Source of the DNA: Desertivirga arenae
GTDB lineage: Bacteria; Bacteroidota; Bacteroidia; Sphingobacteriales; Sphingobacteriaceae
NCBI RefSeq assembly: GCF_017355785.1
Contig: NZ_JAFEWE010000002.1
Span: 236,618-300,617, forward strand
Direction: 5' to 3'
DNA length: 64,000 nucleotides
Both the position numbers and the translations under genes were made by a program. The notes beneath the pieces were generated by a model. It saw only the letters and a program-made list of their open reading frames with translations, was not told the DNA's origin and did not search any database. Shown here one piece after another: positions 1-64,000 of the stretch (its first letter is position 1; the number at the start of each line of letters is the position of its first letter).

Positions 1-845
1 AAATAACGGTAAAAAAGGTTGAAAACGGAGCTATCTCCCGGTTCATTTTACAAAACTGGAAGGTTGGTGAATTAGTGTACTCTCTCCCCCCCTTTGGACG
101 CTTCTATGTAGAACCACAATCGGGTAAACCCCGGGATATTTTTTGTTTTGCTGCTGGAAGTGGCATTGTGCCTATCCTTCCACAGATCCGAAAACTTTTG
201 GAAGATGAGCCGCAAAGCCGGATCCATTTGATATACAGCAACAGAAATGAGAAGGAAACGCTTTTTCTAAGAGAGATCGAAACTTTGGCACAAAATTTTG
301 ATCAACTGCATTTAATAAAACAATTTTCAGAACCAGAAGAACAATTAGAACACAGGGGAAGATTAAGTAACATTAGCACAGAGATCCTGATCCAAAAATC
401 CCTCGTCCATAATAGAACAGATGCTGTTTTCCTGCTATGCGGTCCCTTTGCATATATGCGGATGCTTCTGTTCACTATCGGCCTGATGGGTTTCAGAAAA
501 GATCATATTAAAAAGGAGAGTTACATACCTTCCATTATGAATCCGGTAACAGCAACTTCTAAAACCTTTTCTGAACGGACTGTAACGATTATCCTTGATT
601 CGACTTCTACCGTGATTAAAGTTGCCCCAGGCAATAGTATATTAGATGCTGCCATCAAAGCCGGGATTCACTTGCCCTATAGCTGCAGGGGAGGAGTTTG
701 TGGCTCTTGCGCAGCGAAATGTAAATCTGGAAGTATCTATATGAGCATTAACGAAGTATTGACCGATAATGATTTGAAGCAAGATTGGGTGCTAACCTGT
801 ACCGGCTTTCCGGAAGAGGACAGCGTGTTGGATTTTAATGCTTAA
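1..845 (+). CDS. Ferredoxin--NADP reductase-like protein, PaaE type (5' end cut off by window)
   Basis: The reading frame is open from base 3, so the gene begins before the window; the GTG at 75 is internal. Visible in order are the end of an FAD-binding domain (SLPPFGRF, near 78-104), an NAD(P)-binding Rossmann half with GSGIVP (near 159-176) and CGP (near 438), and a C-terminal plant-type [2Fe-2S] ferredoxin domain. The ferredoxin cysteines follow the C-x4-C-x2-C pattern (SCRGGVCGSC, near 684-712), with a fourth Cys in the VLTC segment near 798. This order, reductase then ferredoxin, is that of the PaaE/HmpR-like family, which passes electrons from NAD(P)H to a partner oxygenase or other acceptor. 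The partner cannot be told from this window; no phenylacetate genes are next to it. Confidence 0.85.
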   Translation, partial: ITVKKVENGAISRFILQNWKVGELVYSLPPFGRFYVEPQSGKPRDIFCFAAGSGIVPILPQIRKLLEDEPQSRIHLIYSNRNEKETLFLREIETLAQNFDQLHLIKQFSEPEEQLEHRGRLSNISTEILIQKSLVHNRTDAVFLLCGPFAYMRMLLFTIGLMGFRKDHIKKESYIPSIMNPVTATSKTFSERTVTIILDSTSTVIKVAPGNSILDAAIKAGIHLPYSCRGGVCGSCAAKCKSGSIYMSINEVLTDNDLKQDWVLTCTGFPEEDSVLDFNA

Positions 846-913
846 TAATTTAAACTTTTTTAAATCTTTTCTTTTATAATTAGCGGTGATCGTTGCGAAC
901 TAAATTCGCCTAT

Positions 914-925
914 ACTTGTACAAGT
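914..925. promoter_or_regulatory. 12-bp perfect palindrome upstream of the TsaC/YciO-like gene
   Basis: ACTTGTACAAGT reads the same on both strands and ends 14 bases before the ATG at 940. It overlaps TATACTTG (911-918), a weak match to the Bacteroidota -7 element. It could be an operator; chance cannot be excluded for a 12-bp palindrome. Confidence 0.3.
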
Positions 926-939
926 TAATTTCTAAAGCC

Positions 940-1560
940 ATGCTCTTAAAAGTTTACGAAAGCAATCCTAGTCCCAAAGCTATCCAGCAAATTGTGGATG
1001 TATTGAAAAAGGGAGGTTTAATTATTTACCCCACCGATACCGTTTATGGTTTAGGTTGTGATATAACGAATCAGAAGGCAATAGAAAAAATATGTCAGAT
1101 AAGAGGACTAAAGCCAGAGAAAGCAAATTTATCTTTCATCTGCTACGATTTGAGTCACATCTCAGACTATGTGAAGCCAATAGATACTTCTACCTTCCGT
1201 TTATTAAAAAAAGCGCTTCCTGGACCCTTTACATTCATTTTTGAAGCAACTACCAGTGTCCCTAAACTTCTCAGTTCAAACAAGAAGACTGTGGGAATAA
1301 GGGTACCTGATAATGAAATTGCCAGAGAAATTGTGAAGCAGTTAGGTAATCCTATTGTATCAACTTCCATTCACGATGATGATGATATTATAGAATATTC
1401 GACAGACCCTGAGCTTATCCACGAGAAGTATGAAAAGCTGGTGAATATTGTTATTGATGGAGGTCCCGGTGGGAACATCCCCTCTACTGTAGTTAACTGC
1501 ACCTCAGGGGAGTTTGAAATTTTAAGACAAGGAAAAGGGATACTTGAAGAGTATGCCTAG
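940..1560 (+). CDS. Threonylcarbamoyl-AMP synthase family protein (TsaC/Sua5/YciO)
   Basis: This 206-residue protein starts at the ATG at 940; an upstream in-frame TTG at 916 lies inside a palindrome and is not favoured. It carries the YrdC-fold hallmark [16 protein letters not shown] near residues 25-40, then PGPFTFIF near 97 and GIRVPDN near 117. Family members make threonylcarbamoyl-AMP from threonine, bicarbonate and ATP for the t6A modification of tRNA. The segment normally ending in S-x-N reads VSTSIHDD here, as in YciO-like members, so a YciO paralogue of less certain activity is possible. It stands 94 bases after the preceding reductase gene and 56 bases before nhaA. Confidence 0.8.
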
Positions 1561-1616
1561 TGAATATGGGGTTATCAACCAGGCCTTTCTAAAGCAGATT
1601 TGCTTAATTTAGCCGG

Positions 1617-2801
1617 ATGGCCAGGTTGATAAATATTAATGCATTCCGGGAATTTGTCAGATCAGGACAAACAGGAGGGCTGTTGCTCCTGCTATCAGTG
1701 ATCGTATCTTTGATAATTGCAAATTCAGTCTTTGCTCCGGAATTCCATCACCTACTTCAATTTTCGTTTGGGATAAAGTCGCTACATCTTCAATTCTCTC
1801 TGGAAACATGGATCAACGATGCCCTGATGTCGGTATTCTTTCTACTGGTAGGGCTGGAGATCAAGAGAGAACTCCTTGAAGGGGAATTATCAAGTTTCAA
1901 AAAGGCTGCACTCCCTATATTTGCTGCTTTGGGCGGAATGATCATGCCTGCAGTTATTTTCTCTGCAATCAATAGGGGTCATACCAGTGGTGCGGGCTGG
2001 GGAATTCCAATGGCTACAGATATAGCCTTTGCACTTGCACTTATATCTATGCTTGGGAAGAAAGTCCCAACTTCCTTAAAGGTATTCCTTGCCGCTTTAG
2101 CTATTGTGGATGACCTTGGGGCTATTATCGTTATCGCTTTGTTTTATACGGCTTCTGTAAATTTAACTTACTTATTATACGCAGGAGGTATTATAACCTT
2201 TCTTTTTGCATTAAACTTACTGGGGGTAAAAAACCTGGTCTTCTATTTGATCCCCGGGGCTTTACTATGGTATTTTATTCATGGTAGCGGTATTCACGCC
2301 ACTATTGCAGGGGTATTATTGGCCTTTACTATTCCAACTAACCCAGTGAAAGAGACTTCATCACTGGAGAGGCTGGAGCATGTACTTCAAAACCCAGTTA
2401 ACTTCTTCATAATGCCCCTTTTCGCTCTGGCAAATACAAGTATCCGTTTTGAATCAAGTATGCTTAATGGCTTAACATCGCCGTTGGGAATAGGAATTAT
2501 ACTGGGACTTGTTTTGGGTAAATCTCTTGGCATCTCTACCTTCTCTTTTCTTGCTGTTAAGTCGGGCCTAAGTGAACTCCCAGCCCGGTTGTCCTGGAAG
2601 CATATTTTTGGAGTTTCTTTGCTTGGAGGCATTGGGTTTACAATGTCTGTTTTCATAGCTCTTCTTTCCTTTAAGGAGCCTAAAATGCAAACAGAAGCAA
2701 AGTTTGCTATTCTCTGCGCTTCTATACTTGCAGGTTTTCTGGGATTTCAATACCTGAATATGTTATACAGGACGAGAAAGGAAATCCATTATACGGAGTA
2801 G
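1617..2801 (+). CDS. nhaA: Na+/H+ antiporter NhaA
   Basis: This 394-residue inner-membrane protein is of the usual NhaA length, with about twelve hydrophobic segments. The family-defining residues are present: ATDIAFAL near 133-140 (counterpart of E. coli Asp133) and the paired aspartates IVDDLGAI at 165-166 (counterparts of Asp163/Asp164, which bind Na+ and H+). The protein exports sodium in exchange for protons and supports pH and salt tolerance. The start is the ATG at 1617. Its 3' end overlaps the convergent small gene at 2789-3052 by 13 bases, and no terminator follows the stop codon directly; the next plus-strand terminator is at 3225-3255. Confidence 0.95.
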   Translation: MARLININAFREFVRSGQTGGLLLLLSVIVSLIIANSVFAPEFHHLLQFSFGIKSLHLQFSLETWINDALMSVFFLLVGLEIKRELLEGELSSFKKAALPIFAALGGMIMPAVIFSAINRGHTSGAGWGIPMATDIAFALALISMLGKKVPTSLKVFLAALAIVDDLGAIIVIALFYTASVNLTYLLYAGGIITFLFALNLLGVKNLVFYLIPGALLWYFIHGSGIHATIAGVLLAFTIPTNPVKETSSLERLEHVLQNPVNFFIMPLFALANTSIRFESSMLNGLTSPLGIGIILGLVLGKSLGISTFSFLAVKSGLSELPARLSWKHIFGVSLLGGIGFTMSVFIALLSFKEPKMQTEAKFAILCASILAGFLGFQYLNMLYRTRKEIHYTE

Positions 2802-3052
2802 CTTTTGATGGCCTCACCTATTTTCTCCACCATTTCGTCATCCAGCATGCCATCTTCCTGCTGCCAGCAGTCAGGTTCCTCGCAAACGTGTGCCAGTGTA
2901 CATAGGTGTTCATCATTATGTACCACCACGTAGTTATCATTGCTGGGGACCACCAAGAGTCTACTATAATCTCCAGTTTCGTACAGATCAACTTCAATGT
3001 GGAATGGGCCCTCCTGTATACTATTATCTTCGAATTCTAATTCGTCGTCCAT
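2789..3052 (-). CDS. Small acidic conserved hypothetical protein
   Basis: This 87-residue protein starts at the ATG at 3052 (MDDELEFEDN). The open frame extends further upstream to 3079, but that adds only a hydrophobic stretch unlike the rest. It is strongly acidic and has the core LLVVPSNDNYVVVHND, which looks like a beta-hairpin, followed by three cysteines. There are no membrane segments and no recognised catalytic motif, so I cannot give a function. It is convergent with nhaA and overlaps its end by 13 bases. Confidence 0.7.
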   Translation of the reverse strand: MDDELEFEDNSIQEGPFHIEVDLYETGDYSRLLVVPSNDNYVVVHNDEHLCTLAHVCEEPDCWQQEDGMLDDEMVEKIGEAIKSYSV

Positions 3053-3144
3053 GTTAGTCTTTATTAATAAAAATAGCAAAAGGTGTTCCAGTGACTGAGC
3101 AATTAAACTTGTTGTTTATCTAAAAAAAATATAAACGGAGTGCT

Positions 3145-3255
3145 TTGATTTTCAAATTATTATTACATATCTTAAGGGTAAGATATTAACCACAAGCTTA
3201 AGCTGTCCAGCTGTAAACCTATAATCCCCGCCCTTAAGGCGGGGAATTTTTTTTT
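3145..3255 (+). ncRNA. Candidate small RNA or nhaA 3' end marked by an orphan terminator
   Basis: A strong intrinsic terminator (TCCCCGCC 3225-3232, loop, GGCGGGGA 3238-3245, then nine T at 3247-3255) faces the plus strand. The only upstream plus-strand gene, nhaA, ends 420 bases earlier, and an antisense gene lies between. A possible promoter, TTG at 3145-3147 with TATCTTAA at 3168-3175, would give a transcript of about 75 bases beginning near 3181. It contains the palindrome AGCTTAAGCT at 3195-3204. No known RNA family is recognised. Confidence 0.35.
3225..3255 (+). terminator. Intrinsic terminator, plus strand
   Basis: A perfect 8-bp GC-rich stem with a 5-base loop is followed by a run of nine T. 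The minus-strand reading has no T run, so it works in one direction only. Confidence 0.8.
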
Positions 3256-3502
3256 AACAACAGCTACTGTTCTTTATTATCAAATCATCAATGAAACTAA
3301 AATAATATTGCGAAATCGACGATTAAACTATAAGTACGATAGAGTAGTCAAATTGAGACTTGTTCACCCATTAAGAAAAAGTTAAGGAGGGTAAAAGCTA
3401 AAATCAGGAAGATTATTTTATAAAGATAGGTCCTAATGAAAAAAATAAGGTACTTATGAATAATAAAAACATCCATTAAACTAAAAGAATTAAAAGACCG
3501 TT
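3256..3502. other. AT-rich intergenic region upstream of the DUF4251 gene
   Basis: With 3053-3255 this makes a 450-base stretch without a protein gene. Apart from the candidate RNA described separately, it holds AT-rich sequence that presumably carries the promoter of the gene at 3503. I see no clear TTG / TAnnTTTG pair, repeat or further hairpin. Confidence 0.5.
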
Positions 3503-4024
3503 ATGAAAGAAAATACTGTTATGGGAACTAAAAAATATTTCCTTGCTTACCTGTTATTTTTATTGGCAATTACCATAAATACGGCTTCAGCTCAAACGAA
3601 GAAGGAGATTAAAGAAAAGACAAAAGCTGCTGAAATCCAGAAGCTTTTAGACTCGAAACGTTTTACGTTCAAGGCACAAACAGCTCAGCCTTTAAGAGGG
3701 GGGACAATTAATCTTACCTCTGACTATGAATTAGTGATCAAGAAAGATTCATTGCAAAGCTATCTTCCATTTTTTGGAAGAGCATTTACGGCGCCAATGA
3801 ATCCCAGTGAATCTCCTTTAATCTTTAACAGTACTAACTTCAACTATACCGCAGCTGCGGGAAAGAAAGGATCAAAAAATATTACTGTTGAACTAAAAGA
3901 TCAGAATTCAAATGTGAGGCGGTTCTATTTATCAATCTCCGGACAGGGATATGCAACCTTACAGGTTCTTAACAGCAATAGAGATCCCATCAGCTTTAAC
4001 GGGTATATTGCGGCATTAAAGTGA
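3503..4024 (+). CDS. DUF4251 domain-containing secreted protein
   Basis: This 173-residue protein has an N-terminal signal peptide (hydrophobic YFLAYLLFLLAITINTASAQ, cleavage after the Ala-Gln region). The body matches the Bacteroidota-specific DUF4251 family: a basic helix, then FTFKAQTAQPLRGG, YLPFFGRAF, and a C-terminal beta-rich half ending in ISFNGYI. The protein is probably periplasmic or on the outer membrane; its role is unknown. A second ATG at 3521 (MGTKKYF) would also give a normal signal peptide and may be the true start. It stands alone and converges with the lipoprotein gene downstream. Confidence 0.8.
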   Translation: MKENTVMGTKKYFLAYLLFLLAITINTASAQTKKEIKEKTKAAEIQKLLDSKRFTFKAQTAQPLRGGTINLTSDYELVIKKDSLQSYLPFFGRAFTAPMNPSESPLIFNSTNFNYTAAAGKKGSKNITVELKDQNSNVRRFYLSISGQGYATLQVLNSNRDPISFNGYIAALK

Positions 4025-4070
4025 GAATATTAAAGGACAGACAAGGTTTTTCCTGTTAGTGCAAGACCTG

Positions 4071-4988
4071 TTACTTCCGTCCTTTCCCTTTGAGATAGAT
4101 CTTGATCTCGCTAGCATGAGGGATGCCTAATGTTTTACCGGGAATTATTGTAAGGTATTTATGAAGGTACACATCAATAATTCCTTTGAGAACCCGGGTA
4201 CGGGATTCGACAAATTCTTCTGATACGGCGAAGCGACCTAAATGCATTTTTCCCTTCTCATCTACAACTACAGTGAAACTGTGGGTAAAATCTTTGTATG
4301 CTCCATCAATGGAAATGGAGTATTCCGGGTTCAAATATTCCTCTGCCCTGCTTGGATCCATAATATCCCTTACTCCATGTGATTGCTTTATAGAAATAGC
4401 CGGACTTTTACTAATTAATTTTACGGGCTCCCTGGCAGCTAACACACTATCAGGTTTATCGGCATACATATTAGCCTTTTCTACCAGCGCTAGTACATAA
4501 GCCGTATCTCGCGATTTTGGCTTCTGAAGTTCTTTAGCATCGAGATGTTTTTTATCAAGGTAGGCTTTTGAATAGAATTTCATTGATACATTCGAGCGGT
4601 CTTTTTTAACCACTTTCTGCTCAACCTGCAGTAGTTGAAAGATCAAACTATCCTTACTTACATGCTTTAATCTTACCCATTCGCGTGCGATATTGAAGAT
4701 GGAGTCGTGATCAAAGAATACAGGATAGTGTAAGAACTTCTTTTCAAAGGGACTGTAGATCTTTACAGAATCCTCAGAAACGAATTCGAGCACCCATTCA
4801 GGTTCTTGCTGAAAGCCGTAGCTATTAAAACTATAACCATTATCAAACTGCCTTCTAATCTCAATAAAACGAGTACCAATAACTTTCTCAAAAGATGGGC
4901 GTCCCGAAGCCTCAGTTGCATTTTTGTTATTGTTGCATGCTAATACCAGTAACAATACCGGGAGCATTAAAAGCCATATGTTATTCAA
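4071..4988 (-). CDS. Predicted lipoprotein of unknown function
   Basis: This 305-residue protein has a short N-terminal hydrophobic stretch ending in the lipobox LVLAC (Cys18) followed by a run of Asn and Lys, typical of Bacteroidota lipoproteins. No further domain is recognised. The middle is rich in charged residues, and the C-terminal part looks like a small alpha/beta module. The start codon is TTG at 4988, because the upstream frame closes at 5010-5012. An ATG at 4967 would leave a very short signal peptide with no positive charge. It follows the bioB terminator, so it is probably transcribed separately. Confidence 0.65.
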   Translation of the reverse strand: MNNIWLLMLPVLLLVLACNNNKNATEASGRPSFEKVIGTRFIEIRRQFDNGYSFNSYGFQQEPEWVLEFVSEDSVKIYSPFEKKFLHYPVFFDHDSIFNIAREWVRLKHVSKDSLIFQLLQVEQKVVKKDRSNVSMKFYSKAYLDKKHLDAKELQKPKSRDTAYVLALVEKANMYADKPDSVLAAREPVKLISKSPAISIKQSHGVRDIMDPSRAEEYLNPEYSISIDGAYKDFTHSFTVVVDEKGKMHLGRFAVSEEFVESRTRVLKGIIDVYLHKYLTIIPGKTLGIPHASEIKIYLKGKGRK

Positions 4989-5007
4989 TCTACAGATGCT
5001 GATAAGT

Positions 5008-5037
5008 AATTAAAAAAGCGTCCGTTTGGACGCTTTT
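5008..5037 (-). terminator. Intrinsic terminator of bioB
   Basis: A perfect 10-bp stem (AAAAGCGTCC 5014-5023 and GGACGCTTTT 5028-5037) has a 4-base loop. Read on the minus strand it ends in a T run and lies 16 bases after the bioB stop codon. Confidence 0.85.
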
Positions 5038-5053
5038 GATTATGATTAATTTC

Positions 5054-6058
5054 TTAAGCTGTTATCTCTTCCTGCTGGGAAGCAACCTGAGGCCGTCCAT
5101 TTTTGAATGCTTCTCTTGGTTTCAGGCCCAGTATTTCGAACATTTGCATATCCTCGTTCACTGAGGGATTTGGAGTGGTTAAAAGCTTATCGCCTGCAAA
5201 TATAGAATTTGCACCCGCCATAAAGCATAATGCCTGGTCGGTCAAACTCATTTGTGTACGACCAGCCGACAAACGCACTACAGTCTTAGGCATAATGATA
5301 CGAGCAGTTGCAATCATCCTTACCATATCCCAGATAGGAACTAAGGGCTGGTTCTCCAGAGGTGTCCCTTTTACTGGCACTAATGCGTTGATAGGCACAG
5401 ATTCAGGATGTTTAGGCATATTTGCAAGGGTCTTCAACATTGATACCCTGTCCTCAACGGTCTCACCCAAACCGATGATCCCCCCACTGCAAACCGTAAG
5501 CTTTGCCTTACGTGCATTTTCAATAGTTTTTAGACGGTCATCATACGTACGGGTAGTAATGATACGCTTATAATCTTCTTCTGAAGTATCAAGGTTGTGA
5601 TTGTAGGCATATAACCCTGCATCAGCAAGACGTTGAGCCTGTGACTCGCTAAGCATTCCTAATGTACAGCACACTTCCATGTCCATGGCATTTACAGCCT
5701 GTACCATTTCAATAACTTTATCAAAATCCCGGTTGTCGCGCACTTCTCTCCATGCTGCTCCCATACATAGTCGAGACGCACCTCCTTCTTTCGCTCTCCT
5801 GGCAGCATCTGTTACTTGAGGCAAAGACATCAAGGCATGTACGTTAACGTCTGTTTGATAACGTGCCGCCTGAGGACAATAAGCACAATCTTCAGAACAT
5901 CCGCCAGTTTTTATAGACAAAAGGCTACTGATCTGAACCTCGGAATAATCTTTATTCTCTCGGTGAACTGTTGCTGCTTGGAATATTAAATCTAATAAAG
6001 GGCTATGGTAAATTTCTGATATCTCCTCCTTAGTCCAATCGTGCCTGATTTCAGTCAT
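5054..6058 (-). CDS. bioB: Biotin synthase BioB
   Basis: This 334-residue radical SAM enzyme inserts sulfur into dethiobiotin in the last step of biotin synthesis. The CxxxCxxC cluster site is at Cys55, Cys59 and Cys62 ([12 protein letters not shown]). The segments [25 protein letters not shown] and RLSAGR are those of BioB and include ligands of the auxiliary [2Fe-2S] cluster. The ATG at 6058 is chosen; the frame is open for 59 more codons to 6235, but that extension is a repetitive translation of the purine-rich repeat at 6090-6228 and matches no BioB. No other bio gene is present in the window. Confidence 0.95.
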
Positions 6059-6089
6059 AACATTTGAATTGTAAAGTTGCAAAGTTAGT

Positions 6090-6228
6090 AGAAAAGGTGA
6101 AAGCCGGAAAGGTTGGTGGTAAAAGGTTAAAGGCCGAAGGTAAAAGGCGAATGGTTGCTGGGTTAGAGGCGAAAGCCTAAAGGTTGTAGGGAAAGCGTTG
6201 GGGCAGAAAAGGGAAAGCAGAAAGGCAT
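6090..6228. repeat. Purine-rich interspersed repeat, copy A
   Basis: The plus strand is made of degenerate AAAGGT/AAAGGC units. It holds GGTAAAAGGTTAAAG (6118-6132), followed after a few bases by AAGGTAAAAGG, and ends in a tail at 6201-6228. The same two blocks with the same spacing, and a similar tail, occur at 57971-58032 (copy B). It lies between mgtE and bioB, upstream of the bioB start. Confidence 0.65.
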
Positions 6229-6258
6229 TGCTCAAAGCTGAAAAAGACTTGCCAGCCT

Positions 6259-7608
6259 TCAGAGCAAAAGTTTACTTGCCAGGCCAAGCAGGAGCAGGAA
6301 GCCAAATACGTCTGTAAATGTTGTGATGATAATTGACGAGGCGATTGCAGGATCAATTCCCACTCGTTTTAACAACAGGGGAATGGAGGCTCCTGTTATT
6401 CCTGCGATAACCAAATTTCCGGTCATTGCAAGAAAGATCACTAAGCCCAGCATAGGCTTTGCATCATAAATTAAAGCGAACATGAATACAATAAAGCCAT
6501 TTACAGCTCCATTTATAAATCCTACCGTTAATTCCTTTATAACTGTTTGGTAGGCTTGTTTATCTGTAAGGTCATTCAATGAAATACGTCTGACGGTAAC
6601 CGCCAGAGCTTGAGTAGCAGCATTTCCTCCCATACCTGCGATCATTGTCATGTAGCCAGACAGGATAACTATCTTAGAGATGGTTGGTTCAAAATGCCGG
6701 ATAACCGAGGAGGCAAGAAAGGCAGTTCCTAGATTTAATACTAACCAGGGTAAACGGCTTTTTACAGCTTCCTTCCAATTACCACTCAGTTCTTCATCTT
6801 CAGATACCCCGGAAATTTTCAGAATGTCCTCGGTATTTTCTTCCTGCAGTACATCAATAACATCATCGAAAGTAATTCTTCCCAAGAGATGCATTTCATC
6901 GTCTACAACGGGAATACTCGTAAGATTGTATTGGGAAAGAAGCTTCGCTACTTCTTCCTGGTCTGTGTCTGCTCTCACAAAGACAAAGTCGTCATTCACC
7001 AATTCCCTGATATGAACCGTATAACGTGACTTAATGATATCTTTAAGAGAAACTATACCAACAAGTTTATTGCTATTGTCAACCACGTTAATGGTATAGA
7101 ATTCCTCCATCTCCTCGGATAAGCGAATAATCTCATCAAGGGCTTCCTTTTTAGTAAGACTGCTGTTTACCTTAAGTACCTCGGTGTTCATCAAACCACC
7201 GGCCGAGTCTTCTGGATAATTTAGTAGTGTACGGATATGAGAAGCGTCTTCTGCATCAAGACCGTCAAGAATCTTATCCTGCTGTTCTTGAGGAAGCTGA
7301 CTGATGATATCGGTAGCATCATCATAATCCAGCTCTTCCATGATCTCTGAACGCTTCTCTGGGGCAAGGTTCTCCAGGATCTTTTCCGGGTGGCTCTCAT
7401 AATCCATCTCGGATATTACTTCGGAAGCAATTTCAGAAGGCAGCACATTGATGATATGCTCTCTTTCTTCCTGGCTGAGGCTTTCGAAAAGAATAGCAAT
7501 TTCCGAAGCATGATATTCCGTCAACAAGCTCTTAAGGGTTTCTTCATCACCCTCCAGCGCCTGTTTTATTTTAAGAATATCTGATTTATCAAGTTCGAAA
7601 GACTGCAT
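6259..7608 (-). CDS. mgtE: Magnesium transporter MgtE
   Basis: This 449-residue protein has the full MgtE order. An acidic N-terminal superhelical domain (about 1-130, with [15 protein letters not shown] repeats) is followed by a tandem CBS pair (about 135-255) that senses Mg2+, and a C-terminal pore domain of five membrane helices (about 285-449, with [11 protein letters not shown]). It is an inner-membrane Mg2+ channel that closes when cytosolic Mg2+ is high. It lies in the same direction as corA and the WbqC-like gene, 80 bases after corA. Confidence 0.95.
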
Positions 7609-7688
7609 CGCCTGCTAAAATAATAAAATGAAGCCTTTAACAGGCCTCCTGCCCCAAGAAAACAATAATTTCACATTAGTTTAACGGT

Positions 7689-8810
7689 CTATTTCAACCA
7701 CCCTTTACGCCAGAAGTAAAAAAGCTGGAGCAACGCAATAACCACCATTACAAGGATAGTGTAAAGATAACCGTGTTCTGAGTACAGCTCTGGCATATTT
7801 TGTTCAAGCACTTTCCCAGTTTCAGGGTTCTCCCGGGCAAAATTCATACCGTAAACACCGGCAATAAAAGTTAAAGGAATAAAAACGGAAGAAATTACTG
7901 TTAATAATCTCATTACCTCGTTTGTACGGTTACTAACGAACGAAAGGTACATATCGATCAAACTGGTACTTAACTCCTTATAACTTTCCACCAGATCTAT
8001 TACCTGGATAGAATGGTCATACAGATCCTTCAGAAAAAACCGGGTATTCTTTGTGATTAAAGGCGACTGGCTCCGGATCATATCGTTCACCTTGTCTCTT
8101 TCCGGCCATGCCGCTCTTCTTATAGTAATAAGGGCCCGTTTAATTTGCTGGGCCTCTACAGTGATAGACTTATCCTGCTTTGCATAAAGACGGTCCTCCA
8201 GATTATCCAGCTCATCCCCCATCTTGTTGAGAATGTAAAAATAATTGTCAATGATAAGATCCATTAGTGCATACATCAGGTATGAAGCTCCAGCTGCCCT
8301 GCTATTACCCTTGCCTTCCCTTAGTCTCTTCCTAACGGGATCGAGGCAATCTTCGTAATTTTCCTGAAAGGTGAGCAGAATATTTTTCGTCAGGATAAAG
8401 GAAACCTGTTCATTTTCTATCCCGCCTTCCTTTGCAAGGCAAATCATTCTGCTAATGGCAAACACATAATCCTCATACTCCTCCAACTTCGGACGCTGAC
8501 GGGTATGAACGATATCTTCCATCACAAGGGCACTGATAGAAAAATGATTTTTAAGGGAAGTAAGTAAATTATTATCTCCCAATCCCTGAATGTCAATCCA
8601 GTGTGTCTCTTTTGAATGATCGTGTAGAAACTCTTTCAGCTCATCGAAAGCAGCTACAGAGGTTTCGCCATAAGTGGTCTGTGAAAATGAATAGACAGTA
8701 ATACGGGGCTTTAATGCATCTTCCGTAACATGAAAAATGCCTGGACTAGCTCCAGGTGGTGGCAGAACCTTTTTCTTTCTTCCTATTATTCTTCTGAATT
8801 TGCCAGACAT
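7689..8810 (-). CDS. corA: Magnesium/cobalt transporter CorA
   Basis: This 373-residue protein has a long cytosolic domain and two C-terminal membrane helices. The family signature GMN is present as VYGMNF near residue 322, at the end of the first helix. The C-terminus is FYFWRKGWLK, typical of CorA. It forms a pentameric Mg2+/Co2+ channel. Its start lies 5 bases after the stop codon of the WbqC-like gene, and MgtE follows, so two unrelated Mg2+ channels are encoded side by side. Confidence 0.95.
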   Translation of the reverse strand: MSGKFRRIIGRKKKVLPPPGASPGIFHVTEDALKPRITVYSFSQTTYGETSVAAFDELKEFLHDHSKETHWIDIQGLGDNNLLTSLKNHFSISALVMEDIVHTRQRPKLEEYEDYVFAISRMICLAKEGGIENEQVSFILTKNILLTFQENYEDCLDPVRKRLREGKGNSRAAGASYLMYALMDLIIDNYFYILNKMGDELDNLEDRLYAKQDKSITVEAQQIKRALITIRRAAWPERDKVNDMIRSQSPLITKNTRFFLKDLYDHSIQVIDLVESYKELSTSLIDMYLSFVSNRTNEVMRLLTVISSVFIPLTFIAGVYGMNFARENPETGKVLEQNMPELYSEHGYLYTILVMVVIALLQLFYFWRKGWLK

Positions 8811-8815
8811 CCTTA

Positions 8816-9424
8816 TTATAAAAACTGTAAACTTTGAGGGCCTTTGCTACATAACAGATCAAGAATACTTAGGTTGGGAATAAAGCCGTTCTTATCCTCA
8901 AATACCTGATAATAAGCATTACTTTCGTAATCGGAACTCAGCTTTGGATGAATGGAATAGCGATAATCTATAAATTCAGGATAAGTACTTTGGTAATCTT
9001 TAGTGTAATCAAAGACTACGTTCAGCTTCAAGGCCTTCAAAATCACCTTCAACAAACTTTCATTATAGTCGAACAAAAACTCTGTTCTTTGATGGTAAAA
9101 GGGGGCAAAATCATCTTCATAAAATTCAAAAAAGGCCGAATTGCGGTATGACGCCTGAATACTCAACCAGTGAAGTCTCTGCCAATTGAAATCATAGCTA
9201 ATTCTTACGTCTTTAGCTTTTGTCTGATTTTTTGAACCTTTTATAACGGGTACAACCAGATCCAATTTACCATTAGCAGAATAGATCGAAGCTCTGTTCC
9301 TATAGGTCTGCTTCGGAAAATGCTCCTCTTTCTCCATAAGAAGGAGACCTTCCTGCGACTTGAGCTTCGCGAAAAATTCGACTGGCGGTAAGTAAAATAA
9401 TGGAAAGATTGCGCCTTTATTCAT
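8816..9424 (-). CDS. WbqC-like family protein
   Basis: This 202-residue protein carries the WbqC pattern: an N-terminal FPLFYLPPVEFF, then PKQTYRNRASIYSANGK, a basic segment and WQRLHWLSIQASYRNSAFF. The family is often found in polysaccharide clusters and is thought to be an aminotransferase-like or glycan-modifying protein, but its reaction is not established. It is the first gene of a minus-strand set with corA (5-base gap), which does not explain its role. It is divergent from the acyltransferase gene at 9479. Confidence 0.75.
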   Translation of the reverse strand: MNKGAIFPLFYLPPVEFFAKLKSQEGLLLMEKEEHFPKQTYRNRASIYSANGKLDLVVPVIKGSKNQTKAKDVRISYDFNWQRLHWLSIQASYRNSAFFEFYEDDFAPFYHQRTEFLFDYNESLLKVILKALKLNVVFDYTKDYQSTYPEFIDYRYSIHPKLSSDYESNAYYQVFEDKNGFIPNLSILDLLCSKGPQSLQFL

Positions 9425-9441
9425 TCTATGTACTATGTTTG
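9409..9441 (+). promoter_or_regulatory. Candidate promoter of the acyltransferase-GT2 pair
   Basis: TTG (9409-9411) and TATGTTTG (9434-9441), an exact match to TAnnTTTG, are 22 bases apart. The first element lies inside the 5' coding end of the divergent WbqC-like gene. Initiation would fall near 9447, about 32 bases before the ATG. Confidence 0.5.
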
Positions 9442-9478
9442 TAGTCCGATTCGCCGAAATTAATCATAAAACTTACAG

Positions 9479-10357
9479 ATGAAGAAGGTTCTTTGGGGTC
9501 TTACTAAATTTTCTTTGTACCTGCTCGCTCTGCTCCCCTTCCCAGTCCTTTATCTGCTTTCAGACTTTTGCTATTACGTACTCTACTACGTCATAAAGTA
9601 TCGCCGGCATGTTGTGATGCCAAATCTGCGCAACTCCTTCCCTGAAAAATCAGAGGAAGAACTTAGAGTTATTGAAAAAAAGTATTTTAAATTCCTGTGT
9701 GACAATATCCTCGAATCATTTAAGATGCTGACAATTAGCAGAGAGGGAATTTCCAAAAGGTTTAAATTCGTTAACCCGGAAGTAGTGAACCAGTTTCTGA
9801 ATCAGGGAAAATCCGTTTTATTGACGGGTGGACACTACGGGAATTGGGAATGGGGTAACCTCTCCGTCCGAGTATGTTTTTCAAAAGAAGTCCTGGTAAT
9901 TTATAAACCTCTTGCTGATCTAAGGTTTGGTGAGTTTATGAATTATATGCGTAGTCGTTTCGGAACCATCATGGTTCCCATGAAATTAACACTACGACGC
10001 ATTATTGAACATAAGAACAAAATTTTCCTGGCTATTTTTGTCAGTGACCAAACACCTACAAGGGATGAATCCCAGTTCTTCACCAAATTCCTTAACCAGG
10101 ATACAGCCGTTTTTCTTGGAGTAGAAAAGATAGCGAGGGCCACAGGCAACCCAGTTATTTTCTGTCAGATCGACCGTGTTAAAAGAGGGTATTATGAAGC
10201 TACTTTCACCACTCTTTTTGAAGATCCTAAAGCAACTTCAGATCACGAAATAACGATCACTCATACACAAAAGCTGGAAAGCTATATCAAAGCGAAGCCA
10301 GAGCTATGGTTATGGTCGCACAAGCGTTGGAAATTTAAGCCCGAAGATGTAAGATGA
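9479..10357 (+). CDS. Lysophospholipid/lipid A acyltransferase (LpxL/HtrB-like)
   Basis: This 292-residue protein has an N-terminal membrane anchor and the acyltransferase core. It includes the catalytic H-x4-E motif as GGHYGNWEWG near residue 120, the segment SDQTPTRDES near 182, and a C-terminal WLWSHKRWKF. The family adds a late acyl chain to lipid A, or to other outer-membrane lipids, from acyl-ACP at the inner membrane. It overlaps the following glycosyltransferase by four bases (ATGA), so the two are translationally coupled. Confidence 0.9.
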   Translation: MKKVLWGLTKFSLYLLALLPFPVLYLLSDFCYYVLYYVIKYRRHVVMPNLRNSFPEKSEEELRVIEKKYFKFLCDNILESFKMLTISREGISKRFKFVNPEVVNQFLNQGKSVLLTGGHYGNWEWGNLSVRVCFSKEVLVIYKPLADLRFGEFMNYMRSRFGTIMVPMKLTLRRIIEHKNKIFLAIFVSDQTPTRDESQFFTKFLNQDTAVFLGVEKIARATGNPVIFCQIDRVKRGYYEATFTTLFEDPKATSDHEITITHTQKLESYIKAKPELWLWSHKRWKFKPEDVR

Positions 10358-11388
10358 GTCTATTACCCAGAGTTGCCGTCGTTATCCTTAATTGGAACGG
10401 CCGAAGATATTTGGAGCAGTTCCTGCCCTCCGTTTTAAAAACGAGCTATGCCAACTCGGAGATCATTGTAGCAGATAATGCTTCCTCTGACGATTCCATA
10501 ACATTTCTTCAATCCAACTTCCCTTCTGTAAAGGTGGTACAAAACCAGGAGAATTATGGTTTCGCAGGCGGATATAATGAAGCCTTAAAATTGGTGGAAG
10601 CGGACTATTTTGTTCTGCTAAATTCAGATGTTGAAGTAGAACCCAACTGGATTGACCCGGTTATAGCGCTGCTTGAAGCCGACAAAACAGCAGTAGCTGC
10701 ACAACCAAAAATACGAGGTTTTAAAAATAAAGATGAATTTGAATATGCGGGAGCTGCAGGTGGGTTCCTTGATAAATATGGTTATCCTTTCTGCCGAGGA
10801 CGTATTTTTGACACTTTAGAATACGACACAGGGCAGTACGAAAAGTCGACGGAAATTTTCTGGGCAAGTGGAGCAGCGTTTTTTATTCGTGCATCGGCAT
10901 GGAGGGAGGTTAATGGGTTGGATGAGGACTTCTTTGCGCATATGGAAGAGATTGATCTTTGCTGGCGATTAAAGATTAAAGGTTATAAAATTCTCTACTG
11001 TCCTCAATCGATTGTATACCATGTAGGTGGAGGAACTTTGCAGGCTGAAAATCCATACAAAACGTATCTGAATTTCCGGAACAACCTTTTTATGTTGATA
11101 AAGAACCTTCCACCCGGGAAACGGTTCTTCACCCTGTTTATTCGCTTCTGGCTAGACTTCGTAACCTTACTCAAATTTCTGGCGGAGGGTAAGTTTAAGC
11201 AGGCAAGGGCGATCAATAAAGCACATTTGGCTTTCTTCTCTAATCTGAAAAAGAACCTCCGTAAATCAAAGGGGACAGACTACCAGAAATTTAACGCATC
11301 TGGATTGTATAAAGGGAGTATTGTATGGAACTACTTTGCCGGAAAGCGAACGAAATTTGATAATCTGGATATTAACAAGCTAAACTAA
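10354..11388 (+). CDS. Glycosyltransferase family 2
   Basis: This 344-residue protein has a GT-A fold from its first residues (VAVVILNWNGRRYLE), with ADNASSDDS near 35-43, the ENYGFAGGYNEAL segment, and the metal-binding region VLLNSDVEVEPNW near 90. It resembles rhamnosyltransferases (GT2 family) that work on lipopolysaccharide or other surface glycans. No membrane helices are evident. Coupling to the acyltransferase supports a role in outer-membrane lipid or glycan assembly. Its last 9 bases overlap the convergent PAS gene. Confidence 0.88.
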   Translation: MSLLPRVAVVILNWNGRRYLEQFLPSVLKTSYANSEIIVADNASSDDSITFLQSNFPSVKVVQNQENYGFAGGYNEALKLVEADYFVLLNSDVEVEPNWIDPVIALLEADKTAVAAQPKIRGFKNKDEFEYAGAAGGFLDKYGYPFCRGRIFDTLEYDTGQYEKSTEIFWASGAAFFIRASAWREVNGLDEDFFAHMEEIDLCWRLKIKGYKILYCPQSIVYHVGGGTLQAENPYKTYLNFRNNLFMLIKNLPPGKRFFTLFIRFWLDFVTLLKFLAEGKFKQARAINKAHLAFFSNLKKNLRKSKGTDYQKFNASGLYKGSIVWNYFAGKRTKFDNLDINKLN

Positions 11389-12648
11389 AGGTTGCTCGTC
11401 TTCTGCCACATTTACCTTTTTAGCAATATCTTTCACCAAATTGTCCAACTCCAACGAGCATTCTTCCAATAGATGCATGCACTCCAATTTTTCAGGACCA
11501 TCCTCTGTGTCTTTCAAAATATTAATCAGACTGAGAATTGAGGATATTGGCTTTCTGAGCTCATGCGAACTTACCCAGGCTAATTGCCTCAAAGCTTTAT
11601 TCTGCTGGTGGATCTTTTCTTCACGCAGCTTGCGTTCAGTAATTAAAGTTTGCACTGCAATGAAACAGTCGAGCCTTCCTTCTTCATCATAAATAGGTGA
11701 AATATCCGTATGAACCCAGTATTCTTCACCTTTTTTGGTTCTACTGCTAATTTCGCCAGAGAAAAAATGCTGGTTATTTAACGCTGCTGAAATATTAGAT
11801 AAGGCTTCATTCTGAACATCAGGATTTAGGAGAACATTAACAGCTAACATACCTGGTATCTCCAACATTGAATAGCCCGAAAACTGGAGAAATGCTTTAT
11901 TTGCCCAGCGCATAGATCCATCAGATTCAATAATGAGTACAAAGTTATTGATCTTTTCAAGGACCTCTCCCATCCTGCGTTTCTCTTCGTTAGATTGCCT
12001 GATCAAATCGATATGAGTGGCGAGAGCTTCGTTAAGTTCTATTTCTTTACGATATGATTCCTCCAATTGCCTTTGCTGACTGATCCTCTCGGTAATATCT
12101 ATTGCTAGAACCATAGCACAATCCTGCCCATTGAATGTTACCGGAAATGACTTGATAGAGGCAGAAAGTTCTTCTCCTGACTTTTTCCGGTGGGTCCAGT
12201 GTCCTGAATTATCCTGACGTTTTTTAATTTTTTCAATAAATTCAATTACTGCAACCCTATCAGCTTCAGGACGAATATCTAAAACTGTCATCCTTAGAAA
12301 CTCCTCCCGGCTATAACCGTACTTCTCAATCGCTGCCTGATTTACCTCCACAAAACGGTAGTTACTCAAGTTATAGATCCACATGGGACTAGGATTGCCA
12401 GTGAAGAGCTCCCGGTATTGCCTTTCCGAACTAGTCAGATCATTATGATTTTTTCTGATAATAGAGTAAAGAAGGATGGCAGTAAACAGTACAAATCCTA
12501 CACCTTTCACGCTTTGCCAAAACGACAGATCTGCAGCCGGCATACCGGAAGCAAAATATTTCAAGAGCAGATCCGAAAGGACTATCCATGCAACTGCCGA
12601 CACCAGGTATATTACAACAATTTTTAAGGACTTGTAATCCATGCTCAT
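11380..12648 (-). CDS. Membrane PAS protein with a histidine-kinase dimerisation segment but no ATPase domain
   Basis: This 422-residue protein starts at the ATG at 12648; the frame extends to a TTG at 12720 that is not favoured. Two membrane helices (about 8-28 and 42-60) are followed by two PAS domains (about 72-195 and 225-345). Then comes a HisKA-like segment with SSHELRKPISS near 360. The protein ends about 60 residues later, with no N, G1 or G2 boxes of the HATPase domain. It therefore cannot be a kinase by itself. It could dimerise with another sensor, accept phosphate from one, or be a degraded kinase; such short forms occur in related genomes. Confidence 0.8.
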   Translation of the reverse strand: MSMDYKSLKIVVIYLVSAVAWIVLSDLLLKYFASGMPAADLSFWQSVKGVGFVLFTAILLYSIIRKNHNDLTSSERQYRELFTGNPSPMWIYNLSNYRFVEVNQAAIEKYGYSREEFLRMTVLDIRPEADRVAVIEFIEKIKKRQDNSGHWTHRKKSGEELSASIKSFPVTFNGQDCAMVLAIDITERISQQRQLEESYRKEIELNEALATHIDLIRQSNEEKRRMGEVLEKINNFVLIIESDGSMRWANKAFLQFSGYSMLEIPGMLAVNVLLNPDVQNEALSNISAALNNQHFFSGEISSRTKKGEEYWVHTDISPIYDEEGRLDCFIAVQTLITERKLREEKIHQQNKALRQLAWVSSHELRKPISSILSLINILKDTEDGPEKLECMHLLEECSLELDNLVKDIAKKVNVAEDEQPLV

Positions 12649-12808
12649 CTTATCGTTCTTTATTGGAGGCAATGTTAATAGATATGCCTGTACTAAATCA
12701 CCAGTGGTTAGTTTCCCCAAGGTAGTTTGAGAGCCTTACAAGAAAGCACAAGATATTTTTTTTATCGAACAATTTAAAATATTACTTCTAAAAATCCGTT
12801 TGAAAAAT

Positions 12809-13555
12809 CTAATGTGATCGCAAAGGAACTTTTGGCAAGCCAGCTACCTCACCGATTATTATTATAGCCGGATGTGTTAGACTGTTCTCCTCAGCCATTT
12901 TCTCCAGATCCTTTACCTTCCCTCTGCAGGATTTCTGTTTACTTAACGTAGCATGTTGAATAATTGCAGCAGGAGTTTCTCCCATTCCTTCGCTAACATA
13001 GGTAGCAGCAATCTCCGCGATCTTTTTCATCCCCATATAAATGACAACCGTTGAATTACTTTGCATTGCAAGTCGGAGGTCATTAGACAAAGATCCATCT
13101 TTTTTAGTACCTGTCACCACCCAGATGCCCTCACTGGCTGTGCGGTGAGTAAGCGGAATATCTTCGAAACCTGAAGCCTGCATACTTGTAATACCCGGGA
13201 TAAAAAAGGCTTCAATCCCATGTTCCCGCGCATACTGCATTTCTTCAAAGCCTCTTCCAAAAATAAATGGGTCGCCGCCTTTCAATCTAACCACCAAGCC
13301 TTTCTCTAAAGCTTTTTCCTTGATCAACTCATGAATTCTCTCCTGAGGTGTATACTCACCATAAGGATGTTTTCCAACATAAAGCAATTCACAATCGGCC
13401 GGAGCCAGATCTAACAATTCTTTATTTGCAAGGTTATCATACAGAATGACCTTTGTTCTCTGTAAAACTTTATACGCTTTTATTGTAATCAGCTCAGGGT
13501 CACCTGGCCCGGCGCCAATTACATACAATTCTGGCTTAACTGCTTTCTCCGGCAT
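12809..13555 (-). CDS. cobA: Uroporphyrinogen-III C-methyltransferase (SUMT)
   Basis: This 248-residue protein starts at the ATG at 13555, just inside a TTG-initiated frame. It has the SUMT signatures: VIGAGPGDPELIT near the N-terminus, LKGGDPFIFGRGFEE, IPGITSM, and PLTHR. It methylates uroporphyrinogen III twice with SAM to give precorrin-2, the branch to siroheme and cobalamin. There is no fused CysG dehydrogenase/ferrochelatase part, and no other siroheme or nitrite/sulfite reductase gene lies nearby. Confidence 0.93.
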   Translation of the reverse strand: MPEKAVKPELYVIGAGPGDPELITIKAYKVLQRTKVILYDNLANKELLDLAPADCELLYVGKHPYGEYTPQERIHELIKEKALEKGLVVRLKGGDPFIFGRGFEEMQYAREHGIEAFFIPGITSMQASGFEDIPLTHRTASEGIWVVTGTKKDGSLSNDLRLAMQSNSTVVIYMGMKKIAEIAATYVSEGMGETPAAIIQHATLSKQKSCRGKVKDLEKMAEENSLTHPAIIIIGEVAGLPKVPLRSH

Positions 13556-13658
13556 CAATACTTTCTTAAATCGCAGTTAAAATACGATCATTTTAAATTT
13601 TATTTAAAGTCTTGGAATAAAAATTTAGAAAATTATAAAAACTCAAAAAAATAGGGTT

Positions 13659-13668
13659 TAAACTAAAC
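13659..13668. promoter_or_regulatory. TAAACTAAAC box upstream of glycerate kinase
   Basis: TAAACTAAAC, 48 bases before the glycerate kinase ATG, resembles the TAAACTAAAT boxes of the marR/crtB intergenic region 1.8 kb away. It may be a further site for the same regulator. The AT-rich context makes chance matches likely. Confidence 0.25.
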
Positions 13669-13715
13669 TTAAAACTTGAATTTAGTCGAGATTTATCGCC
13701 AACTCACGAAATTAC

Positions 13716-14834
13716 ATGAAAATATTAATTGCCCCTGACAAGTTTAAAGGCTCCTTGAGCTCTTATGAAGCCGGTAAAGCAATTAAATCGGCATTAGCCT
13801 CGACCATACCGGCCGCAGAACTTAGACAAATACCTATGGCGGACGGCGGCGACGGATTGTTAGAGGTCTTACAAGCGACTGGTTCTTATATCAGGAGAGA
13901 CCTTACTGTTTGCGACCCACTCTTCAGACCTATTGAGGCAAGTTATCTTATCACTAAAAATAATGCTGCCATTATAGAGATGGCGAAAGCCTCTGGCCTT
14001 TTACTTCTGAAGACTGAAGAGCGAAATCCCCTGGTCACAAGCTCTTATGGTACCGGTCAACTTATCGAAGATGCTATACAAAAAGGTGCAGTTGATATTA
14101 CTCTGGGTATTGGAGGAAGCGCAACAAATGATGCTGGAACAGGAATGGCTGCAGCTTTAGGTTTCAGATTCTATGATCAATGGGGCAAAGAGATAGTGCC
14201 AATTGGTGAAAATCTTATCAGGATTACAAAGATTGATCATTGTAATGCGATCAATTTAAGCACGATTAACATCAAGGTAGCTTGTGATGTTACCAATGTT
14301 TTTCATGGAAAAGATGGAGCAGCATGGGTATTCGGGCCACAAAAGGGCGCAGATGAAAATAGTGTGAGGATATTAGATGAAGGCCTGGACCATCTTGCAT
14401 CTCTACTAAGAAAAGACTTAGGGGTTGACGTCCAAAGTATTCCAGGGGCCGGAGCAGCGGGCGGACTAGGGGGTGGAGCGATTGCATTTCTTGGAGCCAA
14501 ATTATTGTCAGGAATTGAATTAATTCTGGAGTATACCCAAGCGGAAGAACTTATTATCGATTCAGACCTGGTTATTACAGGAGAAGGAAAATTGGATCAT
14601 CAAAGTTTAAATGGCAAAGTGATCTCCGGTATCTCTTCACTTAGTAAGCGCCATAACAAACCATTAATTGTACTTTGCGGAGAAAATGAACTTCTTGAGG
14701 AAGAATATAAAGCAGCAGGAATTACACAGGTAAACTCGATAATGGAACATGCAACTGATGCCCTTTCTGCTTTCGATAATTCCCTTTACTGGTTGGAATT
14801 TACTACTAAAAAAGCAATAAAAGAGTTTCTATAA
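13716..14834 (+). CDS. Glycerate kinase (GarK/GlxK family)
   Basis: This 372-residue protein opens with MKILIAPDKFKGSLSS, the family signature, followed by PMADGGDG near 43, GIGGSATNDAGTG near 133, and GAGAAGGLGGG near 246. It phosphorylates D-glycerate with ATP to 2-phosphoglycerate, feeding glycerate into lower glycolysis. It has its own upstream region and converges with the marR gene. No glyoxylate or glycerate pathway partner is adjacent. Confidence 0.93.
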   Translation: MKILIAPDKFKGSLSSYEAGKAIKSALASTIPAAELRQIPMADGGDGLLEVLQATGSYIRRDLTVCDPLFRPIEASYLITKNNAAIIEMAKASGLLLLKTEERNPLVTSSYGTGQLIEDAIQKGAVDITLGIGGSATNDAGTGMAAALGFRFYDQWGKEIVPIGENLIRITKIDHCNAINLSTINIKVACDVTNVFHGKDGAAWVFGPQKGADENSVRILDEGLDHLASLLRKDLGVDVQSIPGAGAAGGLGGGAIAFLGAKLLSGIELILEYTQAEELIIDSDLVITGEGKLDHQSLNGKVISGISSLSKRHNKPLIVLCGENELLEEEYKAAGITQVNSIMEHATDALSAFDNSLYWLEFTTKKAIKEFL

Positions 14835-14859
14835 AATTCGAGAAACGAGCCCAAGGTCA

Positions 14860-15489
14860 CTATAGTATAAAACTTTCCGGTCTCCCTTCTTTAAATTTGT
14901 TCTCATGGAAGTTTTCGAGCTTCTGCAGCAAGTAAACTAGTTGCAATTTCTCATTACTATTTAAATTGCCGGCGACTATCTTACTAGCCCTGCGAATTTT
15001 TTCCATGTTAGAATCGAGGGAGTCTTTACCCATATCAGTAATAGTCAGAGATCTACTTCTTTTATCAGTTTCCGAGACATCTTCCCTCACAAATCCCCTT
15101 GATATTAGTCGGTTTATTATTTGAATACCGGTCGACTTTTCATGGATATTCAAATCGATGAGCTGTTGCTTACTCATACTTCCTTTATGGAGCAGATTCA
15201 ACAGAAAAACCACTTCGTCTATACTCGCGAAAGGAGAATCAGCGATAGCAAGTTTGCTATACACTTTTGCATATCGAAACAGATGAACCAGAGACGTATT
15301 AATAACACTCTCTGCGCTTCTCCCCTCCGACTTCCCTTCCCAGTTTATTTCAAGGTCCTTATCCTGAAGCCTCCCAGGTAGCTTCTTGTGCAACCAATGA
15401 GAAAAGTTATTTACATTCTTTTCTCCTTTGAAATCCTGATCAAAGGTTTCGACGTAATTAATTATATCTTTTAGGAGCTGGTAAGTCAT
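14860..15489 (-). CDS. MarR family transcriptional regulator, divergent from crtB
   Basis: This 209-residue protein has an N-terminal helical extension of about 70 residues and then a MarR winged helix. The DNA-binding part includes SKQQLIDLNIHEKSTGIQIINRLISRGF near 132-160, followed by the wing DKRSRSLTITDMGK. MarR proteins usually repress divergent genes and let go when they bind a small ligand. The partner here is crtB, 104 bases away, and repeated AT-rich boxes lie between. Control of carotenoid synthesis is a reasonable inference. Confidence 0.85.
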   Translation of the reverse strand: MTYQLLKDIINYVETFDQDFKGEKNVNNFSHWLHKKLPGRLQDKDLEINWEGKSEGRSAESVINTSLVHLFRYAKVYSKLAIADSPFASIDEVVFLLNLLHKGSMSKQQLIDLNIHEKSTGIQIINRLISRGFVREDVSETDKRSRSLTITDMGKDSLDSNMEKIRRASKIVAGNLNSNEKLQLVYLLQKLENFHENKFKEGRPESFIL

Positions 15490-15509
15490 TAGAATAAATA
15501 AAACTTTTA

Positions 15510-15593
15510 TAAACTAAATATAGAACTAAAATAAACTAAATTTGTTTAATTTTAAAACTATAATACTTAACCGTGGTTTTATACTTAGTTTAA
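15510..15593. promoter_or_regulatory. Repeated TAAACTAAAT boxes between marR and crtB
   Basis: TAAACTAAAT occurs at 15510-15519 and 15532-15541, 22 bases apart, which is two turns of the helix. A third ACTAAA core lies between them at 15525-15530. An inverted near-copy, ACTTAGTTTAA, ends at about 15593, just before the crtB ATG. The arrangement fits cooperative binding of a dimeric regulator over the divergent promoters. Confidence 0.5.
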
Positions 15594-16448
15594 ATGATCA
15601 GGATGAACAATGCCGCTCTCTATGACCATGTCTCTTACAACTGCAGCAAAGCTGTAACCGGAGAATACAGTACTTCCTTTTTTTCAGCTATTAAATTATT
15701 AAGAGTTGATTTAAGGAAGCCAATTTATGCAGTTTACGGAATGGTGAGGCTCGCAGATGAAATTGTTGATACTTTTCATGATTTCGACAAAGAGAACCTC
15801 CTTGCTGAATTTAAGAAGGACACCTTCCTCGCCATTACGAATAAGATAAGTCTTAATCCCATTCTTCAAAGTTTTCAGCAGACGGTGCATCGCTATAACA
15901 TAGATCTTAGTCTGGTGGAAGCATTTTTCAAGAGTATGGAGACTGACTTAAAAAAACAGTACTACCTTAATCGTGATGAATATGAGGAATACATATATGG
16001 TTCGGCGGAGGTTGTCGGATTAATGTGCCTCTACATTTTTTGTGATGGAGACAAGAAGCTTTTCGGGGAATTGAAGGAGTATGCACGGGCTTTAGGAGCA
16101 GCTTTTCAAAAAATAAACTTCCTCAGAGATCTTCAGGCTGATGTAGAAGACCTTAACCGTGCCTACTTTCCAGGCTTTCAGAAAGGATCATTTAATGAAC
16201 TACAAAAACAAGCGATTGAAGAAGAAATTGCTTCTGATTTCGAAATGGCTTATAAAGGAATAAAAGGACTGCCGATCAGTGCACGCTTCGGGGTGTACGT
16301 AGCTTACAGATACTACCTGGCGTTGTTTAAAAAGGTGAAGAAAGCAAATGCAAATAAAATCATGGAAGAGAGAATACGTATACCAAACCACATGAAACTG
16401 GTTATCGTGTTCAAAGCGGGTGTAAGAAATCAGTTAAACTGGATTTAA
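15594..16448 (+). CDS. crtB: Phytoene/squalene synthase (CrtB)
   Basis: This 284-residue protein joins two geranylgeranyl diphosphates to phytoene, the first committed step of carotenoid synthesis. The first aspartate-rich motif is LADEIVDTF near residue 54 and the second is NFLRDLQADVEDLNRAYFP near 180. The opening NCSKAVTGEYSTSFF is also typical. An ATG at 15603 could be the start instead of 15594. It is followed by idi in the same direction (58-base gap). No phytoene desaturase (crtI), cyclase or hydroxylase lies in the window, which is unusual because crtI normally sits beside crtB in this group. Confidence 0.9.
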   Translation: MIRMNNAALYDHVSYNCSKAVTGEYSTSFFSAIKLLRVDLRKPIYAVYGMVRLADEIVDTFHDFDKENLLAEFKKDTFLAITNKISLNPILQSFQQTVHRYNIDLSLVEAFFKSMETDLKKQYYLNRDEYEEYIYGSAEVVGLMCLYIFCDGDKKLFGELKEYARALGAAFQKINFLRDLQADVEDLNRAYFPGFQKGSFNELQKQAIEEEIASDFEMAYKGIKGLPISARFGVYVAYRYYLALFKKVKKANANKIMEERIRIPNHMKLVIVFKAGVRNQLNWI

Positions 16449-16506
16449 GAGAGTGGGGCGAACCTTGTCTATATTTTATACTTTTGGAGTTCTATTTTAA
16501 GCTGGC

Positions 16507-17025
16507 ATGAACATAAGTGACGTTATATTAGTGGATGAGCACGACAATGAAATTGGGCAGATGGAGAAAATGGAGGCTCATCTAAAAGGTTTACTTCACA
16601 GAGCGTTCTCCGTCTTTGTTTTCGACAATCAAGGCAGAATGCTGTTACAGAGAAGGGCTTTGGAGAAATATCATTCTCCCGGTCTTTGGACAAATACCTG
16701 CTGCAGCCATCCTGCTCCCGGTGAAAGCAACCTTGCTGCCGCTACCCGCAGACTAAAGGAAGAAATGGGGTTCACCTGTGAACTAAAAGAAATAGGAGCA
16801 TTCACCTACAGAACAACTTTTGATAATGGCTTGCAGGAATATGAGTTTGATCATTTGTTTACTGGTGAATTTAATAGCTCCTTTGAAACAAATCCGGAGG
16901 AGGTAGACAGTTATAAATGGTTAAGTATTGAAGAAATTGACAAGCTATTAAAAGCTTCTCCTGATGATTATACAGTTTGGTTTAAAATTGCCTTCCCCAT
17001 CGTTAAGTCTTACCTGTATCAATAA
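16507..17025 (+). CDS. idi: Isopentenyl-diphosphate delta-isomerase, type I
   Basis: This 172-residue Nudix-fold enzyme interconverts isopentenyl and dimethylallyl diphosphate. The catalytic cysteine is in TNTCCSHP near residue 62-68, and the Nudix-like segment LKEEMGF near 85-91 holds metal-binding glutamates. Its place after crtB indicates that it supplies isoprenoid precursors for carotenoid synthesis. A terminator follows at 17159-17186. Confidence 0.95.
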   Translation: MNISDVILVDEHDNEIGQMEKMEAHLKGLLHRAFSVFVFDNQGRMLLQRRALEKYHSPGLWTNTCCSHPAPGESNLAAATRRLKEEMGFTCELKEIGAFTYRTTFDNGLQEYEFDHLFTGEFNSSFETNPEEVDSYKWLSIEEIDKLLKASPDDYTVWFKIAFPIVKSYLYQ

Positions 17026-17128
17026 CAAAAAAATTCAAATCTTCATTTTGCCTTCATCTTGATCAACGAACTTTGAAAAAGATCCTGAAAACATAGGATA
17101 GTTTTTGATTTTTTAGAGATTAAGGAAC

Positions 17129-17156
17129 CATAAATAGTGTTTATTTTATGGTGGGG
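17129..17156. repeat. Inverted repeat downstream of idi
   Basis: ACCATAAATA and TATTTTATGGT form a stem of about ten pairs with one bulged T, directly before the terminator. A smaller hairpin (ATCCT/AGGAT, then a T-rich run) lies at about 17083-17118. They may stabilise the 3' end of the crtB-idi transcript. Confidence 0.4.
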
Positions 17157-17158
17157 TA

Positions 17159-17186
17159 AAGGGGAGGTGAAATCTTCCCCTTTTTT
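17159..17186 (+). terminator. Intrinsic terminator after idi
   Basis: AAGGGGA (17159-17165) and TCCCCTT (17176-17182) form the stem, and six T follow at 17181-17186. Confidence 0.75.
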
Positions 17187-17235
17187 AATTCTTCTTATGA
17201 TTCTTCAACACCCGTAGGTCCAATTTCTTATGGTC

Positions 17236-18252
17236 TTATAAAGAACCTCTTTTTATTAGGTGGAAAGGGTTCCGGATTTGCTGCTTTTGCTTCTTAAGGA
17301 TAAGATTTGCAGCGGCACCTCCCATTTTTTCAAAATCAGTTGTTACTACAGAGATATTTAGCAGTCCTTTTAATATCGTATCATTAAAGGAAATAATACC
17401 CACATCCTCTCCAATTACCATAGAGGTTTGCTTGACTTTATTGATCAGATCTGCAAGATCAGACTCAGCCAGCGTTATATATAATTCGTTCCGGCCCGGG
17501 TTTACCTTTGAAAGGTTCTCCACCTCGAGAAAGCCTTTATCGTGATCTTTACAAAACTCTTTTATGCCCAGACTAATGTCTTTTTGATAGTTCTTGTCAG
17601 GAGGAAAGATCACGATGATATCGTCGTACTTCTGCAAGCTTTCAAGGTCGCTTTCCAATGCTTCATAAATATCCCTTTTAAAGTCCTGAAAAATTACACT
17701 ATGTGCGTCTCCTAACTCTGGAATGTTCTTATCCAGGAGGATGAGCTCATCCTCTGGAATCATGCGAACAAGATCAAGGCCATCTACCTCTTTACCTTTT
17801 TTAAGGAAGTAGGGCATGACTACGTAATAGTGATACTTACCCAGACTTGCCTCAATAATCTCACGAAAAAGATCAGTATCATAATGATAGATCTGAAGAT
17901 CTACTTTTGCTTTCTTCCCTAAAGCTTCCACCAGGGAATAATAAACGTTCTTTTTGTAAGAGCTGAGTTTATTAAATAGTAATAGTACCTTAAGTTTGTT
18001 ATCCTTTTTATCTGCAATATAGTTACCCCGTCCAGGAACAGTTTCTATAAAAGCTTCGTCCTTTAATAACTTGTAAGCTTTCTCCACGGTATCCCGGGAA
18101 ATTTTATATTGCTTGCTAAACTCAGAGATAGAAGGAAGCCTCTCTCCTTTTGTCAAAGCTCCTTTTTCAATATTATGAACAATTGCCTGAGCAACCTGCT
18201 CTACTTTTGATACTTTACTATTCGGATCTATTTCAATTGTAACAAGGCTCAT
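17236..18252 (-). CDS. GntR-type regulator with LacI-like sugar-binding domain
   Basis: This 338-residue protein has an N-terminal GntR winged helix (about 12-78, with GERLPSISEFSKQYKISRDTVEKAYKLL). A periplasmic-binding-protein-like effector domain follows (about 85-338, with VGIISFNDTILKGLL and ISVVTTDF near the C-terminus). This combination is common in Bacteroidota regulators of sugar use, where the ligand is often a monosaccharide. No catabolic genes adjoin it; the divergent neighbour is a PAP2 phosphatase. An inverted repeat in the gap (18408-18427) is a possible site. Confidence 0.87.
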   Translation of the reverse strand: MSLVTIEIDPNSKVSKVEQVAQAIVHNIEKGALTKGERLPSISEFSKQYKISRDTVEKAYKLLKDEAFIETVPGRGNYIADKKDNKLKVLLLFNKLSSYKKNVYYSLVEALGKKAKVDLQIYHYDTDLFREIIEASLGKYHYYVVMPYFLKKGKEVDGLDLVRMIPEDELILLDKNIPELGDAHSVIFQDFKRDIYEALESDLESLQKYDDIIVIFPPDKNYQKDISLGIKEFCKDHDKGFLEVENLSKVNPGRNELYITLAESDLADLINKVKQTSMVIGEDVGIISFNDTILKGLLNISVVTTDFEKMGGAAANLILKKQKQQIRNPFHLIKRGSL

Positions 18253-18407
18253 CTGGACGAAATACTTTAAAGCTTAATTTCCTTAAATAATACTATAACA
18301 CACTCAATTTGATTGAACCTCTATCTCAGTTCCTCTATTATTTTGCGTCTGCAAAAATAATTTCTTTTTTTATAACCTCGCCAGACAATTTACAGTATAA
18401 GCCATTA

Positions 18408-18427
18408 AATTTCAACTAATTGAAATT
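18408..18427. promoter_or_regulatory. 20-bp inverted repeat between the GntR-type regulator and PAP2 gene
   Basis: AATTTCAA and TTGAAATT are perfect inverted 8-mers around a 4-base centre. The site lies in the 247-base divergent intergenic region, 73 bases before the PAP2 ATG. It may be an operator; a stem-loop in AT-rich DNA is the alternative. Confidence 0.35.
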
Positions 18428-18499
18428 CAGAGTTTAGAAAATTAAAAATTACCTCTTAACAAGAAGCTTTTCTTTTTGATAAGATCATTTCAACCCGTG

Positions 18500-19333
18500 A
18501 TGAAACAGTTTATTTGCATGGCGATGTTATTTATTGCCCCTCTATTATCGAACGCCCAGATGTCTTACGAAATGGCAGACTCGGTTGCACTTGAAGAAAC
18601 TTTAGATCTTCTGCCTGCAAATAGTAATAACACCCCTTTTTCCCCATTATCAAAAAAACCTGGTTTTATTAGCCGCTCTGCTCAATATCTTGTACCCGCA
18701 GCAATGTTTGGATTTGGAATGGTTGCAAAGAGCAGTCCTGCTCTACAGTCATTCGATCTAAAGATCAGGAGCGAGGTATTGGCAGAAGAAAACCGCCCAA
18801 TTAGTCGCAAGCTTGAAGATAAGCTTCAATACGTTCCGGCATATTCAGTGTTTGCATTAAATGCACTTGGCCTGAAAAGCGAAAATAAATTCATTGACCG
18901 GCTTGCTTTATATGCAATTTCAAATACCATTATGAGTAAAACTGTTCACAAGTTAAAGACAGCAAGTGGCAGACTACGCCCTGATGGATCAAATAATCGC
19001 TCTTTTCCTAGTGGACATACAGCAACTGCTTTTTCGACAGCCGAGTTCATGAGGCTGGAATATAAGGATGCTTCGCCTATTTACGGTATTGCCGCTTATA
19101 CAATTGCTGCAACTACCGGAGCACTGCGTCTTTACCACAATGTACACTGGTTTAGTGATGTTGTTGCGGGTGCTGGAATTGGAATTCTTTCTACAGATCT
19201 CACCTATTTTGTTTACCCGAAGGTTAAAAAGTTTGTAAGCAGTAGCATAGGTTTTAAACCGAAGAACCTTCACATTAGTCCGACTTATCAGTCAGGCACA
19301 GCTGGTTTGGCAATAGTCTACAACCCAAAATAG
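18500..19333 (+). CDS. PAP2 superfamily phosphatase
   Basis: The ATG at 18500 is preferred over a TTG at 18476; it gives a 277-residue protein with a normal signal peptide (MKQFICMAMLFIAPLLSNAQ). The three PAP2 phosphatase motifs are present: KLKTASGRLRP, SFPSGHTATAFS and RLYHNVHWFSDVVAG, which carry the catalytic histidines. Such enzymes remove phosphate from lipid phosphates such as undecaprenyl diphosphate or phosphatidate at the periplasmic face. The protein is predicted to be exported or membrane-associated. Confidence 0.88.
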   Translation: MKQFICMAMLFIAPLLSNAQMSYEMADSVALEETLDLLPANSNNTPFSPLSKKPGFISRSAQYLVPAAMFGFGMVAKSSPALQSFDLKIRSEVLAEENRPISRKLEDKLQYVPAYSVFALNALGLKSENKFIDRLALYAISNTIMSKTVHKLKTASGRLRPDGSNNRSFPSGHTATAFSTAEFMRLEYKDASPIYGIAAYTIAATTGALRLYHNVHWFSDVVAGAGIGILSTDLTYFVYPKVKKFVSSSIGFKPKNLHISPTYQSGTAGLAIVYNPK

Positions 19334-19345
19334 CAACAAAATGCT

Positions 19346-19373
19346 TTGGTTTCTGCCTGAGCTAGTACTTTTG
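19346..19373 (+). promoter_or_regulatory. Candidate promoter giving a leaderless HAD hydrolase mRNA
   Basis: TACTTTTG (19366-19373) matches TAnnTTTG exactly, with TTG at 19346-19348. The ATG at 19378 is only four bases after the -7 element, so the transcript would start at or very near the start codon. Confidence 0.5.
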
Positions 19374-19377
19374 CTGC

Positions 19378-20010
19378 ATGCAAAAGATCAGGAATATCAT
19401 CTTCGACTATGGGAATGTTATATTTGACATTGATTTCGAAAGGACACAACACTCGTTTACAGAAATTGGAATAAGGAATGTTGAGCTATTTTTCGCTCAT
19501 ACCGGGCATGACCCGATCTTCAATGAGTTTGAAAAAGGCAATATCTCATCAGCTGAGTTCAGAGACGGAATAAGAAGGATTACTGGCAAACCTGATTTGA
19601 CAGATCTTCAGATTGACAGTGCATGGAACTCTCTGCTGATTGGCATCCCTCCTGTTAATCATGAAATCCTGCTTAAAGCCAAAGACAAGTACCGTACGTT
19701 TTTATTAAGCAATATTAATGAGATCCATTTAGATTATATTAACAAGTATCTGAAGATGGAATACCATATAGATACGAATGACGTCTTTTTCGAAAAGGTT
19801 TACTATTCCTATCTTGTACGCCTGAGAAAACCAGACCGTGAGATCTTTGAACTTGTGACGCGTGACAGTGATATTCTTCCAGAAGAAACACTATATATTG
19901 ATGATAGTCCCCAACACTTGAAAACCGCAAGCGAAATGGGGTTTAAAACGTATCTGATGACTAAGGAGGATACCTTGGAGAAATATATGTACCGTGAAGG
20001 ACTTTTATAA
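19378..20010 (+). CDS. HAD family hydrolase
   Basis: This 210-residue protein carries HAD motif I as IIFDYGNVIFDID, with the nucleophile Asp at about residue 10. Motif II is LLSNINE near 104-110, a lysine segment is RLRKPDREIF near 149, and motif IV is TLYIDDSPQHL near 171. Loss of the usual second motif I aspartate to Asn (DYGN) is shared with YihX-like sugar-phosphatase relatives. The substrate cannot be predicted. It is cytoplasmic and followed by a small gene 52 bases downstream. Confidence 0.88.
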   Translation: MQKIRNIIFDYGNVIFDIDFERTQHSFTEIGIRNVELFFAHTGHDPIFNEFEKGNISSAEFRDGIRRITGKPDLTDLQIDSAWNSLLIGIPPVNHEILLKAKDKYRTFLLSNINEIHLDYINKYLKMEYHIDTNDVFFEKVYYSYLVRLRKPDREIFELVTRDSDILPEETLYIDDSPQHLKTASEMGFKTYLMTKEDTLEKYMYREGLL

Positions 20011-20062
20011 AACTCTGAATGCGACAGTTAAACAAAAGCTAAAAAGTGGTTGTTAATCAGGT

Positions 20063-20368
20063 ATGGAGAATTATCAAACAGTAAGCGAAGCACTGGCTGG
20101 ACTAAAAACCCGCGGCTTCAATTTGGATTTTAACCTGGCTAACGGAGTGCTGCATAGCAGTTCTGAAAATATAAACTTGCAACCCGAAGATTTCACCATC
20201 ACAGAACTGTATAGGTTCGAAGGAATGTCAGATCCTGGGGATAATTCCGTTGTTTACGGTATTGAATCAGAAAAATATCATGTTAAAGGAGTATTTGTAA
20301 ACGGATACGGTGTTTATTCTGATGACATATCCGAGGAATTACTTAAAAAATTGAATACTCCTGGCTAG
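20063..20368 (+). CDS. Conserved small hypothetical protein
   Basis: This 101-residue soluble protein reads YQTVSEALAGLKTRGFNLDFNL at the N-terminus and ends in acidic and lysine-rich residues. It resembles a short Bacteroidota family often labelled phosphoribosylpyrophosphate synthetase in databases, although it is far too short for that enzyme and has none of its motifs. Function unknown. It lies in the same direction as the HAD gene. Confidence 0.7.
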   Translation: MENYQTVSEALAGLKTRGFNLDFNLANGVLHSSSENINLQPEDFTITELYRFEGMSDPGDNSVVYGIESEKYHVKGVFVNGYGVYSDDISEELLKKLNTPG

Positions 20369-20378
20369 TAAGATTGTA

Positions 20379-20422
20379 GTTGGAGGGTTATGATTTTCTA
20401 TTCTAAGAGATAACCTTCCAAC
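20379..20422. repeat. Long inverted repeat between convergent genes
   Basis: GTTGGAGGGTTAT (20379-20391) and ATAACCTTCCAAC (20410-20422) pair over 13 positions with one G-T wobble, around an 18-base loop. There is no T run on either side. It may act as a bidirectional end for the small hypothetical gene and the proline dehydrogenase gene. Confidence 0.5.
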
Positions 20423-20471
20423 TGCTTTATGAAGATCAATTTTATTTCAGTTAAAGAAAACATCGCTTGTA

Positions 20472-21635
20472 TTAAATCCCTCTACGTTTTTTCTCTTTTG
20501 AGAGCAGGGTAAGCTCCCTTCCCATCTGGCCTGTTATTGCTTTGTTTTCCTCTGCCCTTCTGAATAAATAAGGAAGAACTGATTTCACCGGGCCGTAAGG
20601 AACATACTTTACTACATTATATCCATGAAAGGCTAAATTAAAACTTAGGTTATCACTCATTCCAAGCAATTGCGCAAAATAGATATTGGGATGGTCTTCA
20701 GGTAAGTTATGCTTTTTCATTAGCTCAGTAAGGATCATGCAGCTAGCCTCATTATGGGTTCCGGCAATAAAGGCAAGGTCTTTCAAATTTTCTACACAGA
20801 AAACCAGTGCTTCATTAAATGCTTTATCAGTATCCTCTTTAGTATTATAAATTGGAGAAGGAAGTTTTTCCCTTTCAGCCCGGGCGCGCTCTTTTTCCAA
20901 ATAGGCTCCACGAACCAATTTTGCCCCCAAAATAAATCCTTCACGCTCGGCAAGGAATAGGTCAGACTGCAAACTGGCCAACTTGTTGTTCCGGTATAAC
21001 TGATACGTATTGTAAACAATTGCCTGGTCGCGGTTGTACAATCGCATCATATCTAAAGCTATTGCATCCGCGCCTTTCTGAATCCATGACTCTTCTGCAT
21101 CAAACATTACAGGTACTTCTAAATCATAAGCTGTTTTGCAGATATTGTTTATGCGGCCTTTAGCCTTGAAATATTCTACCTGCTCAGCATTAGAAAGAGG
21201 TTTTCCGGAACTTACTTTTTCCAGAAGTTTAAAACGAACAACCCCACTAGGCTTAAAAACTGCAAAAGGAATGCGACGGTCATTTTTAGCGTGACGAATA
21301 GTTTTAATGATCTCATCAGCAGTAAAGCTATAGCTGTTTTCGCCAATGGCACCCTCTACAGAATAATCAAGGATAGCTCCTACATAGCCTTTATCCAATT
21401 GCCTAATGCTCTCCTCACACTCCTCTATAGTTTCGCCACCACAGAACTGCTTATAAAGTGTTTTTTTCACCAATGAGGTAATGGGTAGACCCAGCCTTAA
21501 AGCCGGCTCGATCAGACGGGGAGCTAAGTTTGCCAGGATTCCATTGTTCATCAACTTGAACAAGCGGTAAGCCTGCTTCAGTTCACCATCACCCTTTTGC
21601 CTGAAAGCAATTTCAGTATTTTCAAAATTTAACAA
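20472..21635 (-). CDS. Proline dehydrogenase
   Basis: This 387-residue flavoenzyme oxidises proline to pyrroline-5-carboxylate. The barrel segments FDAEESW, RGAYLEKERARA, GTHNEAS and the C-terminal YGPVKSVLPYLFRRAEEN carry the substrate- and FAD-binding residues of the PRODH family. The start is the TTG at 21635: a stop codon lies two codons upstream, the family homology begins at once (LNFENTEIAF), and the next ATG is 28 codons in. It is a monofunctional form without the P5C dehydrogenase domain. Confidence 0.9.
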   Translation of the reverse strand: MLNFENTEIAFRQKGDGELKQAYRLFKLMNNGILANLAPRLIEPALRLGLPITSLVKKTLYKQFCGGETIEECEESIRQLDKGYVGAILDYSVEGAIGENSYSFTADEIIKTIRHAKNDRRIPFAVFKPSGVVRFKLLEKVSSGKPLSNAEQVEYFKAKGRINNICKTAYDLEVPVMFDAEESWIQKGADAIALDMMRLYNRDQAIVYNTYQLYRNNKLASLQSDLFLAEREGFILGAKLVRGAYLEKERARAEREKLPSPIYNTKEDTDKAFNEALVFCVENLKDLAFIAGTHNEASCMILTELMKKHNLPEDHPNIYFAQLLGMSDNLSFNLAFHGYNVVKYVPYGPVKSVLPYLFRRAEENKAITGQMGRELTLLSKEKKRRGI

Positions 21636-21748
21636 AGCCTATTAATTGAGAAATCAAATGTAAAAATTAACATTGCATTCAAATAATCCCGAAGCGATCT
21701 ATCGTGTAAGGGGATCGTAAATAAAACATCAAACTGCTAAATTCTTCT

Positions 21749-21756
21749 TAAGTTTG
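21749..21756 (+). promoter_or_regulatory. -7 element next to the S4 gene start (possible leaderless mRNA)
   Basis: TAAGTTTG matches TAnnTTTG exactly and ends five bases before the ATG at 21761. No clear TTG is seen at the -33 position. Initiation here would give a leaderless or nearly leaderless message. Confidence 0.4.
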
Positions 21757-21760
21757 CACT

Positions 21761-21967
21761 ATGATAGAGTTTAAACTTGAAGGCGAATTTATCCCTTTAA
21801 TTCAAATGCTAAAAGCAACCAATTTAGTACAAACCGGGGGTGAAGCGCAGATTGTAGTGAGCGAAGGGCTGGTGAAATATAACGGCGAAGTTGATACAAG
21901 AAAACGTCTGAAAGTTAAACGCGGAGATGTGGTTGAGTTTGAAAACAATAAAATCATTGTAAAATAA
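21761..21967 (+). CDS. S4 domain RNA-binding protein (YbcJ-like)
   Basis: This 68-residue protein is a single S4 domain: LIQMLKATNLVQTGGEA, VSEGLVKYNGEVDTRKRLKVKRGDVV. Such short proteins bind structured RNA and are linked to ribosome or tRNA work, but the exact partner is unknown. Its stop codon is one base before the aroB start, so the two are cotranscribed and probably translationally coupled. Confidence 0.88.
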   Translation: MIEFKLEGEFIPLIQMLKATNLVQTGGEAQIVVSEGLVKYNGEVDTRKRLKVKRGDVVEFENNKIIVK

Positions 21968-21968
21968 T

Positions 21969-23033
21969 ATGCTTCCAATACCAAGTAACGGTTATTCCGT
22001 TTTCTTCGACACTGACCTTAAAGAGCTTAAAAACCTGCTTCAGAGTTCCAATTATACTAAGATATTTTTTCTTACTGATACTAATACATCCGAACACTGC
22101 CTTCCGGTGATTCAAAAATATATTCCTGAGTTGGATACTTACGATATTATTGAGGTAGATCCTGGAGAGGAAAATAAGAATATTGACTATTGTATCGGTG
22201 TATGGCAGAACCTTCTTGATTTTGGAGCAGACAGGAATAGTCTAATGATCAATCTAGGAGGAGGTGTTATCACCGATATGGGAGGTTTCGCGGCATCTAC
22301 GTTTAAACGGGGTATAGATTTCATTCAAATTCCGACTACCTTACTTTCGCAGGTTGATGCCTCTGTAGGAGGAAAGACGGGAATAGATCTGGGAAGTGTT
22401 AAAAATATTGTAGGTACATTTGCCCAGCCCAAGGCTGTTTTTATTTCTGCAGAATTCCTTAAGACCCTTGACAAACGTCAACTTGTCTCAGGCTTTGCTG
22501 AAGTGGTTAAACATGGTTTTATTGCAGATAAAGATTACCTGGCCCAATTAAAGGAAATTAGCCCTGAAAGTATTACTCCAGAGTTAGTTTATCATTCCAT
22601 TGAGATTAAGAACCATGTTGTAACCACTGATCCCTTTGAAAAAGGCCTGCGCAAAACTTTAAACTTCGGACACACCATTGGTCATGCCATAGAAAGCTAT
22701 TCCTTACAGCACGACAAAAACTCATTGCTTCACGGCGAGGCAATTGCCGCTGGTATGATCTGCGAAGCCTTTTTATCACACAAATACAACACTTTAAGTG
22801 AAAATGGCCTGAATGAGTTGATCACCATTATCAGGCCTATCTTCCCTGACTATTCTTTCAGCAAGGACACCTATCCGGAGATCCTTGAGTTTATGAAGAA
22901 CGATAAAAAGAATACCTCAGGAAACATTGGTTTTGCACTACTTAAAGAGCTTGGTAATTGTGACTATAATAATTACCTGACTGAAGATAAGATCATCGAA
23001 AGCCTCGATTTTTATAATGAGCTTATTGCTTAA
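21969..23033 (+). CDS. aroB: 3-dehydroquinate synthase
   Basis: This 354-residue enzyme converts DAHP to 3-dehydroquinate, the second step of the shikimate pathway. Visible are the NAD-binding region GGGVITDMGGFAASTFKRG, QIPTTLLSQVDASVGGKTGID, FAEVVKHG and the zinc-ligand histidines in LNFGHTIGHAIE and LLHGEAIAAGM. It stands apart from the other aromatic genes in the window (pheA, aroA, aroC near 47-51 kb), so it is not under the same attenuator. A terminator follows. Confidence 0.96.
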   Translation: MLPIPSNGYSVFFDTDLKELKNLLQSSNYTKIFFLTDTNTSEHCLPVIQKYIPELDTYDIIEVDPGEENKNIDYCIGVWQNLLDFGADRNSLMINLGGGVITDMGGFAASTFKRGIDFIQIPTTLLSQVDASVGGKTGIDLGSVKNIVGTFAQPKAVFISAEFLKTLDKRQLVSGFAEVVKHGFIADKDYLAQLKEISPESITPELVYHSIEIKNHVVTTDPFEKGLRKTLNFGHTIGHAIESYSLQHDKNSLLHGEAIAAGMICEAFLSHKYNTLSENGLNELITIIRPIFPDYSFSKDTYPEILEFMKNDKKNTSGNIGFALLKELGNCDYNNYLTEDKIIESLDFYNELIA

Positions 23034-23039
23034 GTATTA

Positions 23040-23076
23040 AAACCCTGTGGATTTCTTCTTACAGGGTTTCTTTTTT
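23040..23076 (+). terminator. Intrinsic terminator after aroB
   Basis: AAACCCTGT (23040-23048) and ACAGGGTTT (23061-23069) form a perfect 9-bp stem, followed by CTTTTTT. Confidence 0.85.
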
Positions 23077-23162
23077 CTACCTTCCTCAGCCTTATTCAAG
23101 CGTCCCCAGTTATTATTGTGGTATAGTTCCAAACTTAAAATTTTGCTACTTGTCTCTTACTT

Positions 23163-23693
23163 ATGGAGAATGATAATCAGAAACTTCCCCCTATGGCAAG
23201 TGTGGTAGAGCGAAATATAAAAGCTTTACTAGAAAGGGAAAAAAATGAGGAAGCAAAAGAAAGTTACCAGGATAAGATCGCGGATAAGATCACCAAATTT
23301 ACAGGGAGCATGCTTTTTGTGTACATTCACTTTCTTCTGATTGGGCTTTGGATACTTTGGAACGTAAATCTACTTGGGCTGAAGCCATTTGATCCATCGT
23401 TCGTAATTCTAGCGATGGCGGCTTCGGTAGAAGCAATCTTCCTTTCAACCTTTGTTCTTATATCTCAGAACAGGGCAGCCCGCCTTGCAGACAAAAGAGC
23501 TGAACTTGAATTGCAGGTGAATCTTCTTGCTGAACATGAAATTACAAAACTAATTGCAATGGTTTCTACGATAGCCCGGAAATTAGACATTCAGGACTTT
23601 GACCAAAAAGAGATAGAAGACCTGGCGAAGGACGTACATCCGGAGAAGGTACTGGATTTTATAGAAGGGTCTAAAAAAAACCAGGAAAAATAG
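23163..23693 (+). CDS. DUF1003 domain-containing membrane protein
   Basis: This 176-residue protein has two membrane helices (about 52-75 and 85-110) within the DUF1003 pattern: FVYIHFLLIGLWILWN, PFDPSFVILAMAASVEAIFLST and LISQNRAARLADKRAELELQVN. A soluble C-terminal tail follows. The family is widespread in bacteria, but its function is not known. It is followed 85 bases later by the cyanophycinase-like gene. Confidence 0.88.
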   Translation: MENDNQKLPPMASVVERNIKALLEREKNEEAKESYQDKIADKITKFTGSMLFVYIHFLLIGLWILWNVNLLGLKPFDPSFVILAMAASVEAIFLSTFVLISQNRAARLADKRAELELQVNLLAEHEITKLIAMVSTIARKLDIQDFDQKEIEDLAKDVHPEKVLDFIEGSKKNQEK

Positions 23694-23778
23694 TCTATAC
23701 GTATTTCTTTCGCCTCCCGTACATTTACGTGTATTCCCTACACTAACAAACAAATAAAATCCCGGACCCGTTCTTCTG

Positions 23779-24663
23779 ATGGAGGACAATATGAAGATCA
23801 AGCCGATAAATGAATGCCCGGTGCCGAAGGGCTTATTATTAGTAATAGGGGGAAAGGAGAATCGCGGAGAAGAGCCGGAAAAAGAAGTACAAAAAGACAA
23901 CCCGGAAAGACTAGAGATTTTAAAAACCTTTATCAAGCTGACAGGCAAAAATGCTCCCGTTATTGAAGTGATCAGTACGGCAAGCAGCCTGCCTGATGAG
24001 CTATTTAAGGAGTATAACAAAGCATTCACAGAACTTGGTGCCAAAGAAGTTAATCAGATACATCACGAAAACAGGGATAATGCTTTAAAAGAGTCGGAAA
24101 GCTGTATTGAACGAATTAAAAAAGCAGATGGCATTTTTTTCACTGGAGGCGACCAGCTAAAGCTTACCACAATCTATGGCGGCACCCCTCTCCTCTTTGA
24201 GCTTAAGATCCGCTACATACGAGATGGAGCACTTATTGCAGGAACGAGTGCTGGCGCAATGGCCCTTTCCACTCCTATGATCTACGCGGGAAACGAAGAT
24301 GTACAGCAAATAAGCGGGGAAATTAAAATAACTACAGGCCTGGAGTTCCTGAAAGATGTTTGTATTGACACTCATTTCGTAGACCGTGGTCGCTTTGTCA
24401 GAATGGCCCAGGTTATAGCTACTAACCCCGCCTGTGTAGGTCTGGGGATTGAAGAAGATACGGCATTGATAGTAAGAAATGGCTTGGAAGCGGAAGTAAT
24501 CGGAAGCGGAGTTGTGGTTGTAATTGACGGGCAGCAAATAAAGAGTTCTAATATCCTTAACCACGGGGAATATGCCTCTGTTTCTATTAAAGGTCTTCAA
24601 GTGGATTTACTTTCGCGCGGTGACAAATATGTCATTCCTCAAACAAATCCTCCTCACATTTAA
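23779..24663 (+). CDS. Cyanophycinase-like peptidase (family S51)
   Basis: This 294-residue protein has the S51 fold with the nucleophile serine in GTSAGAMALS, the preceding FFTGGDQLKL, and DTHFVDRGRF near residue 196. These are the cyanophycinase motifs; the enzyme cuts the beta-Asp-Arg bonds of cyanophycin. There is no signal peptide, so the form is cytosolic. No cyanophycin synthetase or isoaspartyl dipeptidase is adjacent, so the substrate may be imported dipeptide polymer or a different isopeptide. Confidence 0.85.
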   Translation: MEDNMKIKPINECPVPKGLLLVIGGKENRGEEPEKEVQKDNPERLEILKTFIKLTGKNAPVIEVISTASSLPDELFKEYNKAFTELGAKEVNQIHHENRDNALKESESCIERIKKADGIFFTGGDQLKLTTIYGGTPLLFELKIRYIRDGALIAGTSAGAMALSTPMIYAGNEDVQQISGEIKITTGLEFLKDVCIDTHFVDRGRFVRMAQVIATNPACVGLGIEEDTALIVRNGLEAEVIGSGVVVVIDGQQIKSSNILNHGEYASVSIKGLQVDLLSRGDKYVIPQTNPPHI

Positions 24664-24699
24664 TTTTTTTGGCATTATACATGCCAGCAAAGGTTTACT

Positions 24700-25380
24700 A
24701 TGGAAAAAAAAGACATTCAGGCTCTTGATTGGAATCGTATACTTCTTGGAGAAGCCCCGGCAGAGTTCCTGTTAGAAGTTCTCATCAGGTCAGCCATTAT
24801 CTATCTGGCGCTGCTTATTATTGTCCGGCTGCTGGGTAAAAGGATGAGCGGACAACTTACCCTATCAGAAACTGCTGTTATGGTAACCTTGGGAGCTATT
24901 ATTTCTTCCCCCATGCAAGATCCACAGAAAGGCATACTCGAGGGCATACTAGTACTCATTATTGCCTTACTCTTTTATAGAGGTTTCAATCTCTGGGGCT
25001 ATAATAGTTCAACTTTTGAAAAAATAAGTCAGGGGCATTCCAGCTTGCTGGTAAAGGATGGGAAGATTCATCTCGAGGGCTTGAATGAGACAAGACTAAC
25101 ACGGCAGGAACTGTTTGCACAATTGCGCCGACGCGACATCTATAACCTTGGAACAGTCAAAAGGGCTTATCTTGAAGGATGTGGTGTTATGAGTATTTTT
25201 AAGGAAGATAATGTAAAACCGGGTTTACCGCTACTTCCCGAAAAAGATCAGGAGCTGGGAGATTATTTACAAAAAGACCATTTGGTAGCATGCTTTAATT
25301 GTGGAAATACATCTATCCACGCTGATAATAATTGTGAAAATTGCGGCCAAAAGCAATGGACCGTAGCAGTGACCAAGTAA
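24700..25380 (+). CDS. DUF421/YetF-like membrane protein with C-terminal zinc ribbon, copy 1
   Basis: This 226-residue protein has three membrane helices near the N-terminus (LIRSAIIYLALLIIVRLLGKRM and two more). A soluble YetF domain follows (LLVKDGKIHLEGLNE, ELFAQLRRRDIYNLGTVKRAYLE). The C-terminal CFNCGNTS and CENCGQKQW form a four-cysteine ribbon. The DUF421 family is linked to spore and envelope stress in Bacillus, without a known reaction. The zinc-ribbon tail is not part of the usual domain. A paralogue with the same layout follows after 25 bases. Confidence 0.85.
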   Translation: MEKKDIQALDWNRILLGEAPAEFLLEVLIRSAIIYLALLIIVRLLGKRMSGQLTLSETAVMVTLGAIISSPMQDPQKGILEGILVLIIALLFYRGFNLWGYNSSTFEKISQGHSSLLVKDGKIHLEGLNETRLTRQELFAQLRRRDIYNLGTVKRAYLEGCGVMSIFKEDNVKPGLPLLPEKDQELGDYLQKDHLVACFNCGNTSIHADNNCENCGQKQWTVAVTK

Positions 25381-25405
25381 GCACATTTAAAAAAAGTATT
25401 TTCTT

Positions 25406-26095
25406 ATGGAACCATATCAAATCCATCTTGATGATTGGAGACGAATATTAATCGGGGAAGTCCCTGGAGGCTTTTTTATTGAGCTAATCATCCGAACACT
25501 ATTTATATATATCCTTCTAATGATTTCCATGCGATTAATGGGAAAAAGAATGGCCTCTCAACTGAGTAGAAATGAGCTTATAGCGATGGTGTCTTTGGCC
25601 GCTGCAATAGGGGTACCACTAATGACTCCAGAAAGAGGCCTTTTACCGTCTGTTGTGATTGCAGTTATTGTGGTGTCGGTACAATGGATTGTCACCTTAC
25701 TAAACGGCAAATCACAAAAGATTGAAGCCATCACTCAGGACAAACTATCGATCCTGGTTTCGGATGGGAAGATGGATCTGGCTAAAATGAAGAATAACAG
25801 GATCACCCGGGAGCGTTTGTTTGCTCAGCTCAGATCAAATTCGATAACAAGTCTTGGACAAGTTAAACGATTGTACCTGGAGGCAAGCGGCTCCTTTACT
25901 CTCGTAAAAGAGAAAGAGCCACAACCAGGTCTCTCTATCCTACCGCAGTATGATAGGGAATTTCAACAAATGCAAAAAACTGATGCATCAACAGCCGTGT
26001 GTAACGAATGCGGAAATCAAAGGACGATGCCAGGCAATACCGAAAGCCCATGTGAACGATGTGGTGAAATTCAATGGAAAGAGGCTTACTTTTAG
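25406..26095 (+). CDS. DUF421/YetF-like membrane protein with C-terminal zinc ribbon, copy 2
   Basis: This 229-residue paralogue of the preceding gene shares the N-terminal pattern (DDWRRILIGEVPGGFFIELIIR against LDWNRILLGEAPAEF). It also shares the three membrane helices, the soluble core (LVSDGKMDLAKMKNNRITRERLFAQLR) and a C-terminal ribbon of CNECGNQ and CERCGEIQW. The two copies have diverged strongly, so the duplication is old. Adjacent YetF-like proteins may form a hetero-oligomer. Confidence 0.85.
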   Translation: MEPYQIHLDDWRRILIGEVPGGFFIELIIRTLFIYILLMISMRLMGKRMASQLSRNELIAMVSLAAAIGVPLMTPERGLLPSVVIAVIVVSVQWIVTLLNGKSQKIEAITQDKLSILVSDGKMDLAKMKNNRITRERLFAQLRSNSITSLGQVKRLYLEASGSFTLVKEKEPQPGLSILPQYDREFQQMQKTDASTAVCNECGNQRTMPGNTESPCERCGEIQWKEAYF

Positions 26096-26193
26096 GTTTT
26101 TGACTCGAATAGAGAAATCTAAACCTTTGTATAACAAATAATAACAGCGCATTAAAACAATTTAATTTTTCTAGAGTTATAGTATTAAAACTA

Positions 26194-26412
26194 ATGATTA
26201 ACAACCAAAGCGATAAACCGGAGAAGTTTGAGCCGAAAGATTCCGTACGCAAAGAGATTAAGCATCCCCAGGATGATGAAGAAGCCGTATTGAAACCTGA
26301 GGATTTGGATTATAACAAAGAAGAAGCTAACTTTCAACCGCCTCCAGCAGAATCAAAAGAAACAAGTGAACAACCCGTGCAACCTGTTAAGGATGCACCA
26401 AAAGATATTTAA
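26194..26412 (+). CDS. Small disordered, charged hypothetical protein
   Basis: This 72-residue protein consists almost wholly of Lys, Glu, Asp, Pro and Gln. It has no hydrophobic core, signal peptide or cysteines, and is probably disordered in solution. It is followed by a strong terminator at 26457-26487, which supports it as a real last gene of a transcript. Nothing indicates its function; stress-related disordered proteins have similar composition. Confidence 0.55.
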   Translation: MINNQSDKPEKFEPKDSVRKEIKHPQDDEEAVLKPEDLDYNKEEANFQPPPAESKETSEQPVQPVKDAPKDI

Positions 26413-26456
26413 GATTTATCCTGCTCAACAGGATAGTTTTTCATAGGTAGATGTAG

Positions 26457-26487
26457 CGGTCGGGAGGTTCCCGACCGTTCGTTTTTT
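26457..26487 (+). terminator. Intrinsic terminator after the small disordered protein gene
   Basis: CGGTCGGGA (26457-26465) and TCCCGACCG (26469-26477) form a perfect 9-bp stem around three bases, with a T run at 26482-26487. Confidence 0.9.
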
Positions 26488-26576
26488 AAAGATCAATTTG
26501 TTCAATCCGCAATCGTTTTCTGCTATTTTTTACAAATGTGTAAATAGAACTGTTTAAAAACGAAAATTATCCAAAG

Positions 26577-26604
26577 AGAAATCTTCTCATTCATGAGAAT
26601 TTCT
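26577..26604. promoter_or_regulatory. Imperfect inverted repeat upstream of the first barrel gene
   Basis: AGAAAT-C-TTCTCAT (26577-26590) and ATGAGAATTTCT (26593-26604) are nearly complementary. The repeat abuts TTAACTTTAC, a weak -7-like element. It may be an operator or an mRNA hairpin. Confidence 0.3.
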
Positions 26605-26639
26605 TAACTTTACAAACATCTACTTTCAAGTCTACCACT

Positions 26640-27299
26640 ATGAAAAAAACATTTACCCTTGTTATGGTAATGCTATTGCCATTCCTTACATTTTCCCAAC
26701 GTAATTATTACAAGTTCAGCTTTGGTCTGGGTGCAGGCCTTACAAAGAATCAGGGAGATTTACCCAGCTCAAGCTCAAAAGATCTTGTTTCTGCCAATGC
26801 GGATTACTTTTTTAGCCCATATGTGCAAAGCGGTTTAGAAATGCAGTCGGGTAAATTTTACGGGGCAGGAAATGATTCCCGCTTTTACCAAAATCATTTT
26901 AAATCACTCTTCTTCGTTACCCGTGTTCATGCCGGACAATTTATGCGTCAACGGGGATATCCTACCGGAAGCAAAGCTATCGTCCAAAATATTGTAAAAG
27001 GAGTATTCGCAGGTACAGGGGTTGGCATAGTTGCAAGCAATCAGAAAAATATCTTCAGGGATATAAATAATGAGAGTACTTATGGTGCAGATAAGAGCAT
27101 TGATCCGGCCATTCCTGTTACTATTGGGATTGATAATTCAGGCTTTGATTCCCGCCTCATTACCGGAATTTCTTATCAGGCTCATTTTACAATGGGCGAT
27201 CAGCTTGACGGGTACTCTCCGGCAGGTAGCAAGCGTGATTTCTATAGTGCGGTAACATTGAGTGTAAAATTCAGGTTTGGAGCAGTAGGAATTTACTAA
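26640..27299 (+). CDS. Predicted outer-membrane beta-barrel protein, copy 1
   Basis: This 219-residue protein has a signal peptide (KKTFTLVMVMLLPFLTFSQ) and alternating short amphipathic strands. It contains a KFSFGLGAGLTKNQGDL opening, ADYFFSPYVQSGLEMQSG, VFAGTGVGIV, and a final strand AVTLSVKFRFGAVGIY with a C-terminal aromatic residue typical of barrels. The paralogue at 27620 shares each of these segments. No known porin or transport signature is seen; function unknown. Confidence 0.75.
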   Translation: MKKTFTLVMVMLLPFLTFSQRNYYKFSFGLGAGLTKNQGDLPSSSSKDLVSANADYFFSPYVQSGLEMQSGKFYGAGNDSRFYQNHFKSLFFVTRVHAGQFMRQRGYPTGSKAIVQNIVKGVFAGTGVGIVASNQKNIFRDINNESTYGADKSIDPAIPVTIGIDNSGFDSRLITGISYQAHFTMGDQLDGYSPAGSKRDFYSAVTLSVKFRFGAVGIY

Positions 27300-27330
27300 G
27301 TCGTTAAATAAATTGCAATGATGATAAAGG

Positions 27331-27359
27331 GCCTCTGATTTATCAGGGGTTTCTTTTTT
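27331..27359 (+). terminator. Intrinsic terminator after barrel copy 1
   Basis: CCTCTGA (27332-27338) and TCAGGGG (27343-27349) pair with one G-T wobble, and a T-rich run follows to 27359. Confidence 0.75.
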
Positions 27360-27619
27360 AATAACTTTGATACTAATCAGAGGTGAGGAGACTTGCAATG
27401 GAATTTTATGCTTCCTTCATTTGCAGAGATACCAGTCGAAGTCTCCCATTCCTGTTGTTTATTTAGCACTACCGGGCATCATCACATGTACTCCAACCTG
27501 GACATTTTCCAGATCTCGGGCATTTATACACTTCCAATAGGCCCCCCTGTGCATTTTGGTTCTTTTGGCACATTTTTATACCTATTAGTGAACATCTACT
27601 TATAAAACACACACATCCT
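27360..27619. other. Intergenic region between the two barrel genes
   Basis: Together with the terminator before it, this is a 320-base gap. AACATCTACTT at 27591-27601 is also found 14 bases upstream of copy 1 (26615-26625), so the leader was probably copied with the gene. An open frame at 27393-27605 has no start support and an unlikely composition. Nothing else is recognised. Confidence 0.5.
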
Positions 27620-28282
27620 ATGAGAAAAAACTCTACCCTATTACTTCTATTCATATTTCCCCCGGTCTTATTTGCGCAAAAAGACTATCGTAAAATTAGT
27701 ATAGGAGCCGGAGCGGGAATCACCCAAATGCGCGGAGACCTTCAATCATCCCAGGCGAAAAGGACTTATCTTGCCAACGCAGAATACTATTTCAGCCCTT
27801 ATTTAGCAGGAGTGTTGGAAGGCCAAGCTGGCACCATGTCAGGCCAGGATATAGGGAACAAACGCCAATTCAGCAATAGCTACAGGACAGGCTCCCTAAG
27901 CGTGAAACTATACATGGGTGAGTTTACGGATAACTATAGTAGCCACCATTCCGGCCAATCGAGTTTTAGCAAAGCGATAGCCGGTCTGTTTGCCTCCGCT
28001 GGTCTGGGAATCATTCGAAATAATCAAACTCAGATCTACCGTCAGGCAAATAATCCTGTTTTTGGAGGATCTAACACGAACAAGGATGTTTTCGTACCTT
28101 TAAGTACAGGAATAGACAATTCAGGGTTTGGACAAAGAGTAATAGCTTCAATTCGTTACCAATACAATTTTGTTTTAGGCGATCAGGTTGACGGATACTC
28201 TACTCCCGGAAGCAGGAATGACATGTACAATACGCTGACGATTAGTTTGAAATATAAGTTCGGTCCTACTAGGTTCTTCTAA
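27620..28282 (+). CDS. Predicted outer-membrane beta-barrel protein, copy 2
   Basis: This 220-residue paralogue of the preceding gene has a signal peptide (RKNSTLLLLFIFPPVLFAQ). The matched segments are KISIGAGAGITQMRGDL, AEYYFSPYLAGVLEGQAG, LFASAGLGII, GIDNSGFGQRVI and a final TISLKYKFGPTRFF ending in Phe. The GIDNSGF and GDQ(L/V)DGYS motifs are shared nearly word for word with copy 1, which shows tandem duplication. It has its own upstream region, so the two may be expressed under different conditions. Confidence 0.75.
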   Translation: MRKNSTLLLLFIFPPVLFAQKDYRKISIGAGAGITQMRGDLQSSQAKRTYLANAEYYFSPYLAGVLEGQAGTMSGQDIGNKRQFSNSYRTGSLSVKLYMGEFTDNYSSHHSGQSSFSKAIAGLFASAGLGIIRNNQTQIYRQANNPVFGGSNTNKDVFVPLSTGIDNSGFGQRVIASIRYQYNFVLGDQVDGYSTPGSRNDMYNTLTISLKYKFGPTRFF

Positions 28283-28370
28283 GCGGAAAGCTGTGATGGG
28301 TTGGAAAGGTAAATAATAATTGAAACCCCATACTCTAACTTTCGTTAAACCCATTATTTGCTTTTTTACA

Positions 28371-28955
28371 ATGAACGCTCTTCTTCAAAAGGTATGGCAG
28401 GACCAGGTTTACAGATTTTTAATCCTGTTGGCAGGCTCCTTTGCCTTTCTTTACTATTTAAATTTACTACTGATTGGCCTAAGTGCCAAAGGTGGAGCTT
28501 TATATGCTCCGTTCCTGCAGAAGCATTTTGATTATATTTCCGGCTTAAGGCATATCCTTATACAAACCAGCGAATGGATATTGCAGAAATTTGGATACAC
28601 TACTTTTAGTACTGACTTCTGGTTGCGGGTATCGGGACACGGAGGGGTGATAATTGTTTATTCGTGCCTGGGATACGGGATCATGAGCTTTTTTACCGCC
28701 TTTGTAGTTGCTTGGCCAAAGCCCTTGCAGTCTAAACTATGGTTCCTTCCCGCAGGGCTTCTACTGATCCAAATGATGAATATTATACGCTTCATTATGC
28801 TTGCTCTTTACTGGAGAGGATCCATATTCAGAGGTGTAATTGATCATCATGACCTATTCAATATCATTCTATACCTGATATTACTTGGCTTTATCTATTT
28901 TTGGGCACGAAAAACCCGTGAGGATAATTTGAATTCGATGGAGGGTTCATCGTAG
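28371..28955 (+). CDS. Exosortase/archaeosortase-like membrane protein
   Basis: This 194-residue polytopic protein starts at the ATG at 28371; a TTG at 28320 would add a non-conserved stretch. The spaced active-site residues of exosortases are visible: Cys99 in YSCLGYG, Arg140 in NIIRFIML, and His159-His160 in DHHDLFN, each at the edge of a membrane helix. In Gram-negative bacteria exosortases cut and attach proteins with a C-terminal sorting tail to surface polysaccharide. The next gene encodes a WcaF-type O-acetyltransferase for exopolysaccharide, which fits. No sorting-tail protein was recognised nearby. Confidence 0.75.
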   Translation: MNALLQKVWQDQVYRFLILLAGSFAFLYYLNLLLIGLSAKGGALYAPFLQKHFDYISGLRHILIQTSEWILQKFGYTTFSTDFWLRVSGHGGVIIVYSCLGYGIMSFFTAFVVAWPKPLQSKLWFLPAGLLLIQMMNIIRFIMLALYWRGSIFRGVIDHHDLFNIILYLILLGFIYFWARKTREDNLNSMEGSS

Positions 28956-28977
28956 TATTAAAAAGCAAGGAAATAGA

Positions 28978-29532
28978 ATGCGCAAAACAGACTTATCGCG
29001 ATACAATAATTCATGGTACTCACCAAAAGCAGGGCCAATTAAGCGATTGTTATGGATATGGATCAATGCACTTTTCATCAAATCACATATTTTTTTTTCG
29101 AGCGGCATCAAAGTGTTCTTCCTTAAACTTTTCGGGGCGAAGATCGGAAAGGGTGTAAATATAAAACCTGGAGTAAGTGTAAAATACCCCTGGCTGCTTG
29201 AGGTGGGTAATTATGTTTGGATCGGCGAAGATGTTTGGATCGATAATCTTACCGAGACCAGGATTGGAGACAATGCATGCATATCACAGGGTGCATTATT
29301 ACTTACCGGAAACCATAATTTCAAGAAAGAAGAATTTGATTTGATCGTAGGTGGAATCGTATTAGAAGAAGGGGTTTGGATTGGGGCTAAAGCAACAGTC
29401 TGTCCAGGTGTGGTTTGTGCTTCTCACAGTATCCTTACTGTTGGTTCTGTGGCCACTAAAAATCTCGAGGCTTATTCTGTTTATCAAGGTAATCCTGCTA
29501 TAAAAATAAGAGAACGGGTAATGGCTTATTAG
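28978..29532 (+). CDS. WcaF-type putative exopolysaccharide O-acetyltransferase
   Basis: This 184-residue protein has a left-handed beta-helix of hexapeptide repeats from about residue 60 on (IGKGVNIKPGVSVKYP, IGEDVWIDN, IGDNACISQGALLLTGNHN). The catalytic histidine is in GNHNF. The N-terminal YNNSWYSPKAGPIKRLLW is typical of the colanic acid WcaF family. It transfers acetyl groups from acetyl-CoA to a sugar of an exopolysaccharide unit. It is 22 bases after the exosortase-like gene and is probably cotranscribed with it. Confidence 0.88.
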   Translation: MRKTDLSRYNNSWYSPKAGPIKRLLWIWINALFIKSHIFFSSGIKVFFLKLFGAKIGKGVNIKPGVSVKYPWLLEVGNYVWIGEDVWIDNLTETRIGDNACISQGALLLTGNHNFKKEEFDLIVGGIVLEEGVWIGAKATVCPGVVCASHSILTVGSVATKNLEAYSVYQGNPAIKIRERVMAY

Positions 29533-29547
29533 CCGCTCTCTTATTTT
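29503..29547. terminator. Bidirectional hairpin between the acetyltransferase and obgE
   Basis: AAAATAAGAGA (29503-29513) and TCTCTTATTTT (29537-29547) form an 11-bp stem. The left arm lies within the last codons of the acetyltransferase gene. A/T-rich flanks on both strands allow termination of both convergent genes. Confidence 0.6.
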
Positions 29548-29556
29548 CACGTAGAT

Positions 29557-30552
29557 TTATCCTTCAATCGCTTTCCATAACATATCCTTCAGCTCCATTA
29601 AGCCTTTTTGTGCTACCGATGAGATAAATACACAGGGAAGTTCAGGAAATTCCTGTTTCATCTCTTGCATCAATTCTTCATCCAATAAATCAGATTTACT
29701 TACTGCAAGCACTCTTGGCTTATGCATTAGCTCGGGATTATATTCCTCCAGCTCATGCAATAATATCTCATATTCTTCCTTAATACTCCGGCTGGTATCA
29801 GCGGGGACCAGGAAAAGAAGGACAGAGTTTCGTTCTATATGACGCAAGAAGCGTAGTCCCAATCCCTTACCTTTTGATGCCCCTTCAATTATCCCGGGAA
29901 TATCAGCCATTACGAAGGATCTATTACTACGGTATGAAACTATACCCAGGTTTGGAACAATTGTAGTGAAGGGATAATCTCCTATTTCTGGTTTAGCTGC
30001 TGAAACTACAGACAGCAAGGTTGACTTACCAGCATTTGGAAAACCAACTAACCCAACATCTGCCAGCACCTTTAATTCCAAAACTATCCACTCTTCCTTA
30101 CCAGGTTCTCCTGGCTGAGCGAAGCGCGGTGTTTGTAAAGTAGGCGTTTTAAAATGCCAGTTTCCTTGTCCGCCCCTGCCACCGGCAGTTAAAACTTTCG
30201 TTTCTCCATCCTGAGTTATTTCAAAAAGGACCTCCCCTGTTTCTGCATTCTTTGCGATGGTACCAAGAGGAACTTCGAGAATTTCATCCTTACCATTCTT
30301 ACCTGTTCTAAGGGCACTTCCCCCTGATTCTCCGTTTTCCGCGATAACATGCTTTCTGTACTTTAAATGAAGTAAAGTCCATATGTGGGTACTCCCCTTT
30401 AAAACGATATGACCTCCACGCCCTCCGTCTCCGCCATCCGGGCCACCCTTAGCTGTGTGCTTGTCCCGGTGTAAATGAGAAGAACCAGAACCTCCGTGTC
30501 CTGAACGACAACAGATCTTTACGTAATCAACGAAATTTGAACCTTGCGACAT
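29557..30552 (-). CDS. obgE: GTPase Obg/CgtA
   Basis: This 331-residue protein has the glycine-rich Obg domain at the N-terminus ([27 protein letters not shown]) and then a GTPase domain with P-loop [12 protein letters not shown] near 165, DIPGIIEGA (G3) and SKSD (G4). It lacks the C-terminal OCT domain. Obg binds the large ribosomal subunit and takes part in ribosome assembly and the stringent response. It is downstream of adk on the minus strand, separated by a terminator. Confidence 0.96.
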
Positions 30553-30635
30553 CTTTTAGCCTTTGAGGAGATTTTGTATTGGTGATAAGCTACTCAGCCC
30601 TGATACATTTTAAGCAACACCTGTGTTTTAGATAC

Positions 30636-30670
30636 AAAAAAGCGGATAGAAGGTTCTCTTCATATCCGCT
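30636..30670 (-). terminator. Intrinsic terminator of adk
   Basis: AGCGGATA (30641-30648) and TATCCGCT (30663-30670) form the stem. Read on the minus strand a T run follows. It lies between adk and obgE and may let only part of the transcription pass into obgE. Confidence 0.8.
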
Positions 30671-30690
30671 AAATATCTGATTGGTAAATA

Positions 30691-31263
30691 TTAGAAAGAA
30701 TCGATAACTTTTGTTAGCTCATCGAAAATACCTTCAATGCTACCAATTCCATTAATACTTACATATTTACCCTGTGATTTGTAGAAGTTAGCTACAGGAG
30801 CAGTTTTAGTGTTGTACTCTTCTATACGTTTGCGGATGATCTCAGGATTTGCATCGTCTGGGCGGCCTGAATCTTTACCGCGTAATAATAAGCGAGTCTC
30901 TAGTTCCTGGTCGTTCACTTCAAGGGCAACCATGCCTGAGATAGCTGTTTCTTTCGAATTCAGAAGAACATCCAGGGCTTCTGCTTGTGCAACTGTTCTA
31001 GGAAACCCGTCAAAAATAAAACCCTTCGCATCTTTATTTGCATCAAGCTTATTACTGATCATTCCAATAACCACTTCATCAGGAACCAGGACACCTTGAT
31101 CCATCAACTTTTTAGCTTCAAGTCCAAGTTCAGTTCCATTTGCGATTTCGTTTCTTAGAATATCTCCTGTTGACAGGTGAACAAGCTGGTATTTTTCAAT
31201 AAGCTTTTGGGATTGAGTTCCCTTACCGGCACCCGGAGGGCCAAATAACACTAGATTAAGCAT
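30691..31263 (-). CDS. adk: Adenylate kinase
   Basis: This 190-residue enzyme interconverts ATP + AMP and 2 ADP. The P-loop is GPPGAGKGTQ at residues 8-17, with DGFPR in the AMP-binding region and LLLRGKDSGRPDD in the lid region. It is the short form, without the zinc-finger LID insertion, which is usual in Bacteroidota. Confidence 0.96.
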   Translation of the reverse strand: MLNLVLFGPPGAGKGTQSQKLIEKYQLVHLSTGDILRNEIANGTELGLEAKKLMDQGVLVPDEVVIGMISNKLDANKDAKGFIFDGFPRTVAQAEALDVLLNSKETAISGMVALEVNDQELETRLLLRGKDSGRPDDANPEIIRKRIEEYNTKTAPVANFYKSQGKYVSINGIGSIEGIFDELTKVIDSF

Positions 31264-31290
31264 TCAGATTGTTATTCGAAATTGATTTAA

Positions 31291-31329
31291 AATTAAAAAG
31301 CCTTTCCGATACTGGACGAAAAGGCTTTT
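31291..31329 (-). terminator. Intrinsic terminator of the tRNA-Arg transcript
   Basis: AAAAGCCTTT (31296-31305) and AAAGGCTTTT (31320-31329) pair perfectly and are followed on the minus strand by a T-rich stretch. The hairpin lies between the tRNA and the adk start. Confidence 0.8.
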
Positions 31330-31338
31330 ATTTATTTG

Positions 31339-31412
31339 TGGACTTGAAGGGAGTCGAACCCCTAACCTTCTGATCCGTAGTCAGATGCTCTATCCAATTA
31401 AGCTACAAGTCC
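31339..31412 (-). tRNA. tRNA-Arg (anticodon ACG)
   Basis: On the minus strand the 74-base gene folds as a cloverleaf. GGACTTG and CAAGTCC form the acceptor stem with discriminator A, and TCTGA and TCAGA form the anticodon stem around CTACGGA, giving anticodon ACG (read as ICG, Arg). GGTTCGACTCC is the T loop region. The 3' CCA is not encoded. Confidence 0.96.
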
Positions 31413-31483
31413 GTTTCTTTATTGTGCTGCAAAGATAGCGCTTGTTTCGTAAGAATGAAATTCTTTTTAAGTTTTTTTTAACT

Positions 31484-31506
31484 CTTAGCCCCATATAGGG
31501 GCTAAG
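31484..31506. repeat. Perfect 9-bp inverted repeat downstream of floA
   Basis: CTTAGCCCC (31484-31492) and GGGGCTAAG (31498-31506) form a perfect stem around five bases, 32 bases after the floA stop. There is no T run on either strand, so it may be a transcript-end stabiliser rather than a standard terminator. Confidence 0.5.
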
Positions 31507-31537
31507 TAACTGAAAAACAAAGAAAAAAAAAATTCAA

Positions 31538-32521
31538 TTAATTTCCCTGTTTACCCTTTCCCTGATGGGGTTTAGCGATAGAATCGCGCATCTCGGTATC
31601 AGACTTCAGGTTTTCCATTTTGTAATAATCCATTATCCCCAGATTTCCTGAGCGAAAGGCTTCTGCCATTGCTAAAGGTAGCTGGGCCTCTGCCTCTATT
31701 ACTTTTGCCCTTGCTTCCTGTGCTTTTGCACGCATCTCCTGTTCTAAGGCCACTGCCATCGCTCTACGCTCTTCAGCTCTGGCATTTGCCACCTTCAGGT
31801 CAGCTTCAGCCTGGTCAGCCTGCAATTTAGCTCCGATATTATCACCAATGTCAATATCGGCAATATCAATAGAAAGAATTTCGAAGGCTGTACCACTGTC
31901 AAGACCCTTGTCTAATACAACCTTTGAAATCCTGTCAGGGTTCTCAAGAACTTGCTTATGGTTGGTCGAGGAACCAATTGTGGTAACAATACCTTCTCCT
32001 ACTCTGGCTAATATAGTCTCCTCTCCGGCTCCACCTACCAGCTGATTAATATTTGCCCTTACTGTTACTCTTGCCTTTGCAACTAGTTGGATACCATCTT
32101 TAGCTACAGCAGCCACCGGAGGAGTATTTATAACCCGGGGATTTACAGATAACTGAACTGCATCAAACACATCACGACCTGCCAGATCGATTGCTGTTGC
32201 CAGTTTAAAATCAAGGGGAATATTCGCTTTATCAGCAGAAATTAACGCTTTAATTACGTTATTTACATTACCACCTGCCAAAAAATGCGTTTCTATATCA
32301 TTCGAAGTAATGTTTAGCCCAGCCTTAGTAGAAGTTATCATGGCATTTACAACCAGTGAAGGTGATACTTTTCTTAATCGCATCAGGAACAAATTCAGAA
32401 GGCTAACCCTTACTCCAGAAAGCTGAGCAGTAAACCAAAGGTTCACCGGCAGGACGTATAAGAATATAAAAAGAGCAATTACAGCTCCAACTACTGTTAA
32501 TAATAAAGATGTGTTATCCAT
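31538..32521 (-). CDS. floA: Flotillin-like protein FloA
   Basis: This 327-residue protein has an N-terminal membrane segment ([20 protein letters not shown]), an SPFH-like domain ([39 protein letters not shown]) and an Ala/Glu/Arg-rich coiled coil (about 235-285). It matches the UPF0365/FloA family, which forms membrane microdomains that influence secretion and lipid order. It stands alone, without the NfeD partner that often accompanies flotillins. Confidence 0.93.
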
Positions 32522-32616
32522 TATGAAAGATTTATGTTGTTAAATTTTCTTGTAAAGCTTATTGTATAAAACTACAGTTTATCGTCATAAACTTAAAATA
32601 AATCCCTTACCAAACG

Positions 32617-33531
32617 CTATTTAGATATTAATCCTTTCATCTGTTTATCCAACAGCTTAAAGCCTTCCTCCAGGCTTTTGGGAGAATAGCCCAAAGTACG
32701 GGTAGCTTTATCAAGGATAAAACCGGTTTTCAGAGGTCTTACGGCTTCCTGATTAAGGGATTTAGAAGAGACGGGGGAAATTAAAGATTTATCGAGTCGC
32801 CAGAAATCAGCAACTCTCTCAGCCATTTCAAGTATGGTTACGGTATCCTTACCCGAGATGTGATAAATTCCTTGTGCTTCCTTTTCCGCGGCAAGTAGAC
32901 AACCCAAAGCAAGGTCTTCCGCTAAAGTGGGAGTTCTCCATTGATCATTAACTACTTTTATTGGGGTTCCTTTTTCAAGTGATGATTTCACCCAAAGCAC
33001 AATGTTTGAACGACTCATATTTTCGGTCAGGCCATAAACTAATACTGTACGGATAATAGCCCACTTACTGCTGGATTTCCTGACAAGATCTTCTGCATCG
33101 AGTTTACTTTCTCCATAATAACTAACTGGATTGGGAGTGGCATCTTCAGTATAGGGCCCGTTCTTTCCATCAAAAACAAAATCAGTCGACAAATGAATGA
33201 GATGAATTTTATATCGTTCGCAAACCTCTACGAGATTCTTAACAGCCTCTACATTGACTTTTCTACAGAGATCCCTTTCCACATGGCAGGTATCTACATT
33301 GGTAATAGCTGCCGTATTAATAATAACATCCGGCTGGTATAAGGCTATGGCCTTTTCTATTGACCCGGCATCAGAAATATCAACTTCAGCATAGTGATAA
33401 CCATCCGGAAAGGGATAACGGTTTGGGCCCTTTGAGGTAGCGATAAGTTTTATTGAATCAGAGTTGCGGGCGACAGAGATCAGTTTTTGTCCAAGGAGGC
33501 CGTTGCTGCCTGTTATAAGCACTGTTTTCAT
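32617..33531 (-). CDS. RmlD-like NAD(P)-dependent sugar-nucleotide reductase (SDR family)
   Basis: This 304-residue protein has the Rossmann motif TGSNGLLGQKL at residues 7-17, the INTAAITNVDTCH segment, DFVFDGKNGPYTEDA, and the catalytic YGESKLDAE (Tyr-x3-Lys). This layout is that of dTDP-4-dehydrorhamnose reductase (RmlD). No rmlA, rmlB or rmlC is nearby, so the exact substrate is uncertain, and a role in methionine adenosyltransferase regulation-like SDRs is an alternative. Confidence 0.82.
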   Translation of the reverse strand: MKTVLITGSNGLLGQKLISVARNSDSIKLIATSKGPNRYPFPDGYHYAEVDISDAGSIEKAIALYQPDVIINTAAITNVDTCHVERDLCRKVNVEAVKNLVEVCERYKIHLIHLSTDFVFDGKNGPYTEDATPNPVSYYGESKLDAEDLVRKSSSKWAIIRTVLVYGLTENMSRSNIVLWVKSSLEKGTPIKVVNDQWRTPTLAEDLALGCLLAAEKEAQGIYHISGKDTVTILEMAERVADFWRLDKSLISPVSSKSLNQEAVRPLKTGFILDKATRTLGYSPKSLEEGFKLLDKQMKGLISK

Positions 33532-33653
33532 TTATCCAAAGATGTTAAATCTCTTCAAATATCAACATTGCTGGAATAAAGAAAAAAGTATAGGCAGAAA
33601 CTCAGCTATCCTCTATATCTAAAACTGCTGGTGATCTTGGTGACACGAGGCGA

Positions 33654-33899
33654 TTAAAATTCCCTGCTTCCTGCACGGGTAATTGCAATAACTACAATTA
33701 TAAATAGCGCTATTCCAACAATCCATACCCAGGGCTGTGCGTACCAACCTCCGTCGTTTGTATTAATATTCACCTCTACCCTGTCAGGCACTGATGTTTG
33801 GGCATAAGCAGTTTCGCCGCCACCGAAAATTATATTGATTGTAATCAGCACTGCCGCCATCCAAATTTCGGCTTTGCCTAGTCGCTTTAAAGTTTTCAT
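33654..33899 (-). CDS. Small membrane protein with a WYxQPWVW core
   Basis: This 81-residue protein has an N-terminal signal-like segment (WMAAVLITINIIFGGGETAYAQ), a short polar stretch, and the core WYAQPWVWIVGIALFIIVVIAI, a single C-terminal membrane helix, then a basic end. The same core, WYLQPWVWALVAAVVILIV, occurs in the otherwise different protein at 51540-51848. It is probably exported and anchored in the inner membrane with its middle in the periplasm. Function unknown. Confidence 0.7.
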   Translation of the reverse strand: MKTLKRLGKAEIWMAAVLITINIIFGGGETAYAQTSVPDRVEVNINTNDGGWYAQPWVWIVGIALFIIVVIAITRAGSREF

Positions 33900-33986
33900 A
33901 GGTATAAATTTTCACAAGTATTTATACCTATAAAACAATAAACATGCCAGTAAGAGCACAATCCTAATTAACCTTTAATAGCAGAC

Positions 33987-34832
33987 CTAACCTTGCCAGA
34001 TACGGGCGTTGAGCGTATCAAGTAGCTCTTTTGAAAGCTTGTTGAAATATCTTTTGTTATTGAAACCCATCACCCATTGAATACCACGGGAGGCATTAGT
34101 AAGAAACACTTCATCAGCAGCGTTAAGGATCTCGGGATTTATTTGCGCTTCGATCACGGGCATACCCATTTCCTCTGCAATATCCATAACTACCGCTCGC
34201 ATTACACCTGCGATACATCCTTCACTTAAGGCAGGCGTATAGATCTGTTTATCGTAAAAAACAAACACATTTGAACTCATGGCTTCGCAAAGAAATCCAT
34301 ATTGATTCAGGATAAATACTTCGTCAAGCGAATGCTGCTTACGATACAAGCCCGCCATTACAAAAGGAAGAGAGTTACAGGTCTTATGATTGGAGAGAAA
34401 GTTAACAGGCTTTGTTACCTCCTGATATACATCGACGATCAAGCCCCGGGCATTTTGAAGGAAATAGGTTTCATTTGACTTAGTCATTTCAATTGCATAA
34501 GCCAGACGATTACTTTCAGGACTGTAAAGCCCATCTCCATCCCTGTACACTGTTATCCGTACCCGTGCGTTATCGCCATACTGATTTCTACTAAGTAGTT
34601 CGGCTATTTTCTCTTTCAGGAACTCTGCGTTCATTTGCGAGGCGCCTTCAAACTTTAGGGCATTAAGGCCTTTTTGCAACCGTTCTGCATGCAATTCTGC
34701 AAACAACAGCTCTCCTTTGATGACCCGCATGGATTCGAACAAACCATCTCCATATCTGAAACTGCGATTTGATATGGTTAGAACAGCCTGGTCTGCAGGA
34801 TAAATATTTCCGTTGTAATTGATAAAATTCAT
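33987..34832 (-). CDS. Class IV aminotransferase (aminodeoxychorismate lyase or branched-chain type)
   Basis: This 281-residue PLP enzyme opens with NYNGNIYPADQAVLTISNRSFRYGDGLFESMR, the fold-type IV start. The PLP lysine is in LSNHKTCNSLP near residue 147, and EAMSSNVFVF and GVMRAVVMDIAEEM follow. PabC-type lyases, D-amino acid and branched-chain aminotransferases all share this pattern. Since the window encodes PabB (45424) but no pabC elsewhere, aminodeoxychorismate lyase is a fair guess, yet it is not proven. Confidence 0.85.
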   Translation of the reverse strand: MNFINYNGNIYPADQAVLTISNRSFRYGDGLFESMRVIKGELLFAELHAERLQKGLNALKFEGASQMNAEFLKEKIAELLSRNQYGDNARVRITVYRDGDGLYSPESNRLAYAIEMTKSNETYFLQNARGLIVDVYQEVTKPVNFLSNHKTCNSLPFVMAGLYRKQHSLDEVFILNQYGFLCEAMSSNVFVFYDKQIYTPALSEGCIAGVMRAVVMDIAEEMGMPVIEAQINPEILNAADEVFLTNASRGIQWVMGFNNKRYFNKLSKELLDTLNARIWQG

Positions 34833-34953
34833 AGTCTCCCAGCCGGTCGGGTGAATAGATCTACTTCTAAGTCACATTAAACCTGGCGAGCTGTAAAATT
34901 AAATATTATGATGTTAATGGCTTTATAAATAATCATTTATTAAGAACTAGTTT

Positions 34954-35997
34954 TTAAGCTTCTTCAGGCCTGTTGGCCGCGGTATAGGAACGCCATTTAG
35001 CCAAAACACCTTGAAAATCTTCTGGCAAGTCCGACTCGAAATGGATAAACTCTCGTGTTGAAGGATGCACAAACCCGAGAGAGCGGGCATGCAAAGCTTG
35101 ACGAGGAATAATTTCAAAACAATTGTCGATAAACTGCCGATACTTACTGAATACTGTTCCTTTCAAGATCTTATCGCCACCATAGGTTGCATCATTAAAT
35201 AAGGGATGTCCGATATGTTGCATATGCGCCCTTATCTGGTGGGTTCGACCCGTTTCGAGCTGGCACTCGATCAATGTAACGTAACCAAATCGTTCCAGTA
35301 CTTTATAGTGAGTGACAGACCACTTCCCTTTGTCTTCATCGTCATAAATATCCATAACCCTCCTGTCCCGCAGACTTCGGCCGATATAACCTGACACGGT
35401 TCCATCTTCGGCCAAATCTCCCCATACAAGAGCGTTATACTTCCGGGCAATACTGTGGTCGAAGAACTGTTTGGCCAGATAAGCCATAGACTTTTCATTT
35501 TTACTGATCAACAGCAAGCCTGAAGTATCCTTATCTATACGATGCACTAAGCCCGGACGCCCATCATTACCCGGTAACTGTGGCAATTGCTGAAAGTGAT
35601 ACACCAAGCCATTAACTAATGTTCCCGTATAATTATTATAACCTGGATGTACTACCATCCCGGCTGGCTTATTCAACATTAGTACATCGTCATCTTCGTA
35701 AATAATATTTAAAGGAATATTTTCGGGATAAACTTCTGTATCCCGCGGAGGATGAGGCAAAACCACTGAGATGACATCAAGAGGTTTGACTTTATAACTT
35801 GACTTAACCGGCTTTTCATTCACAAGAACACTGCCTGCTTCTATTGCATTTTGAATCCTGTTACGGGATGCATTTTCAACCTTGTGCATCAGAAACTTGT
35901 CAATGCGAAGTAAAGACTGGCCCTTATCGACCACTAACCTCAAATGCTCATACAAATCCTGTTCTTCAGGCTCAAGGAACTCCAACTCTTCTGACAT
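34954..35997 (-). CDS. RluA/RluD family 23S rRNA pseudouridine synthase
   Basis: This 347-residue protein has an N-terminal S4 RNA-binding domain (about 28-85, RIDKFLMHKVENASRNRIQNAIEAG). The pseudouridine synthase domain follows, with the catalytic aspartate in HRIDKDTSGLLL (Asp155). ETGRTHQIRAHMQHIGHPLFND near 240 is also characteristic. The presence of S4 and the overall length suggest RluD, which modifies helix 69 of 23S rRNA, but other RluA members cannot be excluded. Confidence 0.92.
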   Translation of the reverse strand: MSEELEFLEPEEQDLYEHLRLVVDKGQSLLRIDKFLMHKVENASRNRIQNAIEAGSVLVNEKPVKSSYKVKPLDVISVVLPHPPRDTEVYPENIPLNIIYEDDDVLMLNKPAGMVVHPGYNNYTGTLVNGLVYHFQQLPQLPGNDGRPGLVHRIDKDTSGLLLISKNEKSMAYLAKQFFDHSIARKYNALVWGDLAEDGTVSGYIGRSLRDRRVMDIYDDEDKGKWSVTHYKVLERFGYVTLIECQLETGRTHQIRAHMQHIGHPLFNDATYGGDKILKGTVFSKYRQFIDNCFEIIPRQALHARSLGFVHPSTREFIHFESDLPEDFQGVLAKWRSYTAANRPEEA

Positions 35998-36065
35998 GCT
36001 GCAAAATTAAACTTTAGTGGTTATAAATAATGAAGAATAGAAAGTTCACCAATACCAATAAAAGC

Positions 36066-36162
36066 TATTTTTGTTTTAACTTTTTTTTAAGACCTTTATA
36101 GCGCTGAACTAAAATAAATTACGTGAGCATCACGTAATTCTAACAGCCTGGGTGAGAGGCTG
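36066..36162 (+). promoter_or_regulatory. Structured 5' region of the DUF6588 gene with a perfect palindrome
   Basis: TATTTTTG (36066-36073) matches TAnnTTTG. Downstream lie a perfect 10-bp inverted repeat (AATTACGTGA 36117-36126, TCACGTAATT 36130-36139) and a second hairpin (CAGCCT 36144-36149, AGGCTG 36157-36162). If transcription starts near 36080, both are in a 120-base leader. Confidence 0.45.
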
Positions 36163-36199
36163 AATAATTATAATATATACCATTAATTAAATTAATTTG

Positions 36200-37279
36200 A
36201 TGAAACTTTCTACTAAAGTTAGTGCCTTGCTTTTAATGAGCAGTATGGCTTGTTCTACGTCTTCGTTCGCTCAGGAAGAGATCGGACAATTGATAGCTGG
36301 CTCTCCTGAAGACGCTACAGCTTTGGCTAAAGCTTATCTAAATCCTTTCTTCAAAGGGGTGGGTTTAGGTTTAAATTCAGGATGGACCAATACAGGAAGT
36401 GTTAAACAACTTGGAAAATTTGAGTTCAGAGTGGGTGTAACGGGAGCTATTATACCGGGTAAAGACAAATCATTTGACGTCACAACGCTAGGATTAAAAA
36501 GATTGAGACCTGCTGATCCAGCTAACGTTATTTCTCCAACTATTGCAGGAGAAGATGTAGAGGGTCCTACTATGGTGGTATTAAATGAAAATGGGCAACC
36601 AATAAAGAATGGCACTCAAAATGTAACAATTAAACTACCTCAAGGCCTAAACCCTACTCAATCAGCTATTCCTGCACCACAGCTACAGGCTAGTATTGGA
36701 CTGGTTAAAGGATTTGAAGCGACAGTAAGATATCTGCCCCCAATTGCACCTCCAGATTTCGGAGAATTTAGCATGATCGGTGGGGGTATTAAATTTCAAC
36801 CATTGAGATTTGCTTCTAAAAAGGTGAACAAGCTGGTTCCTTTTGATTTAGCTGTTGCTTTAGGATGGAGCCAGTTCAAATACACCTATGATCTGGAAGT
36901 AAAAGATCATAACGGAAAAATATATGATGATCAGAAAGTAGAAGCTAAGTTCTCAGGAATTAATGCTGAGGCTATTTTATCTAAAAAGATTCTTTTATTC
37001 GTTCCATTTGTAGCGGTAGGATATCAAACATCAACAACTGATGCAGGAATTAAAGGCACGTATGAATATGCGTCAGGATCTACGGGAACTTCTACTGCCG
37101 GAATCGTTAACTATTCAACAACAAAAGACCCGGTCAGCATCAACGAGAAATATGTTAACAACTTCAAAGCGAGTGCTGGTTTAACCGTTAACTTACTATT
37201 GTTCCGTGTTTATGGTTCTTACACCCTGGGTGCATACAACTATGTAAACTTAGGTCTTGGCCTTGGTTTCGGTAAATAA
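36200..37279 (+). CDS. DUF6588 family outer-membrane protein
   Basis: The ATG at 36200 follows a TTG at 36197 and is the likely start. The 359-residue protein has a signal peptide (KLSTKVSALLLMSSMACSTSSFA) and a long beta-rich body with LNPFFKGVGLGLNSGWTNTG, PQLQASIGLVKGFEATVRYLPP and MIGGGIKFQPLRF. It ends with LGAYNYVNLGLGLGFGK. This matches the DUF6588 family of predicted outer-membrane barrels. Function unknown. A strong terminator follows. Confidence 0.8.
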   Translation: MKLSTKVSALLLMSSMACSTSSFAQEEIGQLIAGSPEDATALAKAYLNPFFKGVGLGLNSGWTNTGSVKQLGKFEFRVGVTGAIIPGKDKSFDVTTLGLKRLRPADPANVISPTIAGEDVEGPTMVVLNENGQPIKNGTQNVTIKLPQGLNPTQSAIPAPQLQASIGLVKGFEATVRYLPPIAPPDFGEFSMIGGGIKFQPLRFASKKVNKLVPFDLAVALGWSQFKYTYDLEVKDHNGKIYDDQKVEAKFSGINAEAILSKKILLFVPFVAVGYQTSTTDAGIKGTYEYASGSTGTSTAGIVNYSTTKDPVSINEKYVNNFKASAGLTVNLLLFRVYGSYTLGAYNYVNLGLGLGFGK

Positions 37280-37305
37280 GGATTTTTAAGGTTAATTTAT
37301 ATTTT

Positions 37306-37332
37306 AAAAGCTCCTGCAAAGGAGCTTTTTTT
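37306..37332 (+). terminator. Intrinsic terminator after the DUF6588 gene
   Basis: AAAAGCTCC (37306-37314) and GGAGCTTTT (37321-37329) form a perfect 9-bp stem around six bases, within an unbroken T run. Confidence 0.9.
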
Positions 37333-37341
37333 GTTTCCACA

Positions 37342-38232
37342 ATGTTTGATTTCGAAATTTATAGTCCGGAGGATAAGATCATCCTTCCTGAAGTCGAGGA
37401 ATACAATGTTCAGCTAAGCTTGAAACGTGATGATCTGATACACCCTTTCATTTCTGGGAATAAATGGCGTAAGCTTAAGTATAACCTTATTAAAGCGAGG
37501 CAGGAGAATAAGACCCACCTTGTTACATTTGGAGGGGTTTGGTCAAATCACTTACTTGCTACCGCTTGCGCAGCTGCCAGATTTGGATTCAAAAGCACTG
37601 CCTTTGTGAGAGGTGAAGATATACCAAGTGATATTCTCTTTTTCTGTCGCATGTTCGGCATGCAACTTATCTTTACTCGTAGAGAAGACTATCTCGACAA
37701 AAGAGGGCTTTTTGTAACACATTTTGGACCAGACGCTGCGGCTTATTTTATTAATGAAGGAGGATCTGGGCCTGAAGCCGCAGAAGGGTGTTCTGAAATC
37801 ATATCAGAATTAAAAGAAACGTACGATCATATTTTCGTTGCTGCTGGAACAGGCACCACAGCTGCAGGTTTAATTAACGGCATTATAAAATTTGCAAATA
37901 CGCCCCAGGTACATGTAGTTCCGGTATTAAAGGGAGCAGATTTCCTGGAGTCTCAAATAAAAGAGCTCCTGATAATAGATCATCCCTTTCAATTCCATAG
38001 CAACTATCATTTTGGCGGTTATGCAAAGACTCAACCTGAACTAATTGAATTTGTAAAGCGTTTTACCAGCTCTACCGGAATTATAATCGAGCCTGTATAT
38101 ACAGGAAAGATGCTATATGCCGTTGAAGATCTTGTAGCTCAAGGTGAGATCAAGCCTGGAAGTAAAGTCCTGGCGATCCATACAGGAGGACTGTTCGGGA
38201 TCCTTGGAATGAAGGAAAAATTTAAATTTTAA
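37342..38232 (+). CDS. ACC deaminase/D-cysteine desulfhydrase family protein
   Basis: This 296-residue PLP enzyme (fold type II) has the lysine segment ISGNKWRKLKYN (Lys41 expected to bind PLP), the phosphate-binding AAGTGTTAAGLING near residue 173, and AIHTGGLFG near the C-terminus. The family covers 1-aminocyclopropane-1-carboxylate deaminase and D-cysteine desulfhydrase; sequence alone does not separate them here. It starts 10 bases after the upstream terminator, so its promoter must overlap that hairpin or transcription reads through. Confidence 0.87.
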   Translation: MFDFEIYSPEDKIILPEVEEYNVQLSLKRDDLIHPFISGNKWRKLKYNLIKARQENKTHLVTFGGVWSNHLLATACAAARFGFKSTAFVRGEDIPSDILFFCRMFGMQLIFTRREDYLDKRGLFVTHFGPDAAAYFINEGGSGPEAAEGCSEIISELKETYDHIFVAAGTGTTAAGLINGIIKFANTPQVHVVPVLKGADFLESQIKELLIIDHPFQFHSNYHFGGYAKTQPELIEFVKRFTSSTGIIIEPVYTGKMLYAVEDLVAQGEIKPGSKVLAIHTGGLFGILGMKEKFKF

Positions 38233-38262
38233 ATGAGCTATCCTTTCTCTTGATTGAATCTC

Positions 38263-38270
38263 TACATTTG
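38263..38270 (+). promoter_or_regulatory. -7 element upstream of lat
   Basis: TACATTTG matches TAnnTTTG exactly, 14 bases before the ATG at 38285. A TTG at the expected -33 distance is not clear (one at 38250-38252 is too close). Confidence 0.4.
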
Positions 38271-38284
38271 CTTAAAACGGAATT

Positions 38285-39616
38285 ATGTACGAGCTAAATA
38301 TTCCACCCCAAGACGTTCATAAAGTACTAGGCAAGCATATTTTGGCCGATGGTTACGACCTGATCTACGATATAGAGAAGAGTCAGGGAGTTTACATGTA
38401 CGACTCGAAATACGAGCGTAAACTGCTGGACTTTTTCACTTGTTTTGCCTCAGTTCCGCTGGGATACAATCATCCGGATATGCTTAATGATGAAGAGTTT
38501 AAGAAAAATCTAATGCTGGCGGCGTTGGGCAACCCTTCAAACTCAGATATCTATACGCAGCAATACGCGGAATTTGTTCAGACTTTCGCAGGTATTGGAA
38601 TTCCGGATTACCTTCCTCATGCCTTCTTTATTGCCGGAGGAGGATTAGCTATTGAGAACGCTCTTAAAACAGCAATGGACTGGAAAGTTCAAAAGAATTT
38701 CAGGAAGGGCTATACGGAGGAGAAAGGATTTAAAGTTATACACTTTGAACATGCCTTCCATGGTAGAACAGGTTATACGCTAAGTTTAACCAATACCCAT
38801 CCTGACAAAACCAAGTGGTTTGCAAAGTTCGACTGGCCCAGGGTAAGTACACCGGCTGTTCATTTCCCTTTAGATCAAGATAATCTTGCTGATCTGATAG
38901 GCCGGGAAAAGAAGAGCATTTTACAGATCAAACAAGCTTTTGCCGAGAATAAAGACGACATCTGTGCAATTATTATCGAACCTGTACAGGCTGAAGGTGG
39001 CGACAATCATGTTCGGAAGGAATTTTTAGAACAGTTGAGAACGCTTGCTGATGAGAATGAGTGCTTTCTGATATATGATGAAGTACAAACAGGAGTCGGA
39101 CTTACAGGGAAATTTTGGTGCCATGAACACTTCGGAGAGAAAGCGCGCCCTGACATCGTCGCTTTCGGTAAAAAAATGCAGGTATGCGGCATTCTCGTGT
39201 CCTCAAAAGTTGACGAAGTAGAACACAACGTATTTAGCGTACCATCGCGGCTCAACTCCACCTGGGGTGGCAACCTTGTTGATATGGTCCGGAGTTCGCA
39301 GATTCTAAAGATCATTGAAAAAGACAGTTTGCTGGATAATGCTACCAAAACAGGGTTGTACCTTCAAAAAAGGTTGAAAGACCTTTCAGCTGAATTTTCA
39401 ATAATTAGCAATGTAAGAGGATACGGACTTCTAAGCGCTTTTGATTTCCCGAACAAAATCTACCGGGATAAATTTATCAGCAAAGGCATGGAAAACAATG
39501 TCATGTTTATTGGTTGCGGCACTTCCTCCATTCGATTCCGCCCTGCCCTCATTATCAAAGAAGAGGATATCGAGGCCGGAATAGACGTCATGAAAAAGGT
39601 ATTGACAGCTATTTAA
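38285..39616 (+). CDS. lat: L-lysine 6-transaminase
   Basis: This 443-residue class III aminotransferase transfers the epsilon-amino group of lysine to 2-oxoglutarate, giving 2-aminoadipate 6-semialdehyde. The motifs are FIAGGGLAIENALKTAMDWKVQ, HFEHAFHGRTGYTLSLTNTHP, IYDEVQTGVG, and the PLP lysine segment FGKKMQVCG (Lys296/297). The last is typical of lysine 6-aminotransferase and differs from ornithine aminotransferase. Lysine degradation partners are not in the window. Confidence 0.92.
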   Translation: MYELNIPPQDVHKVLGKHILADGYDLIYDIEKSQGVYMYDSKYERKLLDFFTCFASVPLGYNHPDMLNDEEFKKNLMLAALGNPSNSDIYTQQYAEFVQTFAGIGIPDYLPHAFFIAGGGLAIENALKTAMDWKVQKNFRKGYTEEKGFKVIHFEHAFHGRTGYTLSLTNTHPDKTKWFAKFDWPRVSTPAVHFPLDQDNLADLIGREKKSILQIKQAFAENKDDICAIIIEPVQAEGGDNHVRKEFLEQLRTLADENECFLIYDEVQTGVGLTGKFWCHEHFGEKARPDIVAFGKKMQVCGILVSSKVDEVEHNVFSVPSRLNSTWGGNLVDMVRSSQILKIIEKDSLLDNATKTGLYLQKRLKDLSAEFSIISNVRGYGLLSAFDFPNKIYRDKFISKGMENNVMFIGCGTSSIRFRPALIIKEEDIEAGIDVMKKVLTAI

Positions 39617-39655
39617 GAAATCTAAGGTGAAAAATTTAAGGTGGTAATTCTCCTT

Positions 39656-40378
39656 TTACCTTAGGTTAAAAAGATCATCCACTCCCAAAAGCTTCTTAGA
39701 AGTATACCCTTCTGCGAATGCTGCTCCAATGTGTTTTCCAAATTCTCTTGCCCGTCCTTCAATCACATGCATAAATTGAGGACTCGAAATATAGGTTTGC
39801 TGTTCATCTTTAGTATAATCGGCGCTAAAAAACTGTGACTTATATGCCTGGATAGACTTTACCTTCGTATCCCAGAATCCGGATACATCAATTACTATGT
39901 CAGGTTCAATGTAAGCATCCTGGATAAATTGAAGGAACAGACGTGGTCTCCAGGCTTGCTGACTTTCGCCATTAAGTGAGGTTTGTATTTTGGGCAAGCC
40001 TGATAAAAAGCTGGCATCAGTCAATAAAGCGCCAGCCCTTCCATGGTCCGGATGACGGTCATGTAGTGCGTTAGCGAGGATAATTTCAGGTTGGTACTGT
40101 CTGATCTTTTGAATGATGTGCATCTGATGCTCTTCATCATTACGAAAAAAACCATCGCGCATACAGAGGTTCTCACGGATATCCAAACCCAAAATCTGCG
40201 CTGCTGCAGCTGCCTCTTCCTTTCTTAACTCAGCAGAGCCACGCGTCCCCAGCTCTCCCCGGGTAAGGTCAATTATTCCAACTTTCTTTCCTTCAGCCTT
40301 ATATTTCAGCAATGTTCCTGAACAAGCTAGCTCTGCATCATCAGGATGGGCAGCAAATACGAGAATGTCTAACTTCAT
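39656..40378 (-). CDS. bshB1: Bacillithiol biosynthesis deacetylase BshB1
   Basis: This 240-residue PIG-L/LmbE type zinc deacetylase removes the acetyl group from GlcNAc-malate in bacillithiol synthesis. The metal motif AAHPDDAE is at residues 9-16, and DRHPDHGRAG near 110 supplies the third ligand. The GTRGSAELRKEE stretch and length are those of BshB1. Bacillithiol thus appears to be this organism's low-molecular-weight thiol. bshA and bshC are not in the window. Confidence 0.92.
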   Translation of the reverse strand: MKLDILVFAAHPDDAELACSGTLLKYKAEGKKVGIIDLTRGELGTRGSAELRKEEAAAAAQILGLDIRENLCMRDGFFRNDEEHQMHIIQKIRQYQPEIILANALHDRHPDHGRAGALLTDASFLSGLPKIQTSLNGESQQAWRPRLFLQFIQDAYIEPDIVIDVSGFWDTKVKSIQAYKSQFFSADYTKDEQQTYISSPQFMHVIEGRAREFGKHIGAAFAEGYTSKKLLGVDDLFNLR

Positions 40379-40384
40379 GTAAAT

Positions 40385-40416
40385 AAAAAAATCCCTGACT
40401 ATTAATAATCAGGGAT
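40385..40416 (-). terminator. Intrinsic terminator after the DUF4294 gene
   Basis: ATCCCTGA (40391-40398) and TCAGGGAT (40409-40416) form the stem; on the minus strand seven T follow. It separates the DUF4294 gene from bshB1. Confidence 0.85.
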
Positions 40417-40463
40417 CAAACATAAGCAAAGATCGCTCCTGCTTTGTCAAAATAATAAAATGA

Positions 40464-41084
40464 TTACAATCTGGCAGTAGGAATACCGTAGTACCCTGAA
40501 GACTGTAGAATACTTTCTATCTGCATTTCTTGCTGCGGGTCGTATCGCTGTTTCAGGTTATGGCCAAACACACTACCCACGGATTGATAAAAGAAGGCTG
40601 TCAAACCGCCTTTCAGATCCTTCACCAACTCGTAAGTAGTTCGACCTGTCTCCCTATCGATAAGCTTTATAAGAATTTCGCCCTGACTGATGGACATATT
40701 CTTCACCTCGCGGTTGAACATATCTTTGATCTCTTTTTCGCAGGCTTTCACCAGACGTCTTTGCTCTCTTTTATTTGGTGTTACAGCTAATTGTTCGTTT
40801 AATCTTCTATAGCGTTCTCTTGCAAAAACAGCGTAAGGCATTACTTTAAGTACGTTATACCTCAACCTGTTAAATTGCATCCTTGCTTCCGCAGAGGGAT
40901 AAGTTCTGAAAGCACGAATCGGCACTTCACGAAGAACGATCCAGGGCATCACCTCTCCATTATCAGTTCTGGTAATTGCAACTCTGATCGTATCATTTTC
41001 CCCCTTCGCCTTTGGATCAAACTGCGCGTATAACGAGAAGGTCAAAAACAATGAAAAAACGGTTAGTAACAGATTTTTTTTCAT
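40464..41084 (-). CDS. DUF4294 domain-containing exported protein
   Basis: This 206-residue protein has a signal peptide (KKNLLLTVFSLFLTFSLYAQ). The DUF4294 body follows, with DNGEVMPWIVLREVPI, the basic helix RERYRRLNEQL and an FNREVKNMSISQGEILIKLIDRETG segment. The family is found in Bacteroidota and its function is unknown. It is likely periplasmic. The gene is divergent from relA/spoT. Confidence 0.82.
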   Translation of the reverse strand: MKKNLLLTVFSLFLTFSLYAQFDPKAKGENDTIRVAITRTDNGEVMPWIVLREVPIRAFRTYPSAEARMQFNRLRYNVLKVMPYAVFARERYRRLNEQLAVTPNKREQRRLVKACEKEIKDMFNREVKNMSISQGEILIKLIDRETGRTTYELVKDLKGGLTAFFYQSVGSVFGHNLKQRYDPQQEMQIESILQSSGYYGIPTARL

Positions 41085-41165
41085 ATTTTAGAAAGAACAA
41101 AAATACACCTTAATATCTAAACAATGTTAATTACTGAAACGAGCGGAAGGTCTTAGCACATTATG

Positions 41166-41190
41166 TTGTAATAAAAAATTTTGTACTTTG
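41166..41190 (+). promoter_or_regulatory. Candidate promoter of the RelA/SpoT gene
   Basis: TTG at 41166-41168 and TACTTTG at 41184-41190, a near-match to TAnnTTTG with a short spacer. Initiation here would leave a leader of about 100 bases. Confidence 0.35.
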
Positions 41191-41299
41191 CACCGAGGGT
41201 CGTTTATAATTAATATATCAATATACGGAATAGTAACCCTAAAAGATTAAGAAAATTATAAGTCATTGTTTTTTTATGACAAAGACTTAAAAATTGAAT

Positions 41300-43528
41300 A
41301 TGAAGGAATTAGTGATAGACCTGGAAGCTGAAAAGAAGGAAATCCTCAAACGCTACAGAGCGCTCTTAAAGGCGAGTAAAGCCACTTTACAGAAAGGCGA
41401 CAAGCGCCTTATTCGGCAGGCTTTCAATATGGCACTCGATAGTCATAAAGACATGCGGCGTAAATCCGGCGAGCCCTATATATACCATCCGATTGCCGTA
41501 GCCCAAATTGCTGCCGAAGAGATTGGACTTGGTACCACTTCAATCGTTTGTGCCCTCCTTCATGATGTTGTCGAGGATACCGCAATTACTCTGGACGATA
41601 TAGAACGAGAGTTTGGAAAAAAGGTAGCACGAATTATAGATGGTCTTACCAAAATTTCCGGAGTATTTGATTATAACAGCTCATTACAAGCAGAGAACTT
41701 CAGAAAAATGCTGCTTACCCTTGCAGACGATGTTAGGGTGATCCTGATAAAATTAGCAGACAGGCTCCATAATATGCGTACCATGGAGTTTATGCCCAGG
41801 GATAAGCAGCTGAAAATATCTTCTGAAACAGTTTACTTGTATGCTCCCCTTGCTCACCGGTTAGGACTTTATGCCATAAAGTCGGAATTGGAAGACCTCT
41901 CCATGAAATATATGGAGTCTGAAACCTACAAGTTCATCGCAAGAAAACTGAACGAGAAAAAGGCAGAAAGAGAGCTCTACATCAAAACTTTCGTTGAGCC
42001 GATCAGGGAAATCCTTCACGATCAGGAGCTAAAGGCGGAAGTTTACGGCCGGCCCAAATCAATTCATTCCATCTGGAATAAAATGCGCAAAAAAGGTATT
42101 CCTTTTGAGGAAGTATATGACCTTTTTGCTATCCGTATAATACTAGACAGTAAGCTTGAAAACGAAAAAGCAGATTGCTGGAAGGCTTATTCTATCGTTA
42201 CAGATCTTTATAGGCCAAATCCTGATCGATTGAGAGATTGGGTATCCTCTCCCAAAGGTAACGGATATGAGTCGCTACATACAACCGTTATGGGGCCAAA
42301 AGGTCAGTGGGTAGAAGTACAGATTCGTACACAGAGGATGAACGAGATTGCGGAAAAAGGCTTTGCAGCTCATTGGAAGTATAAAGAGTCGTCTTCAGAC
42401 AGCGGTCTCGATCAATGGATCCACAAAGTACGGGAAATGCTGAAGAATCCGGATTCGAATGCATTAGACTTCCTCGACGATTTCAAAATGAACTTGTTCT
42501 CTGATGAGATCTTCATTTTTACTCCTAAGGGAGCATTGATGCAATTACCTACCGATGCTACAGCGCTGGATTTTGCTTTTGAAATTCACTCTGATCTCGG
42601 TGCTCGTTGTATCGGAGCAAAAGTAAATCATAAGCTTGTTCCACTTAGCTATAAGCTGCAAAATGGCGATCAGGTAGAGATCATCACTTCCAGCAAGCAG
42701 GCCCCCAAAGAAGATTGGCTGAATTTTGTTGTTACAGCAAAAGCAAAGTCCAAAATCAAGTCGAGCCTAAAGGAGGAGAAGCGTAGGGTTGCCGAAGAAG
42801 GAAAAGAAATACTGGAACGAAAGCTCAAATCGCTTAAGATAACCTACAACTCAGATAATATACATAAGATCGCCTTCTACTTTAAATTCCAAAACACTTT
42901 GGATCTGTTCTATAATGTAGCTCTGGGCAAGATCGATCTGAAGGATCTAAAGGAGTTCCAGTCATCAGAACGTACCGTAGAACAAAATAGTCCGAAAACC
43001 ATTGAGGCTGCTCAATTGGAGGGCATTATGAACAAGGTAAAAACCAAAGACAGCGATACGCTACTCATTGGTGAAGACCTGCAGAAGATCGATTATAAAC
43101 TTTCAAGCTGCTGTAACCCTATCCCCGGAGATGATGTTTTTGGTTTTATCACCATTAATGATGGTATTAAGATCCATAGAACAAATTGTCCTAACGCAAC
43201 TAAATTAATGGCGAATTACGGGTACCGCGTAGTTAAAGCTAAGTGGACTTCTCAGAAAGAACTAGCCTTCTTAACAGGTTTGCGTATTACCGGGATCGAT
43301 GAGGTAGGTCTGATTAATAAGATCACTACAGTAATTTCAAATGATTTCAAAGTTAATATGCGGTCTATAACTGTTGATAGCGACGAAGGGATTTTCGAAG
43401 GTTCAATTATGGTCTATGTAAATGATACGCAGCATCTGGAAAACCTTATCAAGAAACTGCGCCAGGTTAGAGGAGTTACGTCTGTTACGAGATTTGAATC
43501 AGAATCTGCAATGCACAAGGCCTCATAA
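41300..43528 (+). CDS. Bifunctional (p)ppGpp synthetase/hydrolase RelA/SpoT
   Basis: The ATG at 41300 is used; a TTG at 41294 precedes it. The 742-residue protein has an HD hydrolase domain (YIYHPIAVAQIAAE, LLHDVVEDT), a synthetase domain (DLFAIRIILDS, GYESLHTTVMGPKG), a TGS domain (DEIFIFTPKGALMQLP) and a C-terminal ACT domain (LRITGIDEVGLINKITTVIS). The intact HD motif means that it can both make and break the alarmone. It leads the set RelA/SpoT, Fur, PurA, PabB. Confidence 0.96.
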   Translation: MKELVIDLEAEKKEILKRYRALLKASKATLQKGDKRLIRQAFNMALDSHKDMRRKSGEPYIYHPIAVAQIAAEEIGLGTTSIVCALLHDVVEDTAITLDDIEREFGKKVARIIDGLTKISGVFDYNSSLQAENFRKMLLTLADDVRVILIKLADRLHNMRTMEFMPRDKQLKISSETVYLYAPLAHRLGLYAIKSELEDLSMKYMESETYKFIARKLNEKKAERELYIKTFVEPIREILHDQELKAEVYGRPKSIHSIWNKMRKKGIPFEEVYDLFAIRIILDSKLENEKADCWKAYSIVTDLYRPNPDRLRDWVSSPKGNGYESLHTTVMGPKGQWVEVQIRTQRMNEIAEKGFAAHWKYKESSSDSGLDQWIHKVREMLKNPDSNALDFLDDFKMNLFSDEIFIFTPKGALMQLPTDATALDFAFEIHSDLGARCIGAKVNHKLVPLSYKLQNGDQVEIITSSKQAPKEDWLNFVVTAKAKSKIKSSLKEEKRRVAEEGKEILERKLKSLKITYNSDNIHKIAFYFKFQNTLDLFYNVALGKIDLKDLKEFQSSERTVEQNSPKTIEAAQLEGIMNKVKTKDSDTLLIGEDLQKIDYKLSSCCNPIPGDDVFGFITINDGIKIHRTNCPNATKLMANYGYRVVKAKWTSQKELAFLTGLRITGIDEVGLINKITTVISNDFKVNMRSITVDSDEGIFEGSIMVYVNDTQHLENLIKKLRQVRGVTSVTRFESESAMHKAS

Positions 43529-43586
43529 TAATTTAATGGCGTTGAGATTAGGATTTGCACTATGTTTAAAACCTAATTCATCTTTT

Positions 43587-43618
43587 TTGATATATTCCTA
43601 TTTTTTTGGATAACTTTG
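43587..43618 (+). promoter_or_regulatory. Promoter of the fur-like gene
   Basis: TTG (43587-43589) and TAACTTTG (43611-43618), an exact TAnnTTTG match, are separated by 21 bases. The ATG lies at 43639, giving a leader of about 14 bases. Confidence 0.65.
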
Positions 43619-43638
43619 GAAGCTGTTAAGCACCGTTT

Positions 43639-44112
43639 ATGCCCGTAGAAGAAACTATAGCAATGGTTAAAAAGATTTTTGAGGCTTACCTTGAGAATAA
43701 AAACCTTAGGAAAACACCCGAACGTTTTGCTATACTGGAAGAAATCTATTCAAGAACAGATCACTTCGATGTGGAATCCTTGTACATCCACATGAAAAAT
43801 AAAAAGTACCGTGTAAGCAGGGCAACTGTTTATAATACTCTCGAATTACTTGTTGCCTGTGACCTGGTAACCAAACACCAGTTTGGTAAAAATATGGCCC
43901 AGTTCGAGAAATCTTACGGATACAAACAACACGATCACATCATATGCATCGACTGCGGTAAGGTAGTTGAATTTTGTGATCCGCGTGTTGGACAAATACA
44001 AAGTATGATGGGAGATCTATTGAAGTTTGACATAAAACATCACTCCCTCAACCTCTATGGTAACTGCGGAAAACTGAAAGAAGGTTTCTGCGACTCTTAC
44101 GTAAAAAATTAA
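43639..44112 (+). CDS. Fur family transcriptional regulator
   Basis: This 157-residue protein has a winged-helix DNA-binding part ([46 protein letters not shown]) and a metal-binding dimerisation part ([17 protein letters not shown], with C-terminal [18 protein letters not shown]). The paired cysteines resemble the structural zinc site of Fur/Zur/PerR proteins. Which metal or signal it senses cannot be told. It has its own promoter and is followed by purA after 19 bases. Confidence 0.92.
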
Positions 44113-44131
44113 TACCCTTATAAATAAATTA

Positions 44132-45406
44132 ATGGCTGTTGATGTACTCTTAGGGCTCCAGTGGGGAGACGAAGGTAAAGGCAAAATCGTTGACGTTTTA
44201 AGCCCTAAATATGATCTTATTGCAAGATTTCAGGGCGGTCCAAATGCTGGACACACGTTGGAATTTGACAATCAGAAATATGTTCTGAACACTATTCCTT
44301 CAGGTATTTTTAACGAGAAAACCATGAACCTGATCGGTGGTGGTGTTGTTATTGATCCTATTATCCTCAGAAGAGAGCTTGAAAACCTTAAGAAAAGTGG
44401 CTTTGACCCTGTTGCTGAAGGCAAACTGGTTATTGCCCGTAAAGCACACCTAATTCTTCCAACTCACCAGCTACTTGATGCTGCATCGGAGAGCAAGATG
44501 GGTGAAGGCAAAATTGGTTCTACCTTAAAAGGTATCGGACCAACTTACATGGATAAAACAGGTCGCAATGGCTTACGTGTGGGTGATATCATGCTTACTA
44601 ATTTCAAAGAAAAGTATGAGAAGTTAGTGAACAAGCACAAATCTATTTTGGAGCATTACGGTGAAGTACCTGACTTTTCTGAGAAAGAAGCAGCATTCTT
44701 TGATGCTATTGAATATCTTAGAGGTATACCACAGGTGGACAGCGAGCATCTGGTAAATCAGTATTTACGAGAAGGCAAAACCGTTCTGGCTGAAGGAGCA
44801 CAAGGAACTTTATTAGATGTTGATTTTGGATCTTACCCTTTCGTTACTTCATCTAATACTACTACAGCCGGAGCCTGTACAGGTTTAGGTATTGCCCCTA
44901 ATAAGATCGGTGCCGTTATTGGTATCTTCAAAGCCTATTGTACACGCGTGGGCGGAGGCCCTTTCCCAACGGAACTTGATAATGAAGTTGGAGAAGAATT
45001 ACGCCGTATTGGTCACGAATTTGGTGCTACTACTGGTCGCGCACGTCGTACCGGATGGATCGATATTCCTGCATTAAAATATGCGATCATGATCAACGGT
45101 GTTACGGAGCTGGTTATGACTAAAGCAGATGTACTAAGCGGTTTCGACAAGATCTACGCCTGTACTCATTATGATTACAACGGTGAGAAAATCGATTACA
45201 TGCCATATGATATTTGTTCTGTAGAAGCGAAACCTGTTTACGAAGAGATTGATGGATGGAATGAAGATCTAACAGGAATAAAAACTATTGCTGAAATTCC
45301 TGAAAAATTAGCTGCTTACGTACAGTATATCGAAAAGCACGTTGGTGTCCCTGTAAAATATCTTTCAGTTGGGCCAGATCGTGTTCAAACCCTGGTACTG
45401 AACTAA
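44132..45406 (+). CDS. purA: Adenylosuccinate synthetase
   Basis: This 424-residue enzyme joins IMP and aspartate with GTP, the first step from IMP to AMP. The P-loop-like LGLQWGDEGKGKIVD is at the start, and GPNAGHT, GSTLKGIGPTYMDKTGR, EGAQGTLLDVDFGSYPFVTSS and TTGRARRTGW follow. Position after the RelA/SpoT and Fur-like genes is common in this phylum. PurA is a known target of (p)ppGpp in some bacteria; here that is only inference. Confidence 0.97.
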   Translation: MAVDVLLGLQWGDEGKGKIVDVLSPKYDLIARFQGGPNAGHTLEFDNQKYVLNTIPSGIFNEKTMNLIGGGVVIDPIILRRELENLKKSGFDPVAEGKLVIARKAHLILPTHQLLDAASESKMGEGKIGSTLKGIGPTYMDKTGRNGLRVGDIMLTNFKEKYEKLVNKHKSILEHYGEVPDFSEKEAAFFDAIEYLRGIPQVDSEHLVNQYLREGKTVLAEGAQGTLLDVDFGSYPFVTSSNTTTAGACTGLGIAPNKIGAVIGIFKAYCTRVGGGPFPTELDNEVGEELRRIGHEFGATTGRARRTGWIDIPALKYAIMINGVTELVMTKADVLSGFDKIYACTHYDYNGEKIDYMPYDICSVEAKPVYEEIDGWNEDLTGIKTIAEIPEKLAAYVQYIEKHVGVPVKYLSVGPDRVQTLVLN

Positions 45407-45423
45407 AGCTGCCTTTTCCGGTT

Positions 45424-46695
45424 ATGAAAATATACAATCTTTCTCCGGAAGAGCTTCTTATATTTAAAAAAAAAGCATTTCAATGGGCTGTTTCATTTGA
45501 AACAGCCTGTTATTTTGATTCCAATTCCTACCCAGACCCTTACTCTTCCTTTGATCTTCTTATTGCTGCAGGCTCGGTTAGGGAAATAAAATCCTCCTCA
45601 AAAAATGCTTTTAATCGACTGAGTTCCTTTATTAAACCCTGCAAATGGGGGATCGGGTTTCTTGGTTACGATCTAAAAAATGACCTTGAAGATCTAAATT
45701 CTCATAATAAGGATGAACTTCAATTTCCGGACCTGTTCTTTTTCGAACCCAAACACCTCATAAAACTACAGGGGAACCAGGTATTTCTGAATTCGATGGA
45801 CGGAGATGAGGTATATAAGATTATAAATTCCCAGCAAATAACCTCGGTGCCAGTTCAGGAATCAGTATCTTTTGAATTAAAAAGCCGTTTCAATTACGAT
45901 GAATACTGCCTGACAGTTGAAAAAGTAAGAGAGCATATATTAAGGGGAGACATTTATGAGATGAACCTTTGCCAGGAATTCTATTCAAAAGGTATGGAAT
46001 TCCACCCAGAGGAAACCTATCAAAAGCTGAAGGAAATATCCCCTACTCCTTTCTCATGTTTCTTCAAATTCCAGGGCAACTACATTCTATCGGCTTCTCC
46101 GGAGAGATTTATGTGCAGGCGGGGTAGTAAGCTGATTTCGCAACCAATTAAAGGGACCGCAAAACGCAGTTATGACGAAAAGGAGGACTTCCAACTGAAA
46201 GAAGATCTGAGAAATAATCAGAAAGAACAATCCGAAAATGTGATGATCGTAGATCTGGTTAGAAATGATCTAACGAAATGCTCTAAAGCCGGAAGTGTAA
46301 AAGTTGAAGAGTTATTTGGGATATATACTTTCAGACAAGTACATCAGATGATTTCAACCATTGTTTCCGAAGCTCATCCCTTATTAGATAATACAGAAAT
46401 CATAAAGGCAGTTTTTCCCATGGGATCTATGACGGGAGCCCCTAAACTACGAGCAATGGAACTGATAGAAGCCTTTGAACGAAGCAAGAGGGGCACATTC
46501 TCCGGTGCGATCGGCTATTTTTCGCCAGAGGGTGATTTTGATTTCAACGTTGTAATACGTTCCGTTTTATATAATTCAAAGACGAGATACCTTTCTTTTC
46601 AGGTAGGCAGTGCGATCACCTATGCTTCCAAACCAGAGAAAGAATATGAAGAATGTCTCCTTAAAGCTGAAGCTATTTTAAAAGCTCTCGCTTAA
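45424..46695 (+). CDS. pabB: Aminodeoxychorismate synthase component I
   Basis: This 423-residue chorismate-binding enzyme has SASPERFMCRRG, PIKGTAKRS (241-249), ENVMIVDLVRNDL and FPMGSMTGAPKLRAMELIE. Lysine in PIKGT (Lys243) is the residue that separates PabB from anthranilate synthase, which has Ala there. PabB makes 4-amino-4-deoxychorismate for folate. The gene is 17 bases after purA. A glutaminase partner (PabA) is not in the window; the class IV aminotransferase at 33987 may be the lyase. Confidence 0.9.
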   Translation: MKIYNLSPEELLIFKKKAFQWAVSFETACYFDSNSYPDPYSSFDLLIAAGSVREIKSSSKNAFNRLSSFIKPCKWGIGFLGYDLKNDLEDLNSHNKDELQFPDLFFFEPKHLIKLQGNQVFLNSMDGDEVYKIINSQQITSVPVQESVSFELKSRFNYDEYCLTVEKVREHILRGDIYEMNLCQEFYSKGMEFHPEETYQKLKEISPTPFSCFFKFQGNYILSASPERFMCRRGSKLISQPIKGTAKRSYDEKEDFQLKEDLRNNQKEQSENVMIVDLVRNDLTKCSKAGSVKVEELFGIYTFRQVHQMISTIVSEAHPLLDNTEIIKAVFPMGSMTGAPKLRAMELIEAFERSKRGTFSGAIGYFSPEGDFDFNVVIRSVLYNSKTRYLSFQVGSAITYASKPEKEYEECLLKAEAILKALA

Positions 46696-46714
46696 ACATT
46701 TTTTCATTTTCTCC

Positions 46715-46745
46715 TTGCCAATTCAAAATCAAACATTTACTTTTG
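46715..46745 (+). promoter_or_regulatory. Promoter of the aromatic amino acid operon
   Basis: TTG (46715-46717) and TACTTTTG (46738-46745), an exact TAnnTTTG match, are 20 bases apart. Transcription should start near 46752, ten bases before the leader peptide start codon. Confidence 0.75.
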
Positions 46746-46761
46746 GCACAAGGAAATAGAA

Positions 46762-46812
46762 ATGCTAAACAACACTACATATTGGTTCGGATACTTTTAC
46801 TACTTTAGGTAA
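46762..46812 (+). CDS. Aromatic leader peptide of the pheA-aroC operon
   Basis: The 16-codon frame reads MLNNTTYWFGYFYYFR and stops with TAA at 46810-46812. It contains four Tyr, three Phe and one Trp, with a run of five aromatic codons (Tyr-Phe-Tyr-Tyr-Phe) near the end. It sits ten bases after the predicted transcription start and one base before the first arm of the attenuator. It should act as a sensor of charged aromatic tRNAs rather than make a functional product. Confidence 0.88.
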   Translation: MLNNTTYWFGYFYYFR

Positions 46813-46813
46813 A

Positions 46814-46887
46814 AGCCGGGACTAATATGTTTTGACTAAAAGAACTCATATACAAAGTCCCGGCCTAACAGCCGGGACTTTTTTTTT
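46814..46887 (+). promoter_or_regulatory. Three-segment transcription attenuator of the aromatic operon
   Basis: Segment 1 (AGCCGGGACT, 46814-46823), segment 2 (AGTCCCGGC, 46856-46864) and segment 3 (GCCGGGACT, 46871-46879) are followed by a T run to 46887. Segments 1 and 3 are copies, so segment 2 can pair with either. 2:3 is an intrinsic terminator; 1:2 prevents it. A ribosome at the leader stop codon (46812) would cover segment 1 and allow termination. A ribosome stalled at Tyr or Phe codons would leave it free and permit read-through. Confidence 0.88.
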
Positions 46888-46894
46888 AAGCTAA

Positions 46895-47725
46895 ATGGAG
46901 AAGAAAAGAGTAGCCATACAGGGGATCAAGGCATCGTTTCATGAAGAAGCCGCATTAAAATTTTTTGGAAATGACATAGAGACAGTTGAATGTAATTCAT
47001 TCAAACAAACATGTGACGTACTGAAAAGGAAAGAAGCGGACTTTGTGGTGATGGCAATTGAAAATTCAATTGCAGGCAGTCTTCTTCCAAATTACACTCT
47101 TCTCCGCGATTACCAATTTACAATTATCGGTGAGGTTTATCTTCATATTCAACTTCATCTGTTAGCACTTCCGGGTGTTGCGTTTGACCAGATCAAGCGC
47201 GTTGAATCCCACCCTATCGCCATTCGCCAGTGTGATGACTTCTTTAATGAGCATTCTCATCTGAACATTGTTGAAAGTACAGACACTGCTGCCTGCGCCA
47301 AACGTATACGTGATGAGCAGTTAACTGATACAGCAGCAATAGCAAATAAATTAGCTTCAGAAATGTACGGCCTTCAGGTGATGGAACGCCGTATTGAAAC
47401 AAATAAAAAGAATTATACTCGCTTTCTTATCCTTACAGATAATAAAGATATTCAAATAGAAAAAGCCAATAAAGCATCCTTCTCCTTTCAGGTATCGGAC
47501 GAAGTAGGTTCGCTCGTACGAGTACTGGATGCATTTGCAGAAAACGAAATCAACCTGAGTAAGATTCAGTCGATGCCAGTTCTGGGCAAAAGGAATCAAT
47601 ACAATTTCTACGTGGACATCGAGTGGCTGGATCATAAGAAGTATGAGGAGGCCTTACGCAGAGTACTTCGATATACGATTAATTTCACCATTCTTGGTGA
47701 GTATCTAAAGAACGATGAGGTGTAA
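46895..47725 (+). CDS. pheA: Prephenate dehydratase
   Basis: This 276-residue enzyme turns prephenate into phenylpyruvate. It opens with AIQGIKASFHEEAA, followed by ENSIAGSLLPNYTLL, RVESHPIAIRQCDDF, and TRFLIL just before a C-terminal ACT domain (about 195-276) that senses phenylalanine. There is no chorismate mutase domain; that activity is in the next gene. The ATG is only eight bases after the attenuator's T run. It is the first structural gene of the operon. Confidence 0.94.
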   Translation: MEKKRVAIQGIKASFHEEAALKFFGNDIETVECNSFKQTCDVLKRKEADFVVMAIENSIAGSLLPNYTLLRDYQFTIIGEVYLHIQLHLLALPGVAFDQIKRVESHPIAIRQCDDFFNEHSHLNIVESTDTAACAKRIRDEQLTDTAAIANKLASEMYGLQVMERRIETNKKNYTRFLILTDNKDIQIEKANKASFSFQVSDEVGSLVRVLDAFAENEINLSKIQSMPVLGKRNQYNFYVDIEWLDHKKYEEALRRVLRYTINFTILGEYLKNDEV

Positions 47726-47740
47726 GGGAGCTGGTGAGAG

Positions 47741-47790
47741 GTAAATGGTGAAAGGGAAAAGGTAAGAAGGGTTGCGATTAAGCTAAAGAC
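47741..47790. repeat. Purine-rich interspersed repeat, copy C (diverged)
   Basis: The pheA to DAHP synthase gap holds GGTAAATGG, GAAAGGGAAAAGGTAAG and similar units like those at 6090-6228 and 57940-58032. The match is looser than between the other two copies, so membership is likely but not certain. Confidence 0.4.
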
Positions 47791-47872
47791 AAAAATATAG
47801 AAGATAGCATCGAAAGGCGATTAGAAGTGCCGGCAGAAACAGAGATTTTAAAATTTTAATTTATTAGATAGT

Positions 47873-48976
47873 ATGAAACTGAATTTAAACATAGAACCAT
47901 TAAGCGCATGGTTAACTCCAAAACATCAGCCTCTTGTAATTGCAGGCCCTTGTAGCGCAGAAACTGAAGATCAATTATTATCTACGGCACGCTTATTAGC
48001 CGACACAGGAAAAATATCTGTGTTACGTGCTGGTATCTGGAAACCACGTACCCGTCCCGGAGAATTCGAAGGTATTGGAAGCGTTGGATTAGAGTGGTTA
48101 AAGAAAGCAAAAGCAGAAACAGGATTACCTGTAACTGTTGAGGTTGCAAACGCAAAACACGTAGAAGAAGCTTTAGCTGCTGGTGTTGATATCCTTTGGG
48201 TTGGTGCACGTTCAACAGTAAACCCTTTCACTGTTCAGGAAATTGCTGACGCGTTAAAAGGTGTAGATATCCCTGTTATGGTTAAAAACCCTGTTAACCC
48301 TGATCTTCAACTTTGGGTTGGTGCATTAGAGCGTTTCAATGGTGCTGGTATCACTAAGTTAGCTGCTATCTCACGCGGGTTCTCTTCTTTCGAGAAATCA
48401 TCTTTCCGTAACGAGCCAATGTGGGAGATCACTATCCAGCTAAAATCATTAATTCCTCATTTACCAGTGATCTGCGATCCTAGTCACATTTGCGGTAACC
48501 GTGAGCTAATCCCTTACATCTCTCAAAAAGCGTTAGACTTAGAGATGAATGGCTTGATGATTGAATCTCACATCGATCCATCTGTTGCATGGACTGACGC
48601 CAAACAACAAGTAACTCCAGCTGCTTTATCTGATCTTATCGATCATTTAACAGTTCGTACTCCTGAAGCTAAAAACCCTGCGATATCTGATAAATTGGCA
48701 GAGCTTCGTAAGCAGATCGACAAACTTGATGATCAAATCATTCAGAAACTTGCTGAAAGAATGAAAATTGTGGAGAAGATCGGTGAGTACAAAAGAGATA
48801 ACGATATTACTATACTTCAGCTTAACCGTTGGGACGAAGTTTTGGAGAAACGTGCCAGCTTCGCAAAGGCACTGAACCTGGATGAAGAATTTACTACAAA
48901 ATTATTAGAATTGATTCACGGTGAATCTATCAAGAAACAAACTGCGATCATGAACGATAAAACAGTAGTTGAATAG
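47873..48976 (+). CDS. Bifunctional DAHP synthase/chorismate mutase
   Basis: This 367-residue protein has an N-terminal DAHP synthase (about 1-265, with PLVIAGPCSAET, VLRAGIWKPRTRPGEFEG, WVGARSTVNPF, CDPSHICGN) and a C-terminal AroQ chorismate mutase (about 285-355, LRKQIDKLDDQIIQKLAERMKIVEKIGEYKR). It thus makes both the first product of the shikimate route and prephenate. In related fusions the mutase part gives feedback control by prephenate. It is preceded by a 147-base gap with a purine-rich repeat, the longest within the operon. Confidence 0.95.
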   Translation: MKLNLNIEPLSAWLTPKHQPLVIAGPCSAETEDQLLSTARLLADTGKISVLRAGIWKPRTRPGEFEGIGSVGLEWLKKAKAETGLPVTVEVANAKHVEEALAAGVDILWVGARSTVNPFTVQEIADALKGVDIPVMVKNPVNPDLQLWVGALERFNGAGITKLAAISRGFSSFEKSSFRNEPMWEITIQLKSLIPHLPVICDPSHICGNRELIPYISQKALDLEMNGLMIESHIDPSVAWTDAKQQVTPAALSDLIDHLTVRTPEAKNPAISDKLAELRKQIDKLDDQIIQKLAERMKIVEKIGEYKRDNDITILQLNRWDEVLEKRASFAKALNLDEEFTTKLLELIHGESIKKQTAIMNDKTVVE

Positions 48977-48977
48977 C

Positions 48978-50225
48978 ATGAGTCATCCTGTGTTAATACT
49001 TTCAAAGCCTGGGAAGGACACTTTTTGCACCACGTATCTTACCGGTTCGAAAAGTGAGAGCAACAGGGCTTTGATATTAAACGCATTGAGCAAAGGAAAG
49101 GTGGAAGTTAAAAACCTTTCCTCTGCTGATGATACTGTTACTTTGAATGGTATTTTAGAAAGCAGAAAGGATAGTGTCGCTTCGGGAATCCCTACTGTAG
49201 ATATAGGACCGGCAGGTACAGCTATGCGTTTCCTAACAGCATACTTTGCCACCACTGGTCAGGAAGTTGTTATCACCGGAACAGAAAGGATGAAACAACG
49301 TCCTATCGGAATTCTGGTTGATGCTCTTCGCAGCCTGGGGGCTAAAATTGAGTATGTAGAAAAAGAAGGTTATCCACCTCTAAAATTCCAACCTTTATTC
49401 GAACAGAAGACGAATAAGATCAGTATAAAGGGGAATATCAGTTCTCAATTTATTACTGCACTATTATTAGTAGCTCCTTCCCTTCCGGAGGGTTTAGAAC
49501 TAACAATTGAAGGGGAATTAACATCACGTCCATATGTAGAGATGACACTGGCTATGTTAGCAGAGGCCGGAATCTCTCATCAATGGAACGGACCTGTTGT
49601 CTCAATCCCTTCCCAGGAATTCAAATCTTCTGCAATTACAGTTGAACCTGATTGGAGTGCAGCATCATACTGGTATTCCGTTGCGGCTTTATCTGAAGAA
49701 AGCTCTATCTCGCTTCCTTATTTAAAGGAAAACAGCTTACAAGGAGATAGCCGGATCAGTAAGATAATGGAAAGCTTTGGTATTACTACCAAATTTACTA
49801 CTGAGGGACTGGAGTTAAACAAGACCACTAATGAGATTAAGGGAGACTTTTTTGATTTGAAGGATTGTCCAGACCTTGCTCAGACAGTAATTGTAGTGAG
49901 TGCAGCTTTAGGACATAACGCGACCTTTACAGGATTAGAAACATTAAAGATCAAGGAAACTGATCGTATTGCAGCTCTTCAAAATGAGCTTGCAAAGATC
50001 GGGGTAAAGTTAAATGAAGAGAACGAACATTATCATTTAGATTGTTCAGGCTTGCATTTCCCTGAAAAAATTACCATTAGAACCTATGAAGACCATAGGA
50101 TGGCAATGGCATTTGCACCTTTGGCTTTAAAAATAAAACAGCTTGAAATTGAGGAGCCGGCAGTAGTTGGCAAATCTTACCCATCATTTTGGGAGGACCT
50201 TAAGAAAGCGGGATTTGAATATTAG
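48978..50225 (+). CDS. aroA: 3-phosphoshikimate 1-carboxyvinyltransferase (EPSP synthase)
   Basis: The ATG at 48978 is taken (415 residues), one base after the upstream stop codon; a TTG at 48969 would overlap it. Characteristic stretches are GSKSESNRALILNALSKG, GPAGTAMRFLTAYFA, the PEP-binding QRPIGILVDALRSLGA, and KETDRIAALQNELAKIG. It adds enolpyruvate to shikimate 3-phosphate. The first lysine of the classical LPGSKS motif is kept in TGSKS form. Confidence 0.95.
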   Translation: MSHPVLILSKPGKDTFCTTYLTGSKSESNRALILNALSKGKVEVKNLSSADDTVTLNGILESRKDSVASGIPTVDIGPAGTAMRFLTAYFATTGQEVVITGTERMKQRPIGILVDALRSLGAKIEYVEKEGYPPLKFQPLFEQKTNKISIKGNISSQFITALLLVAPSLPEGLELTIEGELTSRPYVEMTLAMLAEAGISHQWNGPVVSIPSQEFKSSAITVEPDWSAASYWYSVAALSEESSISLPYLKENSLQGDSRISKIMESFGITTKFTTEGLELNKTTNEIKGDFFDLKDCPDLAQTVIVVSAALGHNATFTGLETLKIKETDRIAALQNELAKIGVKLNEENEHYHLDCSGLHFPEKITIRTYEDHRMAMAFAPLALKIKQLEIEEPAVVGKSYPSFWEDLKKAGFEY

Positions 50226-50303
50226 ACAAGAAATTTGAGACGTGAAACGTAGATCCGTTTCGCGTTTTGAATTTTGTGACCACTCACCACTCACATTTCA
50301 CAA

Positions 50304-51395
50304 ATGGCAGGTAACTCATTCGGACAACTGTTCCGCATTACAACTTTCGGAGAATCGCACGGTGCAGCTATCGGGGTAATTATAGATGGTTGTCCTCCTA
50401 ATGTTGAACTCGATCTCGATTTTATTCAGAGTGAACTGGATAAACGCAAGCCAGGGCAATCCAAAATAACCACTCAAAGAAAAGAGAGTGATACTGCGCA
50501 GATCCTTTCAGGAATCTTTGAGGGAAAAAGTACGGGTACACCTATTGCTTTGGTTATCCCTAACGAAGATCAGAAGTCGAAAGACTACGACCATAACAAA
50601 GATATTTTCCGACCATCTCACGCCGACTATACCTATCAATCCAAATATGGGATCAGGGATCATCGGGGCGGTGGTCGTTCTTCCGCAAGGGAGACCGCAG
50701 CACGAGTAGCAGCAGGTGCTGTGGCTAAACTTTTCCTTAAACAAAAAGGTGTAGAGATCTTCGCTCACGTTTCCTCTGTGGGAACTATAAATGCTCCAAA
50801 TATAGACCCTTCTGATCTTAACGAGCTTCTTGATATCCGCGAAAGCAATATTGCGCGATGTGCAGATCCAGCTACAGCCCATGAGATGATAGAGTTTATT
50901 GATTCTGTTCGTAAGGCTGGCGACACTGTTGGTGGAAAGGTTTCATGTATCATCCGTAACTGTCCTGTCGGGTTAGGAGAGCCGGTATTTGACAAGCTTC
51001 ATGCCGACCTTGGTAAAGCCATGTTAAGTATTAATGCAGTGCATGGATTTGAATATGGATCAGGTTTTGAAGGGTCAGAAATGAGAGGATCAGAGCATAA
51101 TGATATCTTTCAGCCTTCATCTGAAAAAAATGCGGTGAGCACTATTACCAATTTTTCAGGCGGTGTTCAGGGTGGCATTTCAAATGGAATGGACATTACT
51201 TTCAGAGTAGCCTTCAAACCTGTGGCAACTATTATGCATAATCAGGATACGGTGGATAAAGAGGGGAACGCGGCAGAAATTAAAGGCAAAGGGCGTCATG
51301 ATCCATGTGTGGTACCCCGTGCTGTAGCCATTGTTGAAGCCATGGCCGCACTAACTATCGCTGATCATTATTTAAGGCAAAATGCCTATTTATAG
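50304..51395 (+). CDS. aroC: Chorismate synthase
   Basis: This 363-residue FMN-dependent enzyme makes chorismate from EPSP. Its signatures are [18 protein letters not shown] near the start, [21 protein letters not shown] near residue 125, and [20 protein letters not shown] near the end. It closes the aromatic operon and is followed by a long terminator hairpin. Confidence 0.97.
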
Positions 51396-51443
51396 AATGA
51401 ATATAGGGAGTCACAGATAGGGCTCCCCCTATATTCATTTTAT
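51396..51443 (+). terminator. Terminator after aroC
   Basis: AATGAATATAGGGAG (51396-51410) and CTCCCCCTATATTCATT (51423-51439) pair with one bulge. TTT follows. The stem is unusually long. Confidence 0.75.
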
Positions 51444-51484
51444 CACTCCTTCTATACTTCAGTCACTCTCTCATTCATCAGTCC

Positions 51485-51516
51485 AAAAAAAAGGAGCTCC
51501 ATCTCTGAAACTCCTT
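51485..51516 (-). terminator. Intrinsic terminator after the small WYxQPWVW protein gene
   Basis: AAGGAG (51491-51496) and CTCCTT (51511-51516) form a stem; on the minus strand a run of eight T follows, 24 bases after the stop of the gene at 51540. Confidence 0.75.
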
Positions 51517-51539
51517 CATGACCTCAAAAAATATTATTT

Positions 51540-51848
51540 CTAGTGAGCTGTTCCTGTTTCGGAATCATTTTCAATATTCCTCTTCATACTGCCTTTAGTA
51601 GCCCAGGCAACAATTAGAATTACTACCGCTGCTACAAGTGCCCATACCCAGGGTTGAAGGTACCAGGGGGTTTCCCTAGTATCGTAATTAAATTCGGTTG
51701 TCGCCCTGTTGTTATTGCTTCTGTTCTCATCGTCCTCGGCATTCACCCTTTGAGCAAATGTTGTCAGGTTGATAAACATTATAAAAATAACGGCTCCCAC
51801 ATATCTCAAATAGTGATTTAGATCACCTTTTATCCTGATCGCGTTCAT
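51540..51848 (-). CDS. Small membrane protein with a WYxQPWVW core
   Basis: This 102-residue protein has an N-terminal signal-like helix (VGAVIFIMFINLTTFAQ), a polar Asn/Asp/Glu/Arg-rich middle, and WYLQPWVWALVAAVVILIVAWATKG, a single membrane helix. A charged tail follows. Only the core is shared with the protein at 33654-33899; the rest differs. It is divergent from atpD. It is probably an inner-membrane protein with a periplasmic middle. Function unknown. Confidence 0.7.
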   Translation of the reverse strand: MNAIRIKGDLNHYLRYVGAVIFIMFINLTTFAQRVNAEDDENRSNNNRATTEFNYDTRETPWYLQPWVWALVAAVVILIVAWATKGSMKRNIENDSETGTAH

Positions 51849-51939
51849 AGTTTCTCCTATTTATATCCAAGTAACAGCATCAAAATGGAAGGGTTTTAAA
51901 AAAAGTTCTTGACATCTCAAAAATCTTTTAAACAGTCAT

Positions 51940-51968
51940 TTGATTTTCTTTTTTAAAACGTATTTTTG
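51940..51968 (+). promoter_or_regulatory. Promoter of atpD-atpC
   Basis: TTG (51940-51942) and TATTTTTG (51961-51968), an exact TAnnTTTG match, are 18 bases apart. Initiation near 51974 gives a leader of about 64 bases. This is among the best promoter matches in the window, as expected for ATP synthase. Confidence 0.75.
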
Positions 51969-52010
51969 CGGCACCAAAATGAGTGTCACGTAAAGTGATT
52001 ATTTAACTGA

Positions 52011-53543
<1,533 letters not shown>

Positions 53544-53566
53544 TATTACATCTCAAAACAGAAACA

Positions 53567-53812
53567 ATGAGATTAGAAATATTAACACCAGATAAAACGA
53601 TCTTCGAAGGAGATGTAACTTCAGTAACAGTACCAGGAGTAAACGGATCTTTTGAAGTATTGAACAACCACGCTCCTATCATCTCTATTTTGGAAGATGG
53701 TAACGTAACTATCCGCACAGGAAAACAATCAGAAAGTTTGTTTATTCACGGTGGAGTGGTTGAGGTAATTGACAACAAAGTAATGTTGCTTGCAGAAGGT
53801 GTAAGACAATAA
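53567..53812 (+). CDS. atpC: F1Fo ATP synthase subunit epsilon
   Basis: This 81-residue protein is the N-terminal beta-sandwich of epsilon (LEILTPDKTIFEGDV, VNGSFEVLNNHAPIISIL, FIHGGVVEVIDNKVMLLAEG). The usual C-terminal pair of helices (about 50 more residues), which can inhibit ATP hydrolysis, is absent. Short epsilon subunits occur in Bacteroidota, so it is not a truncation artefact; the stop codon is followed closely by a terminator. Confidence 0.93.
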   Translation: MRLEILTPDKTIFEGDVTSVTVPGVNGSFEVLNNHAPIISILEDGNVTIRTGKQSESLFIHGGVVEVIDNKVMLLAEGVRQ

Positions 53813-53832
53813 AGGTCAAAACGACTCTATTA

Positions 53833-53863
53833 AAAACCGGATAAGAAATTATCCGGTTTTTTT
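53833..53863 (+). terminator. Intrinsic terminator after atpC
   Basis: AAAACCGGATAA (53833-53844) and TTATCCGGTTTT (53849-53860) form a perfect 12-bp stem around four bases, with T running on to 53863. Confidence 0.92.
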
Positions 53864-54102
53864 ATTTTATACTCCTGAGCCTTCGAGGTAAAAATCAAAT
53901 TTTCTATTATTGATCTGCCTTTTCAGGAAGAAAATCATCTACTTTTTAGAAAACGATAATTTTCCTGACCGTATACCGAAGTCGCTTTTGGTATACGAGT
54001 TAAGAATAAAATTACCATTATATCGATTAATACAATAACTATATTTTGAAAATTTCAATTTAGTAGAATAATATTCTAATTTCATTTTCTACATCTCACC
54101 TA
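53864..54102. other. Regulatory gap upstream of the ilv leader
   Basis: This is part of a 565-base stretch between atpC and ilvD that otherwise holds the leader peptide and attenuator. A perfect inverted repeat, CGTATACC (53970-53977) and GGTATACG (53990-53997), lies 106 bases before the predicted promoter. The rest is AT-rich with no gene. Confidence 0.5.
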
Positions 54103-54133
54103 TTGACTAATTTAATTCTTGTTCCTACCTTGA
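54103..54133 (+). promoter_or_regulatory. Promoter of the branched-chain amino acid operon
   Basis: TTG (54103-54105) and TACCTTGA (54126-54133), close to TAnnTTTG, are 20 bases apart. Initiation near 54140 would precede the leader peptide start by about 27 bases. Confidence 0.5.
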
Positions 54134-54166
54134 GAAAACAAAACAATAAGCCTTGATTTGATAAAT

Positions 54167-54274
54167 ATGGCCCAAAGATTTGACCACATACTTAGCATTA
54201 AAATTATCAATGTTCTCATTCTGGTGAACGTTGTCATTGTGCTCTTGGGTGAGGTCCAGTCGAAGGTGTTATAA
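54167..54274 (+). CDS. Branched-chain leader peptide of the ilv-leu operon
   Basis: The 35-codon frame starts with ATG at 54167 and ends with TAA at 54272-54274. It encodes six Ile, six Leu and seven Val, most of them in the middle block read as IKIINVLILVNVVIVLL. Such a density is typical of ilv leader peptides and is very unlikely by chance. Its last codons overlap the first arm of the attenuator. It senses charged Ile, Leu and Val tRNAs. Confidence 0.9.
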   Translation: MAQRFDHILSIKIINVLILVNVVIVLLGEVQSKVL

Positions 54275-54321
54275 GATAAAAATTCAGAAGCGCCTTCGAC
54301 AAATACGGAGGCGCTTTTTTT
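54259..54321 (+). promoter_or_regulatory. Three-segment transcription attenuator of the ilv-leu operon
   Basis: Segment 1 is GTCGAAGGTG (54259-54268, inside the leader frame), segment 2 is CGCCTTCGAC (54291-54300), and segment 3 is AGGCGCT (54309-54315) followed by T to 54321. Segment 2 pairs with 1 (antiterminator, with one G-T) or, through AGCGCCT (54289-54295), with 3 (terminator). A ribosome finishing the leader covers segment 1 and lets the terminator form. A stalled ribosome over the Ile/Leu/Val block leaves segment 1 free and prevents it. Confidence 0.87.
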
Positions 54322-54377
54322 ATGAGCAGGTTTATTTAAGACCATAAAAACCACAACATTAAAAATAGAAAAACCAC

Positions 54378-56090
54378 ATGGCGTCTGATAACACAGAAAG
54401 CACGACAGTAGTGAACGAAATAAATCGTTACAGCAAAACCCTTACTCAAGATCCGACACAGCCAGCTGCACAAGCAATGCTTTACGGAATAGGTTTGACT
54501 GATGAAGACATGAAAAAAGCACAGGTGGGTATTGCCAGTATGGGTTACGACGGTAACACTTGTAATATGCATCTGAATGATCTTGCCAAAATTGTGAAAG
54601 ACGGGGTGTGGGCTGAAGATCTTGTTGGTTTGATCTTTAATACTATTGGTGTGAGCGACGGTATGAGTAACGGTACAGATGGTATGCGTTATTCCCTAGT
54701 GAGCCGCGATGTTATCGCCGATTCAATTGAGGCAGTTTGTGGAGCGCAATACTACGATTCCTTAATTGCTCTCCCAGGTTGCGACAAAAACATGCCGGGA
54801 TCATTAATAGCAATGGGTCGTTTAAACCGACCTTCTATCATGGTATATGGTGGGACAATTGCGCCGGGACATTATAAAGGGGAAGACCTGAACATCGTTT
54901 CCGCTTTCGAAGCATTGGGGAAAAAGATTGCCGGTCAACTTGACGAAATAGACTTTAAAGAAATAATAAAAAACTCTTGCCCGAGCGCCGGTGCTTGCGG
55001 TGGTATATACACCGCAAACACAATGGCGGCAGCAATTGAAGCTTTAGGGATGAGTTTACCCTATTCTTCATCCAACCCAGCCTTGAGTGAGGATAAAAAA
55101 CAAGAGTGTTTGGCTGCAGGTAAAGCTATTCGTCTTTTGATGGAGCGCGATATTAAGCCGAAAGATATCATGACGAAAGAAGCATTTGAAAATGCTATCG
55201 TTACCATCATGGTCCTTGGAGGATCTACCAACGCGGTACTTCACCTTCTTGCTATTGCGAAAAGTGTAGATGTCGAGCTTAGTCAGGATGACTTCCAGGA
55301 AATATCTAATCGCATCCCTTTATTGGTAGATATGAAGCCGAGTGGGAGATACATGATGGAAGACCTTCATAAAATAGGAGGAGTTCCCGCGGTAATGAAA
55401 TACTGTTTAGAGCAAGGCTGGTTACATGGGGAGTGTTTAACCTGTACAGGAAAAACCCTTGCTGAAAACCTTTCTGAAGTTCCTTCCCTGGAATTTGAAA
55501 CTCAGAAGATCGTATTTCCAAAGGAAAATGCCATTAAAGCAACCGGTCACTTGCAAATCATTTATGGAAATCTTGCTGAAGGCGGTAGTGTCGCGAAGAT
55601 CACCGGAAAAGAGGGTGAACGTTTCGAAGGACCAGCACGCGTATTTGACGGAGAAAAAGAACTGATTGAAGGTATTTCATCTGGCCGGGTGCAAAAAGGA
55701 GATGTAGTGGTTATACGTAACGTAGGTCCAAAAGGGGGCCCTGGAATGCCTGAAATGTTAAAACCAACTTCTGCCCTTATCGGTGCAGGTCTTGGAAAAT
55801 CTGTTGCTTTAATCACAGATGGCCGCTTTAGTGGAGGAACTCATGGTTTCGTAGTAGGACATATTGTTCCTGAAGCTTACGAGGGCGGATTGATCGGATT
55901 AGTACAAGACAATGACATAATTGAGATAAATGCAGTTAATCGTTTAATGACTCTAAAAGTCTCAGAAGAGGTGATTGCAGAAAGAAAAGCTCAGTGGTCA
56001 CAACCAGAACTAAAAGTTAAAAAAGGATTGCTTTACAAATACGCCAAACAGGTTAGTTCTGCAGCTGAAGGCTGCGTAACCGACCTGTAG
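54378..56090 (+). CDS. ilvD: Dihydroxy-acid dehydratase
   Basis: This 570-residue Fe-S enzyme dehydrates 2,3-dihydroxy acids to 2-keto acids in valine and isoleucine synthesis. The cluster cysteines are in CDKNMPGS and [18 protein letters not shown], with a further one near the start (DGNTCNMHL). [19 protein letters not shown] near the C-terminus is the family signature. It is the first structural gene of the ilv-leu operon, 57 bases after the attenuator T run. Confidence 0.97.
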
Positions 56091-56207
56091 CTCTGACTTG
56101 GACTCCTGAGGGGGGAATAAGATAGAGCAAAACAAGCGTCTATATATTTAAACATAAAAAACGAAGAAACAGGTTGAGATCCAATCTCGATTAAAATCAA
56201 TAAAACA

Positions 56208-57944
56208 ATGGAGACAGCACAACAGGAAGCAACATCTGCGGAGCAAAAGACAAGCATCGAACTTACTGGTTCGCAGGCTGTATTAGAAGCGCTGATAGCA
56301 GAAGGCACGGAGACCATTTTTGGTTATCCAGGTGGCGCTATCATGCCTATTTATGATGCCTTATATGATTATACTGAAAAGCTTAACCATATCCTCGTTC
56401 GCCATGAACAAGGTGGTATACACGCCGCCCAGGGATATGCACGTACTTCAGGTCGTGTCGGTGTTGTTTTCGCTACGAGTGGTCCGGGTGCAACAAACCT
56501 TATTACAGGTTTAGCAGACGCTCAGATAGATAGTACTCCATTGGTTTGTATTACGGGACAAGTATTTGCGCACCTTTTAGGTACTGATGCTTTCCAGGAG
56601 ACAGATGTAATTAACATTACAACTCCGGTAACTAAATGGAACTACCAGGTTACAGATGCTAATGAAATTCCCGAAGTTTTAGCGAAGGCCTTTTATATTG
56701 CAAAGACTGGAAGACCAGGACCGGTATTGATCGACATTACCAAAAATGCTCAGTTGCAGAAGTTCGAGTACAAAGGCTACAATTTCTGCAACCATATTCG
56801 CAGCTATCGTCCAAAACCAATCGTGCGTAAAGAATATATTGAGGAAGCAGCAAAGCTAATCAATGAAGCAAAAAAACCATTTGTTCTTTGGGGACAGGGT
56901 GTGATCCTGGGAAGTGCTGAGAAAGAATTCGCAGCATTTATTGAAAAATCAGGTATTCCTGCAGCATGGACAATCCTTGGTGCCGGTGCCATTCCTTCCG
57001 ATCACCCACTTAACGTAGGTATGCTTGGCATGCACGGTAATTATGGTCCAAACGTCCTGACTAATGAGTGTGATGTGTTGATCGCAATCGGAATGCGTTT
57101 CGACGACCGTGTTACTGGTCGTCTGGATAAATATGCTAAACAAGCAAAAGTTATTCACCTGGATATAGACCCTGCAGAAATTGATAAAAACGTTCAGACA
57201 ACGGTGCCTGTTTGGGGTGATTGTAAAGAAACCCTTCCCATCTTAACAGAATTAGTTGAAGCGAAACAACATCCAGAGTGGTTAGCAAAATTCAATGAAT
57301 TTACCCGTCAGGAAGTAGAGCAAGTGATCAAAGACGAGCTTTTCCCAAGCACAGAAGAGCTTACAATGGGAGAAGTTATTCAGCAGATCAATGAAATCAC
57401 TGGAGGTGAGGCGATTATTGTAACCGATGTTGGTCAGCATCAAATGGTAGCTTGTCGTTACGCGAAATTGAACAAAACTCGAAGTAATGTAACCAGCGGA
57501 GGTTTAGGAACAATGGGCTTCAGTTTACCAGCTGCTATTGGCGCTAAATTCGGGGCACCCGATCGTCCTGTTATTGCGGTAATTGGTGATGGTGGAGTTC
57601 AAATGACCATCCAGGAGTTGGGTACTATCATGCAGTTTGATGTAGATGTAAAAATTCTGATCCTTAACAATCAGTTTCTGGGAATGGTGCGTCAGTGGCA
57701 GCAATTATTCCACGACAGGAGATACTCTTTTGTAAATATCACAAGTCCTGATTATGTCAAGGTTGCTGAAGGATACCGGATTCCAGGTACAAGCGTAAGC
57801 AAAAGAGAGGATTTAAGACCAGCGCTGGAAAGGATGCTGAATGTAAAAGGATCATTCCTGCTTGAGGTAATGGTAACAAAAGAGAATAACGTATTCCCGA
57901 TGGTACCACAAGGCTGCAGCGTGAGTGAAATCAGATTAAAATAA
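56208..57944 (+). CDS. ilvB: Acetolactate synthase large subunit
   Basis: This 578-residue ThDP enzyme condenses pyruvate with pyruvate or 2-oxobutyrate. The start of the Pyr domain is FGYPGGAIMPIYDALYD with the catalytic Glu in VRHEQGGIHAAQGYAR, GTDAFQETDVINIT follows, and the ThDP diphosphate motif is GDGGVQMTIQELGTIMQFDVDVKILILNN. A short basic/acidic N-terminal extension precedes it. It pairs with the small subunit encoded 124 bases downstream. Confidence 0.97.
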   Translation: METAQQEATSAEQKTSIELTGSQAVLEALIAEGTETIFGYPGGAIMPIYDALYDYTEKLNHILVRHEQGGIHAAQGYARTSGRVGVVFATSGPGATNLITGLADAQIDSTPLVCITGQVFAHLLGTDAFQETDVINITTPVTKWNYQVTDANEIPEVLAKAFYIAKTGRPGPVLIDITKNAQLQKFEYKGYNFCNHIRSYRPKPIVRKEYIEEAAKLINEAKKPFVLWGQGVILGSAEKEFAAFIEKSGIPAAWTILGAGAIPSDHPLNVGMLGMHGNYGPNVLTNECDVLIAIGMRFDDRVTGRLDKYAKQAKVIHLDIDPAEIDKNVQTTVPVWGDCKETLPILTELVEAKQHPEWLAKFNEFTRQEVEQVIKDELFPSTEELTMGEVIQQINEITGGEAIIVTDVGQHQMVACRYAKLNKTRSNVTSGGLGTMGFSLPAAIGAKFGAPDRPVIAVIGDGGVQMTIQELGTIMQFDVDVKILILNNQFLGMVRQWQQLFHDRRYSFVNITSPDYVKVAEGYRIPGTSVSKREDLRPALERMLNVKGSFLLEVMVTKENNVFPMVPQGCSVSEIRLK

Positions 57945-58032
57945 GAGGTAAAAAACAAGGTAAAATAAGAGGTAAAAGGTTAAAGCTCAAAGGTAAAAGG
58001 TAGGGCAATAAAAGCGGAAAGCACAAAGCCAT
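57940..58032. repeat. Purine-rich interspersed repeat, copy B
   Basis: GGTAAAAGGTTAAAG (57971-57985) is followed after four bases by AAGGTAAAAGG (57990-58000). A tail of GGGCA, AAAAG, GGAAAGCA and AAAG units runs to 58032. The order and spacing match copy A at 6118-6228. It fills the ilvB-ilvN gap and is transcribed with the operon. Confidence 0.65.
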
Positions 58033-58068
58033 CATACATACCCCCTTACAGCTCTTAAAACAACAATC

Positions 58069-58680
58069 ATGACAGCTTACATCCCAAATCCTGAAAAGCA
58101 GGAATATAACATCACCGTTTATACCGAGAACCAGATTGGTCTTCTTACCCGTATCGCGATTATCTTCAGCAGAAGAAAGATCAACATTGAGAGTTTAAAC
58201 ACCTCTCCTTCTGAAATTGAAAGTATTCATCGTTTTAACATAGTAATTACAGAAACTGAAGCTGTGGTTCGCAAAGTCTGCAGACAGATCGAAAAGCAAG
58301 TTGAAGTTCTTAAGGTATATTACAACACGAACGAGGATGTAATTTGGCAAGAGATGGCGCTTTATAAGGTTCCAACTGACCAAATTGCAGAAAAAGCACT
58401 TGTGGAGCGTCTGCTTCGTGAAAACGGGGCACGCGCAGTGGTGATCAGACACGACTATACAGTATTTGAAACCACGGGCCATCGTGAGGAAACAGATGCG
58501 CTAATTGAAAGACTTCAACCATTCGGACTCATTGAATTTGTCCGTAGTGCGCGTGTTATGATTATCAAAGATAGCGAGGGCTTTAACCGAAAGTTAAGGG
58601 AGTTTGAATCCCTCGAACCGGGTCAAGAGGTAAGCGAGAACGAATTCCTGAACAGTGCCGACAAGGTATTTTCAATGTAG
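58069..58680 (+). CDS. ilvN: Acetolactate synthase small (regulatory) subunit
   Basis: This 203-residue protein has an N-terminal ACT domain (YNITVYTENQIGLLTRIAIIFSRRKINIESLN) that in this family binds valine for feedback inhibition, and a C-terminal ALS small-subunit domain (IEFVRSARVMIIK). It is somewhat longer than the roughly 160-residue E. coli forms. It is translated from its own start after the purine-rich repeat. Confidence 0.95.
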   Translation: MTAYIPNPEKQEYNITVYTENQIGLLTRIAIIFSRRKINIESLNTSPSEIESIHRFNIVITETEAVVRKVCRQIEKQVEVLKVYYNTNEDVIWQEMALYKVPTDQIAEKALVERLLRENGARAVVIRHDYTVFETTGHREETDALIERLQPFGLIEFVRSARVMIIKDSEGFNRKLREFESLEPGQEVSENEFLNSADKVFSM

Positions 58681-58799
58681 TAGAAAAAGACCTCTCTACA
58701 ACTATCGAGAAAAGTGATTGAATTCAGAGGGTATCTCAAACTATGCGTGAACAGTACCTCCTATTTTAAATATTTGAGCTAAATTAGCGCCGCTTTCAG

Positions 58800-58834
58800 G
58801 GAAGCTGCTTACACTTAAGCAATTGAAGGCTTCC
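58800..58834 (+). promoter_or_regulatory. Hairpin in the ilvN-ilvC gap
   Basis: GGAAGC (58800-58805) pairs with GCTTCC (58829-58834), and inside it TGCTT (58806-58810) pairs with AAGCA (58817-58821), leaving a bulge of seven bases. It lies 70 bases before ilvC in a 223-base gap. There is no T run, so it is not a standard terminator. Confidence 0.4.
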
Positions 58835-58903
58835 GGTGACAAATAGAAAAGGGAAATAAAACAAACTTTAACATAAAAATTAATAGAAATCAAGCAATAA
58901 AAA

Positions 58904-60385
58904 ATGGCAAATTATTTTAATACACTACCCCTTAGGGAACAATTAAACCAACTGGGTGTATGCGAATTCATGGACAATTCTGAATTTTCTGATGGTGTTA
59001 ATGCACTTAAAGGAAAGAAAATCGTAATCGTGGGTTGCGGAGCTCAAGGTTTAAATCAAGGTTTGAACTTAAGAGATAGTGGTTTAGATGTTAGTTATAC
59101 ATTGCGTAAAGAAGCTATCGAGCAGAAAAGAGATTCATGGAAAAATGCTACAAGCAACAATTTCACTGTTGGTACTTATGAAGAATTACTTCCAACTGCC
59201 GACCTTGTAATCAACCTTACTCCTGATAAGCAACACACGTCTGTAATTAACGCTGTAATGCCATTGATGAAACAGGGTGCTACTTTATCTTATTCTCACG
59301 GTTTCAACATCGTTGAAGAAGGTATGCAGATCCGTAAAGACATCACCGTAATCATGGTGGCTCCTAAATCACCAGGTTCAGAGGTTCGTTCTGAGTATGT
59401 ACGTGGTTTCGGTGTTCCTACCTTAATTGCTGTTCACCCTGAAAACGATCCTGAAGGAAAAGGATTAGAGTGGGCTAAAGCTTATTGTGTTGGTACCGGC
59501 GGTCATCGTGCTGGTGTTTTACGTTCATCTTTCGTAGCTGAAGTAAAATCTGATCTAATGGGTGAGCAGACTATCCTTTGTGGTTTGTTACAAACAGGTT
59601 CTATCCTTTCTTTTGACAAAATGGTTGAGAAAGGAATTGATGCTGGTTATGCTTCTAAATTAGTTCAGTACGGTGTTGAAGTGATCACTGAAGCTCTGAA
59701 ACACGGCGGAGTTTCTGGTATGATGGACCGCTTAAGCAATGTTGCTAAGATCAAAGCTTTTGAGGTTTCTGAAGAATTAAAAGACATCATGCGTCCTTTG
59801 TTCCAGAAACATCAGGATGATATCATGAGCGGAACATTTAGCCGTGTAATGATGGAAGACTGGGCTAACGGGGATGCAAACTTATTGAAGTGGAGAGCTG
59901 AAACTGGTGAAACTGCTTTCGAAAAAACTCCTGCTGGTGATGTTAAAATTGGCGAGCAAGAATACTTCGATAACTACTTACTAATGGTAGCTTTCGTTAG
60001 AGCTGGTGTTGAATTAGCTTTCGAAACAATGGTTGAGGCTGGTATCAAGCCAGAGTCGGCTTACTACGAATCACTACACGAAACTCCACTTATCGCGAAT
60101 ACTATCGCTCGTAAGAAATTGTTCGAAATGAACCGTGTAATTTCTGATACTGCTGAGTACGGTTGTTATTTATTCGATCAGGCTTGTAAACCTTTACTTG
60201 CTGATTTCATGAAGAAGGTTGATACTGACTTAGTTGGTAAGAACTTCAATGAAGGTAAGGATGGTTCTGTTGACAATCAGCAGCTGGTTGCAATCAACGA
60301 AACCCTGCGTAACCATGAAGTAGAAATTGTGGGTACAAAACTGCGTAAAGCAATGACCGCAATGAAAGCAATTAAAACAGTTTAA
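58904..60385 (+). CDS. ilvC: Ketol-acid reductoisomerase, long form (class II)
   Basis: This 493-residue enzyme isomerises and reduces acetolactate or acetohydroxybutyrate with NADPH. The nucleotide site is [23 protein letters not shown] near residue 35, and [13 protein letters not shown] and [13 protein letters not shown] carry metal-site residues. Its length, with a duplicated C-terminal knotted domain, is that of the E. coli class rather than the roughly 330-residue class I. Confidence 0.97.
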
Positions 60386-60439
60386 ACTCCTTAGTCCTCT
60401 ATCAGAGAAAACTAGCGAGGCATAACTATAAATTTCTCA

Positions 60440-60467
60440 AAATCCCTCTCTTCCGGGAGAGGGATTT
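60440..60467. repeat. Perfect 11-bp hairpin between ilvC and the ABC gene
   Basis: AAATCCCTCTC (60440-60450) and GAGAGGGATTT (60457-60467) are perfectly complementary around six bases, 54 bases after ilvC. There is no T run. It may stabilise or process the mRNA and so set ilvC expression apart from the genes after it. Confidence 0.55.
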
Positions 60468-60509
60468 ATACTATAAAAGTTCTCCTTAACAGACATTAAC
60501 CATCAATAC

Positions 60510-62018
60510 ATGAACAATAGTAAGTCAAAGTCCGCATTTTCGGATTCAGGCGCTCAAGCTCTTGTTTTGATCCAGAATTTAAACCTTCAGTTTGCCCAGA
60601 AAAAGGTACTGAACAATTTAAGCTGGACGATAAAGCGTGGTGAAAACTGGTTGCTTGGAGGAACAAGCGGAAGTGGCAAAACATCCTTAGCTAAAGTAAT
60701 CGCAGGCCTATCAGGAACTGCCGAAGATGTCAAAATCGATTTCGTTAAAGAAGGACCACTACCCGCTAAAGTATTATTTGTAGAAAGCTGGTATCGTTTT
60801 AAAAATATAGAAGGTCTGTCCAATTTCTATTACCAACAAAGATACACCAGCTTACAAGCGAATGAAACGATCACCGTAGATGCAGAATTAAAGCATTATG
60901 GGAAGGAAAATAACTTAGAGGCTGAAGGATTGGAGAAGCTAATGGAAGCTTTAAATTTCTCAGCTCTAAAAAACTCGCAGTTACTTGAACTTTCAAGTGG
61001 CGAGCATAAGAAATTACAACTGGTAAAAGCACTATGGCTGAAGCCTCAATTACTCATCATAGATCAGCCTTATACAGGACTGGATGCTTTATCACGCAGA
61101 AGATTAAACAGCTTGCTGGATGACCTGTCAAAAAGAGGAGGTCAGTTCATCCTGATCTGCAACGATACAGAGTTACCAGAAAGCATCAACTGTTTCGCAG
61201 AAATTATCGACGGACAATTGAAAAGTTCAAACGCTCCTGAAGAAATTTCAGGTGCTTCATTGCGGCAGTCCAAAAGCTTACCTGAATTCCTACGGGCTAG
61301 ACCTGCTTATACCTCTGATGAAATCGTTCGGATGATCGATGTAAATATAATTTACGGAGAGAAGCAGGTTTTAAAGAATATTAATTGGAAAGTTAAAGCA
61401 GGTGAAAGGTGGCTTTTACAGGGGCCGAACGGTTCAGGAAAATCAACCCTGTTAAGTTTAATTAACGGCGATCATCCGCAATCTTATACCAACAATTTCT
61501 ATTTGTTTGGTAAGAAGCGCGGAAGTGGCGAAAGCATCTGGGATATCAAGGAACATATCGGGATTATCTCTCCTGAGTTTCACTGGTACTTTGATGCAAC
61601 ATCAACAGTTTGGCAAAGTATTGCTTCGGGTTTTTATGATTCTGTGGGTTTGTACAGGCAATTACCATATTCCAAAACTGCGAAAGTTAATGAACTGATC
61701 GATTTCTTTGAATTGACAGGAAATAAGAACGATTTGCTAAGTACTCTGCCGCTGGGAAAACAGCGACTGGTCCTACTGGCAAGAACGATTATTAAGAATC
61801 CGGAGCTACTGATTTTGGATGAACCTTGTCAGGGATTAGATCAGCAGCAAACAGTATACTTCAATCAGCTGGTGGATGAATTGAGCGTAAACGGAATGAC
61901 GATCATTTATGTAGGTCACTTCGCCTCAGCACTCCCCTCCTGCCTGGAGAAACGAATAGTTTTGAATGAAGGCGAAGTTGCAGCCATAGAGACTATTCAG
62001 GAAGACTGTTTAGCTTAA
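60510..62018 (+). CDS. Double ABC ATPase, ModF-like
   Basis: This 502-residue soluble protein has two ATP-binding cassettes. Cassette 1 (about 18-245) has Walker A GTSGSGKTS, signature LSSGEHKK and Walker B LLIIDQPYTGLD, where Gln replaces the catalytic Glu. Cassette 2 (about 275-495) has GPNGSGKST, a degenerate signature LPLGKQR and LLILDEPCQGLD. It has no membrane part. It resembles ModF-type proteins, whose role is unclear. It lies between ilvC and leuA in the same direction, which makes a link to branched-chain metabolism or transport possible but unproven. Confidence 0.85.
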   Translation: MNNSKSKSAFSDSGAQALVLIQNLNLQFAQKKVLNNLSWTIKRGENWLLGGTSGSGKTSLAKVIAGLSGTAEDVKIDFVKEGPLPAKVLFVESWYRFKNIEGLSNFYYQQRYTSLQANETITVDAELKHYGKENNLEAEGLEKLMEALNFSALKNSQLLELSSGEHKKLQLVKALWLKPQLLIIDQPYTGLDALSRRRLNSLLDDLSKRGGQFILICNDTELPESINCFAEIIDGQLKSSNAPEEISGASLRQSKSLPEFLRARPAYTSDEIVRMIDVNIIYGEKQVLKNINWKVKAGERWLLQGPNGSGKSTLLSLINGDHPQSYTNNFYLFGKKRGSGESIWDIKEHIGIISPEFHWYFDATSTVWQSIASGFYDSVGLYRQLPYSKTAKVNELIDFFELTGNKNDLLSTLPLGKQRLVLLARTIIKNPELLILDEPCQGLDQQQTVYFNQLVDELSVNGMTIIYVGHFASALPSCLEKRIVLNEGEVAAIETIQEDCLA

Positions 62019-62020
62019 AG

Positions 62021-62065
62021 ATGAAAATTAAGCGTTTAGTAATACCTGGAGATGGTATTCACTGA
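62021..62065 (+). pseudogene. Possible remnant of a leuB-type dehydrogenase start
   Basis: Two bases after the ABC gene, a 14-codon frame reads MKIKRLVIPGDGIH and stops. IPGDGI is the nucleotide-binding start of isopropylmalate and isocitrate dehydrogenases (usual IPGDGIGPE). The remaining 57 bases before leuA show no further homology by eye. It may be a relic of leuB left by a deletion, or a coincidence. Confidence 0.25.
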
Positions 62066-62122
62066 AACAAGAAATATGTAAAGAAAATGCATCTCCACCA
62101 CTAAATCAACAGAACAAAAACG

Positions 62123-63634
62123 ATGTTACACGATCCAAACCGTATTTATATTTTTGATACTACGCTGAGAGACGGCGAGCAGGTACCTGGTTCTCAATTA
62201 ACAACTCCTGAAAAAATCATTATCGCTGAGGCGCTGGAGAAACTCGGAGTTGATGTTATTGAAGCCGGTTTCCCGATCTCTAGTCCCGGCGACTTTCAAA
62301 GTGTGGTTGAATTATCCAAGGCTATTCGTGAGCCTATCATTTGTGCCTTAACCCGCGCAAATAAAGGGGATATTGATTGTGCAGCAGAAGCTCTCAAATT
62401 TGCTAAACGTCCGCGTATCCATACAGGTATCGGTTCTTCCGACATGCATATCCAGTACAAGTTCAATAGTACACGTGAAAAGATCCTTGAGCGTGGCGTT
62501 GAAGCGGTAAAGTATGCAAAGCAATTTGTAGAAGATGTTGAATTCTATGCAGAAGATGCTGGCCGTGCAGATAATGTTTTCTTAGCACAAATGATCGAAG
62601 CAGTGATCGCCGCCGGAGCAACCGTAGTGAATATTCCTGATACTAACGGATATTGTCTTCCTGAGCAATATGGTGAGAAGATCAAATTCCTGAAAGAGAA
62701 CGTTAAGAACATCGATCAGGCAATCATCTCTGTCCATTGCCATAACGACCTGGGTCTGGCTACAGCTAACAGTATTGCCGGTCTCCATAATGGTGCACGT
62801 CAGGTTGAATGTACCATCAACGGTATTGGCGAACGTGCAGGTAATACTTCTCTTGAAGAGGTTGTAATGATTCTGAATACCCATAAAGCTTTGGGCTACC
62901 ATGATTTGATAAACATCAATACAAAACATTTATATGGATTGAGTGGGATGGTTAGTCGGATGATGCGCATGCCAGTGCAACCAAACAAAGCAATTGTAGG
63001 TAAAAATGCTTTCGCACATAGTTCTGGAATACACCAGGACGGTTTCTTGAAACATCGCGAAAACTATGAGATCATCAACCCTGAAGACGTTGGTATTGAC
63101 TCAGCTGATATCGTTTTGACGGCTCGTAGCGGTCGTGCAGCCTTGAAGCATCACTTAGAGCGTTTAGGATACACCATAGAAAAGATCGACCTTGATCATA
63201 CTTATCAGAAATTTCTTGAACTGGCTGATGAGAAGAAAGAGGTTAAGGATGATGACCTGTTGAAACTGATGGGTGCTGATGAAACCAATTATAAAAACGG
63301 GATTAGCATTAATTCAATAAAGGTAACTACAGGCGATCAGGAGCAGCCGGAGGCAGAGATCAACCTTCATTTTAACGGAGAAGATCATACTGCTACAGCT
63401 ACAGGAAATGGTCCCGTAAGTGCAACTATCAATGCCATCCTTACTGTTCTCAAGAAAGATATCGAGATCAAAGAATTTAACATCCACTCGATCCACGGAG
63501 GTAGTGATGATGTAAGCAAGGTAGACATGAGGGTTATGTTCGAAGATAAATCGTACATGGGCTATGGTTTTAGCACCGATATAGTGAGGGCATCAGCTAA
63601 CGCATATCTCGATGCTTTAAACAAGTTCGTGTAA
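62123..63634 (+). CDS. leuA: 2-isopropylmalate synthase
   Basis: This 503-residue enzyme condenses acetyl-CoA with 2-ketoisovalerate, the first step of leucine synthesis. The metal and substrate motifs are [18 protein letters not shown] at the start, [20 protein letters not shown] near residue 200, and [16 protein letters not shown]. The C-terminal domain (about 370-503) is the LeuA regulatory domain that normally binds leucine. Citramalate synthase is an alternative, less likely given the operon. Confidence 0.93.
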
Positions 63635-63778
63635 CAACTGTCTCCCTGCAAGGGGGATTTTAAACAGGCTACAACAAGCATTGAATTGATTTTGAAGTAA
63701 TTGCTTCAAAATGACTTAATAAAAGTACCCTTTAAACAATAAGGGTCGTTAAAGGAAATAGTAAAACTAAAAGTAGAA

Positions 63779-64000
63779 ATGAGCAAGACATTATTTGACA
63801 AGGTGTGGGACTCGCATGTGGTACGTAAGATCGAAGGTGGTCCAGATGTGTTTTTTATTGATCGCCATTTGATTCACGAGGTTACCAGTCCGGTAGCATT
63901 CTTAGGATTGAAAAGCAGAGGATTAAGCGTTTTATATCCTGAGCGTACATTTGCAACAGCAGACCATAACACCCCAACAATTAATCAGCATTTACCTGTG
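63779..64000 (+). CDS. leuC: 3-isopropylmalate dehydratase large subunit (3' end beyond the window)
   Basis: The ATG at 63779 opens a frame that runs to the window end (74 codons seen). It reads KTLFDKVWDSHVV, FIDRHLIHEVTSPVAF and TADHNTPT, the N-terminal signature of LeuC, which with LeuD isomerises isopropylmalate through a [4Fe-4S] cluster. The cluster cysteines lie beyond the end. It follows leuA by 144 bases containing a small inverted repeat (ACCCTT/AAGGGT). Confidence 0.95.
   Translation, partial: MSKTLFDKVWDSHVVRKIEGGPDVFFIDRHLIHEVTSPVAFLGLKSRGLSVLYPERTFATADHNTPTINQHLPV

Follow-up and report, generated by a model that had tools for sequence, protein, structure and literature searches.

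Genes and features of the pheA locus

The DNA analysed here, referred to below as the window, is a stretch of 64,000 nucleotides from Desertivirga arenae (Sphingobacteriaceae). In it, the 5′ intergenic stretch of pheA sits between a PabB/TrpE-like gene (45424-46695) and pheA, and carries a promoter, a 16-codon frame with eight aromatic codons (four Tyr, three Phe and one Trp), repeated RNA segments and a run of nine T (Table 1). A preliminary description had reported the promoter, the frame, the repeats and the T run, and all of them lie where it had placed them. We number the RNA segments 1 to 4, such that segments 1, 2 and 3 of the preliminary description are segments 2, 3 and 4 here.

Table 1. 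Features of the pheA leader and operon, in window coordinates.
Feature	Position	Strand	Detail	Basis
Promoter, Bacteroidetes type	46715..46745	+	TTG 46715-46717, 20 nt, TACTTTTG 46738-46745 (TAnnTTTG)	sequence; motif in relatives
Leader peptide frame	46762..46812	+	ATG 46762, TAA 46810-46812; product MLNNTTYWFGYFYYFR	read directly; equivalents in relatives
Segment 1 (within aromatic codons)	46777..46800	+	ACATATTGGTTCGG 46777-46790, CTTTTAC 46794-46800	fold and cross-species swap test
Segment 2	46809..46830	+	GTAAAAG 46809-46815, CCGGGACTAATATGT 46816-46830; pairs with segment 1 or 3	
Antiterminator core, in segment 2	46815-46823	+	GCCGGGACT	
Segment 3	46847..46864	+	AAAGTCCCGGC 46854-46864	
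Segment 4 and T run	46871..46887	+	GCCGGGACTTT 46871-46881, T run 46879-46887; intrinsic terminator with segment 3	
pheA, prephenate dehydratase	46895..47725	+	first controlled gene (predicted)	domain/sequence
Rest of operon	47873..51395	+		domain/sequence; order kept in relatives
DAHP synthase/chorismate mutase	47873-48976	+		
aroA	48969-50225	+		
aroC	50304-51395	+		

An exact second copy of the antiterminator core is found at 46871-46879, and AAAGTCCCGGC in segment 3 complements both copies. The motif CATAT (46847-46851), also in segment 3, lengthens the 2:3 pairing in the window species, while the 3:4 pairing was detected by a terminator scan (11 pairs, 7 of them G-C). In the minimum-energy fold of the whole leader, the aromatic codons (segment 1) base-pair with segment 2, which straddles the leader stop codon. 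Pairing 1:2 excludes 2:3, and 2:3 in turn excludes 3:4. Given that the leader codons pair with segment 2, the layout has four segments and resembles that of E. coli. The compact three-segment design of the preliminary description was a misreading, which arose because the segment within the aromatic codons had been overlooked.

The leader region folds with a z-score of -5.78, a value that 0 of 200 shuffles equal. An RNA this well structured would also suit a site for a ligand or a protein (a riboswitch, a T-box or a repressor site), with the short frame present by chance. However, neither the window region nor 20 related loci contain a match to any Rfam family at or above its gathering score, and the aromatic codons and pairings are conserved between families whose sequences differ; we regard such a binding RNA as extremely improbable. 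The best Rfam family, Phe_leader (RF01859), aligns with the window over its full length (1-125 of 125) with a score of 29.2 bits. Since this is below its gathering score of 55 bits, the window leader is not a member of that sequence family.

Conservation in close relatives

Relatives were taken from a genome scan as the best 80 of 162 confirmed pheA loci; with the window they give 81 leaders. The aromatic-rich short frame, which the preliminary description had read directly in the window as 16 codons with eight aromatic ones, has an equivalent upstream of pheA in every relative (80/80, the best 80 of 162; the frame of L025 was assigned by hand). In these 81 leaders (the window and the best 80 of 162), the number of aromatic codons averages 8.2 and is never below 7. 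Phe and Tyr codons occur in 81/81 leaders, whereas a Trp codon is found in only 12/81. The proposed joint control through Tyr, Phe and Trp codons is therefore borne out in part: for the first two in every leader, for Trp in a few.

The promoter was typed on TTG-20-TAnnTTTG, which we take to be the Bacteroidetes consensus; an E. coli-type promoter scan missed it, giving no plus-strand match in the leader region of the window. In 71 of the 81 loci, TAnnTTTG occurs in the 60 nt before the leader start, compared with 157 of 4050 mononucleotide shuffles, and a TTG stands 17-23 nt 5′ of this motif in 69 of the 81. On reading the output, TACATTTA was found in its place in 9 of the 10 remaining loci.

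The preliminary description had named a common-pathway operon, and the order pheA-DAHP synthase/chorismate mutase-aroA is indeed kept in 80/80 relatives and followed by aroC in 75/80 (again the best 80 of 162). Four of the five loci in which aroC was not seen stop short of its site. In the fifth, L019, the leader is followed by pheA, DAHP synthase and aroA, with no aroC match in the 6 kb downstream of pheA. In contrast, the PabB/TrpE-like gene upstream in the window has no match among the 80 relatives; more than 3 kb of upstream sequence is available in 78 of these loci. Since the pheA operon stays while this upstream gene is unmatched, the leader goes with pheA.

These observations bear on the idea that the terminator is simply constitutive, or closes an upstream transcript, and that the short frame is there by coincidence. 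The RNA model described below does also score plain intrinsic terminators in the window's genome. Against this reading, the upstream gene is not conserved, a promoter motif lies between it and the leader, and the frame with its aromatic codons accompanies pheA in all of the best 80 of 162 loci, with the pairings kept across families. A plain terminator is thus, in our judgement, very improbable.

Among the relatives, L018 comes from a record titled as a Legionellaceae MAG, although its pheA locus and leader are Daejeonella-like; the contig is probably misbinned.

Pairing within Sphingobacteriaceae

The window and 76 relatives were aligned (alignment A1; L065, L067, L071 and L078 are identical to others in this region and were left out), and 29 of these 77 rows were chosen by hand for a cleanly aligned segment 3 (alignment A2). 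In A2, 98.1% of cells are paired for 3:4 and 92.5% for 2:3, and the covariation scores of both helices beat all 500 column shuffles; the number of 2:3 pairs with changes on both sides is reached by 79/500. An alignment across Sphingobacteriaceae had been proposed as a check in the preliminary description. In it the aromatic codons and the three arms known at that time (segments 2 to 4) are conserved and the arms covary, so that the predicted leader-peptide attenuator with mutually exclusive pairings is upheld as a conserved feature of the family.

The 1:2 helix behaves differently. In A2, 87.5% of its 599 cells are paired, compared with 38-49% when slid, and six pairs have both sides changed, a count that 11/500 shuffles reach. 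Its covariation is nevertheless weak, the score being reached by 72/500 column shuffles and the percentage paired by 56/500. Hence, within Sphingobacteriaceae this helix is more conserved than covarying. By eye, the Daejeonella group shows a linked change of C to G in segment 2, G to T in segment 3 and C to A in segment 4; in the same group a Gly codon of the leader (GGN) has become Ala (GCN) and the 1:2 register is shifted by one.

Segment 1 across families

For 30 leaders from 16 families, the pairing energy of a leader's own segments was compared with that obtained using segments from other families. The own 1:2 pairing is stronger in 27/30 leaders and in 15/16 families, with a mean difference of -5.3 kcal/mol, whereas in the 1:3 control the own pairing is stronger in only 13/30 leaders and 8/16 families. 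The own 2:3 and 3:4 pairings are stronger in 30/30 leaders, an advantage that is partly built in because segments 2 to 4 were chosen by pairing. The 1:2 result is free of such choice, since segment 1 was defined by position alone, as the leader codons preceding segment 2.

Synonymous recoding of the leader codons gave a negative z in 28/30 leaders (mean -1.50), and z was at or below -1.64 in 12/30, compared with 13/90 control stretches taken from within pheA (Fisher p 0.004). These controls are themselves biased, with a mean z of -0.62 and 71/90 negative; given this baseline, we treat the recoding test as supporting and rely on the swap test. Ten more leaders gave 9/10 negative values and a mean z of -1.11, the exception being L177 at +1.12, for which the automatic choice of segment 2 did not work.

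The position of the stop codon

In 71 of the 81 leaders, the frame enters or crosses the core of segment 2 and its stop lies 10-28 nt past the start of the core. The peptide's C terminus (e.g. SKSRD or SESRG) is therefore translated segment 2 in these leaders. In the other ten (the window, L002-L004, L006-L009, L022 and L024), the stop precedes the core. The two groups also differ in the spacer between TTTTAY and the core, which is 15 nt in 9 of the 10 early-stop leaders and 13 or 14 nt in 64 of the 71 others; it was counted from the first TTTTAY motif, and odd lengths (11, 17, 23, 26 and 29) occur in 7/81. Judged from these sequences, the RNA of segment 2 is kept while the end of the leader peptide varies. 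Over eight core codons (36 distinct cores), diversity is 0.20 at the first codon position, 0.34 at the second and 0.42 at the third, and we take the high middle value to reflect Phe and Tyr codons replacing one another.

The preliminary description had a ribosome at the stop codon masking its segment 1 (segment 2 here). This is plausible in the window; in 71/81 leaders the frame crosses that segment instead. The same distribution weighs on the three-segment attenuator as a mechanism, a scheme that does without segment 1, has the antiterminator strand masked by a ribosome standing at the stop, and would give read-through whenever the leader is not translated. The window's stop does stand directly before the core, and 2:3 and 3:4 alone would make a working switch; moreover, without a ribosome and with segment 3 as the newest RNA, a fold that contains 2:3 is not weaker than 1:2 alone. 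However, a stop before segment 2 is seen in only 10/81 leaders, and the predicted fold pairs the leader codons with segment 2, a pairing kept across families. We therefore consider three segments unlikely.

A probable four-segment attenuator

Upstream of the biosynthetic genes, the locus has a short frame rich in codons for the end products, an antiterminator (2:3) that is exclusive with an intrinsic terminator (3:4) followed by a T run, and a segment 1 inside the control codons that pairs with segment 2 by both the fold and the swap test. Its stop is placed such that a terminating ribosome would cover segment 2, with a 14-nt footprint assumed for the window. Comparison between genomes establishes the frame and its aromatic codons, together with all three pairings and the order of the genes. 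On this basis and on the modelling below, we predict, with a probability of about 0.87, a four-segment ribosome-mediated transcription attenuator of pheA-DAHP synthase-aroA-aroC that would respond to Phe and Tyr.

Such an attenuator would sense the charging of tRNA-Phe and tRNA-Tyr. With ample supplies of both charged tRNAs, the ribosome would pass the aromatic codons, reach the stop and cover segment 2; the 3:4 terminator could then form, and transcription would end before pheA. If either tRNA is uncharged, the ribosome would stall on an aromatic codon in segment 1 and make that segment unavailable, upon which 2:3 would pair, the terminator would come too late and polymerase would enter pheA-DAHP synthase-aroA-aroC. 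If the leader is untranslated, 1:2 would form first, and termination through 3:4 would follow as it does in E. coli. We infer that the leader is translated, that ribosomes stall on it, and that stalling changes transcript read-through in the sense given here.

To model these states, the window was folded for each ribosome position with an assumed footprint of 14 nt ahead of the first base of the A-site codon. For every A-site position between the first aromatic codon (46780) and Tyr 46801, both included, and with segment 3 as the newest RNA, 2:3 has 13-14 pairs and the free RNA a folding energy of -15 to -23 kcal/mol. At the last Phe codon (46804), 2:3 falls to 10 pairs and -6.6 kcal/mol, and at the stop to 2 pairs and -1.8 kcal/mol; 3:4 then forms. 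Because 2:3 loses its pairs toward the stop, the model has stalling favour read-through and completed translation favour termination. At equilibrium, 3:4 is the better structure at every ribosome position, and antitermination must therefore be kinetic and decided during transcription. In known attenuators the decision is likewise made during transcription.

In the E. coli scheme, an untranslated leader forms 1:2 and terminates via 3:4. The full-length fold of the window without a ribosome also contains both 1:2 and 3:4. With segment 3 as the newest RNA and no ribosome, however, a partial 1:2 together with 2:3 (-23.8 kcal/mol) is no weaker than 1:2 alone (-22.9 kcal/mol), so the outcome for an untranslated leader would depend on the order of folding. 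Termination from an untranslated leader via 1:2 should accordingly be regarded as the least secure step of the modelled mechanism.

Distribution in Bacteroidia and beyond

Of 158 genomes sampled from the class Bacteroidia, 44 yielded pheA, and searching with the protein or with the Pfam model PF00800 gave an identical set. By a fixed criterion, 29 of the 43 upstream regions besides the window's contain an aromatic leader, as opposed to 252 of 4300 dinucleotide shuffles (5.9%), and none was found within 450 nt upstream of the other 14. Outside the window's own family, 25 of 39 sampled pheA genes of the class have the leader, and so do 8 of 9 further class members. A terminator follows the frame in 29/29 of the class leaders, and 2:3 is better than in shuffles at p <= 0.05 in 22/29.

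In other classes of the phylum, the frame criterion is passed by 3 of 31 pheA upstream regions. L172 and L177 have a leader at the expected place and both look genuine; L201 has a TTG frame more than 500 nt away that looks accidental. In several of the 31 regions the prephenate dehydratase domain is part of a longer, fused frame, so that the fetched stretch may miss the gene start, and one region (L186) has only 308 bases. As far as these sequences reach, the leader family thus appears to belong mainly to Bacteroidia, its absence elsewhere not being firm because some fetched stretches may not reach the gene start.

An RNA model (R1) matched 205 of 395 class genomes at E <= 0.01. This count was rejected as a measure of prevalence: among the matches inspected, L107, L109, L110 and, in the window's own genome, L112-L119 look like plain terminators, which is why the pheA upstream regions were used instead.

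The searches also brought up several variants. Two loci carry tandem aromatic leaders before a single pheA, MAYRSAYYFYFFCFFSSCRG and MGYTYYYFFSLMDHRRLWVV in L150 and MLQTRFFFGYYYFYAAA and MVPTQQVFFTYGYYFFYLKKPARCCQC in L160, each followed by what is, by eye, a terminator-like hairpin and T run. In L111, a match of the RNA model on the reverse strand, an aromatic leader and terminator stand, by eye, before a DAHP synthase-like gene and not before pheA. In five loci of other families (L096, L098, L102, L104 and L105), the gene after the leader-bearing pheA is not DAHP synthase; it is a class I/II aminotransferase in L098, L102 and L104, the three that were scanned. Finally, the window holds a second candidate leader-peptide attenuator at 54167-54320, with an Ile/Leu/Val-rich frame MAQRFDHILSIKIINVLILVNVVIVLLGEVQSKVL from 54167 and a terminator GAAGCGCCTTCGAC...GGAGGCGCTTT with a T run at 54315, before ilvD (54378; dihydroxy-acid dehydratase). 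By eye, GTCGAAGG, 5′ of this hairpin, could compete with the hairpin's 5′ arm.

Relation to known attenuators

The pheA, trp and his attenuators of E. coli and Salmonella have a four-segment layout (Phe_leader, RF01859; Trp_leader, RF00513), and the leader of E. coli pheA uses Phe codons alone. The present leaders share with them a frame rich in the regulating codons, exclusive 1:2, 2:3 and 3:4 pairings, a T run and a biosynthetic operon downstream. They differ in their Bacteroidetes-type promoter and in the frame that runs through segment 2 in 71/81, and, unlike E. coli pheA, they use Tyr codons in addition to Phe codons. The predicted attenuator is ordinary in kind, well supported, and wider in occurrence than the preliminary description could know.

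Within the phylum, passages of a transcriptome study of Flavobacterium psychrophilum (PMC9723704, 2021) report strong indications that amino acid operons are preceded by leader-peptide attenuators, as well as structured 5′ elements before pheA, hisG and other genes that are conserved in other Flavobacteriaceae genera and have no Rfam hit. The window's leader is likewise a structured 5′ element before pheA with no Rfam hit, and comes from the same phylum. These passages give no anatomy, segments or codons and do not name the pheA element as a leader-peptide case. Its elements are from Flavobacteriaceae, whereas the loci presented here are from Sphingobacteriaceae and many other families.

Other reports touch on the subject in single passages. 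A 2010 survey (PMC2965389) states that leader-peptide attenuation had previously been found in Proteobacteria and Actinobacteria only, an atypical ermC leader aside, and itself adds cases from Firmicutes. The attenuators of Actinobacteria in PMC1262725 resemble the present ones in having a leader frame, an antiterminator, a terminator and complementary triples common to the hairpins; they are from another phylum and, as described there, lie at Trp, Cys and Leu genes. In PMC6429828, F and Y codons are noted in two candidate frames upstream of shikimate genes, in passages that do not name the genome. Short frames in B. thetaiotaomicron are remarked upon in PMC7366714, and PMC4833913, which cites a 2007 modelling paper on classic attenuation, gives a statistic for Bacteroidota on how far leader genes lie from coding genes. 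Judging by these passages, such switches are little described in Bacteroidota, the reports found being few and brief; since PMC9723704 and others precede us, we make no claim to first sight. What the present sequences add is the four-segment anatomy, the universal Phe and Tyr codons as against the occasional Trp codon, the two locations of the stop codon and the distribution across the class.

Taken together, the leaders may form a single attenuator family of Bacteroidia, probably ancestral, whose common origin is suggested by their spread over 16 sampled families. The common aromatic pathway would be controlled through Phe and Tyr codons, with a shortage of either opening the operon, by ribosomes that do not recognise Shine-Dalgarno sequences, as is said of the window's group in PMC9976891. 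The leader codons would be doubly constrained, by the aromatic peptide and by RNA segment 1, and tandem duplication of the leader would have occurred in two lineages or more. We consider the chances that this joint reading holds in full to be even.

Leader-peptide attenuation is a classic example of control by the speed of translation. A widespread and well-defined case in Bacteroidia would be a natural reporter of Phe and Tyr supply, and offers a way to test if the coupling of ribosome and polymerase is tight enough for such control in a group said to lack Shine-Dalgarno recognition.
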